Of a DNA stretch of 64,000 nucleotides, positions 1 through 64,000 are shown in pieces. The stretch lies in the NCBI RefSeq assembly GCF_041346945.1, contig NZ_CP166850.1:7362501-7426500 (forward strand). Direction: 5' to 3'. The stretch's first letter is position 1. Every line of letters starts with the position of its first letter. The position numbers were made by a program, and so were the translations under genes. The notes beneath the pieces were generated by a model that worked only from the letters and a program-made list of their open reading frames with translations, was not told the DNA's origin and did no database searches. This DNA comes from Amycolatopsis sp. cg9. Its GTDB lineage: Bacteria; Actinomycetota; Actinomycetes; Mycobacteriales; Pseudonocardiaceae.

Positions 1-674
1 ACGCCGTGCGCGTCGAAGTCCGGGAGCAGCGACTCCATCAGGGAGTAGACGGCTTCGTAGAGGGCGACGTCCACGACTTCGCCGGGCCGGGTGCCCGGCT
101 GACGTTCGCGGCGCAGCAACCCCATGAGCGCGCCGATCACCGCGTAGAGGCCCGCGACGGAGTCGGCGAGGCTGACGCCGGCACGGGTGGGTGCCTGGCC
201 GGGGTAGCCGGTGAGCGCGCGCAGGCCGCCGATCGCCTCCGCGACGCCGCCGAAGCCGGGCCGGTCGCGGTACGGGCCGGTCTGGCCGTAGCCGGAGACA
301 CGGACGACGACCAGCCGCGGGTTGAGCGCGCGCAGCTCGTCGGGGCCCAGGCCCCAGCGCTCCAGCGTGCCGGGCCGGAAGTTCTCGAGCAGGACGTCGC
401 CGCGGCCGGCCAGCGCGCGGACGATGTCCTGGCCTTCGGGGCGGCGGAGGTCGACGGTCACCGAGCGCTTGTTGCGGCCGAGGGTGCGGAAGAGCAGCGA
501 GGTGTCGCCGCCGTGCAGCCGCCAGCGCCGGAGCTCGTCGCCGGTGCCGGGGCGCTCGACCTTGACGACGTCCGCCCCGAAGTCGGCCAGCAGGCGCCCG
601 GCGGTCGGCGCGGCGATGAAGTTGCCCAGTTCGACCACCCGGAGGCCCGCCAGGGGCCCGGATTGTTCACTCAT
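1..674 (-). CDS. CaiB/BaiF family CoA-transferase (C-terminus beyond window)
   Basis: Class III CoA-transferase, which moves CoA between an acyl-CoA donor and a carboxylic acid in the cytoplasm. Reading the minus strand from the ATG at 674 gives MSEQSGPLAGLRVVELG, then APTAGRLLADFGADVVKVE, GRNKRSVTVDLR and VLLENFRPGTLERWGLG, the usual N-terminal landmarks of the CaiB/BaiF family. The frame stays open to base 1, so about 224 residues are visible of a family that normally has about 400. The conserved catalytic Asp region (around GVSLADSVAGLYA) is present. It is divergent from an IclR regulator and near an MFS carrier, which suggests a small catabolic unit for an organic acid. The substrate cannot be told from the sequence. 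Confidence 0.9.
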   Translation of the reverse strand, partial: MSEQSGPLAGLRVVELGNFIAAPTAGRLLADFGADVVKVERPGTGDELRRWRLHGGDTSLLFRTLGRNKRSVTVDLRRPEGQDIVRALAGRGDVLLENFRPGTLERWGLGPDELRALNPRLVVVRVSGYGQTGPYRDRPGFGGVAEAIGGLRALTGYPGQAPTRAGVSLADSVAGLYAVIGALMGLLRRERQPGTRPGEVVDVALYEAVYSLMESLLPDFDAHG

Positions 675-709
675 GCCCGACTCCAAACCACGATGTGAGT
701 TGCTAACCC

Positions 710-737
710 AGAATACGGGCGTGTGTCGCGGAGTCAA
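710..737 (-). promoter_or_regulatory. Sigma70-like promoter of the CoA-transferase gene
   Basis: On the minus strand TTGACT (complement of 732-737) and TATTCT (complement of 710-715) are separated by 16 bp, ending 35 bp before the ATG at 674. The match to a housekeeping promoter is good for a GC-rich genome. It sits in the 116-bp divergent spacer shared with the IclR gene, so that regulator could bind here. No clear IclR palindrome is visible. Confidence 0.5.
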
Positions 738-790
738 CGGGGGCGAGCGTCGCTAGACTGTGCGGCACACCACGGGCACGGGGCGGGGCG

Positions 791-1591
791 ATGGCAGAGG
801 AAGAGCGCAGCGGCGGCGGGACCACGCCGGTGCTGGTGCTGCGCAAGTTCAAGCAGATCCTCGAGTCGTTCACGATCGACGACCCGGAGCTGACGCTGCA
901 GCAGATCACCCGGTCCACCGGCCTGCCGGCGAGCACCTGCCAGCGGCTGGTGCACAACCTGGTGCGCGAGGGGTTCCTCGACCGCTACGACGACACCTAC
1001 CGCGTCGGCCTCGGCCTGGTCCGCTGGGCGGCGCCGGGCACGTTCGGCCTGGACCTGGTCCGGCTGACCCGGCCGGTGCTGCAGCAGCTGCGCGACGAAA
1101 CGGGCGAGACGGCCTGCCTGTACGTCCGCGACGGCGCCTACCGCACGGTGATCTCCCTGGCGGAATCCCGGCACCCGGTGGTCCGGCTGTTCGTGGTCGG
1201 CATGGTGATGCCCCTGCACGCGGGTTCGGCCGGCAAGGTCTTCCTGGCCTGGGACAAGCTCGCGATCAAGGACGCGATCGGCCACGGCCTGGCGCGGTTC
1301 ACCCCGCGCACGGTGGTGGACATCGACCTGCTGACCGAGCAGCTCGACCAGATCCGGTCGACGGGCTACGCGGTGAGCTTCGAGGAACGCGACCTGGGAG
1401 CGGCCTCGCTGAGCGCCCCGGTGTTCGGCCTGAACGGAGAAGTCAGCGCGGCCATCGGCATCGGCGCCCCGACCCAGCGCATGACGGCGGCCGACGTACC
1501 CCGCCTGGCCCCGGTCGTGGTGGAGGCGGCGAGGCGAGCCTCGGAGCGGCTCGGGTATCGGCCGGGTGTGGAGCAGGTCGCCGCACTCTGA
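791..1591 (+). CDS. IclR family transcriptional regulator
   Basis: A 266-residue cytoplasmic regulator. An N-terminal winged helix-turn-helix (about residues 15-75; QQITRSTGLPASTCQRLVHNL is the recognition region) is followed by an IclR effector-binding domain (about 85-260). That domain includes the stretch MVMPLHAGSAGKVFLAW, typical of the family's ligand pocket. The ATG at 791 follows a GGGGCGGGGCG leader. The gene is divergent from the CoA-transferase and upstream of an MFS transporter, so the simplest reading is local control of uptake and CoA-activation of an organic acid. That role is inferred from position only. Confidence 0.9.
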   Translation: MAEEERSGGGTTPVLVLRKFKQILESFTIDDPELTLQQITRSTGLPASTCQRLVHNLVREGFLDRYDDTYRVGLGLVRWAAPGTFGLDLVRLTRPVLQQLRDETGETACLYVRDGAYRTVISLAESRHPVVRLFVVGMVMPLHAGSAGKVFLAWDKLAIKDAIGHGLARFTPRTVVDIDLLTEQLDQIRSTGYAVSFEERDLGAASLSAPVFGLNGEVSAAIGIGAPTQRMTAADVPRLAPVVVEAARRASERLGYRPGVEQVAAL

Positions 1592-1980
1592 CCAGGCCGG
1601 CTGGGGCTGGTCTGCCGGCTTGGCTGCCTGGGCGCAGCTGACCGAACCTGCCCGGCTGTCTCGCGGGCCGGCTTCGCTGAGGTGATCAGCCGGCCGCGCC
1701 GGCGAGCTGCCTGGACCGGGCGAGGCTGCCGGCCCCGTCGGCCGGGCCGCTCAGCCTTGTCGGCCGCACCTCCGGCGCGCCAGGCCTTGTCGGCTGAGCT
1801 ACCGGCCTGGCCCGCCGATACCTCCTCCCCGTCCCTCGTGTCCGGATCCTGGTGCCGACCTGCGATCCGGCGCGGGCTGACACATCCTGTCCCCGTCCCG
1901 TGAGTCCTTGACTAGGCCCCTCCCTCCGTCACATTATGAGTCCGCCAACCACATAGTGGCGAAGTCAAAGGAGACGACGG
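1592..1980. other. Gene-free spacer with degenerate GCCGGC-rich repeats
   Basis: This 389-bp stretch between the IclR and MFS genes holds no convincing coding frame. The first 250 bp are made of degenerate GCCGGC/CTGCCGGC motifs and look like decayed low-complexity sequence. An inverted repeat, GACCAG (1590-1595) with CTGGTC (1607-1612), overlaps the IclR stop and could be a weak terminator. The last 80 bp carry the MFS promoter and its ribosome site. Confidence 0.5.
1908..1937 (+). promoter_or_regulatory. Promoter of the MFS transporter gene
   Basis: TTGACT (1908-1913) and CATTAT (1932-1937) are 18 bp apart, about 44 bp before the ATG. Just downstream the short palindrome CCACATAGTGG lies within the probable 5' leader and could be an operator. 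The ribosome site AAAGGAGA precedes the ATG at 1981. Confidence 0.5.
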
Positions 1981-3357
1981 ATGGCCCACATCCCCGATAC
2001 CGCGCCGGACACCGGCACGATCGCGGGCCGGCTCGACCGGCTGCCCATCACCCGCACCCACCGGCGGGCCACCGTCGCCGTCGGGCTCGGGCTGTTCTTC
2101 GACTTCTACGAGGTCTTCCTGACCGGCGTGCTCAGCTCGGTGCTCGTCGAAGAGTTCGACCTCACCAAAGCCGAACTCCCGCCGCTGCTCGCCTCGACCT
2201 TCGTCGGCATGTTCTTCGGCGCCCTGCTGCTCGGCCGGCTCGCCGACCGGTTCGGGCGGCGCGGCGCGTTCCTCGTGAACCTCGGGCTCTACTCGGTCTT
2301 CTCGCTGCTCGGCGCGTTCAGCGGCAGCGCGCTGATGCTGCTGGTCACGCGGTTCTTCGCGGGCATCGGCCTCGGCGCCGAGCCACCGCTGGCCGACACC
2401 TACCTGACCGACCTGCTGCCCGCCCGCAAGCGCGGCCGCTTCATCGCCTGGGCCTACACGCTCGCCTTCTGCGGCTTCCCGGTCGTCGGCTTCCTCGCCC
2501 GCGGCCTGACCGACCACGAAGTCCTCGGCGTCGCCGGCTGGCGCTGGCTGTTCGTGATCGGCGCGCTCGGCGCGGGCGCGGTCTTCCTGCTGCGCCGCGG
2601 CCTGCCCGAATCGCCGCGCTGGCTGGACTCCGTCGGCCGCACCGAGGAGGCCGAGCACCTGGTCGCCGGCATGGAAGCCGAAGCCCGCGGCACCACCGTC
2701 GAGACGCCGGCCCCGCGGCGCGGTGTCACCCGCAAGCGCGCCGCCGCGCCGGTGCGCGAGCTTTTCGCTCCCGCGCTGCGGCGGCGGACCTGGATGATGG
2801 TCGTCTTCCACATCCTGCAGACCCTCGGCTACTACGGCTTCGGCACGCTGGTCCCGCTCGTCCTCGCCGCCAAGGGGTACGCCGTCTCGCAGTCGCTGCT
2901 GTTCGCCGCGCTGACCTACCTCGGCTACCCGGTCGGCTCCGCGCTGTCCCTGCCGATCGTGGAACGCGTCGAGCGCAAGTACCTCGTGGTCGGGTCGGTA
3001 CTGGCGATGGCGGTGTTCGGCATCGCGTTCGGCTACGCGGGCTCGATGGCGCTGATCCTGGTGTTCGGCTTCCTCTACACCGCGACCAGCAACCTCTTCT
3101 CGAACGCCTACCACATCTACCAGGCCGAAATCTTCCCCACGGCCTTGCGCTCGACGGCGTCCAGCGGCACCTACTCGCTCTCGCGCCTGGCCAGCGGCGC
3201 GATGCCGTTCGTCCTGGTCCCGCTGCTGAACTCGAACGGCCCGACGACGCTGTTCCTGGTCGTCGCCGGCGCGCTCGTGGTGGTCGCGGCCGACATCGCG
3301 GTTCTCGGCCCGCGCACCACCGGACGGCGGCTGGAGAACGTCAACGGCGCCGCGTGA
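1981..3357 (+). CDS. MFS transporter (metabolite/sugar:H+ symporter type)
   Basis: A 458-residue inner-membrane carrier with about twelve hydrophobic segments. Family signatures are visible: the loop 2-3 motif GRLADRFGRRG (about residues 85-95) and PESPRWL after transmembrane segment 6 (about 210), with a hydrophilic central loop (about 215-265) splitting two six-helix halves. FFDFYEVFLTG in helix 1 resembles the metabolite:proton symporters for small carboxylates and aromatic acids rather than drug exporters. The strong site AAAGGAGACGACGG fixes the start. It may serve the CoA-transferase/IclR unit upstream. The substrate is unknown. The gene ends 3 bp from the convergent sigma-factor gene. 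Confidence 0.88.
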   Translation: MAHIPDTAPDTGTIAGRLDRLPITRTHRRATVAVGLGLFFDFYEVFLTGVLSSVLVEEFDLTKAELPPLLASTFVGMFFGALLLGRLADRFGRRGAFLVNLGLYSVFSLLGAFSGSALMLLVTRFFAGIGLGAEPPLADTYLTDLLPARKRGRFIAWAYTLAFCGFPVVGFLARGLTDHEVLGVAGWRWLFVIGALGAGAVFLLRRGLPESPRWLDSVGRTEEAEHLVAGMEAEARGTTVETPAPRRGVTRKRAAAPVRELFAPALRRRTWMMVVFHILQTLGYYGFGTLVPLVLAAKGYAVSQSLLFAALTYLGYPVGSALSLPIVERVERKYLVVGSVLAMAVFGIAFGYAGSMALILVFGFLYTATSNLFSNAYHIYQAEIFPTALRSTASSGTYSLSRLASGAMPFVLVPLLNSNGPTTLFLVVAGALVVVAADIAVLGPRTTGRRLENVNGAA

Positions 3358-3360
3358 TCC

Positions 3361-3975
3361 TCAAGAAGCGCGCTTCTGCCCGAGGAGGCCGCGCCGCAGG
3401 GTGGTGAGGGCCCGGTGCTGGGCGACGCGGACCGCGCCGGCGCTGGCGAGGCCGACCGCGGCGGCCGTCTCCTCCGCCGTCAGCCCGAGGATGATCCGCA
3501 GCACCAGGATTTCGCGCTGCCGCGGCGGGAGCGTGTCGAGCAGGCCGGACGACCAGTCGAGCGCGGCCGAGCGTTCGACCTCTTCGCCGGTCGGGTCGCC
3601 GCCGGTCCCGCGGTCGGTGGGCAGTTCGGCGACCGGGCTGGTGCGGTCGCGCGCCCGGCGGCGGTGGAAGTCCGAAACCTTGTGCGAGGCGATGCCGAAG
3701 ACGAACGCCAGGAAGCTGTCGGCCTCGTAGCGGTAGCCGGGCAGCGCGTTGACGATCGCGAGGAGCACGTCCTGCGCGCAGTCCTCGGCGTCGGACGAAC
3801 CGTCCTGCCAGGTGCGGAGCCGGCCGAGGCAGTAGCGGAACACCGGCGGCCGCAAGGTGCGCAGCAGTCCGGCCACGGCGGCCCGGTCGCCCCGGATCGC
3901 CGACCGGACGACGGCCGGGTCGAGGGTGAACGTCGCCGGGGGAGCGGACGCGCCCTCGGCGGAGTGCGGCGACAT
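3361..3975 (-). CDS. SigD/ShbA-like RNA polymerase sigma factor
   Basis: A 204-residue ECF-type sigma factor. Region 2 (about residues 28-95) contains RPPVFRYCLGRLRTW, DCAQDVLLAIVNALPGYR and FLAFVFGIASHKVSDFHRR. Region 4 (about 135-195) contains LPPRQREILVLRIILGLTAEE and GAVRVAQHRALTTLRR. These stretches closely match mycobacterial SigD and streptomycete ShbA as I remember them. I place the start at the ATG at 3975 because AAAGGTGAGG lies just before it; an upstream ATG (4005) would read through that site. SigD usually has an anti-sigma gene (rsdA) directly downstream, but here the downstream neighbour is the convergent MFS gene 3 bp away, so no partner is adjacent. Confidence 0.85.
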   Translation of the reverse strand: MSPHSAEGASAPPATFTLDPAVVRSAIRGDRAAVAGLLRTLRPPVFRYCLGRLRTWQDGSSDAEDCAQDVLLAIVNALPGYRYEADSFLAFVFGIASHKVSDFHRRRARDRTSPVAELPTDRGTGGDPTGEEVERSAALDWSSGLLDTLPPRQREILVLRIILGLTAEETAAAVGLASAGAVRVAQHRALTTLRRGLLGQKRAS

Positions 3976-4152
3976 CGGCCTCACCTTTCCCACACTCAGC
4001 GTCACGGATGATCACGACGCTAAGTCACTCCGCGTGGCCGCCGCACCGGCCGGGCGGCCGCTGCGGCCCGGGTCTTCCGGCCCTGGCGCGCACCGCCCGG
4101 GTGTGCCGCCGGGGTCTCGCGGCGGTGGCCGGGCCGAACGGCCCTACCGGGG

Positions 4153-4190
4153 TGCCCGGGCCACCGATCACGCTGGTGGCCGGGCATTTT
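4153..4190 (+). terminator. Terminator-like hairpin in the 5' leader of the PPOX gene
   Basis: TGCCCGGGCCACC (4153-4165) can pair with GGTGGCCGGGCA (4175-4186), with one bulged base and a 9-nt loop, and is followed directly by TTTT. It ends only 3 nt before the AGGAG site at 4194-4198 and the gene at 4214. Placed between divergent genes, it is not an ordinary end-of-gene terminator. It could be an attenuator or could mask the ribosome site. Confidence 0.5.
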
Positions 4191-4213
4191 CACAGGAGAA
4201 ACACAGGGACGCG

Positions 4214-4612
4214 ATGGTGGACGACGTGGGCTTCGGGCTCTTGCTGGACCGGCAGCAATGCCTGGCGCTGCTGCGGACGGCGAGCCTCGGCCGGGTGATC
4301 TTCACCCACCGGGCGATGCCGGCGGTCCGCCCGGTCCGCTTCACGGTCGTCGAGGACGCCGTGGTCTTCGCCGTCCCGGCCGCCAGTCCCCTCTACGCGG
4401 GCGCGCGCGACGCCGTCGTCGCGTTCGAAGCCGACGAATACGCCGACGACCTCGGGGCCGGCTGGTACGTCAGCCTGCTCGGGCGGGCCACCGAGTCCGG
4501 CGCGGTCGACATCGCCTGCCCGTGCCCCGGCCCGGTCCCGGTGGGGCACCGGTTCCTGCGGATCCCGGCCGAATCGATCAGCGGGCACCGGCTCGCCTGC
4601 CACGCCCAGTAA
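4214..4612 (+). CDS. Pyridoxamine 5'-phosphate oxidase-fold (PPOX/flavin-binding) protein
   Basis: A 132-residue cytoplasmic protein with the split-barrel PPOX-like pattern: LGRVIFTHRAMPAVRPVRFTVVEDAVVFAV near the N-terminus (given here by position, residues 22-50), then VAFEADEYADDLGAGWYVSLLGRA (about 73-96). This group binds FMN, F420 or haem in many actinobacterial relatives; which one cannot be told here. The ATG at 4214 has AGGG 5 nt upstream and a stronger AGGAG 15 nt upstream, so the exact start is slightly uncertain. Such proteins often sit with DevR/DosR-type two-component systems, and a kinase/regulator pair follows 130 bp downstream. Confidence 0.75.
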   Translation: MVDDVGFGLLLDRQQCLALLRTASLGRVIFTHRAMPAVRPVRFTVVEDAVVFAVPAASPLYAGARDAVVAFEADEYADDLGAGWYVSLLGRATESGAVDIACPCPGPVPVGHRFLRIPAESISGHRLACHAQ

Positions 4613-4743
4613 CGAACCCGCTCCGCCGATCGACCCACCGGATGGACGAACCGGATTGGGCCGACACGGGCAGTCTTCTGTGGCACCCTTGACGGCCCGG
4701 GAGTGGCCCGGGATTCGGGCGGAGCCAGCGGGGTCGACGGGAA

Positions 4744-6258
4744 GTGACGGACGAAATCAGCATGCCGGCGATCCTCGCGGCGGTGGGCGGCATCGCCCGC
4801 GAGCTCGAGCTGCCGTCGTTGCTGGAGCGGGCGGTCACGACGATGTGCGAACTGGTGGGCGCCCCGCGCGGCCGGCTGGAGCTGGCGGAGAACGGCGTCG
4901 CCCGGTACGGCGGCGAGCCCGGTGCCGGCGCGGTCGAGGTGCCGGTCCGCGCCGGGCCGCAGGAGTTCGGGACCCTGGTGGTCGAGCCCGGGGCCGGCGG
5001 GTTTACGCGGCGCGAACGGGAAGTGCTGGGCGCGCTCGCCGCGGCGACCGGGATGGCCGTCGAGAAGGCGCTGCTCGTCGACCAGATGCGCCGCCGCGAA
5101 CGCTGGCTCGAAGCCTCCTACGACGTCACCGGCGCGCTGCTCGCGGCCCAGGACCTGCACGCCACGCTCCGGCTGATCGCCGAACGCGCCCGCATCGTCG
5201 CCGGGGGAACGGCGGGCGCGATCGCGCGCCCGGCCGGGCCGGGGCAGCTGGTGTTCGACGTCGTGGAGCCCCCGGGCGACGACGCCGACCGGCTCACCGG
5301 GCTGACCGTCCCCACCGAAGGCACCGCCACCGGCGTCGCGTTCGCGACCCGCCGCCCGGTCGTCGTGCGCGACTACGGCGAGCGCGTCCAGGAAGAGCAG
5401 CGCGACCGCGCGGGGCCGATGCCGGCGATGATCAAGGACCTCGACTCGGCGATCTCGGTGCCGCTGCTGGTCGGCGAGGACACCCTCGGCGTGCTGGTGG
5501 TCGCGAAGTTCCGCGACAAGTCGCCGTTCACCGACTCCGACGTCCAGCTGGCCGAGACCTTCGCCGGGCACGCCGCGCTCGCCGTCGAGTTCTCCCGCGC
5601 GCAGGAGGCGCGGCAGCAGCTCGCGGTGTTCGAGGACCGCGACCGGATCGCCCGCGACCTGCACGACCTGGTCATCCAGCGGCTGTTCGCGACCGGACTC
5701 GGCCTCGAAGGCGTGAGCAGGCTGATCGCCGACCCGGCGGTCGCCGCGCGCGTGGCCGGGTTCGCCCAGGACCTCGACGGCACCATCCGCGAGATCCGCA
5801 ACAGCATCTTTTCGCTGCAGGCGCCCGCGCAGGCGCACGGCAGCCTCCGCGCGGAGCTGCTGCGGGTGGCGGTGGACGCCCGCGACACGCTGGGTTTCGA
5901 GCCCCGCGTCGGGTTCGACGGGCCGCTGGACGCCGCGGTGCCCGACGCGGTCCGCACCGACCTGATCGCGTCGCTGCGCGAAGCGCTGACGAACGTCGCG
6001 CGGCACGCCGGGGCGACGTCGTCGTCGGTCGACGTCACCGTGGACGGGCTGGGCCGCCGGCTGACCCTGGCCGTGCGCGACGACGGGACGGGCCCGCCGC
6101 CGGAGCGGGATCGCGTCAGCGGGCTCGCCAACCTGGCCGCGCGGGCGGCCCGGTGGGGCGGGACGTGTGTGCTGGTGGCCGCCGCCGGCGGCGGCGCCCG
6201 GCTGGAATGGACCGCCGAGCTGCCGGCGCGGGCCGGCGAGCAGGGGAGTGGACGATGA
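4744..6258 (+). CDS. GAF-domain sensor histidine kinase (NarL/DevS class)
   Basis: A 504-residue cytoplasmic kinase without membrane segments. A short GAF-like N-terminal part (about residues 1-110) precedes a full GAF domain (about 125-285), then a HisKA_3 dimerisation domain with RIARDLHDLVIQRLFATGL, phospho-acceptor His307. An HATPase domain follows (about 395-500; DDGTGPPPERD, GLANLAARA). The layout resembles DevS/DosT, but the first GAF is short and I see no obvious haem-binding His region, so the signal is unknown. The start is the GTG at 4744. The stop overlaps the regulator start as ATGA, so the two are translationally coupled. Confidence 0.9.
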   Translation: MTDEISMPAILAAVGGIARELELPSLLERAVTTMCELVGAPRGRLELAENGVARYGGEPGAGAVEVPVRAGPQEFGTLVVEPGAGGFTRREREVLGALAAATGMAVEKALLVDQMRRRERWLEASYDVTGALLAAQDLHATLRLIAERARIVAGGTAGAIARPAGPGQLVFDVVEPPGDDADRLTGLTVPTEGTATGVAFATRRPVVVRDYGERVQEEQRDRAGPMPAMIKDLDSAISVPLLVGEDTLGVLVVAKFRDKSPFTDSDVQLAETFAGHAALAVEFSRAQEARQQLAVFEDRDRIARDLHDLVIQRLFATGLGLEGVSRLIADPAVAARVAGFAQDLDGTIREIRNSIFSLQAPAQAHGSLRAELLRVAVDARDTLGFEPRVGFDGPLDAAVPDAVRTDLIASLREALTNVARHAGATSSSVDVTVDGLGRRLTLAVRDDGTGPPPERDRVSGLANLAARAARWGGTCVLVAAAGGGARLEWTAELPARAGEQGSGR

Positions 6259-6914
6259 CGATCTCGGTGTTCCTGCTCGACGACCACGAGCTGGTCCGGA
6301 CCGGGCTGAAGACCGTCTTCGAGGCCGAAGCGGACATCGAAGTGGTCGGCGAGGCGGCGACGGCGGCCGAGGCCCTGGTGCGGATCCCGCAGGCGCGCCC
6401 GGACGTCGCGATCCTCGACGTCCGGCTGCCGGACGGGCAGGGCGTCGAGGTGTGCCGCGAGATCCGGTCCACTGTGGAGCCGCCGCCCGCGTGCCTGATG
6501 CTGACGTCCTATTCGGACGACGACGCGCTGTTCGGCGCGATCATGGCGGGCGCGGCGGGCTACATGCTGAAGCAGGTCTCCGGCCGGTCCCTGATCGACG
6601 CCGTCCGCACGGTCGCCGGCGGCGGCTCGCTGCTGGACGCCACGCTCACCGCGTCGGTGATGAACAAGCTGCGCGGCGAGAACGTGGCCACCGCGGACCC
6701 GCGCTACGAGCAGCTGAGTCCCCAGGAACGCCGGGTGCTCGACCTGGTCGCGGAGGGCCTGACCAACCGCCAGATCGCCGAGCGGCTGTTCCTGGCGGAG
6801 AAGACGGTGAAGAACTACGTGTCGTCGGTGCTGCACAAGCTCGGCGTCGAGCGGCGCACGTCGGCGGCGGTCTACATGTCCGAGCGGCGCGCCGGTCCGG
6901 GACGATCGGGCTGA
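6255..6914 (+). CDS. LuxR/NarL family response regulator (DevR-like)
   Basis: A 219-residue DNA-binding regulator paired with the kinase above by a 4-nt overlap. The receiver domain (about residues 3-120) has the acidic pair in LLDDHE, phospho-acceptor Asp55 in DVAILDVRLPDG and the conserved Lys in GYMLKQ. A LuxR-type HTH (about 150-210) shows LSPQERRVLDLVAEGLTNRQ and AEKTVKNYVSSVLHKLG, very close to DevR/DosR. I looked for DosR-type boxes near the PPOX, kinase and downstream genes and found none, so the regulon is undefined. Confidence 0.92.
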   Translation: MTISVFLLDDHELVRTGLKTVFEAEADIEVVGEAATAAEALVRIPQARPDVAILDVRLPDGQGVEVCREIRSTVEPPPACLMLTSYSDDDALFGAIMAGAAGYMLKQVSGRSLIDAVRTVAGGGSLLDATLTASVMNKLRGENVATADPRYEQLSPQERRVLDLVAEGLTNRQIAERLFLAEKTVKNYVSSVLHKLGVERRTSAAVYMSERRAGPGRSG

Positions 6915-7023
6915 ATCCGGGACCGATCGGACGAAACCGGTGGGGCGTTCGACGTATCCAGCGGCCGATGCGGTACACCTGTCGGGGGACGCACAGATCG
7001 GTGTGCGCGGTGGAGGGGACGGC

Positions 7024-7461
7024 ATGTCGGGGTTGTCGAGCGGGGACTACGTCGCGCAGCAGATCCGGGCACTCGCGCAAGCGGTGCGCCGGGAAGGAGC
7101 GGGAGGGGTCGGCACGCGCAGCTTCCAGCTCGCGGAGCACCTGGCCGCGGAGGGTGGCGTCCACCGCGGCGACATCATGACCGCGACGGCGACCCTCCTG
7201 GCCATGACGGCCTGGTGCGACGGCGAAGTCGAGGCGGCGCGCCGGTTCGCGGAGCTGGCCGGCGAGAACGACGAAGACTCCCGGGAACTGGTCACCCACC
7301 TGCTGCGGCTGGAGGCCGGCGCGGACCAGGGGTGGCTGCCGCAGGAGCAGGTGGAGGCGCTGCTCGAATACGCGCGCAAGGCCCGCCGCGGGGATCTGGT
7401 GCAGCGGGTGCGGGCGATCGCGGGCGCTTCGCGCGGCGGACGGCACCGGCGGGCGGACTAG
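7024..7461 (+). CDS. Uncharacterised 145-residue helical protein
   Basis: I do not recognise the family. The protein is predicted soluble and helical, with no signal peptide and no cysteine-rich motif; the only notable segments are HRGDIMTATATLLAMTAW and an acidic stretch GENDEDSRELVTHLLRLEAG. The ATG at 7024 has a strong GGAGGGGACGGC site. Codon usage is normal for the window. It follows the response regulator by 110 bp on the same strand, so it may be a target or co-transcribed. Confidence 0.65.
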   Translation: MSGLSSGDYVAQQIRALAQAVRREGAGGVGTRSFQLAEHLAAEGGVHRGDIMTATATLLAMTAWCDGEVEAARRFAELAGENDEDSRELVTHLLRLEAGADQGWLPQEQVEALLEYARKARRGDLVQRVRAIAGASRGGRHRRAD

Positions 7462-7498
7462 GCCCGGCGGATCGTGCGGCCGCCAGGGAAGCCGCCCG

Positions 7499-8107
7499 TC
7501 AGCCGCTGACCCCGGTCAGCGCGAAGAACTCCTGCCGGGTCTTGGGTTCCTCGCGCAGCAGGCCGTGCAGCGACGAGGTGACCGTCAGCGCGCCGGTCGC
7601 CCGGACCCCGCGCAGCGACATGCACAGGTGCTCGGCTTCGATCACCACACCGACGCCCTTCGGCGAGAGGTGTTCCTGCAGCCAGTCCGCGACCTGCTTG
7701 GTCAGCCGCTCCTGCACCTGCAGGTCGCGCGCGAACAGCTCGACGACGCGGGCGAGCTTCGACAGGCCGAGGATCCGGTCGCCGGGCAGGTAACCGACGT
7801 GCGCGACGCCGCGGAAGGGCAGCATGTGGTGCTCGCACAGCGACTGCACCGGGATGCTCTTGGCCAGCACGAGTTCGTCGTAGCCCTCGTCGTTGGGGAA
7901 CGTCGTCAGCTGGAAGTCGCGCGGCCGCAGCATTTCCGCGTAGGCGTGGGCGACCCGGCGTGGCGTGTCGCCCAGGTGCACCGACGTCGGGTCCTTGCCG
8001 AGCGCCCGCAGCAGATCGGCGACCGCGCGCTCCGCCGCGTGCAGGTCGACGGCGTCGCGGTCGTGGACGACACCGAGGTGCCGCAGCGGAACGGGTTCGA
8101 CGCTCAC
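7499..8107 (-). CDS. folE: GTP cyclohydrolase I
   Basis: Converts GTP to 7,8-dihydroneopterin triphosphate, the first step of folate/pterin synthesis. The 202-residue protein carries the zinc and active-site motifs CEHHMLPF and AEHLCMSLRGV, plus HVGYLPGDRILGLSKLARVVE and QVQERLTKQVA, all diagnostic of type IA FolE. The start is the GTG at 8107 because GAAGGAGG lies 7 nt before it; an ATG at 8131 would read through that site. In actinomycetes folE usually sits beside ftsH and folP. Here it stands alone and divergent from a SufR-like regulator, so it may be a second, conditionally used copy. Confidence 0.93.
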   Translation of the reverse strand: MSVEPVPLRHLGVVHDRDAVDLHAAERAVADLLRALGKDPTSVHLGDTPRRVAHAYAEMLRPRDFQLTTFPNDEGYDELVLAKSIPVQSLCEHHMLPFRGVAHVGYLPGDRILGLSKLARVVELFARDLQVQERLTKQVADWLQEHLSPKGVGVVIEAEHLCMSLRGVRATGALTVTSSLHGLLREEPKTRQEFFALTGVSG

Positions 8108-8119
8108 GGGCGTGCCTCC

Positions 8120-8188
8120 TTCTAAAATCAATTCGAGCCGACGTTAGAAGCTCGTCCCGCTTTTCGTCAAGAGTTTTGTGTTTTAGAA
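8120..8188. promoter_or_regulatory. Inverted TTCTAAAA/TTTTAGAA pair in the folE-regulator spacer
   Basis: TTCTAAAA at 8120-8127 and TTTTAGAA at 8181-8188 form an inverted pair 61 bp apart, with a third partial copy TTAGAA at 8145-8150. This AT-rich block is out of character in such GC-rich DNA. The first element overlaps the folE ribosome site and the second lies 7 bp before the ATG of the divergent regulator. They are good candidate operators for that regulator, controlling both genes. Confidence 0.5.
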
Positions 8189-8195
8189 TGCGGCG

Positions 8196-8852
8196 ATGCA
8201 CGAACCCCAGGCCGGTGCGCTGGCCGCGGTCGCGGCACTCGACGAGCCGACCCGGCGCCGGCTGTACGAGTACGTCGTCCGCCAGCCGGTACCGGTGAGC
8301 CGCGACGACGTCGCCACCGCCCTCAGCGTGCCTCGCGCGACCGTCGCGTTCCACCTCGACCGCCTGGTGGACGCGCGGCTGCTGGCGGTCGGCCACGAAC
8401 GCCGCACCGGCCGCACCGGCCCGGGCGCCGGCCGGCCCGCGAAGCTGTACCGGCGGTCCGACCGGCAGGTGAGCGTCTCCCTGCCGGAACGCCAGTACGA
8501 ACTGGCCGGTCAGCTGCTCGCGACGGCGGTGGAGGAAGCCGGCGAAACCGGCGGCTCGGCCCGCGAAATCCTGACCCGGCGGGCCCGCGAACGGGGCGCG
8601 GACCTCGCCCGCGGCGCCCCGGACATCCTGGGCACGCTGGAAGAACACGGCTTCGAGCCCCGCGCCGACGGCGACCGGGTCCTGCTGGGCAACTGCCCGT
8701 TCCATCAGCTCGCCCGGACCCACCGGCGGCTGGTCTGCGAGATGAACCTCGCCCTGGTCGAAGGCCTGCTCGCCGGGGTGGGCGACCGCCGCCTGCGCGC
8801 ACGGCCCGAACCGGGGCCGGGGCTCTGCTGCGTGCGCCTCGAGCCGGCCTAG
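8196..8852 (+). CDS. SufR-like winged-helix regulator with C-terminal cysteines
   Basis: A 218-residue regulator of the DeoR/ArsR-like COG2345 type. The N-terminal winged HTH (about residues 14-75) reads LDEPTRRRLYEYVVRQ and VPRATVAFHLDRLVDARLL. The C-terminal domain contains Cys in GNCPFHQLA, Cys 14 residues later in LVCEMN, and CC 30 residues after that in GPGLCCVRL. This spacing recalls the Fe-S ligands of SufR, so iron-sulfur or redox sensing is plausible but unproven. No ribosome site precedes the ATG at 8196, so it may be leaderless. The stop TAG overlaps that of the convergent TauE gene. Confidence 0.8.
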   Translation: MHEPQAGALAAVAALDEPTRRRLYEYVVRQPVPVSRDDVATALSVPRATVAFHLDRLVDARLLAVGHERRTGRTGPGAGRPAKLYRRSDRQVSVSLPERQYELAGQLLATAVEEAGETGGSAREILTRRARERGADLARGAPDILGTLEEHGFEPRADGDRVLLGNCPFHQLARTHRRLVCEMNLALVEGLLAGVGDRRLRARPEPGPGLCCVRLEPA

Positions 8853-9940
8853 CGCGGGAGGAAGGGGAGGACGAAGAGGAGGCCGCCGAAGCCGACGAGC
8901 GCGGCCGAGACGACGCGGTGCAGGTGCCGGGCGGGAAGCCGGCGCGCCAAGCGTGCGCCGAGCAGCACACCGGCCGCGGACAGGACGCCGAGGACGCTGC
9001 CGAGTCCGAAGTGGACGGAGCCGTGGGCGGTGTAGCCGAGCGTCGCGAACCCGACGAGCGGAAGCTGCACCAGCTGCCCGGCGGCGACGGTGGTCAGCAC
9101 GGGAACACCCAGGGCGAGCAGGACGGGGACGAGGAGCACGGGACCGCCGGTACCGGTGAGCGCCGACCCGAACCCGACGAAGGCTCCGACGGCGACCGCC
9201 CCGGCCGGGGGCAGCTCATGGCGCCGGCCGGGCGGCGAGCCGGGCTCGGCTGGTGGTGCTTGGCGCGGCGGCCCGGGCTCCTGGGGTGGGGCGGCTTTGG
9301 CCGGCGGGCCGGACTCGGCCGGTGGTGCTTCGGGCGGCGGGTTGGGCTCGGCCCGCCGGGGTTGGGTCAGCGGTCCGGTCTCGGGAGGCTGTGGGCGGGA
9401 CTCGGCTGGCGGGCCGGGTTCGGCCGGTCGGGGGTGGGTTGGCGGGTCGGGCTCGGGAGGTGGCGGGCTGGGCTCGGCCGGTCGTGCTCGGCGCGGCGAG
9501 TCGGCCTCTGCCGGTGGCGCTCGGTCCGCCTGCCGGGGCTCGGCCGGTGGCGCCTGAGTGAGCGCCCCGCCCGCAGCATCCCGCCGCCCGCGCGGCCGTC
9601 CCCACAGGTTGAACGCTCCCGAGCCTGCCGTGAGCGTCGCCAGCAGCAGCCACAGCGCCGTTGCCGGGACCGTGCCGTTCACCCACGCCCCCGCGGCCGC
9701 CGCCGGGGCTGCGCCGAGGGTGAGGTGGGCGCCGAAGCGCCAGGGCATTGCCCGGCTGCGGGCGTAGGCGGCGGTGCCGGCCAGGCCGGTGAACAGGAAG
9801 CACCAGCTGCTGGTGCCCGCCGCCGCGTGGATGTCGAGGCCGGTCAGCCAGGAGAGGGCGGGGGGCAGCAGGACTCCGCCGATGCCGACGACCCCGATGC
9901 AGATCCCCACCGGGATCGCGAGGAGCAGGACGGCGATCAC
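8849..9940 (-). CDS. TauE/SafE family permease with long Pro-rich central loop
   Basis: A membrane carrier of the sulfite/organosulfonate exporter family. About 363 residues from the GTG at 9940 (a GTG at 9961 is also possible; neither has a clear ribosome site). The N-terminal half (residues 1-112) holds GVVGIGGVLLPPALSWLTG and the C-terminal half (about 246-363) holds GSALTGTGGPVLLVPVLLALG, the two repeated TauE motifs. Between them, residues about 120-243 form a Pro/Glu/Arg-rich low-complexity linker of PPAEPGPP-like units that ordinary family members lack. It should lie in the loop joining the two halves. The substrate is unknown. Confidence 0.85.
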   Translation of the reverse strand: MIAVLLLAIPVGICIGVVGIGGVLLPPALSWLTGLDIHAAAGTSSWCFLFTGLAGTAAYARSRAMPWRFGAHLTLGAAPAAAAGAWVNGTVPATALWLLLATLTAGSGAFNLWGRPRGRRDAAGGALTQAPPAEPRQADRAPPAEADSPRRARPAEPSPPPPEPDPPTHPRPAEPGPPAESRPQPPETGPLTQPRRAEPNPPPEAPPAESGPPAKAAPPQEPGPPRQAPPAEPGSPPGRRHELPPAGAVAVGAFVGFGSALTGTGGPVLLVPVLLALGVPVLTTVAAGQLVQLPLVGFATLGYTAHGSVHFGLGSVLGVLSAAGVLLGARLARRLPARHLHRVVSAALVGFGGLLFVLPFLPR

Positions 9941-10105
9941 GTCCGCCGACCGTAGCCGCACCCCGGTGCCGGGGCACGGTGAACGGCCGTCGCGGTGGGG
10001 AAAGCCGCTCGGCCGGTCCTGACCCGGCGCGGGAGGCCCGGTGCGCGCCGATTCGGCGGTACCGTCTCGGACGTGGGGACGCGGCACGACGGGGAAGGGG
10101 CCAGG

Positions 10106-11149
10106 GTGGTGGACCGGGCGAAGGCGGGGGAGCAGACGAGGGTGCCGGCACCCGGGCCGCGGCAGCCGAGCCTGGCCGATGTCGCCGGCATGGCCGGGGT
10201 CTCGCACATGACCGTTTCGCGCGTGGTCAACGAGAGCGGGCCGGTGCGCCCGGAGACCCGCGAGCGGGTCCTCGCCGCGGTGCAGAAGCTCGGCTACCGG
10301 CCCAACACGGCCGCGCGGACCCTGGTCACCGGCCGGTCCGGCACGCTCGGCGTGGTCGCGCTGGAGTCGAACCTCTACGGACCGGCGAGCACGTTGTACG
10401 GCATCGAAAACGCGGCGCGCGAGGCCGGTTACGGCGTCGCGATCTGCAGCGTGACCCGGCCCGGCCGGACGTCGATCGGCGACGCGGTCGAAAGCCTGCG
10501 CCGCCAGGCGGTCGAAGGCATCGTGGTGATCGCCCCGCACGTGACGGCGGGCCGCGCGCTGGCGGCGGCCCCGTCGGACATCCCGCTGGTGGCCGTCGGC
10601 GGCGGTGAGTCGGCGCCGGTCCCGGTGCTCTCGGTCGACCAGTACGACGGCGCCCGCCGCGCCACCGAGCACCTGCTCGCCTTGGGGCACCGGACGGTCT
10701 GGCACCTCGCCGGCCCGGAGGACTGGCTCGAGGCCCGCGACCGCGAGCGCGGCTGGCGGGAGACGCTGGAGGCGCGCGGCCTGCGGGTCCCGGCGCTCGT
10801 GCGCGGCGACTGGAGCCCGCGCTCGGGCTACGAAGCCGGGCGGGCGCTGGCCGGGAAGCGGGGGCTCAAGGCGGTGTTCTCGGCGAACGACCAGATGGCG
10901 CTGGGGCTGCTGCGGGCGTTCACCGAGGCCGGCATCCGGGTGCCGGAGGACGTGCACGTCGCCGGCTTCGACGACGTCCCCGAGGCGGCGTACTTTTCCC
11001 CGCCGCTGACGACGGTCCGCCAGGACTTCATCGAGGTCGGGCGCCGCACCTTCGGCCTGCTGGAGGAGCGGATGGCGGGCGGCGACGCCGGGGCCCGGCA
11101 CCTGGTGCCCGCCGAGCTGATCGTGCGGGAGAGCACCGGCCCGCGCTGA
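10106..11149 (+). CDS. LacI family regulator (paralogue 1)
   Basis: A 347-residue sugar-responsive repressor. The HTH at about residues 18-65 reads PSLADVAGMAGVSHMTVSRV; a hinge and a type I periplasmic-binding-like sensor domain follow ([54 protein letters not shown]). The GTG at 10106 is chosen because GGGAAGGGG lies 5 nt upstream and because the paralogue at 26346 then has exactly the same length. It sits just before the GH35 galactosidase, whose promoter region contains a perfect LacI-type palindrome. It is thus a likely repressor of that gene, possibly shared with paralogue 2. Confidence 0.9.
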   Translation: MVDRAKAGEQTRVPAPGPRQPSLADVAGMAGVSHMTVSRVVNESGPVRPETRERVLAAVQKLGYRPNTAARTLVTGRSGTLGVVALESNLYGPASTLYGIENAAREAGYGVAICSVTRPGRTSIGDAVESLRRQAVEGIVVIAPHVTAGRALAAAPSDIPLVAVGGGESAPVPVLSVDQYDGARRATEHLLALGHRTVWHLAGPEDWLEARDRERGWRETLEARGLRVPALVRGDWSPRSGYEAGRALAGKRGLKAVFSANDQMALGLLRAFTEAGIRVPEDVHVAGFDDVPEAAYFSPPLTTVRQDFIEVGRRTFGLLEERMAGGDAGARHLVPAELIVRESTGPR

Positions 11150-11154
11150 ACCGC

Positions 11155-11203
11155 CTTGAATGACTCATTCAGGACCGCCGAAGACCTGAATGAGTCATTC
11201 AAG
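11155..11203 (+). repeat. Nested palindromic intergenic repeat / terminator after LacI 1
   Basis: Two 19-bp arms (11155-11173 and 11185-11203) are perfect inverted copies across an 11-nt loop. Each arm contains its own 15-bp palindrome: TGAATGACTCATTCA in the first, TGAATGAGTCATTCA in the second. It starts 5 bp after the LacI stop and can act as a terminator. Related elements occur at 23401-23451 and 48877-48929. Confidence 0.7.
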
Positions 11204-11217
11204 ACATCCGGCGCGGA

Positions 11218-11233
11218 GTGTTAGCGCTAACAC
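11218..11233. promoter_or_regulatory. LacI-family operator before the GH35 gene
   Basis: GTGTTAGCGCTAACAC is a perfect 16-bp palindrome with the central CG typical of LacI-family operators. It lies 105 bp before the GH35 ATG. Copies with few changes precede LacI 2 and the furanose importer, tying these genes into one regulon. Confidence 0.75.
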
Positions 11234-11337
11234 TACCTCGGCACTGATCCATCTCGGTGTTGTATCTTGACCAGTTCTGTGTGATCGGCAAAGGATCGTG
11301 TTCGATTCTGGTCCCCCGCCGTGCCAGGAGGTCCCGC

Positions 11338-14300
11338 ATGCGCCGCGCCCGGACGTTGTTCGCCGCCCTGTTCGCGTTCGTCTTCGCGGTCGCCGGGGTG
11401 ACCGTCCCGCACGCCGCGGCCGCACCACCGAAACCCGGCCACACCGTCACCTACGACGGCTACTCCTTCCTCGTCGACGGGCAGCGGACCTACCTCTGGT
11501 CCGGCGAGTTCCACTCCTACCGCCTCCCCAGCCCGGACCTGTGGCTCGACATCTTCCAGAAGATGAAGGCCGCCGGCTTCAACTCGACCTCCCTCTACTT
11601 CGACTGGGGCTACCACTCGCCGCGCCAAGGGGTCTACGACTTCAGTGGCGTCCGGGACCTCGACAAGCTCCTCGACGTGGCCCAGCAAGCCGGGCTCTAC
11701 GTCATCGCGCGGCCCGGTCCGTACATCAACGCCGAGGTCGACGGCGGCGGCTTCCCGACCTGGCTGTCCACCACCCCCGGCCACACCCGCAGCGCCGACC
11801 CGGCCTACCTGAAGTACTCGGACGAGTGGCAGACGCAGATCGACCGGATCATCGCCCGCCACCAGCTCACGAACGGCACCGGCAGCGTCCTCGCCTACCA
11901 GGTCGAAAACGAGTACTACAACGGCAACGCCGACGGCCGCGCGTACCTGAAGCACCTCGAGGACAAGGCCCGCGCCGACGGGATCACCGTCCCGCTGGTC
12001 GGCAACAACAACGGCACCTTCAACGCCGGGGAGGCCGCGCTCGACGTCGACGCCGCCGACTCCTACCCGCAGGGCTTCGACTGCTCCAACCCGACGCGGT
12101 GGAACGGCGTCCCCGACATCAGCTACGACCACGTCCCCGGCAAGCCGCTGATCACCGCCGAGTTCCAGGGCGGCGCCTTCGATCCCTGGGGCGGCCCGGG
12201 CTACGAGAAGTGCGCCCAGCTGATCAACGACCAGTTCGCGAACGTCTTCTACAAGCAGAACATCGCCGTGGGTGCGACCGGCCAGAGCTTCTACATGCTG
12301 CACGGCGGCACCTCGTGGGGCTGGAGCGCGATCCCGCAGAACTACACCTCCTACGACTACGGCGCCGCGATCACCGAAGGCCGCCAGTTCGACCCGAAGT
12401 ACGCCGAGGACAAGCTGATCGGCTACTTCACCCAGTCCGTCGCGCCGCTGACCAAGACCGACGGGCTGGTCGCCGCCCCGCTCACCGATCCGGCGCTCAC
12501 CGACACCGCCCGGATCAACCCCGACACCCGCACGCAGTTCCACACCCTGCGGCACACCGATTCGACGTCGACCGCCACGAACACCACGAGCCTCGCGCTC
12601 GACCTCGCCGCGCACGCCGGCTACACCTACGACGACCGGGCGGCCGAGGTCGGCTACACCGGCACCTGGAGCCACGTCGGGCCGGAGGTGAACTACACCG
12701 GCGGCGACTACCAGCACACGGAGTCCTTTTCGGAGGTCACCGGCGACAGCGTCAGCATCCCCTTCACCGGCACCGGGATCCGCTGGGTGACGTCGAAGGA
12801 CCCGAGCCACGGCATCGCCGACGTCTATCTCGACGGATCCAAAGTGGACACCGTCGACCTCTACGCGGTGAGCAAGCAGAACCAGGTCACCGGCTACCAG
12901 GTCCGGGACCTGCCCGCCGGGGCGCACACGCTGAAGATCGCCGTCACCGGGCAGAAGAACGTCAAGGCGACCGGCCCGTTCGTCGTGGTCGACGCCGTCG
13001 ACCTCCTGGCGGGCAGCGCCGACTACTACCCGGTTGTGCCGCAGCAGCCGGGCACCGGCACCACGCTGAACGGCCGCCAGTCGAAGATCCTCGTCGCCGG
13101 CTACGACTTCGGGCAGACCAGGATGCAGTACTCGACGTCGGAGATCATGACGTCCGCGGCCATCGGCGGCCGGGACGTCGCCGTCCTCTACGGTGACCAC
13201 GGCGGGCCGGGGGAGACGGTCCTGCGGTTCGCGAAGCAGCCGGCCGTGCAGGTCCTCGGCGGCGCCGCGACGTCCACTTGGGACGCTGCCCGCGGCGACC
13301 TGCGGCTGAACTACACCCACGACGGCCTGACCCGCGTGCTCGTCACCGCGCCCGGCGCGCGCCCGCTGCTCCTGCTGCTCGCGGACAAGGCGACGGCGGC
13401 GACGTTCTGGCGCCAGGACACCGCGGTGGGGCCGGTCCTGGTCCGCGGCACCGACCTGGTGCGGACCGCGGCCGCGCGGAACGGCACCCTCGCCCTCACC
13501 GGCGACACCGGGACCGACGGCGCCTTCGAGGTCTTCGGCACGGCGAAGTCGTTGCTGTGGAACGGTTCCCCGGTCCCGGCGAAGCCGACTTCGAGCGGCA
13601 GCCTCACCGGCACCGCGCCGACCGCGCAGCCAGTGACGCTGCCCGCCCTGACCGGGTGGAAGCACCAGCAGGAGTCGCCCGAGAGCCGGCCCGGGTTCGA
13701 CGACTCGGCGTGGCCGGTGGCGGACAAGGAAACCACCAACAGCTCGACCGCGCTCGGCACGAAACCGGTGCTGTTCGCCGACGACTACGGCTTCCACACC
13801 GGCAACACCTGGTACCGCGGCCGGTTCACCGGCGACGGGAAGCAGACCGGGATCACCCTGTCGAGCCAGAGCGGCGGCCCGGCGGGCGCCTTCTCGGCGT
13901 GGCTCAACGGTGTCTTCCTCGGCAGCTCGAAGGACCCGCAGCACACGTTCCCCTTCCCGGCGGGCACCTTGCGCACGGGCGAGAACGAGATCTCCGTCCT
14001 GACGGTGAACATGGGCCACGAGGAGGACTACGGCGCGAACAACGGCAACAAGGCCGCCCGGGGCCTGACCTCCGCCCGGCTCACCGGAGCGCCGCTGACG
14101 TCGGTCACCTGGCGGCTGCAGGGCGTCCGCGGCGGCGAGACCGGGCTCGACCCGGTCCGCGGCCCGCTCAACACCGGCGGCCTCTACGGCGAGCGCGCGG
14201 GCTGGTCCCTGCCCGGTTTCCCCGACGGGAACTGGACACCGGCGGCCCTGCCCGCGACGGACACGACCCCCGGCGTCTCGTGGTACCGCACCACCGCGGA

Positions 14301-15426
14301 CCTGGATTTGCCGCGCGGCCAGGACACCTCGCTCGGCCTGACCATCACCGACGACCCCGCGCGGCAGTACCGCGCACTGATCTTCGTGAACGGCTGGCAG
14401 CTCGGCCAGTACGTCGACTACCTCGGGCCGCAGCACAGCTTCCCGATCCCGAACGGCGTGCTGAACCCCAACGGGCACAACACGATCGCCGTCGCGGTGT
14501 GGAACCTCGACGGCAGCACCGGCGGTCTTGGGAAGATCGCCTGGACGAACTACGGCAGCCACCGCTCGCCGCTGACCGTCCGGCCGAACGCCTCGCCCGG
14601 GTACGACCCCGCGCGGTACGCGATGCCGCCGGCACCGACCGCCGGCGTGTCGCTGACCGCACCGGACACGGCGTCGGGCGGGCAGCCCTTCACCGCGTCC
14701 GCGACCGTCCGGGTCCCGGCGGGCGCGCCGCCGGCGTTCGACGTCAAGCCCGCGCTCACCGTCCCCGCCGGGTGGACGGCCGGTCCCGCGGCACCGGCCT
14801 CGGCCGCGCGGATCGACGGCGGCGGTTCGGCCACGTTCACCTGGACCGTGACCCCGCCGTCCACAGTGGACACCGCAGCGCTTAAGGTCGCGGTGGCGTA
14901 CCGGCAGGCGGGACACCCGGGCTCGGTGACCGGGGAACGGATCGTCGGCGCGGTGCCGCCCGCGCCACCCGCCGGCCAGGTCGCGGCCAGCTCACTGCCG
15001 TTCCTCACCGCGACGAACGGCTGGGGTCCGGTGGAGCGCGACACGAGCAACGGCGAGGCGAGCGCGGGCGACGGCAAGCCGATGACCATCGGCGGGGTGG
15101 CGTACGCGAAGGGGCTCGGCGTCCACGCGGCGAGCGACGTCCAGCTCTACCTGGCGGGTGCGTGCACCCGGCTGACGGCTTCGGCCGGGGTGGACGGCGA
15201 AACCGGCACCGCGGGCAGCGTCGCCTTCAGCGTGTCGGTGGACGGCACGACCCGCGTCACGACGCCGGTGGTCCGCGGCGGCCAGGCCGCGGTGCCGGTC
15301 GACGTCGACGTCACCGGGGCCCAGGTCCTGGACCTGCTGGTGAGCGACGGCGGGGACGGCAACGGCAACGACCACGCCGACTGGGCGCTGCCGACGCTCA
15401 CCTGCGCTACGCCGCCTGCCGGGTGA
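11338..15426 (+). CDS. Secreted GH35 beta-galactosidase, multidomain with NPCBM
   Basis: Extracellular enzyme expected to remove terminal beta-galactose from galactans or arabinogalactan. 1362 residues, with a Sec signal peptide (about 1-29, ending HAAAA). The GH35 barrel (about 35-370) has acid/base Glu192 in QVENEY and nucleophile Glu275 in TAEFQGG. Beta-rich middle domains and two jelly-roll BetaGal domain 4/5 segments follow (about 775-1080). Next come a NEW3-like domain (about 1102-1190) and a C-terminal NPCBM carbohydrate-binding module (about 1218-1362; GLGVHAASDVQLYLAG). The ATG at 11338 follows CCAGGAGGTCCCGC. A LacI operator lies upstream. The 3' end overlaps the convergent membrane-protein gene by 20 bp. 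Confidence 0.93.
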   Translation: MRRARTLFAALFAFVFAVAGVTVPHAAAAPPKPGHTVTYDGYSFLVDGQRTYLWSGEFHSYRLPSPDLWLDIFQKMKAAGFNSTSLYFDWGYHSPRQGVYDFSGVRDLDKLLDVAQQAGLYVIARPGPYINAEVDGGGFPTWLSTTPGHTRSADPAYLKYSDEWQTQIDRIIARHQLTNGTGSVLAYQVENEYYNGNADGRAYLKHLEDKARADGITVPLVGNNNGTFNAGEAALDVDAADSYPQGFDCSNPTRWNGVPDISYDHVPGKPLITAEFQGGAFDPWGGPGYEKCAQLINDQFANVFYKQNIAVGATGQSFYMLHGGTSWGWSAIPQNYTSYDYGAAITEGRQFDPKYAEDKLIGYFTQSVAPLTKTDGLVAAPLTDPALTDTARINPDTRTQFHTLRHTDSTSTATNTTSLALDLAAHAGYTYDDRAAEVGYTGTWSHVGPEVNYTGGDYQHTESFSEVTGDSVSIPFTGTGIRWVTSKDPSHGIADVYLDGSKVDTVDLYAVSKQNQVTGYQVRDLPAGAHTLKIAVTGQKNVKATGPFVVVDAVDLLAGSADYYPVVPQQPGTGTTLNGRQSKILVAGYDFGQTRMQYSTSEIMTSAAIGGRDVAVLYGDHGGPGETVLRFAKQPAVQVLGGAATSTWDAARGDLRLNYTHDGLTRVLVTAPGARPLLLLLADKATAATFWRQDTAVGPVLVRGTDLVRTAAARNGTLALTGDTGTDGAFEVFGTAKSLLWNGSPVPAKPTSSGSLTGTAPTAQPVTLPALTGWKHQQESPESRPGFDDSAWPVADKETTNSSTALGTKPVLFADDYGFHTGNTWYRGRFTGDGKQTGITLSSQSGGPAGAFSAWLNGVFLGSSKDPQHTFPFPAGTLRTGENEISVLTVNMGHEEDYGANNGNKAARGLTSARLTGAPLTSVTWRLQGVRGGETGLDPVRGPLNTGGLYGERAGWSLPGFPDGNWTPAALPATDTTPGVSWYRTTADLDLPRGQDTSLGLTITDDPARQYRALIFVNGWQLGQYVDYLGPQHSFPIPNGVLNPNGHNTIAVAVWNLDGSTGGLGKIAWTNYGSHRSPLTVRPNASPGYDPARYAMPPAPTAGVSLTAPDTASGGQPFTASATVRVPAGAPPAFDVKPALTVPAGWTAGPAAPASAARIDGGGSATFTWTVTPPSTVDTAALKVAVAYRQAGHPGSVTGERIVGAVPPAPPAGQVAASSLPFLTATNGWGPVERDTSNGEASAGDGKPMTIGGVAYAKGLGVHAASDVQLYLAGACTRLTASAGVDGETGTAGSVAFSVSVDGTTRVTTPVVRGGQAAVPVDVDVTGAQVLDLLVSDGGDGNGNDHADWALPTLTCATPPAG

Positions 15427-16111
15427 CGTCGGGGAGCGGGCGCACGAGGAACGTCGCCCGCACCTCCCCGCGTTCCCGCCACAGGTGGTGGAGCGCCAGG
15501 CCGAAGATGATCGAGCCCACGACGTTCGCGGCGAAGTGCCACCAGACGCGGTAGGTGGTCAGGCCCGGGCCCGGGTCGACGAGCCCGAAGAACGTCGACA
15601 GCCCGATCGCCCGGGAGCCGAACGCCACCGACAGCGTGAGGACGAGGTGCTCGAGCCCGTGCAGACCCTGCATCCACACGCCCATCTTCGCCCAGCGGCG
15701 GGCGCGGGTCTTCAGCGCCCGCCGCGTGATCACCATGACGCCGGCCAGCCCGGCCAGGAAGATGAAGTTGCCGGTCAGGTGCAGCAGCTCCATCCCGAAC
15801 GTCGGCCGGTCCGGCAGGACCAGCTGCAGGCCGTCGGCGAGCGCGGTGCCCCACGGCGTCATCCACGCGGGCGAGTTCGGGTGGCCGAGCCAGTAGCCGA
15901 CCTGGGCGATGTGCTCCTGGACGTGCCCGAGCTGCCCGAGCACGCCGATGCCGATCACCGCCGCCGAGCCGCGGTACACCCACGGCCGGACCGGCCCGCG
16001 GTTCGCGTACGCCAGGACACCGACCGCCGCCCACATGGCCACAGCCCAGCCGGCGATCAGGATCGCCCCCGCGATGTCCCAGCCCGACGTTCCCGTCATC
16101 GGCATGTCCAT
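15407..16111 (-). CDS. Uncharacterised five-helix membrane protein with intramembrane His
   Basis: 234 residues with about five hydrophobic helices (about 11-36, 44-64, 104-127, 149-171, 190-210). Histidines recur at helix ends and within helices: GHVQEHIAQVGYWLGH, LLHLTGN, GLHGLEHLVLT, WWHFAAN and ALHHLW. This pattern is like metal- or haem-binding membrane proteins. It resembles a streptomycete family I remember as DUF6008, but I cannot confirm that. The strong ACAGGAGGCGGTC site fixes the ATG at 16111. Function unknown. Confidence 0.75.
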   Translation of the reverse strand: MDMPMTGTSGWDIAGAILIAGWAVAMWAAVGVLAYANRGPVRPWVYRGSAAVIGIGVLGQLGHVQEHIAQVGYWLGHPNSPAWMTPWGTALADGLQLVLPDRPTFGMELLHLTGNFIFLAGLAGVMVITRRALKTRARRWAKMGVWMQGLHGLEHLVLTLSVAFGSRAIGLSTFFGLVDPGPGLTTYRVWWHFAANVVGSIIFGLALHHLWRERGEVRATFLVRPLPDVTRQAA

Positions 16112-16219
16112 GACCGCCTCCTGTCGCCGGGACCGAGCCTAACGCCGCCGCGGGGCGGGGAACGTCTTCCGGTGTGCGCGGCCGGCGGGGACAAACCGTT
16201 ACAGGACAACGGGTTTCGC

Positions 16220-16837
16220 TCAAGTCAGGACAAGTCGGACGGCGAGTGCGGTGATCACCGCGCTCGACGCCAGCGCCGTCACCAGCCGCCCGCGGCGGCC
16301 GGTGAGGACCCGGCCCAGCAGCGCGCCGCCGCCCGCGAGGAGGGTTTGCCAGCTCGCCGAGGCGGCGAACGCGGCGAGCACGAACACCCCTTGGCCGAGG
16401 ACCGGGGCCGGCGTCCCGGCCCGGCCGCCGACCACCAAGGCGGCGAAGTAGACGACGGTCGCCGGGTTGACGAGCGTGATGCCGAGCAGGCCGGCGTACG
16501 CGCGGCCGGGCGTTAGCGGGGTCACGGGCCGTTCGGTGGGGTCGCGGTGCGACCGCAGGGCCAGCACGGCCCCGCGCACCGCCAGCACGGCGAGGATCCC
16601 CGCCGAGACCAGCCGCAGCGGCCCGGCCACCGGCGTGACGACGCTCGCGATCGCGGCGCCGCCGAGCACCGCGACCAGCGCGTACACCCCGTCGGCCGTG
16701 GCGACGCCGAGGGCGGCCGCGAGCCCGGTGCCGAGCGAGGTGCGGGCGGTGAGCGCGACCAGGTAGGTGCCGACCGCGCCGACCGGGATCGCGATGCCGT
16801 AGCCGGCCACCAGGCCGTCGAGCAGCGCGGTGGTCAC
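16220..16837 (-). CDS. LysE/RhtB-type amino acid exporter
   Basis: 205-residue membrane protein with about six helices and the LysE family start pattern AGYGIAIPVGAVGTYLVAL, followed by GVATADGVYALVAVLGGAA and GLLGITLVNPATVVYFAALV. The family exports amino acids or small amines. The start is the GTG at 16837, which places the first helix as in relatives; no strong ribosome site is visible, so this is moderately certain. It lies 108 bp upstream of the membrane-protein gene on the same strand. Confidence 0.8.
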   Translation of the reverse strand: MTTALLDGLVAGYGIAIPVGAVGTYLVALTARTSLGTGLAAALGVATADGVYALVAVLGGAAIASVVTPVAGPLRLVSAGILAVLAVRGAVLALRSHRDPTERPVTPLTPGRAYAGLLGITLVNPATVVYFAALVVGGRAGTPAPVLGQGVFVLAAFAASASWQTLLAGGGALLGRVLTGRRGRLVTALASSAVITALAVRLVLT

Positions 16838-17051
16838 AGCGCGGGCGGGCTCGGCCTCCGGGGGCCACTCTGCTGCCGGACCGGCGCGGTGGTCGCGGCG
16901 GTCGGCAGGAGCGGCGTGCGGCGGGAAGTCATGCGCCGATGGTGGAGCCGCCGCCCCGGCCGGGCAACCGGTTTTCCAGCCGGTGCGTCCCGGGCGGCTG
17001 TGCTTCAATCGGCCGGGGAGCGGGACGTCGAGGCGAGAGAGGGCTTTCACG

Positions 17052-17846
17052 ATGCGGGTCGACCTGAGCGGGAAGACGGCACTGGTCACCGGGTCCACCC
17101 AGGGCATCGGCTCGGCGATCGCGGCGGGTCTCGCGGCCGCGGGTGCCCGCGTCGCGATCAACGGCCGGAGCGAAACCGGGGTCCGGAAGGCCATCGCGCG
17201 GCTGCGCGAAGACCTGCCGGACGCGGACTTCCTCCCGGCGCCGGGCGACGTCTCGGAGGAGGCGGGCGCCGCGCAGGTGGTCGAGGAGGTGCCGGACGCC
17301 GACATCCTGGTCAACAACCTCGGCATCTTCGGCGCGCAGGAACCGCTGGACATCACCGACGCCGACTGGCGCCGCTACTTCGAGGTCAACGTCCTGGCCG
17401 CGGTGCGGCTGACCCGCGCGTACCTGCCGGGGATGACCGAACGCGGCTGGGGCCGGATCCAGTACATCGCCAGCGATTCCGCGATCGTGATCCCGGCCGA
17501 GATGATCCACTATGGAGTGTCGAAGACGGCGCTGCTCGGCGTCTCCCGCGGGTTCGCCAAGCACGCGGCGGGGACCGGCGTCACCGTCAACGCGGTGATC
17601 GCCGGGCCGACGCACACCGGCGGCGTCGAAGACTTCGTCCACGAGCTGGTCGGCACGGACCTGCCGTGGGACGAGGCGCAGCGCGAGTTCATGACGCGGT
17701 ACCGGCCGCAGTCGTTGCTGCAGCGGCTGATCGAGCCTGAGGAGATCGCGCACCTGGTGGTGTACTTGAGTTCTCCGTTCGCTTCGGCCACGACCGGGGC
17801 GGCCGTGCGCGTCGACGGCGGGTACGTCGACTCGATCGTGCCGTGA
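17052..17846 (+). CDS. Short-chain dehydrogenase/reductase
   Basis: 264-residue cytoplasmic NAD(P)-dependent oxidoreductase. The Rossmann motif TGSTQGIG (about residues 14-21), NNLG (about 90) and the catalytic Ser and Tyr-x3-Lys (ASDSAIVIPAEMIHYGVSK, about 140-160) are all present. NGRSE after the second strand suggests NADP preference. The C-terminal VRVDGGYVDSIV matches the classical SDR ending. The substrate cannot be told. It stands alone, divergent from the LysE gene. Confidence 0.9.
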   Translation: MRVDLSGKTALVTGSTQGIGSAIAAGLAAAGARVAINGRSETGVRKAIARLREDLPDADFLPAPGDVSEEAGAAQVVEEVPDADILVNNLGIFGAQEPLDITDADWRRYFEVNVLAAVRLTRAYLPGMTERGWGRIQYIASDSAIVIPAEMIHYGVSKTALLGVSRGFAKHAAGTGVTVNAVIAGPTHTGGVEDFVHELVGTDLPWDEAQREFMTRYRPQSLLQRLIEPEEIAHLVVYLSSPFASATTGAAVRVDGGYVDSIVP

Positions 17847-17848
17847 GG

Positions 17849-17893
17849 CCCGTTCCCGCCCAGGAGCACGGGGGAACCCCGGGAGGGAACGGG
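17849..17893 (+). terminator. Possible terminator after the SDR gene
   Basis: CCCGTTCCC (17849-17857) pairs with GGGAACGGG (17885-17893) across a 27-nt loop that itself contains the smaller hairpin GGGGGAACCCC. It begins 2 bp after the SDR stop. No T-run follows, so it would be a GC-type terminator. Confidence 0.4.
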
Positions 17894-18063
17894 GGATTCG
17901 GAGCCGGGGGTTTCTCCGCACCGGCACTACGTACAACGAGCCGGCCGGGCTGGTGTTCCGGTGCGCGGGGGTGACGTGCGTCGCCCGGGGTACCCCGCGC
18001 AGGGGTCGCCCGGACGAGCGCGCCGGGTGTCGTGATCGGCCCGCGTGGTTCATGATCGACTCC

Positions 18064-18189
18064 ATGGACCACATCGAGACACCGGCGAAACCCGCCCGCG
18101 GCCTGCATCGGGTGCTCCTCGTGGCGGCGGCGGGCGCCCTGATCGCCGCCGCCGCGTGGGTGGCCCTCTGGCTGGCCATGCACCTCTGA
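18064..18189 (+). CDS. Possible small single-helix membrane protein
   Basis: A 41-residue frame (45 if the ATG at 18052 is used). It has a charged N-terminus, MDHIETPAKPARG, followed by one hydrophobic helix of about 22 residues rich in Ala/Leu/Val/Trp. Third codon positions are G/C-rich as in real genes here. No ribosome site precedes either ATG. It ends 8 bp from the convergent beta-helix gene. It could be a genuine small membrane protein or chance; I recognise no family. Confidence 0.4.
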   Translation: MDHIETPAKPARGLHRVLLVAAAGALIAAAAWVALWLAMHL

Positions 18190-18197
18190 GGGGAGGA

Positions 18198-19655
18198 CTA
18201 CGGGGTGACCGGGACGTTCGTCAGGCCCGACTTGGCGTTCGTCACGGTGTTCGACGCGTACACCACGTTCGGGTTCGCCGCGCACTTCGACACCGAGCTG
18301 ATCTTGATCGCGTAGGCGCCGGCCCCGCCGAGGTCGGACTTGTTGTTGCGCCAGACGTTCCCGCAGCCGTTGTCGAACGACGGGCTCGTGCTGGTGTTGT
18401 GGTTCTCGTAGCCGTTGGCGAACACGCCGGGCGAGGAGAAGGTGCCCGTGTTGTCCTCGATCGTGTAGCCGATGCCCTTGACGTCGATCCAGGAGTCGGC
18501 GGAGTTCTCGCCGCTGATCCCGCGCCCGTCGAAGGTGTTGCCGCGGATCAGCCCGCTGAAGGTGCCTTCCTTGACGTCGATCGGCTCGGCCGCGATGAAC
18601 GGGCCGATGTGGTTGTCCAGCACCTGGATCCGGTCGCCGCGGTCGACGCCGCCGGAATTGCCGTGGCAGCCCCAGTTCGAGTTGGCCGAGCCGAGGTAGA
18701 CGCCCTCGCCGTAGCCGGGCTGCCCGAGCCCGGTGTAGGTGATCGTGGAGTTCTTCAGCACGCTGTCGGCCGACGACCGGCGGAAGTGGATCGCCTCTTC
18801 GTCGACGTGGTGCACGGTGACGCCGTCGATGGTGGTGTGCGGCGAATCGTCGACGACGATGCCCTTCTTGGACTCCTGGACCGTGAACCCGGTCAGGTTC
18901 CAGTACGGCGCGCCCGAGAGCCACAGGCCGTAGCCGGAATCCCAGCCCGCGGTGGGCGCGGGGCAGTCGGGCGCGTCACCGGACGGTCCGTCGTTGATCA
19001 GGACGGCGTTCGACGGCCCCGAAAGGGTGATGGGCTTCGCCGCCGTGCCCGGCTTCGTCGTGACGAAGGAGCCGCGGTAGGTGCCGGCCGCCAGCTTGAT
19101 CGCCTGCCCCGGCGCCGCGTTCGCCAGCGCGGCCTGCAGCTGCGCGGCCGTCGCGACGTTCACGGTGTCGCCGCTCGGTGGGGGAGTGGTCGTCGTGACC
19201 GGCGGCGGGGTGGTGGTGGGCGTCGTCGGCGTGGTGGTGACCTGGCCGCCACCGGTGCACGCGGCGCCGTTCACCGTGCACCCGGCCGGCGACCCCGCGC
19301 CCGAGACGGTGAAGCCGAAGCTCGCGGTGGCGCCGGGGGCGACCGTGCCGTTGAACCCGGCGTTCGTGAACTTGTAGTGCTGCCCGGTCTGCGCCTTCAC
19401 CGAGCTCCACGAGCTGGTCACCGCCGAGCCGGCGGGCAGGTCGAACTCGACCGTCCAGCCGGTGGCGGGCGTGTCGCCGCGGTTGGCGATCGTGTAACCG
19501 CCGCCGTAGCCGCCGGTCCAGACCGACGTCTGGGTGAAGGTGGCGGAGAGGTTCGCCGCGGCCGCCCGCGCGGTCACCCCGCCGGTCAGGGCGAGGGCGA
19601 CCGCGGCGGCGGAAACGGTGGCGGCACCGAGGAAAACGGCACTTCGTGGGGACAC
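18198..19655 (-). CDS. Secreted CBM2 plus right-handed beta-helix protein (pectate lyase-like)
   Basis: 485-residue exported protein. Signal peptide (about 1-33), then a family 2 cellulose-binding module (about 36-130; SATFTQTSVWTGGYGGGY, TGWTVEFDLPAGSAV). A Thr/Pro linker follows (TTTPTTPTTTPPP), then a parallel beta-helix domain (about 165-485) with NSTITYTG, VYLGSANSNWG and IRGNTFDGRG rungs. Such folds act as pectate or other polysaccharide lyases or glycosidases, but no catalytic signature is clear enough to name the activity. The GTG at 19655 is chosen because CCGGAGGCC lies just before it. The set fits a plant-polymer degrader. Confidence 0.8.
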   Translation of the reverse strand: MSPRSAVFLGAATVSAAAVALALTGGVTARAAAANLSATFTQTSVWTGGYGGGYTIANRGDTPATGWTVEFDLPAGSAVTSSWSSVKAQTGQHYKFTNAGFNGTVAPGATASFGFTVSGAGSPAGCTVNGAACTGGGQVTTTPTTPTTTPPPVTTTTPPPSGDTVNVATAAQLQAALANAAPGQAIKLAAGTYRGSFVTTKPGTAAKPITLSGPSNAVLINDGPSGDAPDCPAPTAGWDSGYGLWLSGAPYWNLTGFTVQESKKGIVVDDSPHTTIDGVTVHHVDEEAIHFRRSSADSVLKNSTITYTGLGQPGYGEGVYLGSANSNWGCHGNSGGVDRGDRIQVLDNHIGPFIAAEPIDVKEGTFSGLIRGNTFDGRGISGENSADSWIDVKGIGYTIEDNTGTFSSPGVFANGYENHNTSTSPSFDNGCGNVWRNNKSDLGGAGAYAIKISSVSKCAANPNVVYASNTVTNAKSGLTNVPVTP

Positions 19656-19773
19656 CGATGGCCTCCGGAAAAGGGACAGCGGAGGTGTTGCGGCGTACAC
19701 CCGGACGTTCCCTTTATAGGCGACCCCCGCGACGTGCGTCAATGGGCTGAACTACGGTCATGGATGTGAACGG

Positions 19774-21813
19774 CTAGCCGGTGACGCTCGGCGCGCCGGT
19801 CTCGAGGTGCCCGCTGAACCGGCGCAGGAACTTCGGGTCGGCGTCGAGGGTGGCCGACAGGTCGTACCAGCCGGACCCGTACGCGACCGGGTTCCAGTCG
19901 TCGGTCACCGTCTGCCCGGCGGCGAGGGGGTAGGTCCACGGCCCGTCGGTGCGGTAGTGGTTCGCGGTGATCGTGAGCTTGACCGCCGTCGTCCCGGAGT
20001 TGCGCATGGTCAGCCGCAGCTTGTTCTCGGCGGTGTAGCCGCCGAGGACGTCGACGCCCGCGCCGGCGCTGTTCGCGTCCCCGGCCAGCACCCAGCGGAA
20101 GCGGTTGGGCCCGTGCACCGCCACGCCGTACTTGCCGCCGCCGTAGAGCTGGATCCGCCAGGTGTCGCTGACCTGCGCCCCGGGCGCGACGTCGTAGGGC
20201 CACGGGCCGTCGGTCTGGCCGTCATTGCGGTAGGCCAGCAGCTGCACGGCCGCGGTGCCCTGGTTGGCGAACGTCGTGGTGAGGATCTTGCGGTCGGCGC
20301 TCAGCGACGTCGTGACCAGAGGCCGGTAGGGGAGCGCTCGGGCGGGCCGGGTCCCCGGCTCCTGGACCGGGACCTGCTGCTTGCCGGTCGCGGGCGGCGC
20401 GGGTTTCGGCAGCTTCTTCTGGGTGTCGTCGGCCTGCTTGCGCAGCGCCGCGGTGTCCGGCAGCAGCGGGATCTGCGTGGCCGGTGTGCCGAAGTCGAAG
20501 CACGTCATGAGGTCACCGCAGAGCGCCCGGCGCCACGCGCTGATGTTCGGCTCGGCGACGCCGGTCCAGCGTTCCAGGAACCGGAGCACCGAGGTGTGGT
20601 CGGTGACCTCGGAGCTGACCCAGCCGCCGCGGCTCCACGGCGAGATGACCGTCATCGGCACGCGCGCGCCGAGGCCGATCGGCTGGCCGCCGATGTACTC
20701 CCCGGTGGTGCCCGGTGGCGCGATCGGCGGGGCGACGTGGTCGAAGAACCCGTCGTTCTCGTCGTAGTTGATGAGGACCACGGTGGACTCCCACAGCTTC
20801 GGGTTGGCCCACAACGCGTTCAGCACGGTCTGGGTGTACGCGGCACCGTCGACCGGCCGGGCTTCGGGGTGCTCGCAGTAGCCGTAGGGCGCGACGATCC
20901 AGGACACCGCCGGCAGCGAGCCGCTCGCGCAGTCGGCCTTGAATTCGGCGAGGACGTGGTCGACGTCCTTGCCCTGCCCCGAATCCGGTCCCCAGGTCTT
21001 GAACACGCTGGCCCGCTTGGACAGTTCGCTGGCGTAGTCCTGGTGGTAGGCCTGGAAGAGCCAGAGGGGGTTGTCGCCGTAGTCGCCGACGAAAGAGTCG
21101 CTCGCGTCGCCGACCTCCTTGTTGGCGTAGACCTTCCACGAAACCCCGTGCTGCTGGAGGCGTTCCGGGTAGGTCGTCCAGCGGAAGACCGGCCGGTAGT
21201 CGGCGGGGTTGTAGTTCGCCGGCCCGCCCGCCTGGCCCGCGGCGTCGATGGTGCCGGTGAACAGGTAGAGCCGGTTGGGCGTGGTCGGGCCCTGGACCGA
21301 GCAGAAGTAGTGGTCGCAGACGGTGAACGCGTCGGCGAGCGCGCGGTGGAACGGGATGTCGCCCTGGTCGAAGTAGCCCATGGTCATCTCGCCCTTGGCG
21401 GGGATCCAGGCGTTGTTGGCGCCGCCGGCGATCGCCTGGTGCTGGTCGGCCCAGCCGTGCCCGAGGTCGCCGAGGTCCTGACCGTCCACTTTGGTGGTGT
21501 CCACCCGGAACGGCAGCAGGTACTTCCCGTCGGTGCGCCCGGAATCGGGCTGGTGGAAGACGTCCTGGCCGTTCGGCTGGACGATCGCGGACCGGTCGCC
21601 GTAGCCGCGGACGCCCCGCATCGTGCCGTAGTAGTGGTCGAACGAACGGTTCTCCTGCATGAGGACCACGACGTGCTCGACGTCGGAGAGGCTGCCGGTG
21701 GCGCGGGGTTCGGCGAGGGCCTCGGCCATGCCGGGCGGCAAGGCGCCGAGGGCGCCGGCGGCGGCTACCCCGCCGAGGAAACTGCGTCGGGTGAGCTTGA
21801 GCGGATCGGCCAT
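19774..21813 (-). CDS. Tat-exported phospholipase C (phosphocholine-specific type)
   Basis: 679 residues. An N-terminal twin-arginine signal (LTRRSFLGG) directs folded export. The phosphoesterase domain (about 40-440) begins VEHVVVLMQENRSFDHYYGTM and includes GPTTPNRLYLFTGT, VLINYDENDGFFDHV and VPMTVISPWSRGG, as in bacterial non-haemolytic phospholipase C and acid phosphatase AcpA relatives. Two C-terminal beta domains (about 490-679; TDGPWPYDVAPG and TDGPWTYPLAAG) are the repeated DUF756 modules of this family. The ATG at 21813 follows CTGGAGGCTCCCGTG. It probably releases phosphate and choline from phospholipids outside the cell. Confidence 0.9.
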   Translation of the reverse strand: MADPLKLTRRSFLGGVAAAGALGALPPGMAEALAEPRATGSLSDVEHVVVLMQENRSFDHYYGTMRGVRGYGDRSAIVQPNGQDVFHQPDSGRTDGKYLLPFRVDTTKVDGQDLGDLGHGWADQHQAIAGGANNAWIPAKGEMTMGYFDQGDIPFHRALADAFTVCDHYFCSVQGPTTPNRLYLFTGTIDAAGQAGGPANYNPADYRPVFRWTTYPERLQQHGVSWKVYANKEVGDASDSFVGDYGDNPLWLFQAYHQDYASELSKRASVFKTWGPDSGQGKDVDHVLAEFKADCASGSLPAVSWIVAPYGYCEHPEARPVDGAAYTQTVLNALWANPKLWESTVVLINYDENDGFFDHVAPPIAPPGTTGEYIGGQPIGLGARVPMTVISPWSRGGWVSSEVTDHTSVLRFLERWTGVAEPNISAWRRALCGDLMTCFDFGTPATQIPLLPDTAALRKQADDTQKKLPKPAPPATGKQQVPVQEPGTRPARALPYRPLVTTSLSADRKILTTTFANQGTAAVQLLAYRNDGQTDGPWPYDVAPGAQVSDTWRIQLYGGGKYGVAVHGPNRFRWVLAGDANSAGAGVDVLGGYTAENKLRLTMRNSGTTAVKLTITANHYRTDGPWTYPLAAGQTVTDDWNPVAYGSGWYDLSATLDADPKFLRRFSGHLETGAPSVTG

Positions 21814-22048
21814 CACGGGAGCCTCCAGGGGACCTCGGCGGGGCGGCGCGCCCAGCGTAAGTGATCGAAGGTGCGCGAAAACACCGACGTTCGGACGTAA
21901 TCGCGCAACCCCGCATTCACCGGCTGTTCGGTTCGCGGTCCGCCCGCACGACACTTTCCGGTGACCGGCAGCTGAACCGGAGCGGCGCGGGGAATCTTGA
22001 TCAGCACGAACCCCTGACGCGCAGGGGAGAAAGCGGGAGGAGAGCACG

Positions 22049-22294
22049 ATGAACACCCGAATCGCTTCCCTGGCGGTGGCCGGTGCCCTCGCGGTTTCCG
22101 GGATGGTCGCCGCGGCGGCCCCGGCGTCGGCCGACCCGGTGCCCGGCAGTGCGAACCAGTTCTACGCCTACTGCTCGGTCGACCTGCTCGGCGTGCCGCT
22201 GGGGTGCACCGAGACCGACGTGGCGCACGCGTCGCACATCTGCCAGTACGTCGTCACCGGTGTCGGGCTCGGGCTCGACTGCATCCTGCGCTGA
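22049..22294 (+). CDS. Small secreted protein with four cysteines
   Basis: 81 residues: a Sec signal peptide (about 1-28, MNTRIASLAVAGALAVSG to APASA) followed by a mature peptide of about 53 residues. The mature part has four Cys (AYCSVD, LGCTET, HICQYV, LDCILR), likely two disulfides, and a hydrophobic GVGLGL near the end. The GGAGGAGAGCACG ribosome site is strong, so it is very likely expressed. I recognise no family. Confidence 0.7.
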   Translation: MNTRIASLAVAGALAVSGMVAAAAPASADPVPGSANQFYAYCSVDLLGVPLGCTETDVAHASHICQYVVTGVGLGLDCILR

Positions 22295-22390
22295 CGTTGC
22301 CCGAAAGTACCCGGTGGTCCGGACCATCGGGTACTCGTCGGAAAATGTCCGACCGGTTAGCCTTGTTCTTCGCCACTTCGCCGTTCATAC

Positions 22391-22411
22391 TTTGTTGTGA
22401 TCCACAACAAA
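22391..22411. promoter_or_regulatory. Perfect 9-3-9 palindrome before the GH16 gene
   Basis: TTTGTTGTG (22391-22399) is perfectly inverted as CACAACAAA (22403-22411) around ATC, 52 bp before the GH16 ATG. It is AT-rich in GC-rich DNA and unlike the LacI sites of this window, so it is a strong candidate operator for a different regulator. Confidence 0.6.
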
Positions 22412-22463
22412 TAGGGTGACGGTGAGCCGCCAGCCGTCGCCCGCGGAAGAAGAAGAGGCGACA

Positions 22464-23303
22464 ATGACGTCGACCAGGATCCCCACCCGGTGGCGCCGGA
22501 CGGCCCGGTTGCTGGCCGTCCCCGCCGCCCTGCTCGCGCTCGGTGCCGTGGTGGCCGCCCCGCCGAGCCAGGCCGCTTCGGTTCTCGAGAGTTTCTCCGA
22601 CGACTTCGACGGTGCCGCCGGGAGCGGCGTCGACGGTTCGAAGTGGGTGCACGAGACCGGCGACAACGTCAACAACCACGAACGGCAGTGGTACACCGAC
22701 GGGACCGCCAACGCGGCCCTCGACGGCCAGGGCCACCTCGTGATCACCGCGAAGAAGGAGAACAGCGGCAACAACTGCTGGTACGGCGCGTGCGAGTACA
22801 CCTCGGCGCGGCTGAACACCTCCGGCAAGTTCTCCACGTCGTCCGGGCACGTCGAGGCCCGGATGAAACTGCCGCGCGGGCAGGGCATGTGGCCCGCGTT
22901 CTGGATGCTCGGCACCGACATCGGCAGCGTCGGCTGGCCGAACTGCGGCGAGATCGACATCATGGAAAACGTCGGGTTCGAGCCGAACACCGTGCACGGC
23001 ACCATCCACGGCCCGGGCTACTCGGGTTCCGGTGGCATCGGCGCGGCCTACAACGGCCCGAACTTCTCCGACGACTTCCACACCTACGCCGTGGACTGGT
23101 CGACCGACAAGATCGTGTGGTCGGTGGACGGCAACGTCTACCAGACCCGCACGCCGGCCGACGTCGGCGGCAACGCGTGGGCGTTCAACCACCCGTTCTT
23201 CGTGATCCTCAACCTCGCGGTCGGCGGCTACTGGCCGGGTGACCCGGACGGCAGCACGCAGTTCCCGCAGCAGCTGGTGGTCGACTACGTCCACGTGAGC
23301 TGA
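22464..23303 (+). CDS. Secreted GH16 endo-beta-1,3-glucanase (laminarinase type)
   Basis: 279 residues with a signal peptide (about 1-37, ending PPSQAAS) and one GH16 jelly-roll domain. The catalytic motif GEIDIMENVG gives nucleophile Glu163 and acid/base Glu168. GTIHGPGYSG, WPAFWMLGTDIG and FHTYAVDWS match bacterial laminarinases. It should cut beta-1,3(-1,4)-glucans of fungal walls or plants outside the cell. There is no carbohydrate-binding module. The ATG at 22464 follows a purine-rich GAAGAAGAAGAGGCG. A perfect palindrome upstream suggests dedicated regulation. Confidence 0.93.
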   Translation: MTSTRIPTRWRRTARLLAVPAALLALGAVVAAPPSQAASVLESFSDDFDGAAGSGVDGSKWVHETGDNVNNHERQWYTDGTANAALDGQGHLVITAKKENSGNNCWYGACEYTSARLNTSGKFSTSSGHVEARMKLPRGQGMWPAFWMLGTDIGSVGWPNCGEIDIMENVGFEPNTVHGTIHGPGYSGSGGIGAAYNGPNFSDDFHTYAVDWSTDKIVWSVDGNVYQTRTPADVGGNAWAFNHPFFVILNLAVGGYWPGDPDGSTQFPQQLVVDYVHVS

Positions 23304-23316
23304 GCGGCCCCGATCG

Positions 23317-23371
23317 GCGGGACCGGCTCGCTCCCCGTGCGCGGCGGGGAGCGGACCGGTCCCGCGTCTTT
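23317..23371 (+). terminator. Rho-independent terminator after the GH16 gene
   Basis: GCGGGACCGG (23317-23326) pairs with CCGGTCCCGC (23356-23365), and inside it CGCTCCCCG pairs with CGGGGAGCG. GTCTTTT follows. It starts 13 bp after the stop codon. Confidence 0.75.
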
Positions 23372-23400
23372 TCCCGGGTTCCGGCGGGGCGGCCGGGATG

Positions 23401-23451
23401 TCGTGAAAGGGTCGTTCACCTCGCCAGACGACATGAACGACTCTTTCACGA
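23401..23451 (+). repeat. Palindromic intergenic repeat (variant copy)
   Basis: An 18-bp stem, TCGTGAAAGGGTCGTTCA (23401-23418) against 23434-23451, with one G/T position that would still pair in RNA. Each arm is a near-palindrome of the form TGAA..GTC..TTCA, as in the elements at 11155 and 48877. It lies in the 290-bp spacer between the GH16 and D,D-carboxypeptidase genes, downstream of the GH16 terminator. Confidence 0.6.
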
Positions 23452-23594
23452 CGTCTGGCCGGGAGGTCTTTGGTACAGAGCTGTGACACTTCTGGTTCAG
23501 ACCTGTCGAACAACCCCGACGGGCCGGCGATCTTCCCCGGACAGAGTGACCGGAGTGCGCTCGGACGAGCGCGCTTCGGCAGCCGGAGGAGATC

Positions 23595-24521
23595 ATGTCC
23601 CGTACCCGCATCCCACCCGTCGCCGGCGGGATCGCCGCCGCGGTGGCTGTCGCCGTCGTCGTGACCTGCTGGGTGCTCTTCCCGCCGGAACTCGCGGGCC
23701 GGGCGAGCGCGGCTCGGCCGTCGATCGACCTGGCGCTGCCGTGGCCGTCGGAGGGGCAGGCCAGCGCCGAGGTGCTGGGGCTGGGCTCGCTCGGCAGCCG
23801 CGGTGAGCGGGAGCCGGTGCCGATCGCCAGCGTCACCAAGGTGATGACCGCGTACGTGGTGCTGAAGGACCACCCGCTCGACGCGGCGGAGGCGGGCCCG
23901 CTGATCACCGTCGACGAGCAGGCCGAGGCCGAATCGACGTCGGCGGAGGAGTCGACCGCGCCGGTCCGGGCGGGCCGCCGGATCAGCGAGCGGGACCTGC
24001 TGGCGCTGATGCTGGTGCCGTCCGGCAACAACGTGGCGCGGTTGCTCGCGCGGTGGGACGCGGGCAGCCAGGAGGCGTTCGTCGGGAAGATGAACCGCGA
24101 GGCCGCGGCGCTCGGCATGACGAGCACGACGTACACGGGCGCGAGCGGCGTCGAGGATTCGACCACGAGCACCGCCGCGGATCAGCTGCGGCTGGCGCGC
24201 GAGGCGATGAAGATCCCGGTGCTGCGCGCGATCGTGGCCACCCCGAGCCTGCGCGTCGACGGCGTCCCGGGCACGGTGGTCAACACCAACACCCTCCTCG
24301 GCCGCGACGGCGTGATCGGCCTGAAGACAGGCTCTTCCACGGCGGCCGGCGGCGCCCTGATGTGGGCGGCGAAGGCCCCGGGCGGAGCGTTGATCCTGGG
24401 GGTGGTGCTCCACCAGAGCCCGGGCGGCAGCCCGGCATCGGGCCTGCAGGCGGCCCTGGAGAACAGCCGCCGCCTGATCGCGGCCATCCAGCGCGAACTG
24501 CCCACGGCGGCCACCCGATGA
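23595..24521 (+). CDS. D-alanyl-D-alanine carboxypeptidase (peptidase S11)
   Basis: 308-residue exported penicillin-binding protein of the DacA/DacD type, trimming the terminal D-Ala of peptidoglycan peptides. One N-terminal hydrophobic segment (about 10-35) acts as signal or anchor. The three active-site motifs are present: SVTK with Ser79, SGN (about residue 142) and KTGSS (about 244). It lacks the C-terminal beta domain and amphipathic anchor of E. coli DacA. The ATG at 23595 follows CCGGAGGAGATC. Its stop overlaps the next gene as ATGA, so the two are coupled. Confidence 0.9.
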   Translation: MSRTRIPPVAGGIAAAVAVAVVVTCWVLFPPELAGRASAARPSIDLALPWPSEGQASAEVLGLGSLGSRGEREPVPIASVTKVMTAYVVLKDHPLDAAEAGPLITVDEQAEAESTSAEESTAPVRAGRRISERDLLALMLVPSGNNVARLLARWDAGSQEAFVGKMNREAAALGMTSTTYTGASGVEDSTTSTAADQLRLAREAMKIPVLRAIVATPSLRVDGVPGTVVNTNTLLGRDGVIGLKTGSSTAAGGALMWAAKAPGGALILGVVLHQSPGGSPASGLQAALENSRRLIAAIQRELPTAATR

Positions 24522-26110
24522 CGGCAACCATCCACCCCGGCGACCGGAGTTCGGCGACCACGCAGCCCTTGGGGCGGGGTGGCGGGCATCCGGGGGCGGG
24601 GATGACGCAACCGCTGGGGTCGGCTGGCGGGCGCCCGGGGCCTGAGTTCGCCCGGTCGGCGGGCACGGTTGGCGAGCCTCCGGGGACCGCACCGAGCCAG
24701 CCGCCGGGGCGGGGCAGCGGGCGTCCGGGTGCCGCGGTCGCCTGGTCGGCGGGTGCGAGTGGTGAGCATCCGGCGGTTGCAGCTGGTCAGTTCCCGGGTG
24801 CCGCGGTCGCCTGGTCGGCGGGTGCGAGTGGTGAGCATCCGGCGGTTGCAGCTGGTCAGTTCCCGGGTGCCGCGGTCGCCTGGTCGGCGGGTGCGAGTGG
24901 TGAGCATCCGGCGGTTGCAGCTGGTCAGTTCCCGGGTGCCGCGGTCGCCTGGTCGGCGGGTGCGAGTGGTGAGCATCCGGCGGTTGCAGCTGGTCAGTTC
25001 CCGGGTGCCGCGGTCGCCTGGTCGGCGGGTGCGGTTGGTGAGCATCCGGCGGTTGCAGCCGGTCAGTTCCCGGGTGCCGCGGTCGCCTGGTCGGCGGGTG
25101 CGGTTGGCGAGCCTCCGGGGACCGCACCGAGCCAGCCGCCGGGGCGGGGCAGCGGGCGTCCGGAGGCCGAGCCCGCCCCGCGCCGATGGGCCGGGATCTG
25201 GCGCCGCGGCCGCATCATCGCCGTCTTCGCTGTGCTGGCCGCGCTGCTCCTGCTCGCGCATCCCCTCGTCCCCAACTGGCCGGGGAACGCGGGCAGCCTC
25301 CTCGAAACCTTCCTCCCGTGGACCGGCGCCCTGGTCCTCCTCCTGCTCCTCGCCGCCCTGCTCCGCCGCTCGGCGCTCGCGCTCGTCGTGCTCCTCCTTC
25401 CCACCGTGGTCTGGGGCGCTTCCTTCGGCGGCAAGCTCTTCGACCAGCGCGGCACCGGGGGCGACTTCACCGTCGTCTCCCACAACGTCAACGACGAAAA
25501 CCCGGATCCGGCCGGCACCGCGCGGGCCCTCGCCGCTTCGGGGGCTCAGGTCGTCGCGCTCGAGGAGCTGAAACGGTCCGAAATCCCCAAGTACGAAGAG
25601 GCGCTCGCCGCCCGGTACCCGCACCACACCGTCCAGGGCACCGTCGGGGTCTGGAGCGCCTTTCCGCTCCGGGACACCCGGCCGCTCGAAATCATGCCGT
25701 GGACCCGGGCGCTCCGGACCACTGTGGACACTCCGAAGGGGGCCGTCGCGGTCTTCGTGGCGCACCTGCCGTCGGTGCGCGTGCGGCTCGACGCCGGGTT
25801 CACCGCCGGTGGCCGGGACGCCGCGGTCGAGCGGCTCGCGGACTACGTCGCCGCGGAATCCGCGCCGCGGACCGTGCTCGTCGGCGATTTCAACGGGACC
25901 GCCGACGATCGGGCGCTCGCGCCGATCACCGCGCGCCTGCGAGCGGCGCAGGACGAGGCCGGGGACGGGTTCGGGTTCAGCTGGCCCGCGTCGCTGCCGC
26001 TGGCCCGGATCGACCAGATCTTCGTCGGCGGGGTCCGGCCGGTGGCGGCGTGGACGCTGCCCGCGACCGGGAGCGACCACCTGCCCGTGGCGGCCACCGT
26101 CGCGCTGTAG
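24518..26110 (+). CDS. Membrane endonuclease/exonuclease/phosphatase-family protein with tandem-repeat N-terminus
   Basis: 530 residues. Residues about 1-225 are low-complexity Gly/Ala/Pro-rich sequence containing six copies of a 23-residue unit that begins PGAAVAWSAGA. Three transmembrane helices follow (about 230-310). The EEP phosphoesterase domain (about 320-530) has VSHNVNDENPDPAG, ALEELK, VGDFNGTADD and GSDHLPV, with the metal and catalytic residues intact. Such proteins place an EEP domain outside the membrane; the substrate (nucleic acid, lipid or nucleotide) is unknown. It is coupled by ATGA to the D,D-carboxypeptidase gene, hinting at an envelope role. The repeat region is unlike usual family members. 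Confidence 0.82.
   Translation: MTATIHPGDRSSATTQPLGRGGGHPGAGMTQPLGSAGGRPGPEFARSAGTVGEPPGTAPSQPPGRGSGRPGAAVAWSAGASGEHPAVAAGQFPGAAVAWSAGASGEHPAVAAGQFPGAAVAWSAGASGEHPAVAAGQFPGAAVAWSAGASGEHPAVAAGQFPGAAVAWSAGAVGEHPAVAAGQFPGAAVAWSAGAVGEPPGTAPSQPPGRGSGRPEAEPAPRRWAGIWRRGRIIAVFAVLAALLLLAHPLVPNWPGNAGSLLETFLPWTGALVLLLLLAALLRRSALALVVLLLPTVVWGASFGGKLFDQRGTGGDFTVVSHNVNDENPDPAGTARALAASGAQVVALEELKRSEIPKYEEALAARYPHHTVQGTVGVWSAFPLRDTRPLEIMPWTRALRTTVDTPKGAVAVFVAHLPSVRVRLDAGFTAGGRDAAVERLADYVAAESAPRTVLVGDFNGTADDRALAPITARLRAAQDEAGDGFGFSWPASLPLARIDQIFVGGVRPVAAWTLPATGSDHLPVAATVAL
24666..25163 (+). repeat. 69-bp tandem repeat (6 units) bracketed by a 63-bp direct repeat
   Basis: Units start at 24725, 24794, 24863, 24932, 25001 and 25070. 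Units 1-4 look identical base for base, unit 5 has a few changes and unit 6 diverges halfway. A 63-bp sequence at 24666-24728 is repeated exactly at 25101-25163, bracketing the array. The unit length is a multiple of three, so copy-number change keeps the reading frame. The identity points to recent expansion. Confidence 0.9.
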
Positions 26111-26264
26111 CCGCGGCCGCGAACACGCGCCTGAACACCGTGGTCACCGCGCAGCTGGTGAATCACACACGAAGCTTTCCGCAGGCCGGAGCCCCGAGGC
26201 CGGAGCGGAGACGAGTCCGCGGCGCGTGACCACACCGTTACGCGACCCAGGGTTGACCGCGAGG

Positions 26265-26280
26265 GTGTTATCGCTAACAC
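26265..26280. promoter_or_regulatory. LacI-family operator before LacI regulator 2
   Basis: GTGTTATCGCTAACAC differs from the perfect operator at 11218 at one central position. It lies 66 bp before the GTG of LacI 2, so autoregulation is likely. Confidence 0.72.
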
Positions 26281-26345
26281 TACTCCTCGCCGTCACCGGA
26301 ACGGGTGACGCAGACCCAGTCGGCGCGGACGGGAAGGGGACGCCG

Positions 26346-27389
26346 GTGGCTGAACGACCTCGCTCCGGCGGACCCGTGCGGGTGACCGCGGCCGGGACGC
26401 GGCAGCCGAGCCTGACCGATGTCGCGGGTGTCGCCGGGGTGTCGCACATGACCGTGTCGCGGGTGATCAACGGGACCGGTCCGGTGCGCCCGGAGACGCG
26501 GGCCCGGGTGCTCGCGGCGATCGAGGAACTGGGCTACCGGCCCAACTCCGCGGCCCGCGCGCTGGTCACCGGGCGGACCGGGACGCTCGGCGTCGTCGCG
26601 CTCGAGTCCAATCTGTACGGTCCGGCCAGCACGCTGTACGGCATCGAGAACGCCGCCCGCGAAGCCGGGTACGCGATCACGATCTCCAGCGTGAGCCGGC
26701 CGGGCCGGTCGTCGATCGCCGACGCGGTGGAGAACCTCCGCCGCCAGGCGGTCGAGGGCATCATCGTCATCGCCCCGCACGTCAGTGCGGGCCGCGCACT
26801 GGAAGCCGCGCCCGCGGACTTCCCGGTCGTCGCCGTCGGCGGCGGGGAGACCGCGCCCGTGCCGGTCATCTCCGTCGACCAGCGCGACGGCGCCCGCCGC
26901 GCCACCGAACACCTGCTCGCCCTCGGCCACCGCACGGTCTGGCACGTCGCCGGGCCGGAGGACTGGCTGGAGGCCCGCGACCGCGAGCTCGGCTGGCGCG
27001 AAACCCTGGAACGCCACGGAGTCGCGGCCCCGCGGGTCATCCGCGGCGACTGGAGCTCGCGGTCGGGTTACGAGGCGGGGCGATCCCTCGCCGCGGAACC
27101 GAAGCTGGACGCCGTCTTCGCCGGCAACGACCAGATGGCGCTCGGCCTGCTGCGCGCGTTCGCCGAGGCGGGCATTTCGGTGCCGCGCGACGTGCGCGTC
27201 GCGGGCTTCGACGACGTGCCGGAGGCGGCGTACTTCACGCCGCCGCTCACCACGGTGCGCCAGGACTTCATCGAAGTCGGCCGGCGCACGTTCGGCCTGC
27301 TCACCCAGCGGATGGACGGGGGCGACCGGCACGCACGCGCGCTGGTGGTGCCCGAGCTGATCGTCCGCGAGAGCACCGGGCCGCGTTAG
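26346..27389 (+). CDS. LacI family regulator (paralogue 2), probable arabinose regulon repressor
   Basis: 347 residues, the same length as the regulator at 10106 and very similar throughout. HTH at about 18-65 (PSLTDVAGVAGVSHMTVSRV); sensor domain with ALESNLYGPASTLYGIENAAREAGY, GPEDWLEARDRELGWRETL and [21 protein letters not shown]. The GTG at 26346 is supported by GGGAAGGGG 6 nt upstream. Operators precede this gene and the furanose importer directly downstream. It probably senses an arabinose- or galactose-derived sugar and represses the importer, the GH51 gene and perhaps the ara operon; the ligand is inferred from neighbours only. Confidence 0.9.
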   Translation: MAERPRSGGPVRVTAAGTRQPSLTDVAGVAGVSHMTVSRVINGTGPVRPETRARVLAAIEELGYRPNSAARALVTGRTGTLGVVALESNLYGPASTLYGIENAAREAGYAITISSVSRPGRSSIADAVENLRRQAVEGIIVIAPHVSAGRALEAAPADFPVVAVGGGETAPVPVISVDQRDGARRATEHLLALGHRTVWHVAGPEDWLEARDRELGWRETLERHGVAAPRVIRGDWSSRSGYEAGRSLAAEPKLDAVFAGNDQMALGLLRAFAEAGISVPRDVRVAGFDDVPEAAYFTPPLTTVRQDFIEVGRRTFGLLTQRMDGGDRHARALVVPELIVRESTGPR

Positions 27390-27428
27390 CACGGCGAACG
27401 CGCCCGCACCGAGAAGACCAGCTCCGAA

Positions 27429-27442
27429 TGTTAACGCTAACA
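27429..27442. promoter_or_regulatory. LacI-family operator before the furanose importer operon
   Basis: TGTTAACGCTAACA lies 31 bp before the GTG of the substrate-binding protein gene, so a bound repressor would block the promoter or transcript start. It is close to the sites at 11218 and 26265 and suggests the same regulator. Confidence 0.72.
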
Positions 27443-27472
27443 AATTTGATCACCGTCGATCGAGGAGTGAAC

Positions 27473-28447
27473 GTGCTGAAGAAGCGATGGGCCGCCGCGG
27501 CGGCCGCGGCGGCCGGACTCGTGCTGCTCACCGCCTGCGGGAGTGGTGGCTCTTCCGGTGGCTCCGGCGGGGCGATCACGCTCGGCTTCGCCCAGGTGGG
27601 CGCCGAGAGCGGCTGGCGGACGGCGAACACGAAGTCGATCCAGGAGTCGGCCAAGACCGCGGGCATCGAGCTGAAGTTCTCCGACGCGCAGCAGAAGCAG
27701 GAGAACCAGATCTCCGCGATCCGCTCCTACATCCAGCAGAAGGTCAAGGTCATCGCCTTCTCGCCGGTCGTCGAGTCCGGCTGGGACACCGTGCTCAAGG
27801 AGGCGAAGAGCGCCAACATCCCGGTCATCCTCACCGACCGCGCGATCGACTCGCCGGACAAGTCGCTCTACAAGACCTTCCTCGGCTCGGACTTCATCGC
27901 CGAGGGCAAGAAGGCGGGGGAGTGGCTGACCAAGGAGTTCGGCAGCGCCACCGGCCAGGTCAACATCGTCGAACTGCAGGGCACCACGGGTTCCGCGCCG
28001 GCGAACGACCGCAAGAAGGGCTTCGCGGACGTCATCGCGGCGGACCCGAAGTACAAGATCGTCGCGTCGCAGACCGGTGAGTTCACCCGCGCGAAGGGCA
28101 AGGAGGTCATGGAGGCCTTCCTGAAGTCCCAGCCCAAGATCGACGTCCTCTACGCGCACAACGACGACATGGCGCTCGGCGCCATCGAGGCGATCGAGGC
28201 CGCGGGCAAGGTCCCGGGCAAGGACATCAAGATCGTCTCGGTCGACGGTGTCAAGGACGCGCTGCAGGCACTCGCCGACGGCAAGATCAACCACGTCGTC
28301 GAATGCAACCCGCTGCTCGGCCCGCAGCTGATGGACCTGGTGAAGAAGGTCTCCGCCGGCGAGCAGGTGCCCGCCCGCATCGAAACCCAGGAAACCGAGT
28401 TCGACCAGGCGTCGGCGAAGGCCGCCCTGCCGCAGCGGCAGTACTGA
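27473..28447 (+). CDS. Furanose-type sugar ABC transporter substrate-binding lipoprotein (YtfQ-like)
   Basis: 324-residue lipoprotein that captures sugar outside the membrane. The signal peptide ends in lipobox LLTACGS (Cys at about residue 22). The type I periplasmic-binding fold closely follows E. coli YtfQ as I remember it: AFSPVVESGWDTVLKEAK, PVILTDRAIDSPDKSLYKT, VNIVELQGTTGSAPANDRKKGF, EFTRAKGKEVMEAFLK and AHNDDMALGAIEAIEAAG. YtfQ binds furanose sugars, so this protein may take galactofuranose or arabinofuranose. The GTG at 27473 has GAGGAG upstream. It is the first gene of a four-gene operon. Confidence 0.9.
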   Translation: MLKKRWAAAAAAAAGLVLLTACGSGGSSGGSGGAITLGFAQVGAESGWRTANTKSIQESAKTAGIELKFSDAQQKQENQISAIRSYIQQKVKVIAFSPVVESGWDTVLKEAKSANIPVILTDRAIDSPDKSLYKTFLGSDFIAEGKKAGEWLTKEFGSATGQVNIVELQGTTGSAPANDRKKGFADVIAADPKYKIVASQTGEFTRAKGKEVMEAFLKSQPKIDVLYAHNDDMALGAIEAIEAAGKVPGKDIKIVSVDGVKDALQALADGKINHVVECNPLLGPQLMDLVKKVSAGEQVPARIETQETEFDQASAKAALPQRQY

Positions 28448-28457
28448 GAGGTCCCGC

Positions 28458-29972
28458 ATGCCCGCCGAAATCCTGACCATGACCGGGATCCGCAAGGAGT
28501 TCCCCGGCGTCCTCGCCCTCGACGGCGTCGACTTCCGCCTGTTCCCGGGCGAGGTCCACGCGCTGATGGGGGAGAACGGCGCCGGCAAGTCCACCCTGAT
28601 CAAGGTGCTGACCGGGGTGTACGGGGTGGACGCGGGCACGATCACCCTCGCCGGGACCGCCGTCGCCTTCGGCGGCCCCGGCGAGGCCCAGCGGGCCGGT
28701 GTCAGCACGGTCTACCAGGAGGTCAACCTCTGCCCGAACCTGTCCGTGGCGGAGAACGTCTGCCTCGGCCGGGAACCCCGCCGCTTCGGCCGCATCCAAT
28801 GGGGCCCGATGCGGCGGCGGGCCGAGGAGCTCCTGGCCCGGCTGGACGTCCACGTGGACGTCTCGGCCGAGCTGAGCACCTGCTCGATCGCGGTGCAACA
28901 GCTGGTCGCGATCGCCCGCGCCCTCGACGTCGACGCGCGGGTCCTCGTCCTCGACGAGCCGACGTCCAGTTTGGACGCCGGCGAGGTCGAGCAGCTGCTG
29001 ACGGTCGTCCGGTCCCTGCGCGAGCAGGGGCTGGCGATCCTGTTCGTCTCCCACTTCATCGACCAGGTCTTCGCCGTCGCCGACCGGATGACCGTGCTGC
29101 GCAACGGAAAGCTGATCGGCGAGTACCGCACCGCGGACATCACGCCGGTCGAGCTCGTCACCAAGATGATCGGCAAGGAGCTGCAGGTCCTCGAAGACCT
29201 GGAGGACTCCGGCCCCACCCGGGCCGAGGTCGCGGACGCGCCGGTCCTGCTGTCCGCCGAAGACCTCGGCCGCAAGGGCGGCGTCGAACCGTTCAGCCTC
29301 GACATCCACGCCGGCGAGGTCGTCGGCCTCGCCGGGCTCCTGGGTTCCGGCCGCACCGAGCTGGCCCGGCTGCTCTTCGGCGCCGACCACGCCGACAGCG
29401 GTTCGGTCCGCGTCGACGACGAGGTCACGAACCTGCGGACCCCGCGCGCCGGGCTCGACCACCGGATCGCGTTCTGCTCGGAGAACCGCAAGACCGAAGG
29501 CCTGGTCGAAGAGCTGACCGTCCGGGAGAACATCGTCCTGGCGCTCCAAGCTTCACGCGGCTGGGCGCGGCCGCTGTCCCGGCGCCGCCAGGACGAACTC
29601 GCGGAGAAGTACATCAAGGCGCTCGACATCCGCCCCGCCGACCCGGAAGCCCTGGTGGGCAACCTCTCCGGCGGGAACCAGCAGAAGGTGCTGCTGGCCC
29701 GCTGGCTCATCACCGAACCGCGGCTGCTGATCCTCGACGAGCCGACCCGCGGCATCGACATCGGTGCCAAGACGGAGATCCAGCGGCTGGTCACCCAGCT
29801 CTCGGCGGACGGCATGGCCGTCGTCTACATCTCCGCCGAGCTGGACGAGGTGCTCCGGCTGAGTCACCGCGTCGTCGTGCTGCGCGACCGGAAGGTCGTG
29901 GCACAACGGGAAAACCAGGGCCTCACCGCGGACGACGTCATGGCCACGATGGCCGAGGGGGTGCAGGCATGA
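28458..29972 (+). CDS. Sugar ABC transporter ATPase (YtfR-like)
   Basis: 504-residue cytoplasmic ATPase with two fused nucleotide-binding domains, as is usual for the ribose/galactose importer class. Domain 1 (about 1-240): Walker [11 protein letters not shown]-loop VYQEVNLCPNLSV, LDEPTSSLDAGE. Domain 2 (about 255-500): degenerate P-loop GLLGSGRTE, signature [27 protein letters not shown]. It lies 10 bp after the binding-protein gene and overlaps the permease gene by ATGA. It energises the furanose importer. Confidence 0.93.
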   Translation: MPAEILTMTGIRKEFPGVLALDGVDFRLFPGEVHALMGENGAGKSTLIKVLTGVYGVDAGTITLAGTAVAFGGPGEAQRAGVSTVYQEVNLCPNLSVAENVCLGREPRRFGRIQWGPMRRRAEELLARLDVHVDVSAELSTCSIAVQQLVAIARALDVDARVLVLDEPTSSLDAGEVEQLLTVVRSLREQGLAILFVSHFIDQVFAVADRMTVLRNGKLIGEYRTADITPVELVTKMIGKELQVLEDLEDSGPTRAEVADAPVLLSAEDLGRKGGVEPFSLDIHAGEVVGLAGLLGSGRTELARLLFGADHADSGSVRVDDEVTNLRTPRAGLDHRIAFCSENRKTEGLVEELTVRENIVLALQASRGWARPLSRRRQDELAEKYIKALDIRPADPEALVGNLSGGNQQKVLLARWLITEPRLLILDEPTRGIDIGAKTEIQRLVTQLSADGMAVVYISAELDEVLRLSHRVVVLRDRKVVAQRENQGLTADDVMATMAEGVQA

Positions 29973-31009
29973 CCGGCCTGGCGAAGAAGCGGCTCTTCTG
30001 GCCCGTGGTGGCGCTGCTCGCGCTGCTGCTGGGCGACCTGATCGCGAGCCCGGCGTTCTTCTCGATCGAACTGCGCGACGGTCACCTCTACGGGAACCTC
30101 GTCGACATCCTGAAGAACGGCGCCCCGCTGATCCTCATCGCGATCGGCATGACGCTCGTCATCGCCACCCGCGGCATCGACCTCTCGGTGGGCGCGGTCG
30201 TCGCGATCAGCGGTTCGCTGGCCTGCCTGTGGATCGCCGACCACCCCGGCGGCGTGGGCGCCACGCTCGTCGCGGTCGGGCTGGCACTGGGGCTTTCGCT
30301 GGTGCTCGGGGTGTGGAACGGCTGGCTCGTCGCCGCACTGGGCATCCAGCCGATCATCGCCACGCTCATCCTGATGGTCGCCGGGCGGGGGATCGCGCAG
30401 CTGATCTCCGGCGGGCAGATCATCACGATCAACTCCGCGCCCTACGAATGGATCGGCAGCGGGTTCGTGCTCACCCTGCCGAGCGCCATCCTCATTGCGC
30501 TGGCCGTGTTCGTGCTCGCGTCGCTGCTGGTCCGCCGCTCGGCGCTCGGGCTGCTCGTCGAGGCCGTCGGCGGCAACCCCGAAGCCAGCCGGCTGGCCGG
30601 GCTGCGCTCGGCGCGGCTGACCTGGCTCGTCTACGTGTTCTGCGCGCTGTGCGCGGGCATCGCCGGGCTGATGATCAGCGCGAACGTGCACAGCGCCGAC
30701 GCCAACCACGCCGGGCTGTTCATCGAGCTCGACGCCATCCTCGCCGTCGTCGTCGGCGGCACGCAGCTGACCGGCGGCCGGTTCTCCATCGGCGGGGCGG
30801 TGATCGGCGCGCTGCTCATCCAGACGCTGACCACCACCGTCTACGCCCTCGGCATCCCGCCCGAGGCGATCATGCTGTTCAAGGCCGTGGTCGTGCTGGC
30901 GGTGTGCCTGCTGCAGTCGCCCGCGTTCCGCCGCAAGCTCCGCCGCAGGGCCCGCCCGGCCGCACCGGCGCCTGTGTCCGCTCCGGAGAAGGTGGAGGTC
31001 ACGGCATGA
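29969..31009 (+). CDS. Sugar ABC transporter permease (YtfT-like)
   Basis: 346-residue inner-membrane permease of the BPD_transp_2 family with about nine helices. It shows IAIGMTLVIATRGIDLSVGAVVAISG, the family's sugar-path motif, and the loop AVGGNPEASRLAGLRSARLT, which contacts the ATPase. The C-terminus is a short Arg/Pro-rich tail. It is translationally coupled on both sides (ATGA with the ATPase before and with the next permease after), forming a heterodimeric channel with it. Confidence 0.93.
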   Translation: MTGLAKKRLFWPVVALLALLLGDLIASPAFFSIELRDGHLYGNLVDILKNGAPLILIAIGMTLVIATRGIDLSVGAVVAISGSLACLWIADHPGGVGATLVAVGLALGLSLVLGVWNGWLVAALGIQPIIATLILMVAGRGIAQLISGGQIITINSAPYEWIGSGFVLTLPSAILIALAVFVLASLLVRRSALGLLVEAVGGNPEASRLAGLRSARLTWLVYVFCALCAGIAGLMISANVHSADANHAGLFIELDAILAVVVGGTQLTGGRFSIGGAVIGALLIQTLTTTVYALGIPPEAIMLFKAVVVLAVCLLQSPAFRRKLRRRARPAAPAPVSAPEKVEVTA

Positions 31010-31989
31010 CCACGCTGACCCGCATCAAGGGCTACCGGCCGCAGCAGCGGCACCTCCCGATCCTGGCGACGATGGCGCTGCTCATCGGTGCCTACGTCTT
31101 CGGCGCGGCCAGCTACGACGCGTTCGGGTCCGGGCAGGTCGTGCTCGACCTGTTCATCAACAACGCCTTCCTGCTCGTGGTCGCGGTCGGGATGACGTTC
31201 GTGATCCTCACCGGCGGCATCGACCTGTCCGTCGGCTCGGTCGTCGCACTGTCCACAGTGATCTCCGGCGACCTGCTGCAGAAGCACGGCTGGCCCGCGT
31301 ACGCGGCGATCGCCGTGGTGCTGGTGGCCGGCGCGCTGCTCGGCGCCGGGATGGGCGCGCTCATCCACTTCTTCGAGATCCAGCCGTTCATCGCCACGCT
31401 GATCGGGATGTTCTTCGCCCGCGGGCTCTGCTACACGATCAGCACCGAGGCGTACTCGATCGACAACACGACGATCGCCACCCTCGCGCAGACGCAGATC
31501 CCGCTCGGCGGGGAACTGCACATCTCGATCAGCGTGGTCGTCGCGCTCGTGGTCGTGGCGGCCGCGGTCTACGTTCTGGCGTTCACGCGGTTCGGGCGGA
31601 CGGTCTACTCGATCGGCGGCAACGCGCAGTCCGCGATGCTGATGGGGCTCAAGACCGGTCGCACGAAGATCGCGGTGTACACGATCAGCGGGTTCTGCTC
31701 GGCGCTCGGCGGGCTGCTGCTGGTGCTGTACAAGTCTTCCGGCGACCCGCTCAACGGCGTGGGCCTCGAACTGACCGCGATCGCCGCGGTCGTCATCGGC
31801 GGCACCATCCTCACCGGCGGCTCCGGCTACGTGCTCGGCACCGTGCTCGGGATCATGGTGCTGGGCATCATCCAGACGCTGATCACCTTCGACGGCACCC
31901 TGAACTCCTGGTGGACCTCGATCATCACCGGTGCCCTCCTGTTCGTCTTCATCGTCCTGCAACGCCTCGTGACCCGACGGACCCGCTAG
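31006..31989 (+). CDS. Sugar ABC transporter permease (YjfF-like)
   Basis: 327-residue second permease of the furanose importer, with VAVGMTFVILTGGIDLSVGSVVALS and SIGGNAQSAMLMGLKTGRTKI. YGWN-type ends are absent, as in YjfF relatives. The start overlaps the previous stop as ATGA. A strong palindromic terminator begins 2 bp after the stop, closing the four-gene operon. Confidence 0.92.
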   Translation: MTTLTRIKGYRPQQRHLPILATMALLIGAYVFGAASYDAFGSGQVVLDLFINNAFLLVVAVGMTFVILTGGIDLSVGSVVALSTVISGDLLQKHGWPAYAAIAVVLVAGALLGAGMGALIHFFEIQPFIATLIGMFFARGLCYTISTEAYSIDNTTIATLAQTQIPLGGELHISISVVVALVVVAAAVYVLAFTRFGRTVYSIGGNAQSAMLMGLKTGRTKIAVYTISGFCSALGGLLLVLYKSSGDPLNGVGLELTAIAAVVIGGTILTGGSGYVLGTVLGIMVLGIIQTLITFDGTLNSWWTSIITGALLFVFIVLQRLVTRRTR

Positions 31990-31990
31990 C

Positions 31991-32028
31991 GCGGAGCCCG
32001 CACTTTCACGTGAAAGTGAGGGCTCCGC
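31991..32028 (+). terminator. Strong palindromic terminator closing the furanose importer operon
   Basis: GCGGAGCCC (31991-31999) pairs with GGGCTCCGC (32020-32028) around the perfect 18-bp palindrome CACTTTCACGTGAAAGTG, with one unpaired base on each side. It lies between the permease stop and the operator of the GH51 gene, insulating the two units. Confidence 0.8.
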
Positions 32029-32035
32029 ACCGCAC

Positions 32036-32049
32036 TGTGAGCGCTCACA
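32036..32049. promoter_or_regulatory. Variant LacI-family operator before the GH51 gene
   Basis: TGTGAGCGCTCACA is a perfect palindrome sharing the GCGC centre and overall form of the TGTTAGCGCTAACA sites, but with G/C at the third outer position (TGTGA/TCACA). It lies 15 bp before the GH51 ATG, touching the ribosome site. It may bind the same LacI proteins more weakly or a different one. Confidence 0.65.
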
Positions 32050-32063
32050 CTCGAAGGAGAGTC

Positions 32064-35000
32064 ATGCTCCGCAGAATCCGGTGCCCCTTGGCCGTGCTGG
32101 CGGCCTTGGCGCTGTGCTCTGCCCTGCCCGTGACCGCGGCGGCGGCCGACCCCGACCCGGCGCTCGCCGGGCACTGGACGTTCGACGAGGGCAGCGGGAC
32201 GACCGCCGCCGACACCGCGGGGGAGCACCCCGCCACCCTGAACTCCGGCGCGGGCTGGGCACCCGGCATCCGCGGCGGCGCCTTGACCACCGACGGCGCG
32301 GGCGGTTTCGCCGACGCGGGCGCGCCCGTGCTGGACACCACCAAGAGCTTCTCCGTCGGCAGCTGGGTCAAGCTCGACAAGACCTCGGGCTACCAGACGT
32401 TCGTGAGCGTCGACGGCAACCAGGTCAGCAACTTCTTCCTGCAGTTCCGCGACGACTCGCGCCGGTTCGCCTTCACCCGCCTGGCCGGGGACGCCCCGAC
32501 CGACGGCGTCGTCGCGGGCGCGAACTTCGACCCGGTCGTCGGCCAGTGGTACCAGCTGACCGGTGTGTTCGACGCCGCCGCGTCGACGCTGTCGCTGTAC
32601 GTCGACGGCAGCCGGCAGGCCACCGTCTCCGCGCCCGCGGGCTGGGCGGGCACCGGCCACCTGGTGATCGGCCGCGGCAAGTACGGCGGCAACCCGGTGG
32701 ACTACGTCGACGGCTCGATCGACGACGTCCGCGCCTACTCCGGTGCGCTCACCCCGGCCGACGCCGCGCGCCTGGCCATCGCCGGGCACTGGAGCCTCGA
32801 CGAGGGCACCGGCACCACGGCGGCCGACGACTCGCTCGACGCGCGCACCGCCACCCTGACCGGCGGCGCCACCTGGGACGACGGAGTGGTCGGCCCGCAC
32901 GGGGTCGTCCTCGACGGCACCGATGCCGCGGTCGACGCTCCGGCTCCGGTCGTCGACACCGCGCAGAGCTTCTCGGTGTCCGCCTGGGTCAAGCCCTCGG
33001 CGGCCACCGGGTTCCGGACCGCGGTGAGCGTCGACGGCTCGGCGATCAGCGGCTTCTACCTCCAGCGCGCGGCCGACGGCCGGTTCGCCTTCACCCGCCG
33101 CGCGGGCGACGGCGACACGGCGTCCTCCTCGGCGGTCTCCACGCTGCCCGCGCAGGCCGGCCAGTGGCAGCACCTCGCCGGCGTCTACAACCGCGCGTCG
33201 GGCACGCTTTCCCTGTACGTCAACGGAACCCTGCAGCAGAGCGTCCCGTTCACCACGCCGTGGACCGCCGCCGGGCACCTGGTCATCGGACGCGGCAAGT
33301 GGGCCGGCGGCCCGGCCGACTGGTTCGCCGGGGGCGTGGACGACGTCCGCGCGTACCCGACCCCGCTGACCGCCTCCGCCGTCGCCGCACTGGCGGCCGG
33401 CGGATCGTGGCACTTCGACGAGGGCACCGGCACGGTCGCCCGCGACTCCTCGGCCAACGCGGCCGACGGCACCCTCCGCGGAGCCACCTGGACCGCGGGT
33501 GCGGCGGGCCAGGCGGTCCAGTTCGACGGGAAGTCCACTGTGGACATGGGCACCTCGCCCGCGTTCGACACCGGCACCGGCTCGCTCTCCCTGGCCGCGT
33601 GGTTCCGCACCACCTCGGACGGCACGCTCGTGGACCACGGCGACGGCTACGCCCTCGGCATGACCGGCGGCAGGCTCACCGCCCGCGTCGGCACCGTCCA
33701 GGTGACCACCACCGGGGGCGGCCTCGCCGACGGCACCTGGCACCACGCCGCCGTCGTCCTGGACCGCGCCTCGCAGCGGCTCACCGTCTACGCCGACGGC
33801 GACGCGGCCACGGTGACCAGCACCTGCGGCACCCCGACCGGCACCACGCTGGACGTCTCCGCCTGCCCGGCCTCCGGGACCGCCGCGGCGCCGCTGACGG
33901 TCGGCGCCGGGTTCACCGGCGCGATCGACGAACTGGAGCTGCGCCGCTTCCCGCTCACCGCGGCCCAGATCGGCACGCTGGCCGGGGCGAACCAGCTGGC
34001 CGTGGACGCCAACGTCGTCCGCGCCAACACCCGCCCGACCACCTACGGCTCGATCCTCGAAGACATCAGCCACTCCGTCGAGGGCGGGCTGTACGCGGAG
34101 CTGGTCCGCAACCGCACCTTCAAGGAGGCCTACCAGCGCGGCAGCGGCGCGGGCGACACCCCGGTCCCGTACTGGTCGCTGGTCACCTCGCCGGGTGCCA
34201 CCGGCACCTACGCGATCGACACGGCCACGCCGCTCAACACCGCCCTCGACCGGTCGCTGAAGCTGCACGCCGACGCGGTGCCGGTGACCGGGCGCGTGGC
34301 CGCCGCCAACGTCGGCTTCTACGGCATCGCGGCGAAACCGGCCACGAAGTACACCGGCAGCTTCTTCGCGAAGGGCACGTGGACCGGCGCGGTCCGCGTC
34401 AGCCTGGAGAAGCCGGACGGCACGGTGCTGGCGAGCAAGGACGTCCAGCCGGTCGGTGCCGCGTGGGCGCAGCAGACGTTCAGCTTCACCACGCCGTCCA
34501 CCATCGCCGCGTCGACCGACAACCGGATCGTCGTGTCCCTGGTGAACAAGGGGAAGCAGGCGCTCGCCGGGGACGCCTGGTTCCAGCAGGTGTCGCTCTT
34601 CCCGCCGACCTTCAAGAACCACGGCGTCCGGCTGGACCTCGGGCAGAAGCTCGCCGCGATGAAGCTCGGCCTGTTCCGCGTCCCGGGCGGCAACTACCTC
34701 GAGGGCAACACCCTCGACACCCGGTTCGCGTGGAAGAACACCATCGGCAAGCCGGAGGAGCGGCCCGGCCACCAGAACACCGCGTGGGGCTACTGGTCCA
34801 CCGACGGGTTCGGCATCCTCGACTACCTGAAGCTCGCCGAGGACATCGGCGCCCAGCCGCTCCTGGCCCTGTTCGCCGGCTACACGCTCAACGGCCAGCA
34901 CGTCAGCCAGGCCGATTACCCGCAGTACGTCCAGGAAGCCCTCGACGAAATCGAGTACGCCATCGGCGACAGCTCGACGACGTGGGGCGCGAAGCGGATC

Positions 35001-35873
35001 GCCGACGGGCACCCGGCGCCGTTCGACCTGCACTACGTCGAGGTCGGCAACGAGGACTGGTTCGACGGCTCGGGCAGCTACGCCTGGCGCTTCACCGACA
35101 TGTACAACGCCGTCAAGGCGAAGTACCCGCAGCTGACGGTCATCGCCACGACCGGCGGGCTGCAGGGCGGGGCCGCGTCGAGCACACCGACCGGGGTGCG
35201 CCCCGACGCCGCGGACGACCACTACTACCAGTCGCCGCAGTGGTTCACTGACAACTCGACCCGCTACGACACCGCGGACCGCTCCGGCCCGGACATCCTC
35301 GTCGGCGAATACGGCGCCCAGGACGGCCGGCCCACCGGCACCCTGGCCGCCGCCATCGGCGAGGCCGCGTTCCTCACCGGGCTCGAGCGCAACAGCGACG
35401 TCGTCATCGGTTCGATGTACGCACCGGTGCTGGTGCACGAGAACCAGTCCAACTGGCCGGTCAACCTGATCGGCCTCGACGCCGGGAGCAGCTACGGCTC
35501 GCCGTCGTACTGGGTGCAGCAGATGTTTTCCAGCACGCTCGGCAAGCAGATCGTGACCAGCCGCCTCAACCAGGGCAGCCCGCTGCGGCAAGTGGTGAAC
35601 GTGACCACCAAGGCGGGGAAGAAGACGTTCACGGTCAAGCTCGTCAACCCGACCGGCCAGGTCCAGACCGCGCGGCTGGCGTTCACCGGCGTCACCGCGG
35701 TCGACGGCACCGGGACGCTCACCACGCTCACCGGCGACCCGGCGGGGCGCAACAGCCTCGCCGCGCCGGCCGCGATCGTGCCGCAGACCAGGGAGCTCAC
35801 CGGGCTCGCCGCGACGTCGAAGCTGACCCTGCCCGCCAACTCCGTGACCACCCTGGTCATGACCGGCCGCTGA
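32064..35873 (+). CDS. Secreted alpha-L-arabinofuranosidase, three LamG modules plus GH51
   Basis: 1269-residue exported enzyme that removes L-arabinofuranose from arabinan, arabinoxylan or arabinogalactan. Signal peptide about 1-28. Three concanavalin-like LamG modules follow (about 35-237, 239-447, 448-640), each starting with a (G)HW/SWxFDEGxGT-type segment; they probably bind polysaccharide. The GH51 domain (about 649-1269) has YGSILEDISHSVEGGLYAE, acid/base Glu997 in VGNEDWF and nucleophile Glu1082 in VGEYGAQ. GH51 enzymes are often intracellular, so the export signal is notable. The ATG at 32064 follows GAAGGAGAGTC. araBDA follows 23 bp downstream, so these may share a transcript. Confidence 0.92.
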   Translation: MLRRIRCPLAVLAALALCSALPVTAAAADPDPALAGHWTFDEGSGTTAADTAGEHPATLNSGAGWAPGIRGGALTTDGAGGFADAGAPVLDTTKSFSVGSWVKLDKTSGYQTFVSVDGNQVSNFFLQFRDDSRRFAFTRLAGDAPTDGVVAGANFDPVVGQWYQLTGVFDAAASTLSLYVDGSRQATVSAPAGWAGTGHLVIGRGKYGGNPVDYVDGSIDDVRAYSGALTPADAARLAIAGHWSLDEGTGTTAADDSLDARTATLTGGATWDDGVVGPHGVVLDGTDAAVDAPAPVVDTAQSFSVSAWVKPSAATGFRTAVSVDGSAISGFYLQRAADGRFAFTRRAGDGDTASSSAVSTLPAQAGQWQHLAGVYNRASGTLSLYVNGTLQQSVPFTTPWTAAGHLVIGRGKWAGGPADWFAGGVDDVRAYPTPLTASAVAALAAGGSWHFDEGTGTVARDSSANAADGTLRGATWTAGAAGQAVQFDGKSTVDMGTSPAFDTGTGSLSLAAWFRTTSDGTLVDHGDGYALGMTGGRLTARVGTVQVTTTGGGLADGTWHHAAVVLDRASQRLTVYADGDAATVTSTCGTPTGTTLDVSACPASGTAAAPLTVGAGFTGAIDELELRRFPLTAAQIGTLAGANQLAVDANVVRANTRPTTYGSILEDISHSVEGGLYAELVRNRTFKEAYQRGSGAGDTPVPYWSLVTSPGATGTYAIDTATPLNTALDRSLKLHADAVPVTGRVAAANVGFYGIAAKPATKYTGSFFAKGTWTGAVRVSLEKPDGTVLASKDVQPVGAAWAQQTFSFTTPSTIAASTDNRIVVSLVNKGKQALAGDAWFQQVSLFPPTFKNHGVRLDLGQKLAAMKLGLFRVPGGNYLEGNTLDTRFAWKNTIGKPEERPGHQNTAWGYWSTDGFGILDYLKLAEDIGAQPLLALFAGYTLNGQHVSQADYPQYVQEALDEIEYAIGDSSTTWGAKRIADGHPAPFDLHYVEVGNEDWFDGSGSYAWRFTDMYNAVKAKYPQLTVIATTGGLQGGAASSTPTGVRPDAADDHYYQSPQWFTDNSTRYDTADRSGPDILVGEYGAQDGRPTGTLAAAIGEAAFLTGLERNSDVVIGSMYAPVLVHENQSNWPVNLIGLDAGSSYGSPSYWVQQMFSSTLGKQIVTSRLNQGSPLRQVVNVTTKAGKKTFTVKLVNPTGQVQTARLAFTGVTAVDGTGTLTTLTGDPAGRNSLAAPAAIVPQTRELTGLAATSKLTLPANSVTTLVMTGR

Positions 35874-35896
35874 ACAACACCAGGAGAGAGGACACC

Positions 35897-37525
35897 GTGG
35901 GAGAACCACTAACCGTCGGCGTCGACTTCGGCACGCTGTCGGGCCGCGCGGTGGTCGTGCGCGTGGCGGACGGCGCCGAGCTGGGCAGCGCGGTCTTCGA
36001 GTACCCGCACGGCGTGCTCGACGAGACGCTGCCCGCCACCGGTCGCGCGCTGCCGCCGGACTGGGCGCTGCAGGTGCCCGCGGACTACGTCGGGGTGCTC
36101 CGCACCGCCGTCCCGGCCGCGATCGCCGCGGCCGGGGCGGATCCGGCCGACGTCATCGGCATCGGCACCGACTTCACCGCGTGCACGATGGTGCCGACGA
36201 CCGCGGACGGCACCCCGCTGTGCGAGCTGCCCGAGTTCGCGGGCGACCCGCACGCGTACGTGAAGCTGTGGAAGCACCACTCGGCCCAGCCGCAGGCCGA
36301 CCGGATCAACGAGCTGGCCCGCGCCCGCGGCGAGAAGTGGCTGCCGCGCTACGGCGGCCTGATCTCCTCGGAGTGGGAGTTCGCCAAGGGACTCCAGGTG
36401 TTCGAGGAGGCGCCCGGGGTCTACGGCGCCATGCGGCACTGGGTCGAAGCGGCCGACTGGATCGTCTGGCAGCTGACCGGGACCTACGTCCGCAACGCGT
36501 GCACCGCCGGGTACAAGGGCATCCTGCAGGACGGCCAGTACCCGAGCCGCGACTTCCTCCGCGAGCTGGCGCCGGGCTTCGAGTCCTTCGTGGCCGACAA
36601 GCTCGAACACCCGCTGGGGCAGCTGGGTGCCCGCGCCGGGTCGTTGTCGGCGGAAGCGGCGGCGTGGACCGGGCTGCGCGAAGGCATCGCCGTGGCCGTC
36701 GGCAACGTCGACGCCCACGTCACCGCGCCCGCGGCGAACGCGGTCGAGCCCGGGCAGATGGTCGCGATCATGGGCACCTCGACGTGCCACGTGATGAACG
36801 GCGCCGAACTGCGGGAAGTCCCCGGCATGTGCGGCGTCGTCGACGGCGGGATCGTCACCGGGCTCTGGGGCTACGAAGCCGGGCAGAGCGGCGTCGGCGA
36901 CATCTTCGGCTGGTTCACCGAGCACTTCGCCCCGATCGGCCACGACCAGCTCACCCGGCTGGCCGCGCAGCAGGAAATCGGCGAGCACGGGCTCGTGGCG
37001 CTGGACTGGCACAGCGGCAACCGCTCGGTGCTCGTCGACCACGAGCTGTCCGGCGTGATCGTCGGCCAGACCCTCGCCACCCGCGCCGAGGACGTCTACC
37101 GCGCCCTGCTGGAGGCGACGGCGTTCGGCACCCGCAAGATCATCGAGACGTTCGGCGAGGCCGGCGTCCCGGTCACCGAGCTGATCATCGCGGGCGGGCT
37201 GGTCAAGAACGCGCTGCTCATGCAGATCTACGCCGACGTCACCAACCTGCCGCTGTCGGTCATCGGCTCCGAGCAGGGCCCCGCGCTCGGGTCGGCCATG
37301 CACGCGGCCGTCGCCGCCGGAGTCCACGCGGACATCCGCGCGGCCGCCGCGGCGATGGGGTCCGTGCGGCGTGCGGTCTACCGGCCGGTGCCCGCGCACG
37401 CCGCCGCCTACGACGAGCTGTACGCCGAATACACGACGCTGCACGACTACTTCGGCCGCGGCGGCAACGATGTCATGCACCGCCTCGCCGCCCGCCGCCG
37501 AGCCGTCGCGAAAGGACGGTCCTGA
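35897..37525 (+). CDS. araB: L-ribulokinase
   Basis: 542 residues, FGGY kinase fold. Phosphorylates L-ribulose to L-ribulose-5-phosphate in the cytoplasm, the second step of arabinose catabolism. Motifs: VGVDFGTLSGRAVVVRVADG at the N-terminal ATP site, GTDFTACTMVP, AIMGTSTCHVM and the C-terminal GGLVKNALLMQIYADVT. The GTG at 35897 follows CAGGAGAGAGG. Its stop overlaps the next ATG by one base (TGATG), coupling it to araD. Confidence 0.95.
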   Translation: MGEPLTVGVDFGTLSGRAVVVRVADGAELGSAVFEYPHGVLDETLPATGRALPPDWALQVPADYVGVLRTAVPAAIAAAGADPADVIGIGTDFTACTMVPTTADGTPLCELPEFAGDPHAYVKLWKHHSAQPQADRINELARARGEKWLPRYGGLISSEWEFAKGLQVFEEAPGVYGAMRHWVEAADWIVWQLTGTYVRNACTAGYKGILQDGQYPSRDFLRELAPGFESFVADKLEHPLGQLGARAGSLSAEAAAWTGLREGIAVAVGNVDAHVTAPAANAVEPGQMVAIMGTSTCHVMNGAELREVPGMCGVVDGGIVTGLWGYEAGQSGVGDIFGWFTEHFAPIGHDQLTRLAAQQEIGEHGLVALDWHSGNRSVLVDHELSGVIVGQTLATRAEDVYRALLEATAFGTRKIIETFGEAGVPVTELIIAGGLVKNALLMQIYADVTNLPLSVIGSEQGPALGSAMHAAVAAGVHADIRAAAAAMGSVRRAVYRPVPAHAAAYDELYAEYTTLHDYFGRGGNDVMHRLAARRRAVAKGRS

Positions 37526-38202
37526 TGTCGCTGACCGATGAAGTCCTCGACACCGTCGCCGAACTGCGCGAGACGGTGGCGAACCTGCACGGCGAACTCA
37601 CCCGCAACGCGCTGGTCATCTGGACCGCGGGCAACGTCTCGGCCCGCGTGCCCGGCCGCGAGCTGATGGTCATCAAGCCGTCCGGGGTGTCCTACGACGA
37701 CCTGTCCGCCGACACCATGGTCGTCACCGACCTGCACGGCGACCTGGTGCACGGCGAGCTGGCGCCGTCGTCGGACACCGCCGCGCACGCCTACGTCTAC
37801 CGGCACATGCCCGAGATCGGCGGCGTCGTCCACACGCACTCGACCTACGCCACGGCGTGGGCCGCCCGCGGCGAGCCGATCCCGTGCGTGCTCACGATGA
37901 TCGCCGACGAGTTCGGCGGCGAGGTCCCGGTCGGACCGTTCGCCCTGATCGGCGACGACTCCATCGGCCGCGGCATCGTCGAAACGCTTCGCGCCAGCCG
38001 GTCGCCCGCCGTGCTGATGCGCAACCACGGGCCGTTCACCGTCGGCCGCACCGCCCGCGACGCCGTCAAGGCCGCGGTGATGGTCGAGGACGTGGCCCGC
38101 ACCGTGCACAAGGCCTTCGAGCTGGGCACGCCCGAACCCCTCCCACCCGAAGACGTCGACCGGCTCTACGCCCGGTACCAGAACGTCTACGGCCAGCACT
38201 GA
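37525..38202 (+). CDS. araD: L-ribulose-5-phosphate 4-epimerase
   Basis: 225-residue class II aldolase/epimerase giving D-xylulose-5-phosphate, the third step of the pathway. Zinc ligands are seen in VVHTHSTYATAWA and MRNHGPFTVG; the sugar-phosphate loop in ALVIWTAGNVSARVPG and MVIKPSGVSYDDL. The length matches the family. It is coupled to araB by a one-base overlap. The stop codon is the beginning of the palindrome GAAACGTTTC that precedes araA. Confidence 0.95.
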   Translation: MSLTDEVLDTVAELRETVANLHGELTRNALVIWTAGNVSARVPGRELMVIKPSGVSYDDLSADTMVVTDLHGDLVHGELAPSSDTAAHAYVYRHMPEIGGVVHTHSTYATAWAARGEPIPCVLTMIADEFGGEVPVGPFALIGDDSIGRGIVETLRASRSPAVLMRNHGPFTVGRTARDAVKAAVMVEDVARTVHKAFELGTPEPLPPEDVDRLYARYQNVYGQH

Positions 38203-38220
38203 AACGTTTCGAGGAGAACG

Positions 38221-39720
38221 ATGACCCGCGCGTCGAAACCCCAGCTCTGGTTCCTCACCGGGAGCCAGGCCCTTTACGGCGAGGAGACCCTCGAACAGGT
38301 CGCCGGCCAGTCCCTGCGCATCCAGCAGCTGCTGGCGGCCGCCGGCGGGCTCCCCGCCGAGATCGTCGGGAAGCCGGTGCTGACCGAGGCCTCGTCGATC
38401 CGCCGGGTGCTGCAGGAGGCCAACTCCGACGCCGCGTGCGTCGGCGTGATCGCGTGGATGCACACGTTCTCGCCGGCGAAGATGTGGATCACCGGGCTGG
38501 ACGCGCTGCGCAAGCCGCTGCTGCACCTGCACACCCAGCTCAACGAAGCCCTGCCGTGGTCGACCATCGACATGGACTTCATGAACCTCAACCAGGCCGC
38601 GCACGGCGACCGCGAGTTCGGGTTCATCCAGACGCGGCTCGGGGTGCCGCGCAAGACCGTCGCCGGACACGTGTCGGACCCGGCCGTCGTCGCGAGGATC
38701 GACGCGTGGGCGCGGGCCGCGATCGGCGCCGACCACCTGCGCAACCTGCGGCTGGCCCGGTTCGGCGACAACATGCGCGACGTCGCCGTCACCGAAGGGG
38801 ACAAGGTCGAGGCCGAGCTGCGGTTCGGCGTCTCGGTCAACACCTACGGCGTCAACGACCTGGTCGAGGTCGTCGACTCGGTGTCCGATGTGGACGGGCT
38901 GGTCGCGCAGTACGCCGAGGACTACGACCTCGCTCCGGAGCTCGCGGCCGGGGGAGCGCGGCACGAGTCGCTGCGGTACGCGGCGAAGATCGAAGCCGGG
39001 CTGCGGAAGTTCCTCACCGACGGCGGGTTCGGCGCGTTCACCACGAACTTCGAGGACCTCGGCGGCCTGCGCCAGCTGCCCGGCCTGGCCGTCCAGCGGC
39101 TGATGGCCGACGGCTACGGCTTCGGCGGCGAGGGCGACTGGAAGACTTCGGCGCTGCTCGCCGCGGTCAAGGCGATGGGCGTCGGCGCCGAGCGGGGCAC
39201 CTCGTTCATGGAGGACTACACCTACCACTTCGGGCCGGGCACGCCGAAGATCCTCGGCGCCCACATGCTGGAGGTCTGCCCGAGCATCGCCGCCGCGAAG
39301 CCGTCGTGCGAGATCCACGCGCTCGGCATCGGCGGCCGCGAGGACCCGGTCCGGCTGGTCTTCGACGCCCGGCCCGGGCCCGGCGTCACCCTCGGCCTGG
39401 TCGACCTCGGCGACCGGTTCCGGCTGGTGGCCAACGAGATCGAGGTGGTCGCGCCGGACGAGCCGCTGCCGAACCTGCCCGTGGCGCGGGCGGTCTGGGA
39501 GCCGGCGCCGTCGCTGTCGACGTCGGCGGAGTCGTGGATCACCGCCGGCGGGCCGCACCACACCGTGCTCACCCAGGCCGTCAGCACCGAATCCCTTCGC
39601 GACTTCGCGAACCTGCTCGGCGTCGAGCTGCTGGTGATCGACGCCGACACCACGCCGCACGGCTTCGCCGACCGCATCCGCTGGAACCAGGCCTACCACC
39701 GGCTCGCCCAGGGTTTCTGA
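38221..39720 (+). CDS. araA: L-arabinose isomerase
   Basis: 499 residues. Isomerises L-arabinose to L-ribulose, the first catabolic step, with Mn2+. It starts with the family hallmark [16 protein letters not shown], then [26 protein letters not shown] and [18 protein letters not shown]. The metal site is seen in [29 protein letters not shown] and [21 protein letters not shown]. It is preceded by GAGGAGAACG. Together with AraB and AraD it completes the route to the pentose phosphate pathway. Confidence 0.96.
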
Positions 39721-39738
39721 GAAAGGAAGTACGGAACA

Positions 39739-40845
39739 ATGAAGTTCACCAGAGGAATCGCGGCGCTCGCGGCCGCGGGACTCGCGTTGACGCTGTCGGC
39801 GTGCGGCTCGAGCCAGAAGACCGCCGACCAGGCGGCGGCGCCCGGTACCGCGAGCGCGGCGGGCGCGCTGGTCGGCGTCACCATGCCGACGAAGTCGTCG
39901 GAACGGTGGATCCACGACGGCGACAACATCAAGTCGGCGCTGGAGAAGCTCGGCTACAAGGTCGACCTGCAGTACGCCGAGAACGACATCCCCACCCAGG
40001 TGAACCAGATCGAGAACCAGATCACCAAGGGCGCCAAGCTCCTGGTCGTCGCCTCGATCGACGGCACCGCCATCACCACCCAGCTGCAGGAGGCGGCCGA
40101 CCGCAAGATCCCGGTCATCGCCTACGACCGGCTGATCCGCAATTCACCCAACGTCGACTACTACGCCACGTTCGACAACTTCAAGGTCGGCGTCGAGCAG
40201 GCGAACTCGCTGGTCAAGGGGCTGGGCACGGGCCCGGGACCGTTCAACGTCGAGCTGTTCGCCGGTTCGCCGGACGACAACAACGCCACGTTCTTCTTCA
40301 ACGGCGCGATGTCCGTCCTCAAGCCCTTGATGGACAGCGGCAAGCTCGTCGTCAAGAGCGGCCAGACCGACTTCGCCCGCGCGGCCATCCTGCGCTGGGA
40401 CCCGGCCACCGCGCAGCGGCGCATGGAGGACCTGCTCACCAAGACCTACACCGGGGGCGCGAAGGTCGCGGGCGTGCTTTCGCCGTACGACGGCCTGTCG
40501 ATCGGCATCCTCTCGGCGCTGAAGAGCAACGGCTACGGCACCGCCGGCCAGCCGTACCCGATCGTCACCGGGCAGGACGCCGAGGTCGCCTCGGTCAAGT
40601 CCATCATCGCCGGTGAGCAGTACTCGACGATCTTCAAGGACACCCGCATCCTCGCCGACACCACGGTGAAGATGGCCGACGCGGTGCTCAAGGGCGGCAA
40701 GCCCGAGGTCAACAACACCACCGACTACGAGAACGGCAAGAAGGTCGTCCCGTCCTTCCTGCTGCAGCCGGTGACCGTGGACAAGGCCAACTACCAGAAG
40801 GAACTCGTCGACTCGGGCTACTACACGGCGGGTCAGCTGAAATGA
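39739..40845 (+). CDS. chvE: Multiple-monosaccharide ABC transporter binding lipoprotein (ChvE-like)
   Basis: 368-residue lipoprotein with lipobox LTLSACGS. It follows Agrobacterium ChvE closely: [69 protein letters not shown] (residues about 115-146) and [27 protein letters not shown] near the end. ChvE-type proteins bind arabinose, xylose, galactose, glucose and others. It lies 18 bp after araA with an AGAAAGGAAG site, so the importer is probably co-transcribed with araBDA. Confidence 0.92.
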
Positions 40846-42362
40846 CCGAACTGCTCGGCATGCGCGGGATCACCAAGACCTTCCCCGGGGTCAAGGCGCT
40901 GTCGGACGTCACGCTTTCCGTGAACAGCGGCGAGATCCACGCGATCTGCGGGGAGAACGGCGCCGGGAAGTCCACCTTGATGAAGGTGCTCTCCGGCGTC
41001 TACCCGCACGGGACGTACGACGGTGAGATCCACTTCGACGGGCAGCGGTGTGAGTTCGGTTCGGTCCGCGACAGCGAGCGGCACGGAATCGTGATCATCC
41101 ACCAGGAGCTCGCGCTGTGCGGGCAGCTCTCGATAGCCGAGAACATCTTCCTCGGCAACGAACGCGGCAAGCGGGGCTGGATCGACTGGAACCGCACCAA
41201 CCACGAGGCCGGCGCGCTGCTCAAGCGCGTCGGCCTCGCCGAAAACCCGGTGACCCCGGTGCGGGACCTCGGGGTCGGCAAGCAGCAGCTGGTCGAGATC
41301 GCCAAGGCGCTGTCCAAGGAGGTCCGGCTGCTGATCCTCGACGAGCCCACCGCGGCGCTCAACGACGAGGACTCGGCCCACCTGCTGGAGCTGCTGCGCG
41401 AGCTGCGGTCCGACGGCGTGACGTGCGTGATCATCTCCCACAAGCTCGGCGAGGTGACCGCGATCGCCGACACCGTCACGATCCTGCGCGACGGCCGCAC
41501 CATCGACACCCTCGACGCGGCCGGCCTGACCGAGGAACGCATCATCACCGGGATGGTCGGCCGCGACCTCGAGCACCGGTTCCCGCCCCGGGAACCGGAC
41601 ATCGGCGAAGAGGTGCTGCGGATCGAGGACTGGACCGTGCACAGCCCCACCCAGGCCGGCCGGGTCGTCGTCGACAACGCGTCGCTCTCGCTGCGGCGCG
41701 GGGAGATCGTCGGCCTCGCCGGACTGATGGGCGCGGGCCGGACCGAGCTCGCGATGAGCGTGTTCGGCCGGTCCTACGGCAAGGACATCTCCGGGCGGAT
41801 CCTCAAGCACGGAAAGGAGATCGACGTCCGGTCGGTGCGCGACGCCGTCCGCCACGGCATCGCCTACGCCACCGAAGACCGGAAGCGGTACGGGCTCAAC
41901 CTGATCGAGGACATCCAGCGCAACGTGTCCGCGGCCGGGCTGGGCAAGCTGGCCAAGCGCGGCTGGGTCAACGAGCACGCCGAGCACGACACGGCCGTCG
42001 GGTTCCGCCGCGACCTGCGGATCAAGGCGCCGACCGTGCGCAGCGTGACCGGGAAGCTCTCCGGCGGCAACCAGCAGAAGGTCGTGCTGGCCAAGTGGAT
42101 CTTCACCGACCCGGACGTGCTGATCCTCGACGAGCCGACCCGCGGCATCGACGTCGGCGCGAAGTTCGAGATCTACACGATCATCAACTCCCTCGCCGCG
42201 CAGGGGAAGGCCGTGCTGGTCATCTCCTCCGAGCTGCCGGAGCTGCTCGGGCTCTGCGACCGGATCTACGCGCTGTCGGCGGGCCGGATCACCGGTGAGG
42301 CGACCCGCGAAGAAGCCACCCAGGAACTGCTCATGCAGTACATGACCAAGGAACGGCAATGA
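40842..42362 (+). CDS. mmsA: Multiple-monosaccharide ABC transporter ATPase
   Basis: 506-residue double nucleotide-binding-domain ATPase (GguA/MmsA type) powering the ChvE importer. Domain 1: [53 protein letters not shown]. Domain 2: degenerate P-loop [45 protein letters not shown]. Coupled to the binding-protein gene and to the permease gene by ATGA overlaps. Confidence 0.93.
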
Positions 42363-43579
42363 CCACGACCGAAGCGCGGCCTGCCGCGCCCCCGGCCGAG
42401 CGCTCCGCCCGGCGGATCTCGATCAACCCGCGCCAGAGCGGCATCTACGTCGCGTTCGCGCTGATCGTGGTCCTGTTCGAAGTGCTCACCGGCGGCGCGC
42501 TGCTGGAACCGCAGAACATCTCCAACATCATCGTGCAGAACTCCTACGTGCTGATCCTCGCGATCGGGATGATCCTGGTGATCATCTCCGGGCACATCGA
42601 CCTGTCCGCCGGGTCGGTCGTCGCGATGACCGGCGCAGTGTCGGCGGTGCTGATGGTGAACTGGCAGCTGCCGTGGTTCTGGGCGGTGCTGATCACCCTC
42701 GTCGTCGGCGCGGTGATCGGCGCGTGGCAGGGCTACTGGGTCGCCTACTTCGGGATCCCGGCGTTCATCGTGACGCTGGCCGGGATGCTGGCGTTCCGGG
42801 CGCTGACCCTGACGGTGCTGGGCAACCAGGGCATCGGGCCGTTCCCGGACGCGATCCGCACGCTGTCGAACGGCTTCACCGACGGCTACCTGGGCAACAT
42901 CGGGCTCGGCCCGCTCGGCGGCGCCGACCTGGTCTCGCTGCTCGCCGGTGTCGCGGCGGTCGCCGGGATCGCCTTCACGCAGTGGCGGAAGCGCTCGGCG
43001 CGGCTGGGCTACGGCCAGGACGTCGACCCGTTCCCGGTGTTCGTGCTCAAGATCGTCGGGATCGCGGTGCTGGTGCTCGCGCTGGTCGTGCAGCTGGCGC
43101 GGTTCAAGAACCTGCCGTGGGTGCTGATCCTGCTGGCGGTGCTGGTGCTCGGCTACTCGCTGGTGGCCGGGAAGTCGGTGTTCGGCAGGCACATCTACGC
43201 CGTGGGCGGCAACCTGCAGGCCGCGACGCTGTCGGGCGTCAAGGTCAAGTCGGTGACGTTCTGGATCTTCGTCAACATGGGCGTGCTGGCGGCGCTGGCC
43301 GGGATCATCTTCGCGGGCCGGCTCAACCAGGCGGGCCCGACGGCGGGCGTCAACTTCGAGCTCGACGCGATCGCCGCGGCCTTCATCGGCGGCGCGGCGG
43401 TCCAGGGCGGCGTCGGCAAGGTGGTCGGCGCGATCACCGGTGGCCTGATCATGGCGGTCATCAACAACGGCATGTCCCTGATCGGCGCGCCGAGCGAGCG
43501 GGTGATGCTGGTGAAGGGCGTCGTGCTGCTGGCCGCGGTGGCCTACGACATCTGGACGAAGCGCCGCGCGACGTCCTGA
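42359..43579 (+). CDS. mmsB: Multiple-monosaccharide ABC transporter permease
   Basis: 406-residue GguB/MmsB-type permease with about ten to eleven helices and [44 protein letters not shown] and [19 protein letters not shown]. It is longer than the YtfT/YjfF permeases because of an inserted segment (about 180-260) with extra hydrophobic helices, as in the XylH-like group. It probably works as a homodimer. It is the last gene before a strong terminator. Confidence 0.93.
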
Positions 43580-43591
43580 GGTCATTCGCCG

Positions 43592-43629
43592 AAAAGGGGC
43601 TTTCCCCCGTTGCGGGGAAAGCCCCTTTT
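43592..43629 (+). terminator. Strong Rho-independent terminator of the ara/mms operon
   Basis: A perfect 16-bp stem, AAAAGGGGCTTTCCCC (43592-43607) against 43614-43629, with a 6-nt loop and a terminal TTTT. It begins 12 bp after the mmsB stop. The A-run on the 5' side would let it work from both directions. Confidence 0.9.
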
Positions 43630-43646
43630 CGAACTTCTCGAAATGC

Positions 43647-43695
43647 TTGACCGGGTGGTAACGGGACGGTCATAGTGCTGGTGAATCCCTCACCA
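43647..43695 (+). promoter_or_regulatory. Promoter and operator-like repeat of the GH12 gene
   Basis: TTGACC (43647-43652) and CATAGT (43671-43676) are 18 bp apart. Three bases downstream the inverted repeat TGGTGA (43679-43684)/TCACCA (43690-43695) spans the expected transcript start, a position where a bound repressor would block initiation. It is not of the LacI type seen elsewhere in the window. Confidence 0.5.
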
Positions 43696-43711
43696 ATGGA
43701 GGACCTCCCTC

Positions 43712-44404
43712 ATGCACAAAGCCGTGCGTTCCCTTGTGGTTTCCTTGACTGTGGCCGCTTCGGTGGCCACTTCGGCCGGTGTCGCTTCCGCGGCGACGTG
43801 GTCGTCTTCCGACCAATGGGCGACCTGGTCCAATGGCGGGTACACGATCCGCAACGACGTCTGGGGCAGTGGGGCCGGCCCGCAGACCATCTGGGCGAAT
43901 TCGTATTCGAACTGGGGTGTCTGGTCGAACCAGCCGAACACCGGCGGCGTGAAGTCGTACCCGCATTCGGCGAAGAACGTCGGCAAGAAGCTCAGCGCGC
44001 TGGGAAAGGTTTCGAGCAGCTTCGACGTCAACCGCCCGGGCAGCGGCGCTTATGAGACCGCGTACGACATCTGGGCGGACAACAACGCCTACGAAACCAT
44101 GCTGTGGATGAACAAGCAGGGCGCGGTGGGTCCGCTCGGCAGCAAGCAGGCGACGGCGACCGTCGGCGGGCACACCTGGGACGTCTACCGGGGATCGAAC
44201 GGGTCGAACGCGGTGTTCTCGTTCGTCCGGACGTCGAACACGAACGCGGGCACGGTCGACGTGCTGGCGGTACTGAACTGGATCCGCGCTCGCGGCTGGT
44301 TCGGCGACGTGACGCTCGGCGAAGTCCAGTTCGGCTTCGAGATCACCTCGTCCGCCGGGGGACTGGACTTCGCCGCGAACAGCTACTCCGTCACCGCGTC
44401 CTGA
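43712..44404 (+). CDS. Secreted GH12 endoglucanase/xyloglucanase
   Basis: 230 residues with a signal peptide (about 1-27, VASA) and one GH12 beta-jelly-roll domain. Nucleophile Glu128 in YETMLWMNKQGAVGPLG and acid/base Glu210 in VQFGFEITSS are both present; YTIRNDVWGSGAGPQTIW is the family N-terminal sheet. It should cut beta-1,4-glucan or xyloglucan outside the cell. There is no binding module or linker. The ATG at 43712 follows ATGGAGGACCTCCCTC, itself a small GGAGG-CCTCC hairpin that could modulate translation. It ends 3 bp from the convergent DUF1996 gene. Confidence 0.92.
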   Translation: MHKAVRSLVVSLTVAASVATSAGVASAATWSSSDQWATWSNGGYTIRNDVWGSGAGPQTIWANSYSNWGVWSNQPNTGGVKSYPHSAKNVGKKLSALGKVSSSFDVNRPGSGAYETAYDIWADNNAYETMLWMNKQGAVGPLGSKQATATVGGHTWDVYRGSNGSNAVFSFVRTSNTNAGTVDVLAVLNWIRARGWFGDVTLGEVQFGFEITSSAGGLDFAANSYSVTAS

Positions 44405-44407
44405 GCG

Positions 44408-45868
44408 CTACTGCGAACAGCGCTTGCCCGTGTTGATGCAGTTGACCACCTGGTTCATCAGGCGCTGGCCCATGACGTTCGCGAAGTCGTCGTGGTCCGA
44501 CCGCGGGTTGTGGCTCTCCTGCGGGAAGGCGTCCACTTTGTACTGACCCTTCACCTGGATGTCGTGCGGGATGTCGTAGACCAGCTTGATCACCAGCTGC
44601 GGCACGTTCTTGAAGCCCTGCGGGCACTTGCCCTGCTGGTCGGCGAACACGATGTGCGTGCGGTGGTTGGCGCTGTCGATGTTCTTGCCGTCCCAGCAGT
44701 TCGGGAACGCGTGGATCCGCTCCACCCGGCTGTTCTGCGGGCAGATCGGGTAGTGGTCGGTCAGCCGGTCTTCGAACCCGGTGCACGTCCAGCTGGGCCG
44801 GGCGTTGGCCGGGCCGTTGGTGCTCTGCTTGGCGTCGCCGTAGAGGATGCGGAGGAACTGCGGCATCGCGACGACCTTCTTCGCGCCGCCGCTGGTGAAG
44901 GTGATCGTCGCCGACCGGACGCGCTGGATCTCGCCGTCGTTGCCCGCCAGTTCGTTCTGGTCGTTGACGCCCGGCAGTTCGGTCGCCTGGCCGCCGCCGT
45001 TCTGGCCACCGCTGTTCTGGCCGCCGTTGTCGAGCCCGCCCTGGCCGTTCTGCTTGAGCGCGCACGCCGCGAGCCCGCCCAGGTCCGTCGGCTTCGCCGC
45101 CCGGCGGCCGATCGCGATGGCGATCCGCTCGATGGTCGCCGTCCGCTTGTCCTTGAGCGGGCCGACGACGGCGTTCTGGACGTCCTGCGGCGTCTTGAGG
45201 TCACCGTTCGCGATCCGCTGGTTCGCCTCGTCGATCTGCTTGTCGAGCAGGTCGAGGTTGCGGTTCACCTCGTCCATCGCCTGGTCGGGGACGTCGGGGA
45301 GCTTGCTGGCGACGTCCGGGCAGTCGACCTGGGTGCTCGCCTTGTCCTTCGCGCTGCCGGCGCGGTCGGGCTGCGTGGCGGGCGGGTTCGCTTCGTCCTC
45401 GCCGGTGTCGATCCGGACGACGGGCCAGAAGTACGCGGACTTGTCGCCGTTCTTGCAGGTGGTCCCGGCCTTCGAGAGGCTCTTGTTGTTCGAATCGGCG
45501 TTGGTCGACAGGTTGCCGACGTAGTCGTGGAGGTGCTGCGCGCCGTTGCGGATACCGGGCTGCGCGATGAAGTTGTCGGGGTTGAAGTGCTGGTTTTCGT
45601 TGCGGCCGCAGTCGACGGTGAACGTGCCGCGCGCGCCTTGCTTCTGCAACGCCTTGTTCACGTTAACACCGCTGGGGACCTTCGCGATGTCGAGGAAGAA
45701 CGACGGGTCGGCCTCGTCGGCGCTGGCCTCGCCGGTGCGCCCGGCCGTGGTCGCGACGACGATGCCGCCGACGGCGAGCGCGAGTGCGAGACCGCCGGTC
45801 GCGATCTTCGTGCGGCGGGTGATGCGATGCCTGCCCGTGGCGGGAGTGCGGGTGGTTTTCCGGGCCAT
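44408..45868 (-). CDS. Secreted DUF1996-domain protein
   Basis: 486 residues. The N-terminal signal/anchor (about 18-45) is followed by the DUF1996 domain in two parts: CGRNENQHFNPDNFIAQPG and GAQHLHDYVGN (about 88-120), and YPICPQNSRVERIHAFPNCWDG, HRTHIVF, PHDIQVKGQYKV (about 375-460). Conserved His, Asp and paired Cys suggest a metal- or sugar-related secreted fold, but the biochemical role of DUF1996 is unknown to me. Between the parts lies an insertion (about 185-310) with a charged helical segment and a Gly/Gln-rich stretch (NGGQNSGGQNGGGQ). The ATG at 45868 follows GAGGTGACC. Confidence 0.8.
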   Translation of the reverse strand: MARKTTRTPATGRHRITRRTKIATGGLALALAVGGIVVATTAGRTGEASADEADPSFFLDIAKVPSGVNVNKALQKQGARGTFTVDCGRNENQHFNPDNFIAQPGIRNGAQHLHDYVGNLSTNADSNNKSLSKAGTTCKNGDKSAYFWPVVRIDTGEDEANPPATQPDRAGSAKDKASTQVDCPDVASKLPDVPDQAMDEVNRNLDLLDKQIDEANQRIANGDLKTPQDVQNAVVGPLKDKRTATIERIAIAIGRRAAKPTDLGGLAACALKQNGQGGLDNGGQNSGGQNGGGQATELPGVNDQNELAGNDGEIQRVRSATITFTSGGAKKVVAMPQFLRILYGDAKQSTNGPANARPSWTCTGFEDRLTDHYPICPQNSRVERIHAFPNCWDGKNIDSANHRTHIVFADQQGKCPQGFKNVPQLVIKLVYDIPHDIQVKGQYKVDAFPQESHNPRSDHDDFANVMGQRLMNQVVNCINTGKRCSQ

Positions 45869-46073
45869 GGTCACCTCGTTCGGTTTTCCGGGCACGACGG
45901 AGAAAGCTGCGTGCCCGGTGGGGAGACGCGCGGAACCCGGGGGAGTGCCGCCGCGTCCGGGGCACTGGTTCCGGCACTGGCAGAAACGGCTCCGGGCGAG
46001 AGCCGGTTCAAGCCCGGATTTGCGCGTTATCGTTTCGTTATTTATGGAAGGTGAACAAAGTTCACGTCTAGCC

Positions 46074-46089
46074 GTGTGATCGCTAACAT
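46074..46089. promoter_or_regulatory. Degenerate LacI-family operator before the HTH-less LacI protein
   Basis: GTGTGATCGCTAACAT keeps one perfect half-site (GCTAACA) and a weaker second half. It lies 6 bp before the ATG of the HTH-less protein, so a repressor bound here would cover the transcript start. The other LacI paralogues are the obvious candidates to bind it. Confidence 0.6.
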
Positions 46090-46095
46090 CGGCCC

Positions 46096-46902
46096 ATGCC
46101 CGAGGACGACGGCCCCCTGCTCGCTCCACGGGGAAGAGGCACGCTCGGCGTGATCGCGACCGGCTCCACCGCGTCCGGGCCGGTCCTGCACGGTCTCCGC
46201 GCCGCGGCCCGCGAGCAGGGGTACGCGCTGAACGTCTTCAGCGTCCCCGGCCGCGGCGGCGCGGCGGTGACGGCCGCGATCGCCGGCCTGAGCCTGCAAG
46301 GAGTGGTGGGCATCGTCGTGCTCGACGCGCGGTTCGTCCCGGACCCGGCCCCGCTGCCGCTCGTCCCGGCCGCCTCGACCGACCAGTACGCGGGCGCGCG
46401 CCGGGCCACCGAGCACCTCCTGGACCTCGGCCACCTGACGGTCTGGCACCTCGGCGGCCCCGAAGACGGCCCGGCCGGCCGCGACCGCGAGCGCGGCTGG
46501 CGCGAAACCCTGGAGCGCCACGGCGCCGAGGTCCCCCCGGTGGTCCGCGGCGACTGGTCCGCGAGATCCGGCTACCGCGCGGGCCAGTCCCTGGCGGCCG
46601 AACCGGGCGTGCGCGCGGTGTTCTCGGCCAACGACCACATGGCACTGGGCCTGCTGGCGGCCTTCACCGAAGCGGGCATGCGAGTCCCGCGCGACGCCCA
46701 CGTGGTCGGCTTCGACGACGTCCCCGAGGCGGCGTACTTCGCGCCACCGTTGACGACGGTCCGCCAGGACTTCGTGGCGGCGGGCCGCCAGACACTGGCG
46801 GCACTGACCGCCCGCATCGACGGCGTGGCGGCTCCGGTGCGGGGGAGCGTGGAGGGGGAGCTGGTGGTCCGGGAGAGCAGCCGCTGCCTGCGGGCGGTCT
46901 AG
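46096..46902 (+). CDS. LacI-like sensor protein lacking the DNA-binding domain
   Basis: 268 residues. From [21 protein letters not shown] to [11 protein letters not shown] it aligns with the sensor domains of the LacI paralogues at 10106 and 26346: [64 protein letters not shown] and [22 protein letters not shown]. The HTH and hinge (about 75 residues) are missing: an in-frame TAA within the operator lies 9 bp before the ATG, and no HTH remnant is readable upstream. No ribosome site is seen, so it may be leaderless. It could dimerise with the full repressors or buffer their ligand. A decayed paralogue is the alternative, though the frame is intact. Confidence 0.8.
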
Positions 46903-48848
46903 AGCGTGAGCCGGTCGCCCAGGTCGCGGATGTGGTCGGCGTTCCCGCAGTCCAGGTCCAGCTGACGGCGGCGTTCCGCCACGAACGCCCGCCCCAGCCC
47001 GGTCCGGTCCGAAGTGGACATCGTGCGGCGCAAGTCGTTCAGCAACCCGCGTTCCTCGCCGCGGACGTGCGCGTCCACGACGTTCTCCAAGTGCGGCAAC
47101 GCCTTCTCGAAGTCCTCGGTCTCCAGCACCGCCAGCAGGTCGTCGGCGAACGGCGTGCCCGGCGAACCCGGGCGGACGATCCGCTCGGTCGCCGTCGCGT
47201 GGGCGACCAGCAGGGCCGCCAGCTCCGCGAGCAGGGCGGGGTGGTCCGCGTCGGTGTTGCGGAGGTCGCGCAGCAGCTGCTCGAAGCGGCGGTGGTCGGC
47301 CAGCAGCACCTCGACCAGGTCGGACCCGGGCGCGGCGGCGGCCGGGCCGGGGCGCATCCAGCCGAACGTCAGCTCCACCGCCTGGCGCCAGTGGCCGTAC
47401 TCGGACGCGCGGCGGGCCGGGTCCATCGCCGGCAGCCACTGGCCGGCCCGGTGCCAGTTGCGGCGCAGCCCCTCCAGGTCCGGCCAGTACCCCACGGACA
47501 GGCCGGCCGCGTAGGCCGCCCCGAGGGACACCGTCTCCGCCACCATGGGGCGGACCACCGGGACGTCGAGGACGTCGGCGATGAACTGCATCAGCAGGTT
47601 GTCAGCGGTCATCCCGCCGTCGACCTTCAACGTCTTCAGGGCGAGGCCCGAGTCGGCGTTCATCGCGTCGACGACCTCGCGGGTCTGCCAGCCGGTCGCC
47701 TCCAGCACCGCCCGGGCCAGGTGGCCCTTCGTGATGTAGGACGTCAGGCCGGCGATCACCCCGCGGGCTTCGCTGTGCCAGTGCGGGGCGAACAGCCCGG
47801 AGAACGCCGGGACGATGTAGCAGCCGCCGTTGTCCTCGACCGTCCTGGCCAGCGTCTCGATCTCCGGCGCACTGCCGATCAGCTCCAGCCCGTCGCGGAA
47901 CCACTGCACCAGCGACCCGGTGACGGCGATCGAGCCTTCGAGCGCGTACACCGCGGGCTCGTCGCCGATCTTGAAGCCGACCGTGGTGAGCATGCCGTGG
48001 GTGGACAGCACCGGCGTCGGGCCGGTGTTGAGCAGCAGGAAGCTGCCGGTGCCGTAGGTGCACTTGGCCTCGCCGGGTGCGAAGCACGTCTGGCCGAACA
48101 GCGCGGCCTGCTGGTCGCCCAGCGCCGCCGCGATCCGGATGCCGGGAACCACGCGCGAAGTGGTGCCGTAGACCTCGGTGGAGGAGCGGATCTCCGGCAG
48201 CATCGCGCGTGGGACGTCGAAGAAGTCGAGGAGCTCGTCGTCCCAGCCGAGCGTGCGCAGGTTCATCAGCATGGTGCGCGAGGCGTTGGTGACGTCGGTG
48301 ACGTGCACGCCGCCCTCGGCGCCGCCGGTGAGGTTCCAGATCAGCCAGCTCTCGATGGTGCCGAACAGCACGTCGCCGCGCTCGGCGCGCTCGCGCAGGC
48401 CGGGGGTGCGTTCGAGCAGCCAGCGGATGCGCGGCGCGGAGAAGTACGTCGCCAGCGGCAGCCCGCACAGCTGCCGCACGCGCTCGGCCCCCGGCTCGCG
48501 CGCGAGCTGTTCGAGCATCGCGTCGGTGCGGGTGTCCTGCCAGACGATGGCCCGCCCGACCGGGTTGCCGGTCCGCCGGTCCCACAGCACGGTGGTCTCG
48601 CGCTGGTTGGCGATCCCGAGCCCGACGACCTGCTCGGCACCCACCCCGGCGTCGGCCAGGGCCTGGGGGACGATCCGCGAGAGGTTCCGCCAGATCTCGA
48701 CGGCGTCGTGCTCGACCCACCCGGGCCGCGGGAAGTGCTGCTGGTGCTCCCGCTGCACGACCGACACCAGCCGGCCGCGGGCGTCGAACAGGATGCACCG
48801 GGTGGAGGTGGTGCCCTGGTCGATGGACATCACGTACCGCTGGACCAC
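46899..48848 (-). CDS. glpK: Glycerol kinase fused to a C-terminal hemerythrin-like domain
   Basis: 649 residues against about 505 for a normal glycerol kinase. Residues 1 to about 505 are a full FGGY glycerol kinase ([73 protein letters not shown]). After a short Pro/Ala linker, residues about 511-649 look like an HHE hemerythrin domain: [12 protein letters not shown] (His519), [10 protein letters not shown] (His550, Glu555), [12 protein letters not shown] (His594, Glu598/599). It is one unbroken frame with a GGAGGTGAGCAC site before the GTG. It is a second glycerol kinase beside the glpFKD operon. A di-iron or oxygen/redox-sensing role for the tail is inference. The TAG stop overlaps that of the convergent HTH-less LacI gene. 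Confidence 0.88.
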
Positions 48849-48876
48849 GTGCTCACCTCCGTGCCTCTCCCCGCGC

Positions 48877-48929
48877 GTCGCGAATGACTCATTCGCGACC
48901 TCCGGCGTCCCGAATGAGTCATTCGCGAC
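48877..48929 (-). repeat. Nested palindromic intergenic repeat between gylR and the fused glpK
   Basis: The first arm, 48877-48899, is a perfect 23-bp palindrome centred on AATGACTCATT; the second, 48907-48929, is a near-perfect one centred on AATGAGTCATT. The two cores are inverted copies of each other. CTCCGGCGTC (48900-48909) and GACGCCGGAG (48927-48936) form a further stem around the second arm. It is the same core as the element at 11155. It lies between two minus-strand genes, so it may terminate gylR transcription. Confidence 0.7.
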
Positions 48930-48969
48930 GCCGGAGCCAGGCTGGCCGGGTCCATCCCGAGCACCTCCT

Positions 48970-49722
48970 TCACCATCGGGACGCGCCCAGGTCCCGCGAC
49001 ACCGCGCGGGCCGCGTCGCGGACGTGGCCCAGCAGCCGCGGGCTCGGGCTGCCGTCCGGCTCGCAGATCCGCTCCACCGCGCCGGACACCCCGATCGCGC
49101 CGACGACGATGCCGCCGTGGCCTCGGATCGGGGCCGCGATCCCGGCTTCGCCGGCGATCATCTCGCCGTTCTCGGCCGCCCAGCCCGCCTCCCGTACCTT
49201 CGCACACGCGCGCTTGATCGCCGTCTGGGTGACCAGCGTGCGGCGCGTGTACGGCTCCGGGTCCGCCTTCAGCGTCGTGTCGTAGGCCAGCAGGACCTTC
49301 CCCAGCGCGGTCGCGTGCAGCGGCAGCAGCGTGCCGACGTCGAGGCTCTGGAGGCTGTCGTCGGGGCGGAACACGTGGTGCACCACCAGCACGCGGCCCT
49401 CCAGCGGCGCGCCGATCCGGACGGCCTCGCCGCTGCGGGCCGCAAGCGCGTCCGCCCAGTTGATCGCCCGGGAGCGCAGCTCGTTGACGTCCAGGTAGCT
49501 CGTGCCCAGGTGCAGCAGCGCCGCACCGAGCTGGTACTTGCCCGAATCCCGGTCCTGCTCGACGAACCCGACGCCCTGCAGCGTGCGCAGGATCCCGTGC
49601 GCCGTGCCCTTGGCCAGCTCCAGCGATTCCGCGATCTCGCCGACGCCGAGACGGCCCGAACCGCGCGCCAGCAACCGCAGGATCGCGGCGGCGCGCTCGA
49701 TGGACTGGATCGGACCGGGCAC
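48970..49722 (-). CDS. gylR: IclR family glycerol operon regulator (GylR-like)
   Basis: 250 residues. Winged HTH at about 5-65 ([40 protein letters not shown]) and IclR effector domain at about 80-245 ([46 protein letters not shown]). It matches streptomycete GylR, which represses glycerol genes, and it sits between two glycerol kinase loci, divergent from glpF. The start is the GTG at 49722. Two palindromic sites in the divergent spacer are its likely operators, controlling glpFKD and itself. Confidence 0.88.
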
Positions 49723-49750
49723 GGCGCGACCCTAACCCGACCGGCCCTGA

Positions 49751-49795
49751 TTCGACAATGTCGAACATCCACATCGGCCGTTCGACAATGCCGAC
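49751..49795. promoter_or_regulatory. Paired GylR operators in the gylR-glpF spacer
   Basis: TTCGACAATGTCGAA (49751-49765) is a 7-1-7 palindrome. A second copy, TTCGACAATGCCGAC (49781-49795), shares its first ten bases and lies exactly 30 bp downstream, about three helical turns, so two dimers could bind the same face of the DNA. They begin 29 bp before the gylR GTG. Confidence 0.7.
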
Positions 49796-49850
49796 CGGCG
49801 TCCGTTGACCGGCCGGAAATGCGAACTTAACTTCACTCCACTGTGCCTGC

Positions 49851-49888
49851 CCGGGGTCGAACCCCGGACCCCGCCGGGGGGATCCCCC
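49851..49888 (+). promoter_or_regulatory. Two GC-rich hairpins in the glpF leader
   Basis: CCGGGGTCGAACCCCGG (49851-49867) is a perfect palindrome. GGGGGATCCCCC (49877-49888) lies 9 bp later with complementary flanks (CC before, GG after). Both sit 53-90 bp before the glpF ATG, so they are likely transcribed and could stabilise or attenuate the message. The first resembles a tRNA T-arm but no tRNA surrounds it. Confidence 0.45.
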
Positions 49889-49940
49889 TGGACCCCCAAC
49901 GGCGTCGGGGAGGGGACAAGGTCCTTTGTGGAGGAAAGCA

Positions 49941-50762
49941 ATGGTGCGAAACCTCAAGGCCCGTGGGCTCGGCGGCGAGATGGCCGCCGAGTTCGTGGGC
50001 ACGATGATCCTCATCCTGTTCGGGTGCGGGGTGGTGGCGCAGGTCGCCGCCGCGGGCATCGGGGACCACGACAGCATCGCCTGGGCCTGGGGGCTCGGCG
50101 TCACGCTCGGTGTGTACGTCGCTTCGCGGATCAGCGGCGCGCACCTGAACCCGGCCGTGACCATCGCCCTCGCCGTGTTCAAGGGCTTCGAGTGGCGCAA
50201 GGTCGCCCCCTACGCCCTCGCGCAGACCGCCGGCGCGTTCCTCGCCGCGCTGCTCGTGCGCTGGAACTACACCGAGGTGCTCAACGCCAAGGACCCCGGC
50301 CTGACGATCAAGACCCAGGGCGTGTTCTCCACCCTCCCGGGTAACGGAACGCTGCCCGTGGGTGACTGGGGCGCCTTCCGCGACCAGATCATCGGCACCG
50401 CGATCCTCCTGATCGTCCTGTTCGCCATCACCGACCTCCGCAACACCTCGCCGGGCGCGAACCTGGCCCCGGTGGTCGTCGGCTTCCTCGTCGTCGCCAT
50501 CGGCATGGCCTGGGGCACGAACGCCGGCTACGCGATCAACCCCGCCCGCGACTTCGGCCCGCGCCTGGCCTCCTGGCTGACCGGCTACGACACGGCGTGG
50601 TCCGACCAGTACGGCTTCCCCTACTGGTGGATCCCGATCGTCGGCCCGATCATCGGCGCCCTCGTCGGCGGCGCGATCTACAAGTACCTGATCGAGCGGT
50701 TCCTGCCCGCCGGGGACCCGCTGGACGCCATACCCGCCAAGGACCTCGAGCCCGCCAACTGA
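49941..50762 (+). CDS. glpF: Glycerol uptake facilitator (aquaglyceroporin)
   Basis: 273-residue MIP-family channel with six helices that lets glycerol cross the membrane by diffusion. Both pore motifs are present: HLNPAVTIAL (about residue 68) and AINPARDFGPRLAS with the Asp after NPAR typical of glycerol channels. The ATG at 49941 follows TGGAGGAAAGCA; an upstream in-frame ATG (49926) would span that site. It is the first gene of glpF-glpK-glpD, under the GylR sites. Confidence 0.95.
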   Translation: MVRNLKARGLGGEMAAEFVGTMILILFGCGVVAQVAAAGIGDHDSIAWAWGLGVTLGVYVASRISGAHLNPAVTIALAVFKGFEWRKVAPYALAQTAGAFLAALLVRWNYTEVLNAKDPGLTIKTQGVFSTLPGNGTLPVGDWGAFRDQIIGTAILLIVLFAITDLRNTSPGANLAPVVVGFLVVAIGMAWGTNAGYAINPARDFGPRLASWLTGYDTAWSDQYGFPYWWIPIVGPIIGALVGGAIYKYLIERFLPAGDPLDAIPAKDLEPAN

Positions 50763-50777
50763 GTGAGGAGTACCCCG

Positions 50778-52295
50778 ATGCCTGACTACGTCGGCGCCGT
50801 TGACCAGGGCACCACCAGCACCCGCTTCATGATCTTCGACCACGGCGGCAACGAAATCGCCCGCCACCAGCTCGAGCACGAGCAGATCCTGCCCAAGCCG
50901 GGCTGGGTCGAGCACGACGCCACCGAGATCTGGGAACGCACCCGCTCGGTCATCGCCACCGCGCTCAACAAGGCCGACCTGACCGCCGGGGACCTCGCCG
51001 CGCTGGGCATCACCAACCAGCGCGAGACCACCGTCGTGTGGAACCGCCGCACCGGCCGCCCGTACGGCAACGCGATCGTCTGGCAGGACACCCGCACCGA
51101 CCGCATCGCCTCGGCGCTGGAGCGCGCGGGCAAGGGCGACGTCATCCGCCGCAAGGCCGGCCTGCCGCCCGCGACGTACTTCTCCGGCGGCAAGCTGCAG
51201 TGGATCCTCGAAAACGTCGACGGCGTGCGCGAGGACGCCGAGAAGGGCGACGCCCTCTTCGGCACCACCGACTCGTGGCTCATCTGGAACCTGACCGGCG
51301 GCCCGGACGGCGGCGTGCACGTCACCGACCCGACCAACGCGTCGCGCACCATGCTGATGGACCTCGAAACCCTGGACTGGGACGACGAGCTGCTCTCGTT
51401 CTTCAACGTCCCGCGCGCGATGCTGCCGGCGATCCGGCCGTCGTCGAACCCGGGCCTCTTCGGCACCACCCGCGCCGACGGCCCGCTCGGCGGCGAGGTC
51501 GCCATCACCGGCGTCCTCGGCGACCAGCAGGCGGCGACCGTCGGCCAGGTCTGCTTCCGGCCCGGCGAGGCCAAGAACACCTACGGCACCGGCAACTTCC
51601 TGCTCCTCAACACCGGCCAGGAACTGGTCCGCTCGAAGCACGGCCTGCTGACGACGCTGTGCTACCAGTTCGGCGACGAAAAGCCGGTCTACGCGCTGGA
51701 AGGCTCGATCGCCGTCACCGGTTCCGCGGTGCAGTGGCTGCGCGACCAGCTGGGCATCATCAGCGGCGCGTCCCAGAGCGAAAGCCTGGCCCGCCAGGTC
51801 GAGGACAACGGGGGCGTCTACTTCGTCCCGGCGTTCTCCGGCCTGTTCGCGCCGTACTGGCGGTCCGACGCGCGCGGCGCGATCGTCGGCCTCACCCGGG
51901 CCACGACCAACGCTCATCTCGCGCGGGCCACCCTGGAAGCGATCTGCTACCAGACCCGCGACGTCGTCGAGGCCATGCAGAACGACTCCGGCGTCACGCT
52001 CGACGTGCTCCGGGTCGACGGCGGCGTCACCGCCAACGAGCTGTGCATGCAGCTGCAGGCGGACATCCTCGGCGTGCCGGTGTCGAAGCCGGTCGTCGCC
52101 GAGACCACCGCGCTCGGTGCCGCCTACGCGGCCGGGCTGGCCGTCGGCTTCTGGCGGTCGACCGACGAGCTCGAACAGAACTGGAACGAAGACAAGCGCT
52201 GGACGCCGTCGTGGAGCGACGAGCAGCGCGCCGAGGGCTACGCGGGCTGGCAGAAAGCCGTCGGCCGCACGCTCGACTGGGTCGATGTGGAGTGA
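50778..52295 (+). CDS. glpK: Glycerol kinase
   Basis: 505-residue canonical enzyme trapping glycerol as glycerol-3-phosphate. [79 protein letters not shown] and [17 protein letters not shown] are all present. The ATG at 50778 follows GTGAGGAGTACCCCG, 15 bp after glpF. Unlike the paralogue at 46899 it has no C-terminal extension, so this is the housekeeping copy of the operon. Confidence 0.96.
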
Positions 52296-52302
52296 GGATC
52301 CG

Positions 52303-54012
52303 ATGAAGAGGAGTTCGGTGGAAGCCGTGCCGCTGTCCCCGCTGTACCGGGCGGAGACGCTGAAGAAGCTGGCGCGCGGGGAGGTCGACGTGCTGGTCGT
52401 CGGCGGGGGAGTGACCGGGGCCGGCGTCGCGCTCGACGCCGCGTCCCGTGGGCTTTCGACCGCGCTGGTCGAGGCCCGTGACTTCGCCGCCGGCACGTCC
52501 AGCCGGTCGTCGAAGCTGATCCACGGTGGCCTGCGCTACCTCGAGCAGCTCGACTTCAAGCTGGTGCGCGAGGCGCTCAAGGAACGCGGGCTGCTGCTGC
52601 AGAAGCTGGCCCCGCACCTGGTGCGGCCGGTGAAGTTCCTGGTGCCGCTGCAGCACCGGGTGTGGGAGCGCGGTTACATCGGCGCCGGCGTCACGCTGTA
52701 CGACACGCTCGGCGGCGCCCGCGCGCTGCCGCGGCACCGGCACCTGTCCAAACGCGGCGCGTTCAAGGCCGCGCCCGGCCTGGCCGACGACGCGCTGATC
52801 GGCGCGATCCAGTACTACGACGCCCAGGTCGACGACGCCCGCCACACGATGACGATCGCGCGGACGGCGGCCGAGCAGGGCGCTTCGGTGCTGACGCGGG
52901 CCCGGGTGACATCGCTGCTGCGCGACGGCGAGCGCGTCGTGGGCGCCAAGGTCGTCGACCGCGAAAGCGGCGTCGAGTTCGAGATCCGGGCTCGTACGGT
53001 GGTCGCCGCGACGGGGGTGTGGAGCGACGACATGGCCGAGGCGGCCGGGATTCCCGCGCCGTTCACCGTCCGCGCGTCGAAGGGCATCCACCTGGTGGTG
53101 CCGCGGGAGAAGATCGACCTCGACACCGGGCTGATCCTGCGCACCGAGAAGAGCGTGCTCTTCGTGATCCCGTGGGGCCGGCACTGGATCGTCGGCACCA
53201 CCGACACCGAGTGGGACCTCGACCGCGAGCACCCGGCGGCCAGCCGCGCGGACGTCGACTACGTGCTGGAGCACCTCAACAAGGTGCTGCGCACGCCGGT
53301 GACCCACGACGACATCGAAGGCGTCTACGCGGGTCTCCGTCCGCTGCTCGCGGCGAAGGCGGCCGCGACGACGAAGCTGTCGCGGGAACACGCGGTGGCG
53401 CACCCGGTGCCGGGCCTGGTGATCGTGGCCGGCGGCAAGTACACGACGTACCGGGTGATGGCCGCGGACGCGGTCGACGTGGTGGTCGAGGACGTCGGCC
53501 GCCCGGCCCCGCCGTCGTGGACCGACCGGCTCCCGATCGTCGGCGCGGACGGCTACCACGAGCTGTGGGACGACCGGTTCGGCGTCGCTTCGCGGGCCGG
53601 CCTGACGGTGCCGCAGGTGGAGCACCTGCTGCAGCGCTACGGCACGCGGATCTGGAACCTGCTGGACCTGATCCGCGACGAGCCCGAGCTGGCCTCGCCG
53701 GTCCCGGGCGCGACGGAGTACCTCCGTGCGGAAGCGGTGTACGCGGCTTCGCACGAGGGCGCGCTGCACCTGGAGGACGTCCTGACCCGCCGCACGCGCA
53801 TCTCGATCGAGGAGCGCGACCGGGGTGTCACGGCGGCCCCCGAGGTCGCGGCGCTGATGGCCCCGGTGCTGGGCTGGGACGAGCACCGGACCGAGCGCGA
53901 GGTGGCGAACTACCTCGCGCGGGTCGAGGCGGAGCGCTCGGCCCAGGAGGCCCCGGACGACGAGGCGGCCAACGCCACCCGCCTCGCGGCTCCGGCCCTG
54001 CTGCCCGGCTGA
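52303..54012 (+). CDS. glpD: Glycerol-3-phosphate dehydrogenase (FAD-dependent, aerobic type)
   Basis: 569-residue flavoprotein that oxidises glycerol-3-phosphate to dihydroxyacetone phosphate and feeds electrons to quinone at the membrane. N-terminal FAD motif VLVVGGGVTGAGVALDAASRG and DFAAGTSSRSSKLIHGGLRYLE are diagnostic. VPREKIDLDTGLILRTEKSV, VGTTDTEWDLDREHP and YAGLRPLLA follow, and a C-terminal helical domain (about 395-540). The ATG at 52303 has GAGG 5 nt upstream; a GTG at 52318 is a possible alternative. Last gene of glpFKD, closed by a long hairpin. Confidence 0.95.
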   Translation: MKRSSVEAVPLSPLYRAETLKKLARGEVDVLVVGGGVTGAGVALDAASRGLSTALVEARDFAAGTSSRSSKLIHGGLRYLEQLDFKLVREALKERGLLLQKLAPHLVRPVKFLVPLQHRVWERGYIGAGVTLYDTLGGARALPRHRHLSKRGAFKAAPGLADDALIGAIQYYDAQVDDARHTMTIARTAAEQGASVLTRARVTSLLRDGERVVGAKVVDRESGVEFEIRARTVVAATGVWSDDMAEAAGIPAPFTVRASKGIHLVVPREKIDLDTGLILRTEKSVLFVIPWGRHWIVGTTDTEWDLDREHPAASRADVDYVLEHLNKVLRTPVTHDDIEGVYAGLRPLLAAKAAATTKLSREHAVAHPVPGLVIVAGGKYTTYRVMAADAVDVVVEDVGRPAPPSWTDRLPIVGADGYHELWDDRFGVASRAGLTVPQVEHLLQRYGTRIWNLLDLIRDEPELASPVPGATEYLRAEAVYAASHEGALHLEDVLTRRTRISIEERDRGVTAAPEVAALMAPVLGWDEHRTEREVANYLARVEAERSAQEAPDDEAANATRLAAPALLPG

Positions 54013-54022
54013 GTCCCGTAGT

Positions 54023-54067
54023 CCGTGAAGGCCACATCGAGAGACGCGAAGGCTCTCGATGTGGCCT

Positions 54068-54073
<6 letters not shown>
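54023..54073. terminator. Bidirectional terminator between glpD and the APH gene
   Basis: A perfect 21-bp stem: 54023-54043 (starting CCGTGAAGGCCACATCGAG) against 54053-54073, with a 9-nt loop. It overlaps the stop codon of the convergent APH-family gene and lies 10 bp after glpD, so it can serve both. Confidence 0.85.
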
Positions 54074-56468
<2,395 letters not shown>

Positions 56469-56479
56469 TCGCTCACGAC

Positions 56480-56514
56480 CCGAAGGCCACCACGCTCGCC
56501 GTGGTGGCCTTCGG
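56480..56514. terminator. Terminator between argG and the quinone oxidoreductase gene
   Basis: A perfect 15-bp stem, CCGAAGGCCACCACG (56480-56494) against CGTGGTGGCCTTCGG (56500-56514), with a 5-nt loop. It lies between the two convergent stop codons and can act in both directions. Confidence 0.88.
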
Positions 56515-56519
56515 TGCGT

Positions 56520-57527
56520 TCACGGGACGAGCACGACCTTGCCGGTGACCGTGCCCGATTCGGCCAGTGCCAAGGCCTTCCCGGCTTCGGTCAGGGGGAT
56601 GCGCGCGGCCACCTGCGCTTTGAGCTGTCCCTTCGCCGCCAGGGCGAAGACGGCGGTTAGGTCTTCGGCGAGCCGCGCGCGGAAGCGGGCGAGGTTCCGC
56701 TTGCCGCCCCAGACGTTGTAGAAGTGCGCGCGGCGCCGGTTCGGGGCGACGTTCCACCACAACAGCCGGGCGACCAGCTTCAGCACCGCGGGCTTCGGGT
56801 TGCCGCCGGTGTCCTTGGTGGACGCGCTGCCGTAGGCGAGCAGGGCGCCACCGGGGGCGAGCAGGCGGAACGAATCGACGATGCCCGGGCCGCCGACGTG
56901 GTCGAAGACGGCGTCGACCCCGCCGGGCGCCAGTTCGCGCACCCGGGCCGGGACGTCGCCGCGGTAGTCGATGGCGGTGGCGCCGAGCGCGGTCACGACG
57001 TCGAGGTTGCGGGCCGAGGCGGTGCCGAGCACCGTGAGCCCGGCCGCGCGGGCGAGCTGCACGAGCGTGGTGCCGACGCCGCCGCTCGCCCCGTGGACCA
57101 GGATCGTGCCGCCGGTCTTCACCTTCGCCCACCGGTGCAGCATCTGGTACGCCGTGATGCCGTTGACCACGAACGTCTCCGCTTCGGCCGCGTCGAGCCC
57201 GTCGGGCACCGGCACCAGGTCGGCGGCGGGGACGGTGAGGTGACTGCGCCACCCGCCGATCTTGGTCATCGCGGCCACCCGGCGCCCGACGAGCGCCGGG
57301 TCCTCGGCGTCGAGCACCGTGCCGACGACGTCGTAGCCGGGCACGAACGGGAACGGCGGCTGGTCGTAGTACTTGCCGCGCCGCATCTGCTGTTCGGCGA
57401 AGGAGATCCCGCTCGCCTCGACGCGGATCAGCGCTTCGCCGGCGGCGACCGTCGGCAACGCACGGTGCTCGACGCGGAGGCCGTCCGGCTCGACGAGGCC
57501 GGGGAGGACGATTTCGGTGACGGTCAT
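56520..57527 (-). CDS. Medium-chain dehydrogenase, quinone oxidoreductase type
   Basis: 335-residue NADPH-dependent oxidoreductase. GroES-like N-terminus (RVEASGISFAEQQMRRGKYY, PFVPGYDVVGTVL) and Rossmann domain with GASGGVGTTLVQLARAAG, GATAIDYRG and FDHVGGPGI. The structural and catalytic zinc Cys residues of alcohol dehydrogenases are absent, as in Qor/zeta-crystallin. It may reduce quinones or enones. The ATG at 57527 follows GGAAGGAACCACC. Regulated with the adjacent tetR gene through a shared operator type. Confidence 0.9.
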   Translation of the reverse strand: MTVTEIVLPGLVEPDGLRVEHRALPTVAAGEALIRVEASGISFAEQQMRRGKYYDQPPFPFVPGYDVVGTVLDAEDPALVGRRVAAMTKIGGWRSHLTVPAADLVPVPDGLDAAEAETFVVNGITAYQMLHRWAKVKTGGTILVHGASGGVGTTLVQLARAAGLTVLGTASARNLDVVTALGATAIDYRGDVPARVRELAPGGVDAVFDHVGGPGIVDSFRLLAPGGALLAYGSASTKDTGGNPKPAVLKLVARLLWWNVAPNRRRAHFYNVWGGKRNLARFRARLAEDLTAVFALAAKGQLKAQVAARIPLTEAGKALALAESGTVTGKVVLVP

Positions 57528-57543
57528 GGTGGTTCCTTCCGGT

Positions 57544-57563
57544 GTGAGTGACTGGTCAATCAC
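57544..57563. promoter_or_regulatory. TetR operator copy before the oxidoreductase gene
   Basis: GTGAGTG (57544-57550), a 6-bp spacer, then CAATCAC (57557-57563). It has the same architecture as the site before the tetR gene with one changed base, and lies 17 bp before the oxidoreductase ATG. Confidence 0.65.
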
Positions 57564-57598
57564 TTGATGGGCGTGAAAATGGACGAGCTGGTCAGGGG

Positions 57599-58168
57599 TC
57601 AGTTCTTGCCGGGGTGGCGGATGCCGGCGGACAGGACCGCGGCCCACTCGCCGGCGTGCTCGTCCAGGTCGAGGGTGGCGATCAGGTGGCAGAGCTGGCC
57701 GTAGGCGACGAACCGCTGCACCTGCTCGTCCCCGGCGCCGGAGCGCGAGCGGGCGAACTCGGTCACCTTCGCCAGCCCGCGCCGCACGGCGTCGGCGATC
57801 TCCGGGGTGTCGGCGGCCGACTGGGCGTGCACCTGCAGCATCAGCAGGTTCCGGTCGGCGATCAGTTCGGCGTAGGCGCCGCCCATTTCGTACAGGAGCT
57901 TGTCGGGATCGGCGTCCCCGGCCCGCGCGGCCCCGTTCGACAGCGCGTGCGTGACGAGTTCGTAGCACCGGTCGAGTGCGGCGACGAAGAGGGAAACCTT
58001 GCCGGGGAACAACTTGAAGACGTAGGCGGGGGAGATGTCAGCTCGTTCCGCCACGGCGCTGATCGGCGTCCCGTGGAACCCGCCCCGCGCGAACTCGGCG
58101 ATGGCGGCGTCGACGACGACGTCCCGCCGGGCGTCGGAGGTGGAGAGGGTGGCACCGCGCTTCGTCAT
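57599..58168 (-). CDS. TetR family transcriptional regulator
   Basis: 189 residues. The HTH at about residues 15-62 reads VVVDAAIAEFARGGFHGTPI and AERADISPAYVFKLFPGKVSLF; the C-terminal ligand domain (YEMGGAYAELIADRNLLMLQVHAQSA) is typical of multi-helix TetR dimers. It is upstream of and on the same strand as the quinone oxidoreductase gene. Matching palindromes before both genes indicate that it represses both. The inducer may be a quinone or other electrophile, by analogy with similar pairs. Confidence 0.9.
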   Translation of the reverse strand: MTKRGATLSTSDARRDVVVDAAIAEFARGGFHGTPISAVAERADISPAYVFKLFPGKVSLFVAALDRCYELVTHALSNGAARAGDADPDKLLYEMGGAYAELIADRNLLMLQVHAQSAADTPEIADAVRRGLAKVTEFARSRSGAGDEQVQRFVAYGQLCHLIATLDLDEHAGEWAAVLSAGIRHPGKN

Positions 58169-58188
58169 GTGAGTGACTGTACACTCAC
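58169..58188. promoter_or_regulatory. TetR operator before the tetR gene
   Basis: GTGAGTG (58169-58175), a 6-bp spacer, then CACTCAC (58182-58188): a perfect inverted repeat directly abutting the tetR ATG at 58168. Autorepression is expected. Confidence 0.7.
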
Positions 58189-58220
58189 TCTTGGCAGTGG
58201 AACAAGCCCGGACTCGATCC

Positions 58221-60587
58221 TCACGCGGAACCGGAGCCGCTGCACTGGCGGACGGTGCTCGCGGTCAGCGGTCCGCCTTCGGGGCACAGAACGACCGCGC
58301 GCAGGCTCGGGTCGACGGCGAGTTGGCGCATTCCCGGTGGCAGGCATTCGGAGGCCCACAGCGGTTCGACGATGCCGCGGATCGCCTCTGGCGAGGCTTC
58401 GAGGAGGTCCGCGACGGACGGCCAGCGAACCCGGAGGATCGTCCAAAGCGCCAGCACGTCGGACGGTACGGTGTTCTGCTCGAGAGTCCGGACGGACCGC
58501 AATACGTTGTAGGTGTTGAGGAACTTCTTGATCGTCCGGGGATTGGCTTCGAGAAGTGGCAGGAACTTGCTCAGGGCGTGGTCGGTACGGGCGCGGGTCT
58601 GCGGTGCCACGAGAGCGAGCGCGGCTGGGCCGGCGAGCTCTTCCTTGGCCTGCGGACTGGCCGTGCTGACCACTCGCAGGATGGCGGCCTCGTCGTCGAC
58701 CCGGTCAAGCTCCGCCTTGCCTGCTTCGACCTCGCGTCTGATGCGCTCGGCGGATATCGGGTCGGCCAGGTGCAGCAGCTGGTCGAGGTAGCCGGCGCGA
58801 GCGCGGGCGCTCGGTGCCGGCACGGGCACGGTGAGCTGGAAGATCTTGTCCAGGAAAAGGTGGCCAAGCGAAGAACCGGGCGCCGGGACGCAGGCGTGGA
58901 ACGAGGGGAACGCGTCTTCGTAGCTCTGGCGCAGCCAAGCACCGTCCGCGGCCACGACGAAGTAGGACGCCGAGCGCTCCCGAGCCGCGGTTGCCCGCTG
59001 CGGATGGTCGCGGACGAGAGTCTGCATCGCGTCGAGCAGATCGACCACGTAGGTGCCCGGGCACCGGTCGAGGTCGTCGATGAAGACGAGCACGGGCTTG
59101 CGCGAACGGTGCAACAACCAGTGGAAGTGAGCTGCGACCTGGTCCATCGGGTTGGGGTTCGACTGCTCGAAAAGCCGAGCGCCGCGCGCGGAATCCCAGA
59201 GGAGCAGTTTGGCCGACACCTGCGCACCGGCCCATAGCAATGCCGCTGCGCCGAGCACGGTAGTCACCGCCTTCGCCAATGTGGCCATGGCCTCGGTGCC
59301 AGGCACGCGGGGGAGCACGAACGCCGTGAGCACGCCGATCGACATGATCAGGAGGAGTACGGCGAGGACGAAGGCGGCGCCGGAGCGCCGGGCGCGAGCC
59401 GCGGTTTCCGCCGTGCGGAGCCAGGTGGCGGAGAGGCGGCTACGGTCGCGGGCGACCGCTTTGCGTGTCGCGCTGAGGAGCGCCCACCACGGAGGCCCCA
59501 GCCTGGACTGCCGCCAGGCATCGAAGTGGACGATCGTGTATTCGTGTTCCAGGCGTTCTTCGAGGAAGTTGAGCAGGGAGCTCTTCCCGACCCCCCATGG
59601 TCCGTCGAGGTGGACGAGAAAGGACGTCGACGGCTCCCTCTTGCGCACTTCGCGCAGCTGGCCGGCCAATACCTCGGCGAGTGGTGCACGGTTGAGGTGG
59701 TCTTCGCGCGCGGGTGCGTCCGTCGCCCAATCGACCTTGGTCTCCGGTTCCCTTCTCGCTGACTCGATCACGGCGTCGTCTTCGATGTCGGCGGCACCAG
59801 GGAGTTCGGCCGCGGCGCGGTGGGTGAGCTGTCGGCGTGCACGCGGGATTTCGGGTACGCGGGCGAAGGCGAGCTTCCCGGTGAGTCCGGCGAGCCGGCT
59901 GGGTGTCTGGAGGAAGCCGTCGCCCTGGCTCGCCTCGACGACGCTGGCGTGCAGGAAGTCGAACAGCTCGTCCACATCGACGGTTCCGTCGCCGTTGAGG
60001 TCGGCGGCGCCGGTGCGCAACCCTTCGATCAGCGCGTCGGTGAAGACGGAACCGGAGGCCGAGGCCTGGGATTCGGCGGGTGCGAAGGCGTGCTGGTAGG
60101 CACCCGACGAGCAGATGACGATCCAGCCCGTGCCACCGATGTCCGGGTCGATCGCGGCCGGATGCGCTCGCAGGGTGCCGAAATCGTGTTGGAAAGCTCC
60201 GGCGAACGTGCAATCCAGGATGATCACGATCGCGAGGCAACGACTGGTTCGCACGGCTTCGCCGAGGAAGGTGGCGGAGACGCCGGTTGCGGCCAAGAGG
60301 TCGCTGCGGGTGTCCGTCGCCGCGAAGTAGAGCCTGCCCTCGACATCTTTGATCCCGTGGCTGCTGAGGTAGAGCGTTCTGAGCTCGTCCTGCTGCGCCG
60401 AGGCGAAGAACCGCTCGATCGCGATCCGCATCTCGTGGCTGGCCGGGTTCGTCACGGTCTCGACCTCGTAGCCGCCGACCTCCGGGTCGGCAAGCAGGTC
60501 GGCCAGGGCGGGGGCGGCCGGGAGCCGAGCCAGATCCCGGTCGTCGAACCGGCCGACCGAAATCACCATGGCTTCCCGTTTCGCCAT
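58221..60587 (-). CDS. Caspase-like protease fused to EF-hand and membrane KAP NTPase
   Basis: 788 residues, no close functional match known to me. Caspase/C14 domain (about 1-190): catalytic His77 in YLSSHGIKD and Cys126 in ILDCTFAG. A canonical EF-hand loop at 196-207 (DLNGDGTVDVDE) has all Ca2+ ligand positions filled. KAP P-loop NTPase (about 300-700): Walker A GPWGVGKSS (Lys335), two transmembrane helices (about 405-428 and 437-460) inserted between Walker A and B as in KAP proteins, Walker B VLVFIDDLDR (about 499-508). The C-terminal helical part includes NPRTIKKFLNTYNVLR. The design suggests a membrane-sited, ATP- and perhaps Ca2+-controlled protease, plausibly an anti-phage or cell-death effector. 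That role is inference. The ATG at 60587 follows GGAAGGTGGACG. It stands alone. Confidence 0.85.
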   Translation of the reverse strand: MAKREAMVISVGRFDDRDLARLPAAPALADLLADPEVGGYEVETVTNPASHEMRIAIERFFASAQQDELRTLYLSSHGIKDVEGRLYFAATDTRSDLLAATGVSATFLGEAVRTSRCLAIVIILDCTFAGAFQHDFGTLRAHPAAIDPDIGGTGWIVICSSGAYQHAFAPAESQASASGSVFTDALIEGLRTGAADLNGDGTVDVDELFDFLHASVVEASQGDGFLQTPSRLAGLTGKLAFARVPEIPRARRQLTHRAAAELPGAADIEDDAVIESARREPETKVDWATDAPAREDHLNRAPLAEVLAGQLREVRKREPSTSFLVHLDGPWGVGKSSLLNFLEERLEHEYTIVHFDAWRQSRLGPPWWALLSATRKAVARDRSRLSATWLRTAETAARARRSGAAFVLAVLLLIMSIGVLTAFVLPRVPGTEAMATLAKAVTTVLGAAALLWAGAQVSAKLLLWDSARGARLFEQSNPNPMDQVAAHFHWLLHRSRKPVLVFIDDLDRCPGTYVVDLLDAMQTLVRDHPQRATAARERSASYFVVAADGAWLRQSYEDAFPSFHACVPAPGSSLGHLFLDKIFQLTVPVPAPSARARAGYLDQLLHLADPISAERIRREVEAGKAELDRVDDEAAILRVVSTASPQAKEELAGPAALALVAPQTRARTDHALSKFLPLLEANPRTIKKFLNTYNVLRSVRTLEQNTVPSDVLALWTILRVRWPSVADLLEASPEAIRGIVEPLWASECLPPGMRQLAVDPSLRAVVLCPEGGPLTASTVRQCSGSGSA

Positions 60588-60668
60588 CGTCCACCTTCCG
60601 TCACGAACTCGCCGTGTCGCGACGTGAGTCGCCGGACGCTCCGTCGACGTAACGGCTCGTGACGCGAA

Positions 60669-60702
60669 ACGCCCGCCGTGGCCACGAAATGGCCGGCGGG
60701 CG
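60669..60702 (-). terminator. Terminator after the trypsin-like protease gene
   Basis: ACGCCCGCC (60669-60677) pairs with GGCGGGCGT (60694-60702), extended inside by TGGCCA against TGGCC with a small mismatch. Read on the minus strand it follows the protease stop by 17 bp and ends in a short T-run (TTTC). Confidence 0.7.
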
Positions 60703-60718
60703 TCTCGGTGAAGTGGGC

Positions 60719-61420
60719 TCAGACGCCCGCGGTGGAGGAGATCCAGTCGCGGTACTTCGTGATGTTGATGTACGCCGTGTACGACTGGCGGTCACTGGTC
60801 GAGGCCACGCCGACCTGCTTGCCGTTCGCGTACATCGGGCCGCCGGAGTCGCCGCCGGCCGTGATGCCGTCGCCGCGGTTCGCGCAGACCGAGACGCCCG
60901 CCGCGCCGTCCGGGCAGTCGATCGACGTCACGCTGACCTTCGCCACCTTCAGCAGCTGGGACTGGCACTCGATCTCCGGCTTGTCGGTGCAGGTCGCGCC
61001 CCAGCCGTAGACCTCGGCCTGGTCGCCCACCTTGACGTCGCCCTCGCTGCCCAGCGGCGCGTAGTCCGTCTGCACCTGCTGGTCGATCTGCACCAGCGCG
61101 ATGTCCGCGTCCGGTGCCTCGTGCACCGAGGTCGCGTTGACCGTGGTGCCCTTCGTCTGGTCCAGGTCGCCGACGTGGAAGCTGATCGGCTGACCGTCGG
61201 CGCCCTGCGTGCAGTGGCGGGCGGTGAGGATCCAGTCCGGCGCGATGATCGTCGCCGAGCAGATCTCCTGGCCGCCGGCGAACATCCGGGCCGCGGAGTG
61301 GAGCGAGTCGGCGTTGCTGCCGTCGATGATGGCCGGCTGGGCGGCCAGGGCGGGCGCCGCGGCCACGAACGCCGACAGGAAAACACCGGAGACGACTACG
61401 CCGGTTCGCGCGATACGCAC
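60719..61420 (-). CDS. Secreted trypsin-like serine protease (S1 family)
   Basis: 233 residues from the GTG at 61420, chosen because GGAGG lies 11 nt upstream; an ATG at 61438 would read through that site. Signal peptide about 1-27 (APALAA). Catalytic triad: His69 in TARHC, Asp106 in DADIALVQ, Ser192 in GGDSGGP. Cys residues (EIC/RHC, GATC/IEC, DC/VC) suggest three disulfides. The mature N-terminus lacks the usual IVGG, reading AIIDGSNADS instead, and there is little propeptide. It is probably an extracellular nutritional protease. Its nearness to the caspase gene is likely chance, since it is exported and separated by a terminator. Confidence 0.9.
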   Translation of the reverse strand: MRIARTGVVVSGVFLSAFVAAAPALAAQPAIIDGSNADSLHSAARMFAGGQEICSATIIAPDWILTARHCTQGADGQPISFHVGDLDQTKGTTVNATSVHEAPDADIALVQIDQQVQTDYAPLGSEGDVKVGDQAEVYGWGATCTDKPEIECQSQLLKVAKVSVTSIDCPDGAAGVSVCANRGDGITAGGDSGGPMYANGKQVGVASTSDRQSYTAYINITKYRDWISSTAGV

Positions 61421-61666
61421 TTTAGGATCAACCTCCATCCGCGGACCGGGGCCTCGCGGTGACGGGGTGGTCAAGGACACACCTACCGTCACCGCTGTGG
61501 GTGAATCTCCGAAACCCGCCGATAGTCGGTTGATCAAGGACGCGACTTTCGTCGTGCGCCGTCCGGCCCAGCGGGCTCGCCAACCGAGTGACAGAACCGA
61601 TCGCGGTGTCCCGGATGTCAGCGATTCGCCCACGGGCGCCCCACCCCCTCGTTAGAGTCCGCCACG

Positions 61667-64000
61667 ATGGGGCCAGAAGTGCGGTTTCACCTGCTCGGAC
61701 CGCTGACCGTGACGGTCGGCGGGCGGTCGGTGCCGCTCGGCGGGGCGAAGCAGCGGGTGCTGCTGGCGCACCTGCTGCTCAACGCGAACCGGACCGTCAC
61801 GCCCGGCCAGCTCGTCGAGACCATCTGGCCGCGGGAACCACCCACCTCGGCCACCGCCAACCTGCAGACCTACGTCTGGCGCCTGCGCCGCCTGCTGCCG
61901 GACACGCTCCTGCGCACCCACGGCCCGGGGTACTCGCTCGCCGTCGGCCCCGACGCCGTGGACGCGCACCGGTTCGCCCGGCTCGTCGCCGACGCCAAGC
62001 GGGCGGACTGCCCCGAGGCCGCGCTGGCGCTGCTGGCCGAAGCCGAAACGCTCTGGCGCGGCGATCCCCTCGAGGACCTGCCCACCGCGCCGGCGTGGGA
62101 CGCCGAACTCGGCCGGCTCGTCGAGAACCGGCTGGCCGCGGTCGAGGAACGGCTGGCGTTGCAGGTGTCGCTCGGCCGGCACGACCCGGCGATCGCCGAG
62201 CTCACCGTGCTGCTGGCCGAGCACCCCTACCGGGAACGCCTGTGGCAGCAGTACCTGCTGGCGCTCACCGGCGCGGGCCGGCGGGCCGAAGCCCTGCAGG
62301 CGTACGCGACGGCGCGGGAGCGCCTGGTCACCGAACTCGGCGTCGAACCGGGACCGGAACTGCGGACGCTGCAGGCCGCGATCCTTTCCGGGGAACCGCT
62401 TCAGGCGCCTCCGGCGGATCCGCCGCCGGTGCGACAGCTCCCGGCGGACCTGCCGGACTTCACCGGCCGCGAAACCTACGTCCGGGACCTGGAGGCCGCC
62501 GTGGGCCCGGCGCCGGTGGTGCTGACCGGCGCGCCGGGCACCGGCAAGACGGCGCTGGCCATGCACGTCGCCCACCGCCTCGCCGAGCGGTACCCGGACG
62601 GCCAGCTGTACGTCGACCTGGCCGGCACGGGCACACCGCGCGACCCGGCCGAAGTGCTCGCCGACTTCCTGCACGCGCTGGGCGTCACCGGGAACGCCGT
62701 GCCGGCCGGGCTCGGCCAGCGGGCGGCGGTGTTCCGCTCGCGGCTGGCGGGCCGGCGGATGCTGCTCGTGCTCGACGACGCCGCCACGGCCGCGCAGGTC
62801 CGGCCGCTGCTGCCCGCCGACGCCGGGTGCGCCGTGCTGGCGACGACGCGCGGGCGGCTGCCGGAGCTGGCCGGCGCGAAGCACGTCGAGCTCGGCGTGT
62901 TCGGCGAGCGCGAGGCCTCGGCGCTGCTGGCCGGGGTCGCGGGCGCGGACCGGGTCGTCGGCGAACCGGCCGAAGCGGCGGCGATCGTGCGCTGCTGCGG
63001 GTACCTGCCGCTGGCGATCCGGATCGCCGGGGCGCGGCTGGCCGGGCGGCAGGCGTGGAGCCTGCGGACGCTGCACGACCGGCTCGCCGACGAGTCGAGC
63101 CGGCTGAGCGAGCTACGCGTCGGCGACCTCGGCGTCCGGCCGAGCTTCGAGCTGAGCCTGCGGCAGCTGCCCGCCCGGGCGCGGACCGCGTTCTGCCGCT
63201 CGGCGGTGCTGGGCGCGCAGGACTTCCCGAGCTGGGTCGTCGACGCGGTGCTCGGGCGCGAGGACACGCACGAGGTGCTCGACGTGCTCGTCGACGCCAA
63301 CCTGGTTTCGCTCGCGGGCCGGGACGCCGGCGGGCAGCCGCGCTACCGGCTGCACGACCTGCTGCGGTGCTACGCGGCGGAACTGCTGGCGGAGGAACCG
63401 GCCGCGACGCGGCGGGAAACGCTGGCGCGCGTGCTGTCGGTGCTGCTGGCGCTGGCGAAAACGGCCGCCGCGGGCCTGCCCCCGGCGTTCGGCGCGATGA
63501 CGGGACCCGCGGTGCCCGCCGCGAGCCCGAAGCTGCCCGCCGCTCCGCTGGAGTGGTTCACGGCCGAGCGCAAGCTCCTCGCCGGCGCGGTCCAGCTCGC
63601 GGCGGACGCGGGCCTCGACGAACTGGCCTGGCAGCTGACGGCCGCGGCGGTCCCGTTCTACGACCTGCGCGGCGCGTACGACGAGTGGCGCCGCAGCCAC
63701 CTGACCGCACTGGCGGCCGTCGAGGCGGCCGGCAACCCGGCGGGCGCGGCGGTGCTGCACCGCGGCCTCGGCCAGGTCCGGCTCTACCACGACGAGTACG
63801 AGGCGGCGGTGGCCGACATGGACCGCTCGGCGACGCTGTTTCGCGAACTCGGCGACGTCCGCGGCGAAGCACTGGCGGTGGCGGGCCTCGGCACGGTCGC
63901 CCGGGTCCGCGACCACCCGCGCGAGGCGCTCGGCTGGTACCGGCGGGCCCTGTCCGGGCTGGAGCGCGCGGGCGACCGCACCGGCGTCGCCCAGATGCGC
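61667..64000 (+). CDS. SARP-type regulator with NB-ARC and TPR domains (C-terminus beyond window)
   Basis: At least 778 residues, open to the window end. N-terminal OmpR-type winged helix (about 5-90; LGGAKQRVLLAHLLLNANRTV, LQTYVWRLRRLLP). Bacterial transcriptional-activation domain (about 95-245; ERLWQQYLLALTGAGRRAEAL). NB-ARC ATPase (about 270-560): P-loop TGAPGTGKTALA, LLVLDDA, CGYLPLAIRIAGARLAG. TPR-like repeats start at about 640 (GLGTVARVRDHPREALGWYRRAL). This is the AfsR/DnrI-like layout that activates secondary-metabolite clusters or global metabolism. The ATG at 61667 lacks a ribosome site, and a GTG 12 nt on is possible. Its targets may lie beyond 64000. Confidence 0.9.
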   Translation, partial: MGPEVRFHLLGPLTVTVGGRSVPLGGAKQRVLLAHLLLNANRTVTPGQLVETIWPREPPTSATANLQTYVWRLRRLLPDTLLRTHGPGYSLAVGPDAVDAHRFARLVADAKRADCPEAALALLAEAETLWRGDPLEDLPTAPAWDAELGRLVENRLAAVEERLALQVSLGRHDPAIAELTVLLAEHPYRERLWQQYLLALTGAGRRAEALQAYATARERLVTELGVEPGPELRTLQAAILSGEPLQAPPADPPPVRQLPADLPDFTGRETYVRDLEAAVGPAPVVLTGAPGTGKTALAMHVAHRLAERYPDGQLYVDLAGTGTPRDPAEVLADFLHALGVTGNAVPAGLGQRAAVFRSRLAGRRMLLVLDDAATAAQVRPLLPADAGCAVLATTRGRLPELAGAKHVELGVFGEREASALLAGVAGADRVVGEPAEAAAIVRCCGYLPLAIRIAGARLAGRQAWSLRTLHDRLADESSRLSELRVGDLGVRPSFELSLRQLPARARTAFCRSAVLGAQDFPSWVVDAVLGREDTHEVLDVLVDANLVSLAGRDAGGQPRYRLHDLLRCYAAELLAEEPAATRRETLARVLSVLLALAKTAAAGLPPAFGAMTGPAVPAASPKLPAAPLEWFTAERKLLAGAVQLAADAGLDELAWQLTAAAVPFYDLRGAYDEWRRSHLTALAAVEAAGNPAGAAVLHRGLGQVRLYHDEYEAAVADMDRSATLFRELGDVRGEALAVAGLGTVARVRDHPREALGWYRRALSGLERAGDRTGVAQMR

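Follow-up and report, generated by a model that had tools for sequence, protein, structure and literature searches.

The window, a 64-kb stretch of DNA (G000:C1:7362501-7426500) from a 10.6-Mb genome, contains on its minus strand a gene here named glpK-HHE, a single open frame of 649 codons running from a GTG start at position 48848 to position 46899; the plus-strand frame at the same coordinates is a different one. Its product passes the Pfam cut-offs for FGGY_N (residues 5-252), FGGY_C (261-450) and Hemerythrin PF01814 (504-558), and thus comprises a glycerol kinase followed by a hemerythrin-type tail (Table 1). The sequence-only reading had described a fusion of just this kind, in one uninterrupted frame at 46899..48848, next to a normal glpK retained in a glpFKD operon (the glpF–glpK–glpD set lies at about 49926-54012), and it was right on each of these points while leaving the strand unstated. 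As the same fusion is read in 63 genomes, it is not a chance product. The kinase with its hemerythrin-derived tail is a new domain combination, found in one clade of Pseudonocardiaceae. The earlier statement that no glycerol kinase controlled by a hemerythrin had been described agrees with searches of the open-licence literature, in whose searchable passages no GlpK–hemerythrin fusion was found and the papers mentioning both proteins were judged unrelated.

Table 1. Features of the glpK-HHE locus, with positions in the window.
Feature	Position	Strand	Basis
glpK-HHE, glycerol kinase of 649 aa ending in a hemerythrin-fold domain	46899..48848	-	ORF, Pfam, NCBIfam, fused homologues
Hemerythrin-derived domain of glpK-HHE, residues about 508-649	46902..47327	-	Pfam on 504-558, structure models, fold matches
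Helices of the tail, residues about 511-529, 536-558, 568-576 (short), 580-609, 612-631 and 637-647 of the full protein			models
Kinase part of glpK-HHE, residues about 1-498	47355..48848	-	equivalog match, invariant residues
Dispersed palindrome, two copies in the gap between regulator and glpK-HHE	48881..48925	.	
IclR-family regulator, very likely GylR, directly upstream of glpK-HHE	48970..49722	-	Pfam; identity from position and operators
GylR-operator-like site, exact match to abridged pattern	49750..49766	-	pattern search
GylR-operator-like site, exact match to abridged pattern	49780..49796	-	pattern search
glpF, glycerol facilitator of the aquaporin type (MIP), transcribed divergently from regulator	49926..50762	+	ORF list, Pfam
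glpK, ordinary kinase of the glpFKD set	50763..52295	+	ORF list, Pfam, NCBIfam
glpD-like gene, start picked from translation (listed ORF begins at 52117, inside glpK)	52303..54012	+	name from translation

An IclR-family gene lies directly upstream of the fused gene, on the same strand, in all 63 fused loci, and the gap between the two is 20 bp or less in 48 of them. In the window it measures 121 bp, owing to a pair of dispersed palindromes; among the 15 loci with a gap above 20 bp, four hold two palindrome copies each, while none is present in any of the 48 short-gap loci. The palindrome, GAATGA(C/G)TCATTC, comes in pairs about 30 bp apart and has 162 exact sites in the genome; another pair is located at window positions 11157-11201. 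The abridged GylR operator has exactly two exact matches in the 10.6 Mb of the genome, both between the regulator gene and glpF, and every fused locus has operator-like sites upstream of the regulator, a pair in 59 of the 63 and a single one in four. The regulator is therefore very likely GylR, an assignment resting on its position and on these sites, not on sequence comparison with the Streptomyces GylR.

A second Amycolatopsis glp cluster, in which a gylR homologue and an extra glpK precede glpFKD, has been described in over half of Amycolatopsis genomes (PMC9732521); in a GylR-controlled cluster the regulator would be an orthologue of the Streptomyces GylR and respond to glycerol-3-phosphate or DHAP. 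The arrangement is that found here, and it includes the fusion in 46 of the 80 genomes of the genus. The cluster itself is already known; the tail of the extra kinase is apparently not mentioned in that description, since the terms "glycerol kinase" and "hemerythrin" were not matched together in the paper. A glpD homologue also adjoins glpK in relatives. The genome encodes two other GlpKs: that of the glpFKD set in the window shows 59% identity, and the other, at G000:C1:3503985-3505484 and adjoining an aquaporin gene, 61%. On its other side glpK-HHE is convergent with a gene for a LacI-like protein (46096-46902, plus strand), for which Pfam finds a sugar-binding domain only and no helix-turn-helix, the two stops overlapping by 4 bases. 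Beyond it, Pfam identifies a DUF1996 protein (44408-46129, minus strand) and a glycosyl hydrolase family 12 protein (43712-44404, plus strand), adjoined by a sugar ABC transporter set named from translations.

The kinase part scores 694.5 bits against the GlpK equivalog TIGR01311 of NCBIfam (FGGY family), whose cut-off is 590.35 bits. DQGTTS, R83-E84, W103, Y135, D245-Q246 and DGG410-412 are present, and the 12 active-site positions checked are all invariant in the 63 fused genes; their roles we take to be those of the corresponding positions of E. coli GlpK, which are kept. The enzyme is most likely active. It differs from other bacterial GlpKs in its hemerythrin-fold extension of about 140 residues at the C-terminus; its nearest orthologues that lack the fusion stop at about 506-515 aa. 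In A. balhimycina GlpK is lowered by phosphate limitation, according to a passage of PMC3004843 that is silent on which GlpK is meant.

A protein search scored on the tail returned 28 fused proteins, the named ones being nearly all from Amycolatopsis. One of them, P0013, is labelled Streptomyces sp. WAC 05977; its tail is 75% identical to that of the window, like those of the surrounding Amycolatopsis proteins, and the organism label may be wrong. Among 80 Amycolatopsis genomes, 46 carry the fusion, while in 30 a single GlpK passes the threshold applied; G001 and G011 carry an unfused orthologue (82% identity), and G032 has an unfused relative (64%). The orthologue of G008 is interrupted by a run of N, and this genome enters none of the counts. 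A scan of 390 genomes of the family added at least 10 fused genes under a second genus label, g11 (which seems to include Amycolatopsis thermalba, A. tucumanensis and A. rhizosphaerae), and at least seven under a third, g22 (seemingly with Kibdelosporangium banguiense and K. persicum), which gives at least 63 fused genes in three genera, a count that could miss a fused gene with a far more diverged kinase. L057 (G070) was not used in the counts, and in seven of the 63 genes (L059, L060, L061, L062, L064, L068 and L073) the extrapolated first codon is no start codon, so that their 5' ends and regulator distances are approximate.

In a tree of 72 kinase sequences, rooted at the midpoint for display, all 63 fused sequences group together in a single clade (support 100/96). 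The six unfused orthologues sampled, out of many, lie outside it, a topology that fits a single gain of the fusion. The first branch among the fused genes is L012 (G004; 6343-8274, plus strand). The likely donor family, as far as sequence resemblance indicates, consists of standalone hemerythrin-domain (HHE) proteins of Pseudonocardiaceae, represented by P0039 and its relatives, which are about 38-48% identical to the fused domain.

That the tail is a hemerythrin by fold, as proposed from the sequence alone, is borne out by the Pfam profile, a structure model of the domain and fold matches. PF01814 scores 30.4 bits in the full protein (cut-off 25.3, E 6.1e-7) and 33.7 bits when the tail is searched alone, so the profile comparison suggested earlier gave a match above the gathering score. 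The match is confined to the first two helices of the tail, aligned to the second half of the profile, which was the first hint of an unusual domain. The structure was modelled for the full-length protein and then for the domain alone. The full-length model is poor (mean pLDDT 56.5, with residues 235-477 and 479-507 below 50), probably because too few sequences covered the kinase in the alignment, which also included P0007, whose middle part does not align. The domain model and the fold matches indicate that the tail keeps the four-helix hemerythrin fold.

Fold comparison and sequence profile agree on the closest solved structure, 6q09, a hemerythrin-like protein of Mycobacterium kansasii (9.5e-7 in the PDB profile search), with which the tail shares the four-helix bundle and a fifth helix. 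A de novo designed protein, 9cte (7e-4), was read as helical-bundle similarity, and the sole match of the PDB single-sequence search, an NADH oxidase (E 0.15), was put down to chance. In the M. kansasii protein four His, two Glu and one Tyr hold two irons, as stated in a passage of PMC8913304. Aligned by profile to 6q09, the fused domain has no counterpart of the helix-2 Glu, of the region with the Tyr or of the helix-3 His.

The extent of this loss was assessed in 85 distinct fused tails, drawn from the 63 genes and the 28 proteins of the tail search (P0007 and P0009 being partial), and in 24 standalone relatives picked by hand among the best 120 of 824 matches. All 24 standalone proteins have the helix-1 His, the helix-2 His with a Glu four residues on, two helix-3 His, the helix-4 His preceded by another His, and the helix-4 Glu; 18 have an extra helix-3 His. 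The fused tails retain the helix-1, helix-2 and helix-4 His in all 85 cases and the helix-4 Glu in 84 (L064, one of the fused genes, has Val at 598), i.e., H519, H550, H594 and E598 of glpK-HHE. The helix-2 Glu is absent from every one of them, being replaced by Thr in 81, Ser in two, Ala in one and Val in one; the three helix-3 positions hold His in 0, 1 and 0 tails, and the His preceding the helix-4 His is found in none. The single helix-3 His belongs to L012, where helix 3 is full-length, while the shortest helix 3 occurs in the Kibdelosporangium genes. Invariant residues make up 21 of 125 tail positions and include non-ligands, many of the conserved positions being Arg and Leu.

The "HHE di-iron domain" pattern seen in the sequence-only reading therefore does not hold. 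H519, H550, E555, H594, E598 and E599 had been placed correctly, but E555, paired there with H550, stands at H550+5; the +4 position, Glu in the standalone relatives, is T554. The E555 position is Ser in seven and Asp in four of the 85 fused tails, and Glu at this site is in itself no evidence for a ligand, since the 24 standalone relatives also hold Glu at +5. The proposal was to fall if every close homologue had lost its metal ligands, and this turned out to be half the case: the helix-2 Glu and helix-3 His have gone, H519, H550, H594 and E598 have nearly always stayed.

Shortening of helix 3 is not unique to the fusion. A standalone hemerythrin-domain protein encoded in the same genome (L007:1519-2061, plus strand), seemingly without helix-3 His, has a shortened helix 3 and resembles in this respect P0128 of A. 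lexingtonensis; both are Amycolatopsis proteins outside the 24 standalone relatives compared, and their inclusion would lower the helix-3 figure. The shortening could thus come from the donor, an origin disfavoured by the full-length helix 3 of L012, which is an intermediate between the standalone and the degenerate tails.

The tail changes at roughly three times the rate of the kinase. For 46 genes, mean pairwise identity is 96% in the kinase and 82.5% in the domain, and the median dN/dS is 0.058 and 0.190, respectively; the corresponding medians are 0.119 and 0.376 for the 10 g11 genes and 0.072 and 0.268 for the seven Kibdelosporangium genes. By these ratios the tail is under purifying selection, though evolving faster than the kinase, and in all three genera the frame is open across the domain in each of the 63 fused genes.

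The proposal made from the sequence, that two irons couple glycerol phosphorylation to oxygen, redox or iron state, draws on the fold, on the four retained residues and on a precedent: excerpts of PMC9388753 list hemerythrins fused to chemotaxis receptors, c-di-GMP enzymes and P-type ATPases, and DcrH, Bhr-DGC, Bhr-HD-GYP and the P1B-5 ATPase likewise join a hemerythrin fold to a functional domain within a single chain. The same excerpts give the motif H-HxxxE-HxxxH-HxxxxD, which the fused tails match no better than the ligand set of their standalone relatives, and indicate that the characterised sensors keep their own ligands completely, the P1B-5 ATPase with its variant set excepted, unlike the fused tail with its two lost ligand positions. 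As the bridging Glu and the helix-3 His are lost, the tail would not be a canonical di-iron sensor of O2 or redox; on the present evidence of aligned residues it cannot be taken for a canonical di-iron centre, a role as an ordinary oxygen sensor is improbable, and coupling in the di-iron form, less likely than first proposed, is in our estimate very improbable. Somewhat less improbable, but still quite unlikely, is that the tail is a functionless relic of a chance fusion now decaying: dN/dS is higher in the domain than in the kinase in all three groups of genes, against which stand values all well below 1, frames open throughout and persisting invariant residues. With three His invariant and a Glu nearly so, the tail is probably not simply decaying.

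Two other explanations are competing, sharper forms of the one preferred below and overlap with it. The three His and one Glu could bind a single metal ion (Fe, Zn, Mn or Co) and switch the kinase according to whether this mononuclear site is filled, a tentative idea suggested by four positions invariant or nearly so in 85 tails next to former ligands that vary freely; polar core residues may, however, persist in a metal-free bundle, and one tail has Val at 598. Alternatively, and just as tentatively, the tail might be a metal-free helical bundle serving oligomerisation, stability or partner binding, which would suit purifying selection on a domain that has lost half of its ligands, has helix 3 further shortened in Kibdelosporangium and conserves many Arg and Leu, but would leave the three invariant His unexplained. 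A more specific version of the one-metal case, in which such a hemerythrin lets metal or redox state set the rate of inducer synthesis and so gates the glycerol regulon, seems to us unlikely, if less so than a relic.

The explanation preferred here, in which we place slightly more belief than doubt, is an active, inducer-making glycerol kinase with a hemerythrin-derived tuning module that binds one metal or none. The tail would have descended from a standalone actinobacterial HHE protein and retained its fold, but early after the fusion it would have lost the bridging Glu of helix 2 and the segment of helix 3 that carried the His; as a regulatory module with at most one metal ion in a half-site, or metal-free, it may tune kinase activity, the oligomer or a partner. 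glpK-HHE would share a transcript with the gene for the glycerol-regulon repressor, presumably GylR, and since its product, glycerol-3-phosphate, is the published GylR inducer, its output would time the derepression of both glpFKD and its own operon. Against this explanation, the threefold faster evolution of the tail also fits a weakly constrained one, L064 lacks the Glu, and the standalone L007 and P0128 share the shortened helix 3.

A hemerythrin-derived domain is here placed on a central metabolic kinase and fixed in one clade. The graded loss of ligands, from the full standalone set through the one helix-3 His of L012 to the shortened helix of the rest, forms a natural series in which one may ask what role is played by a hemerythrin domain no longer holding two irons. 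A kinase that makes the inducer and is encoded in the operon of the repressor itself would, moreover, constitute a testable feed-forward loop in glycerol induction in antibiotic-producing actinomycetes.
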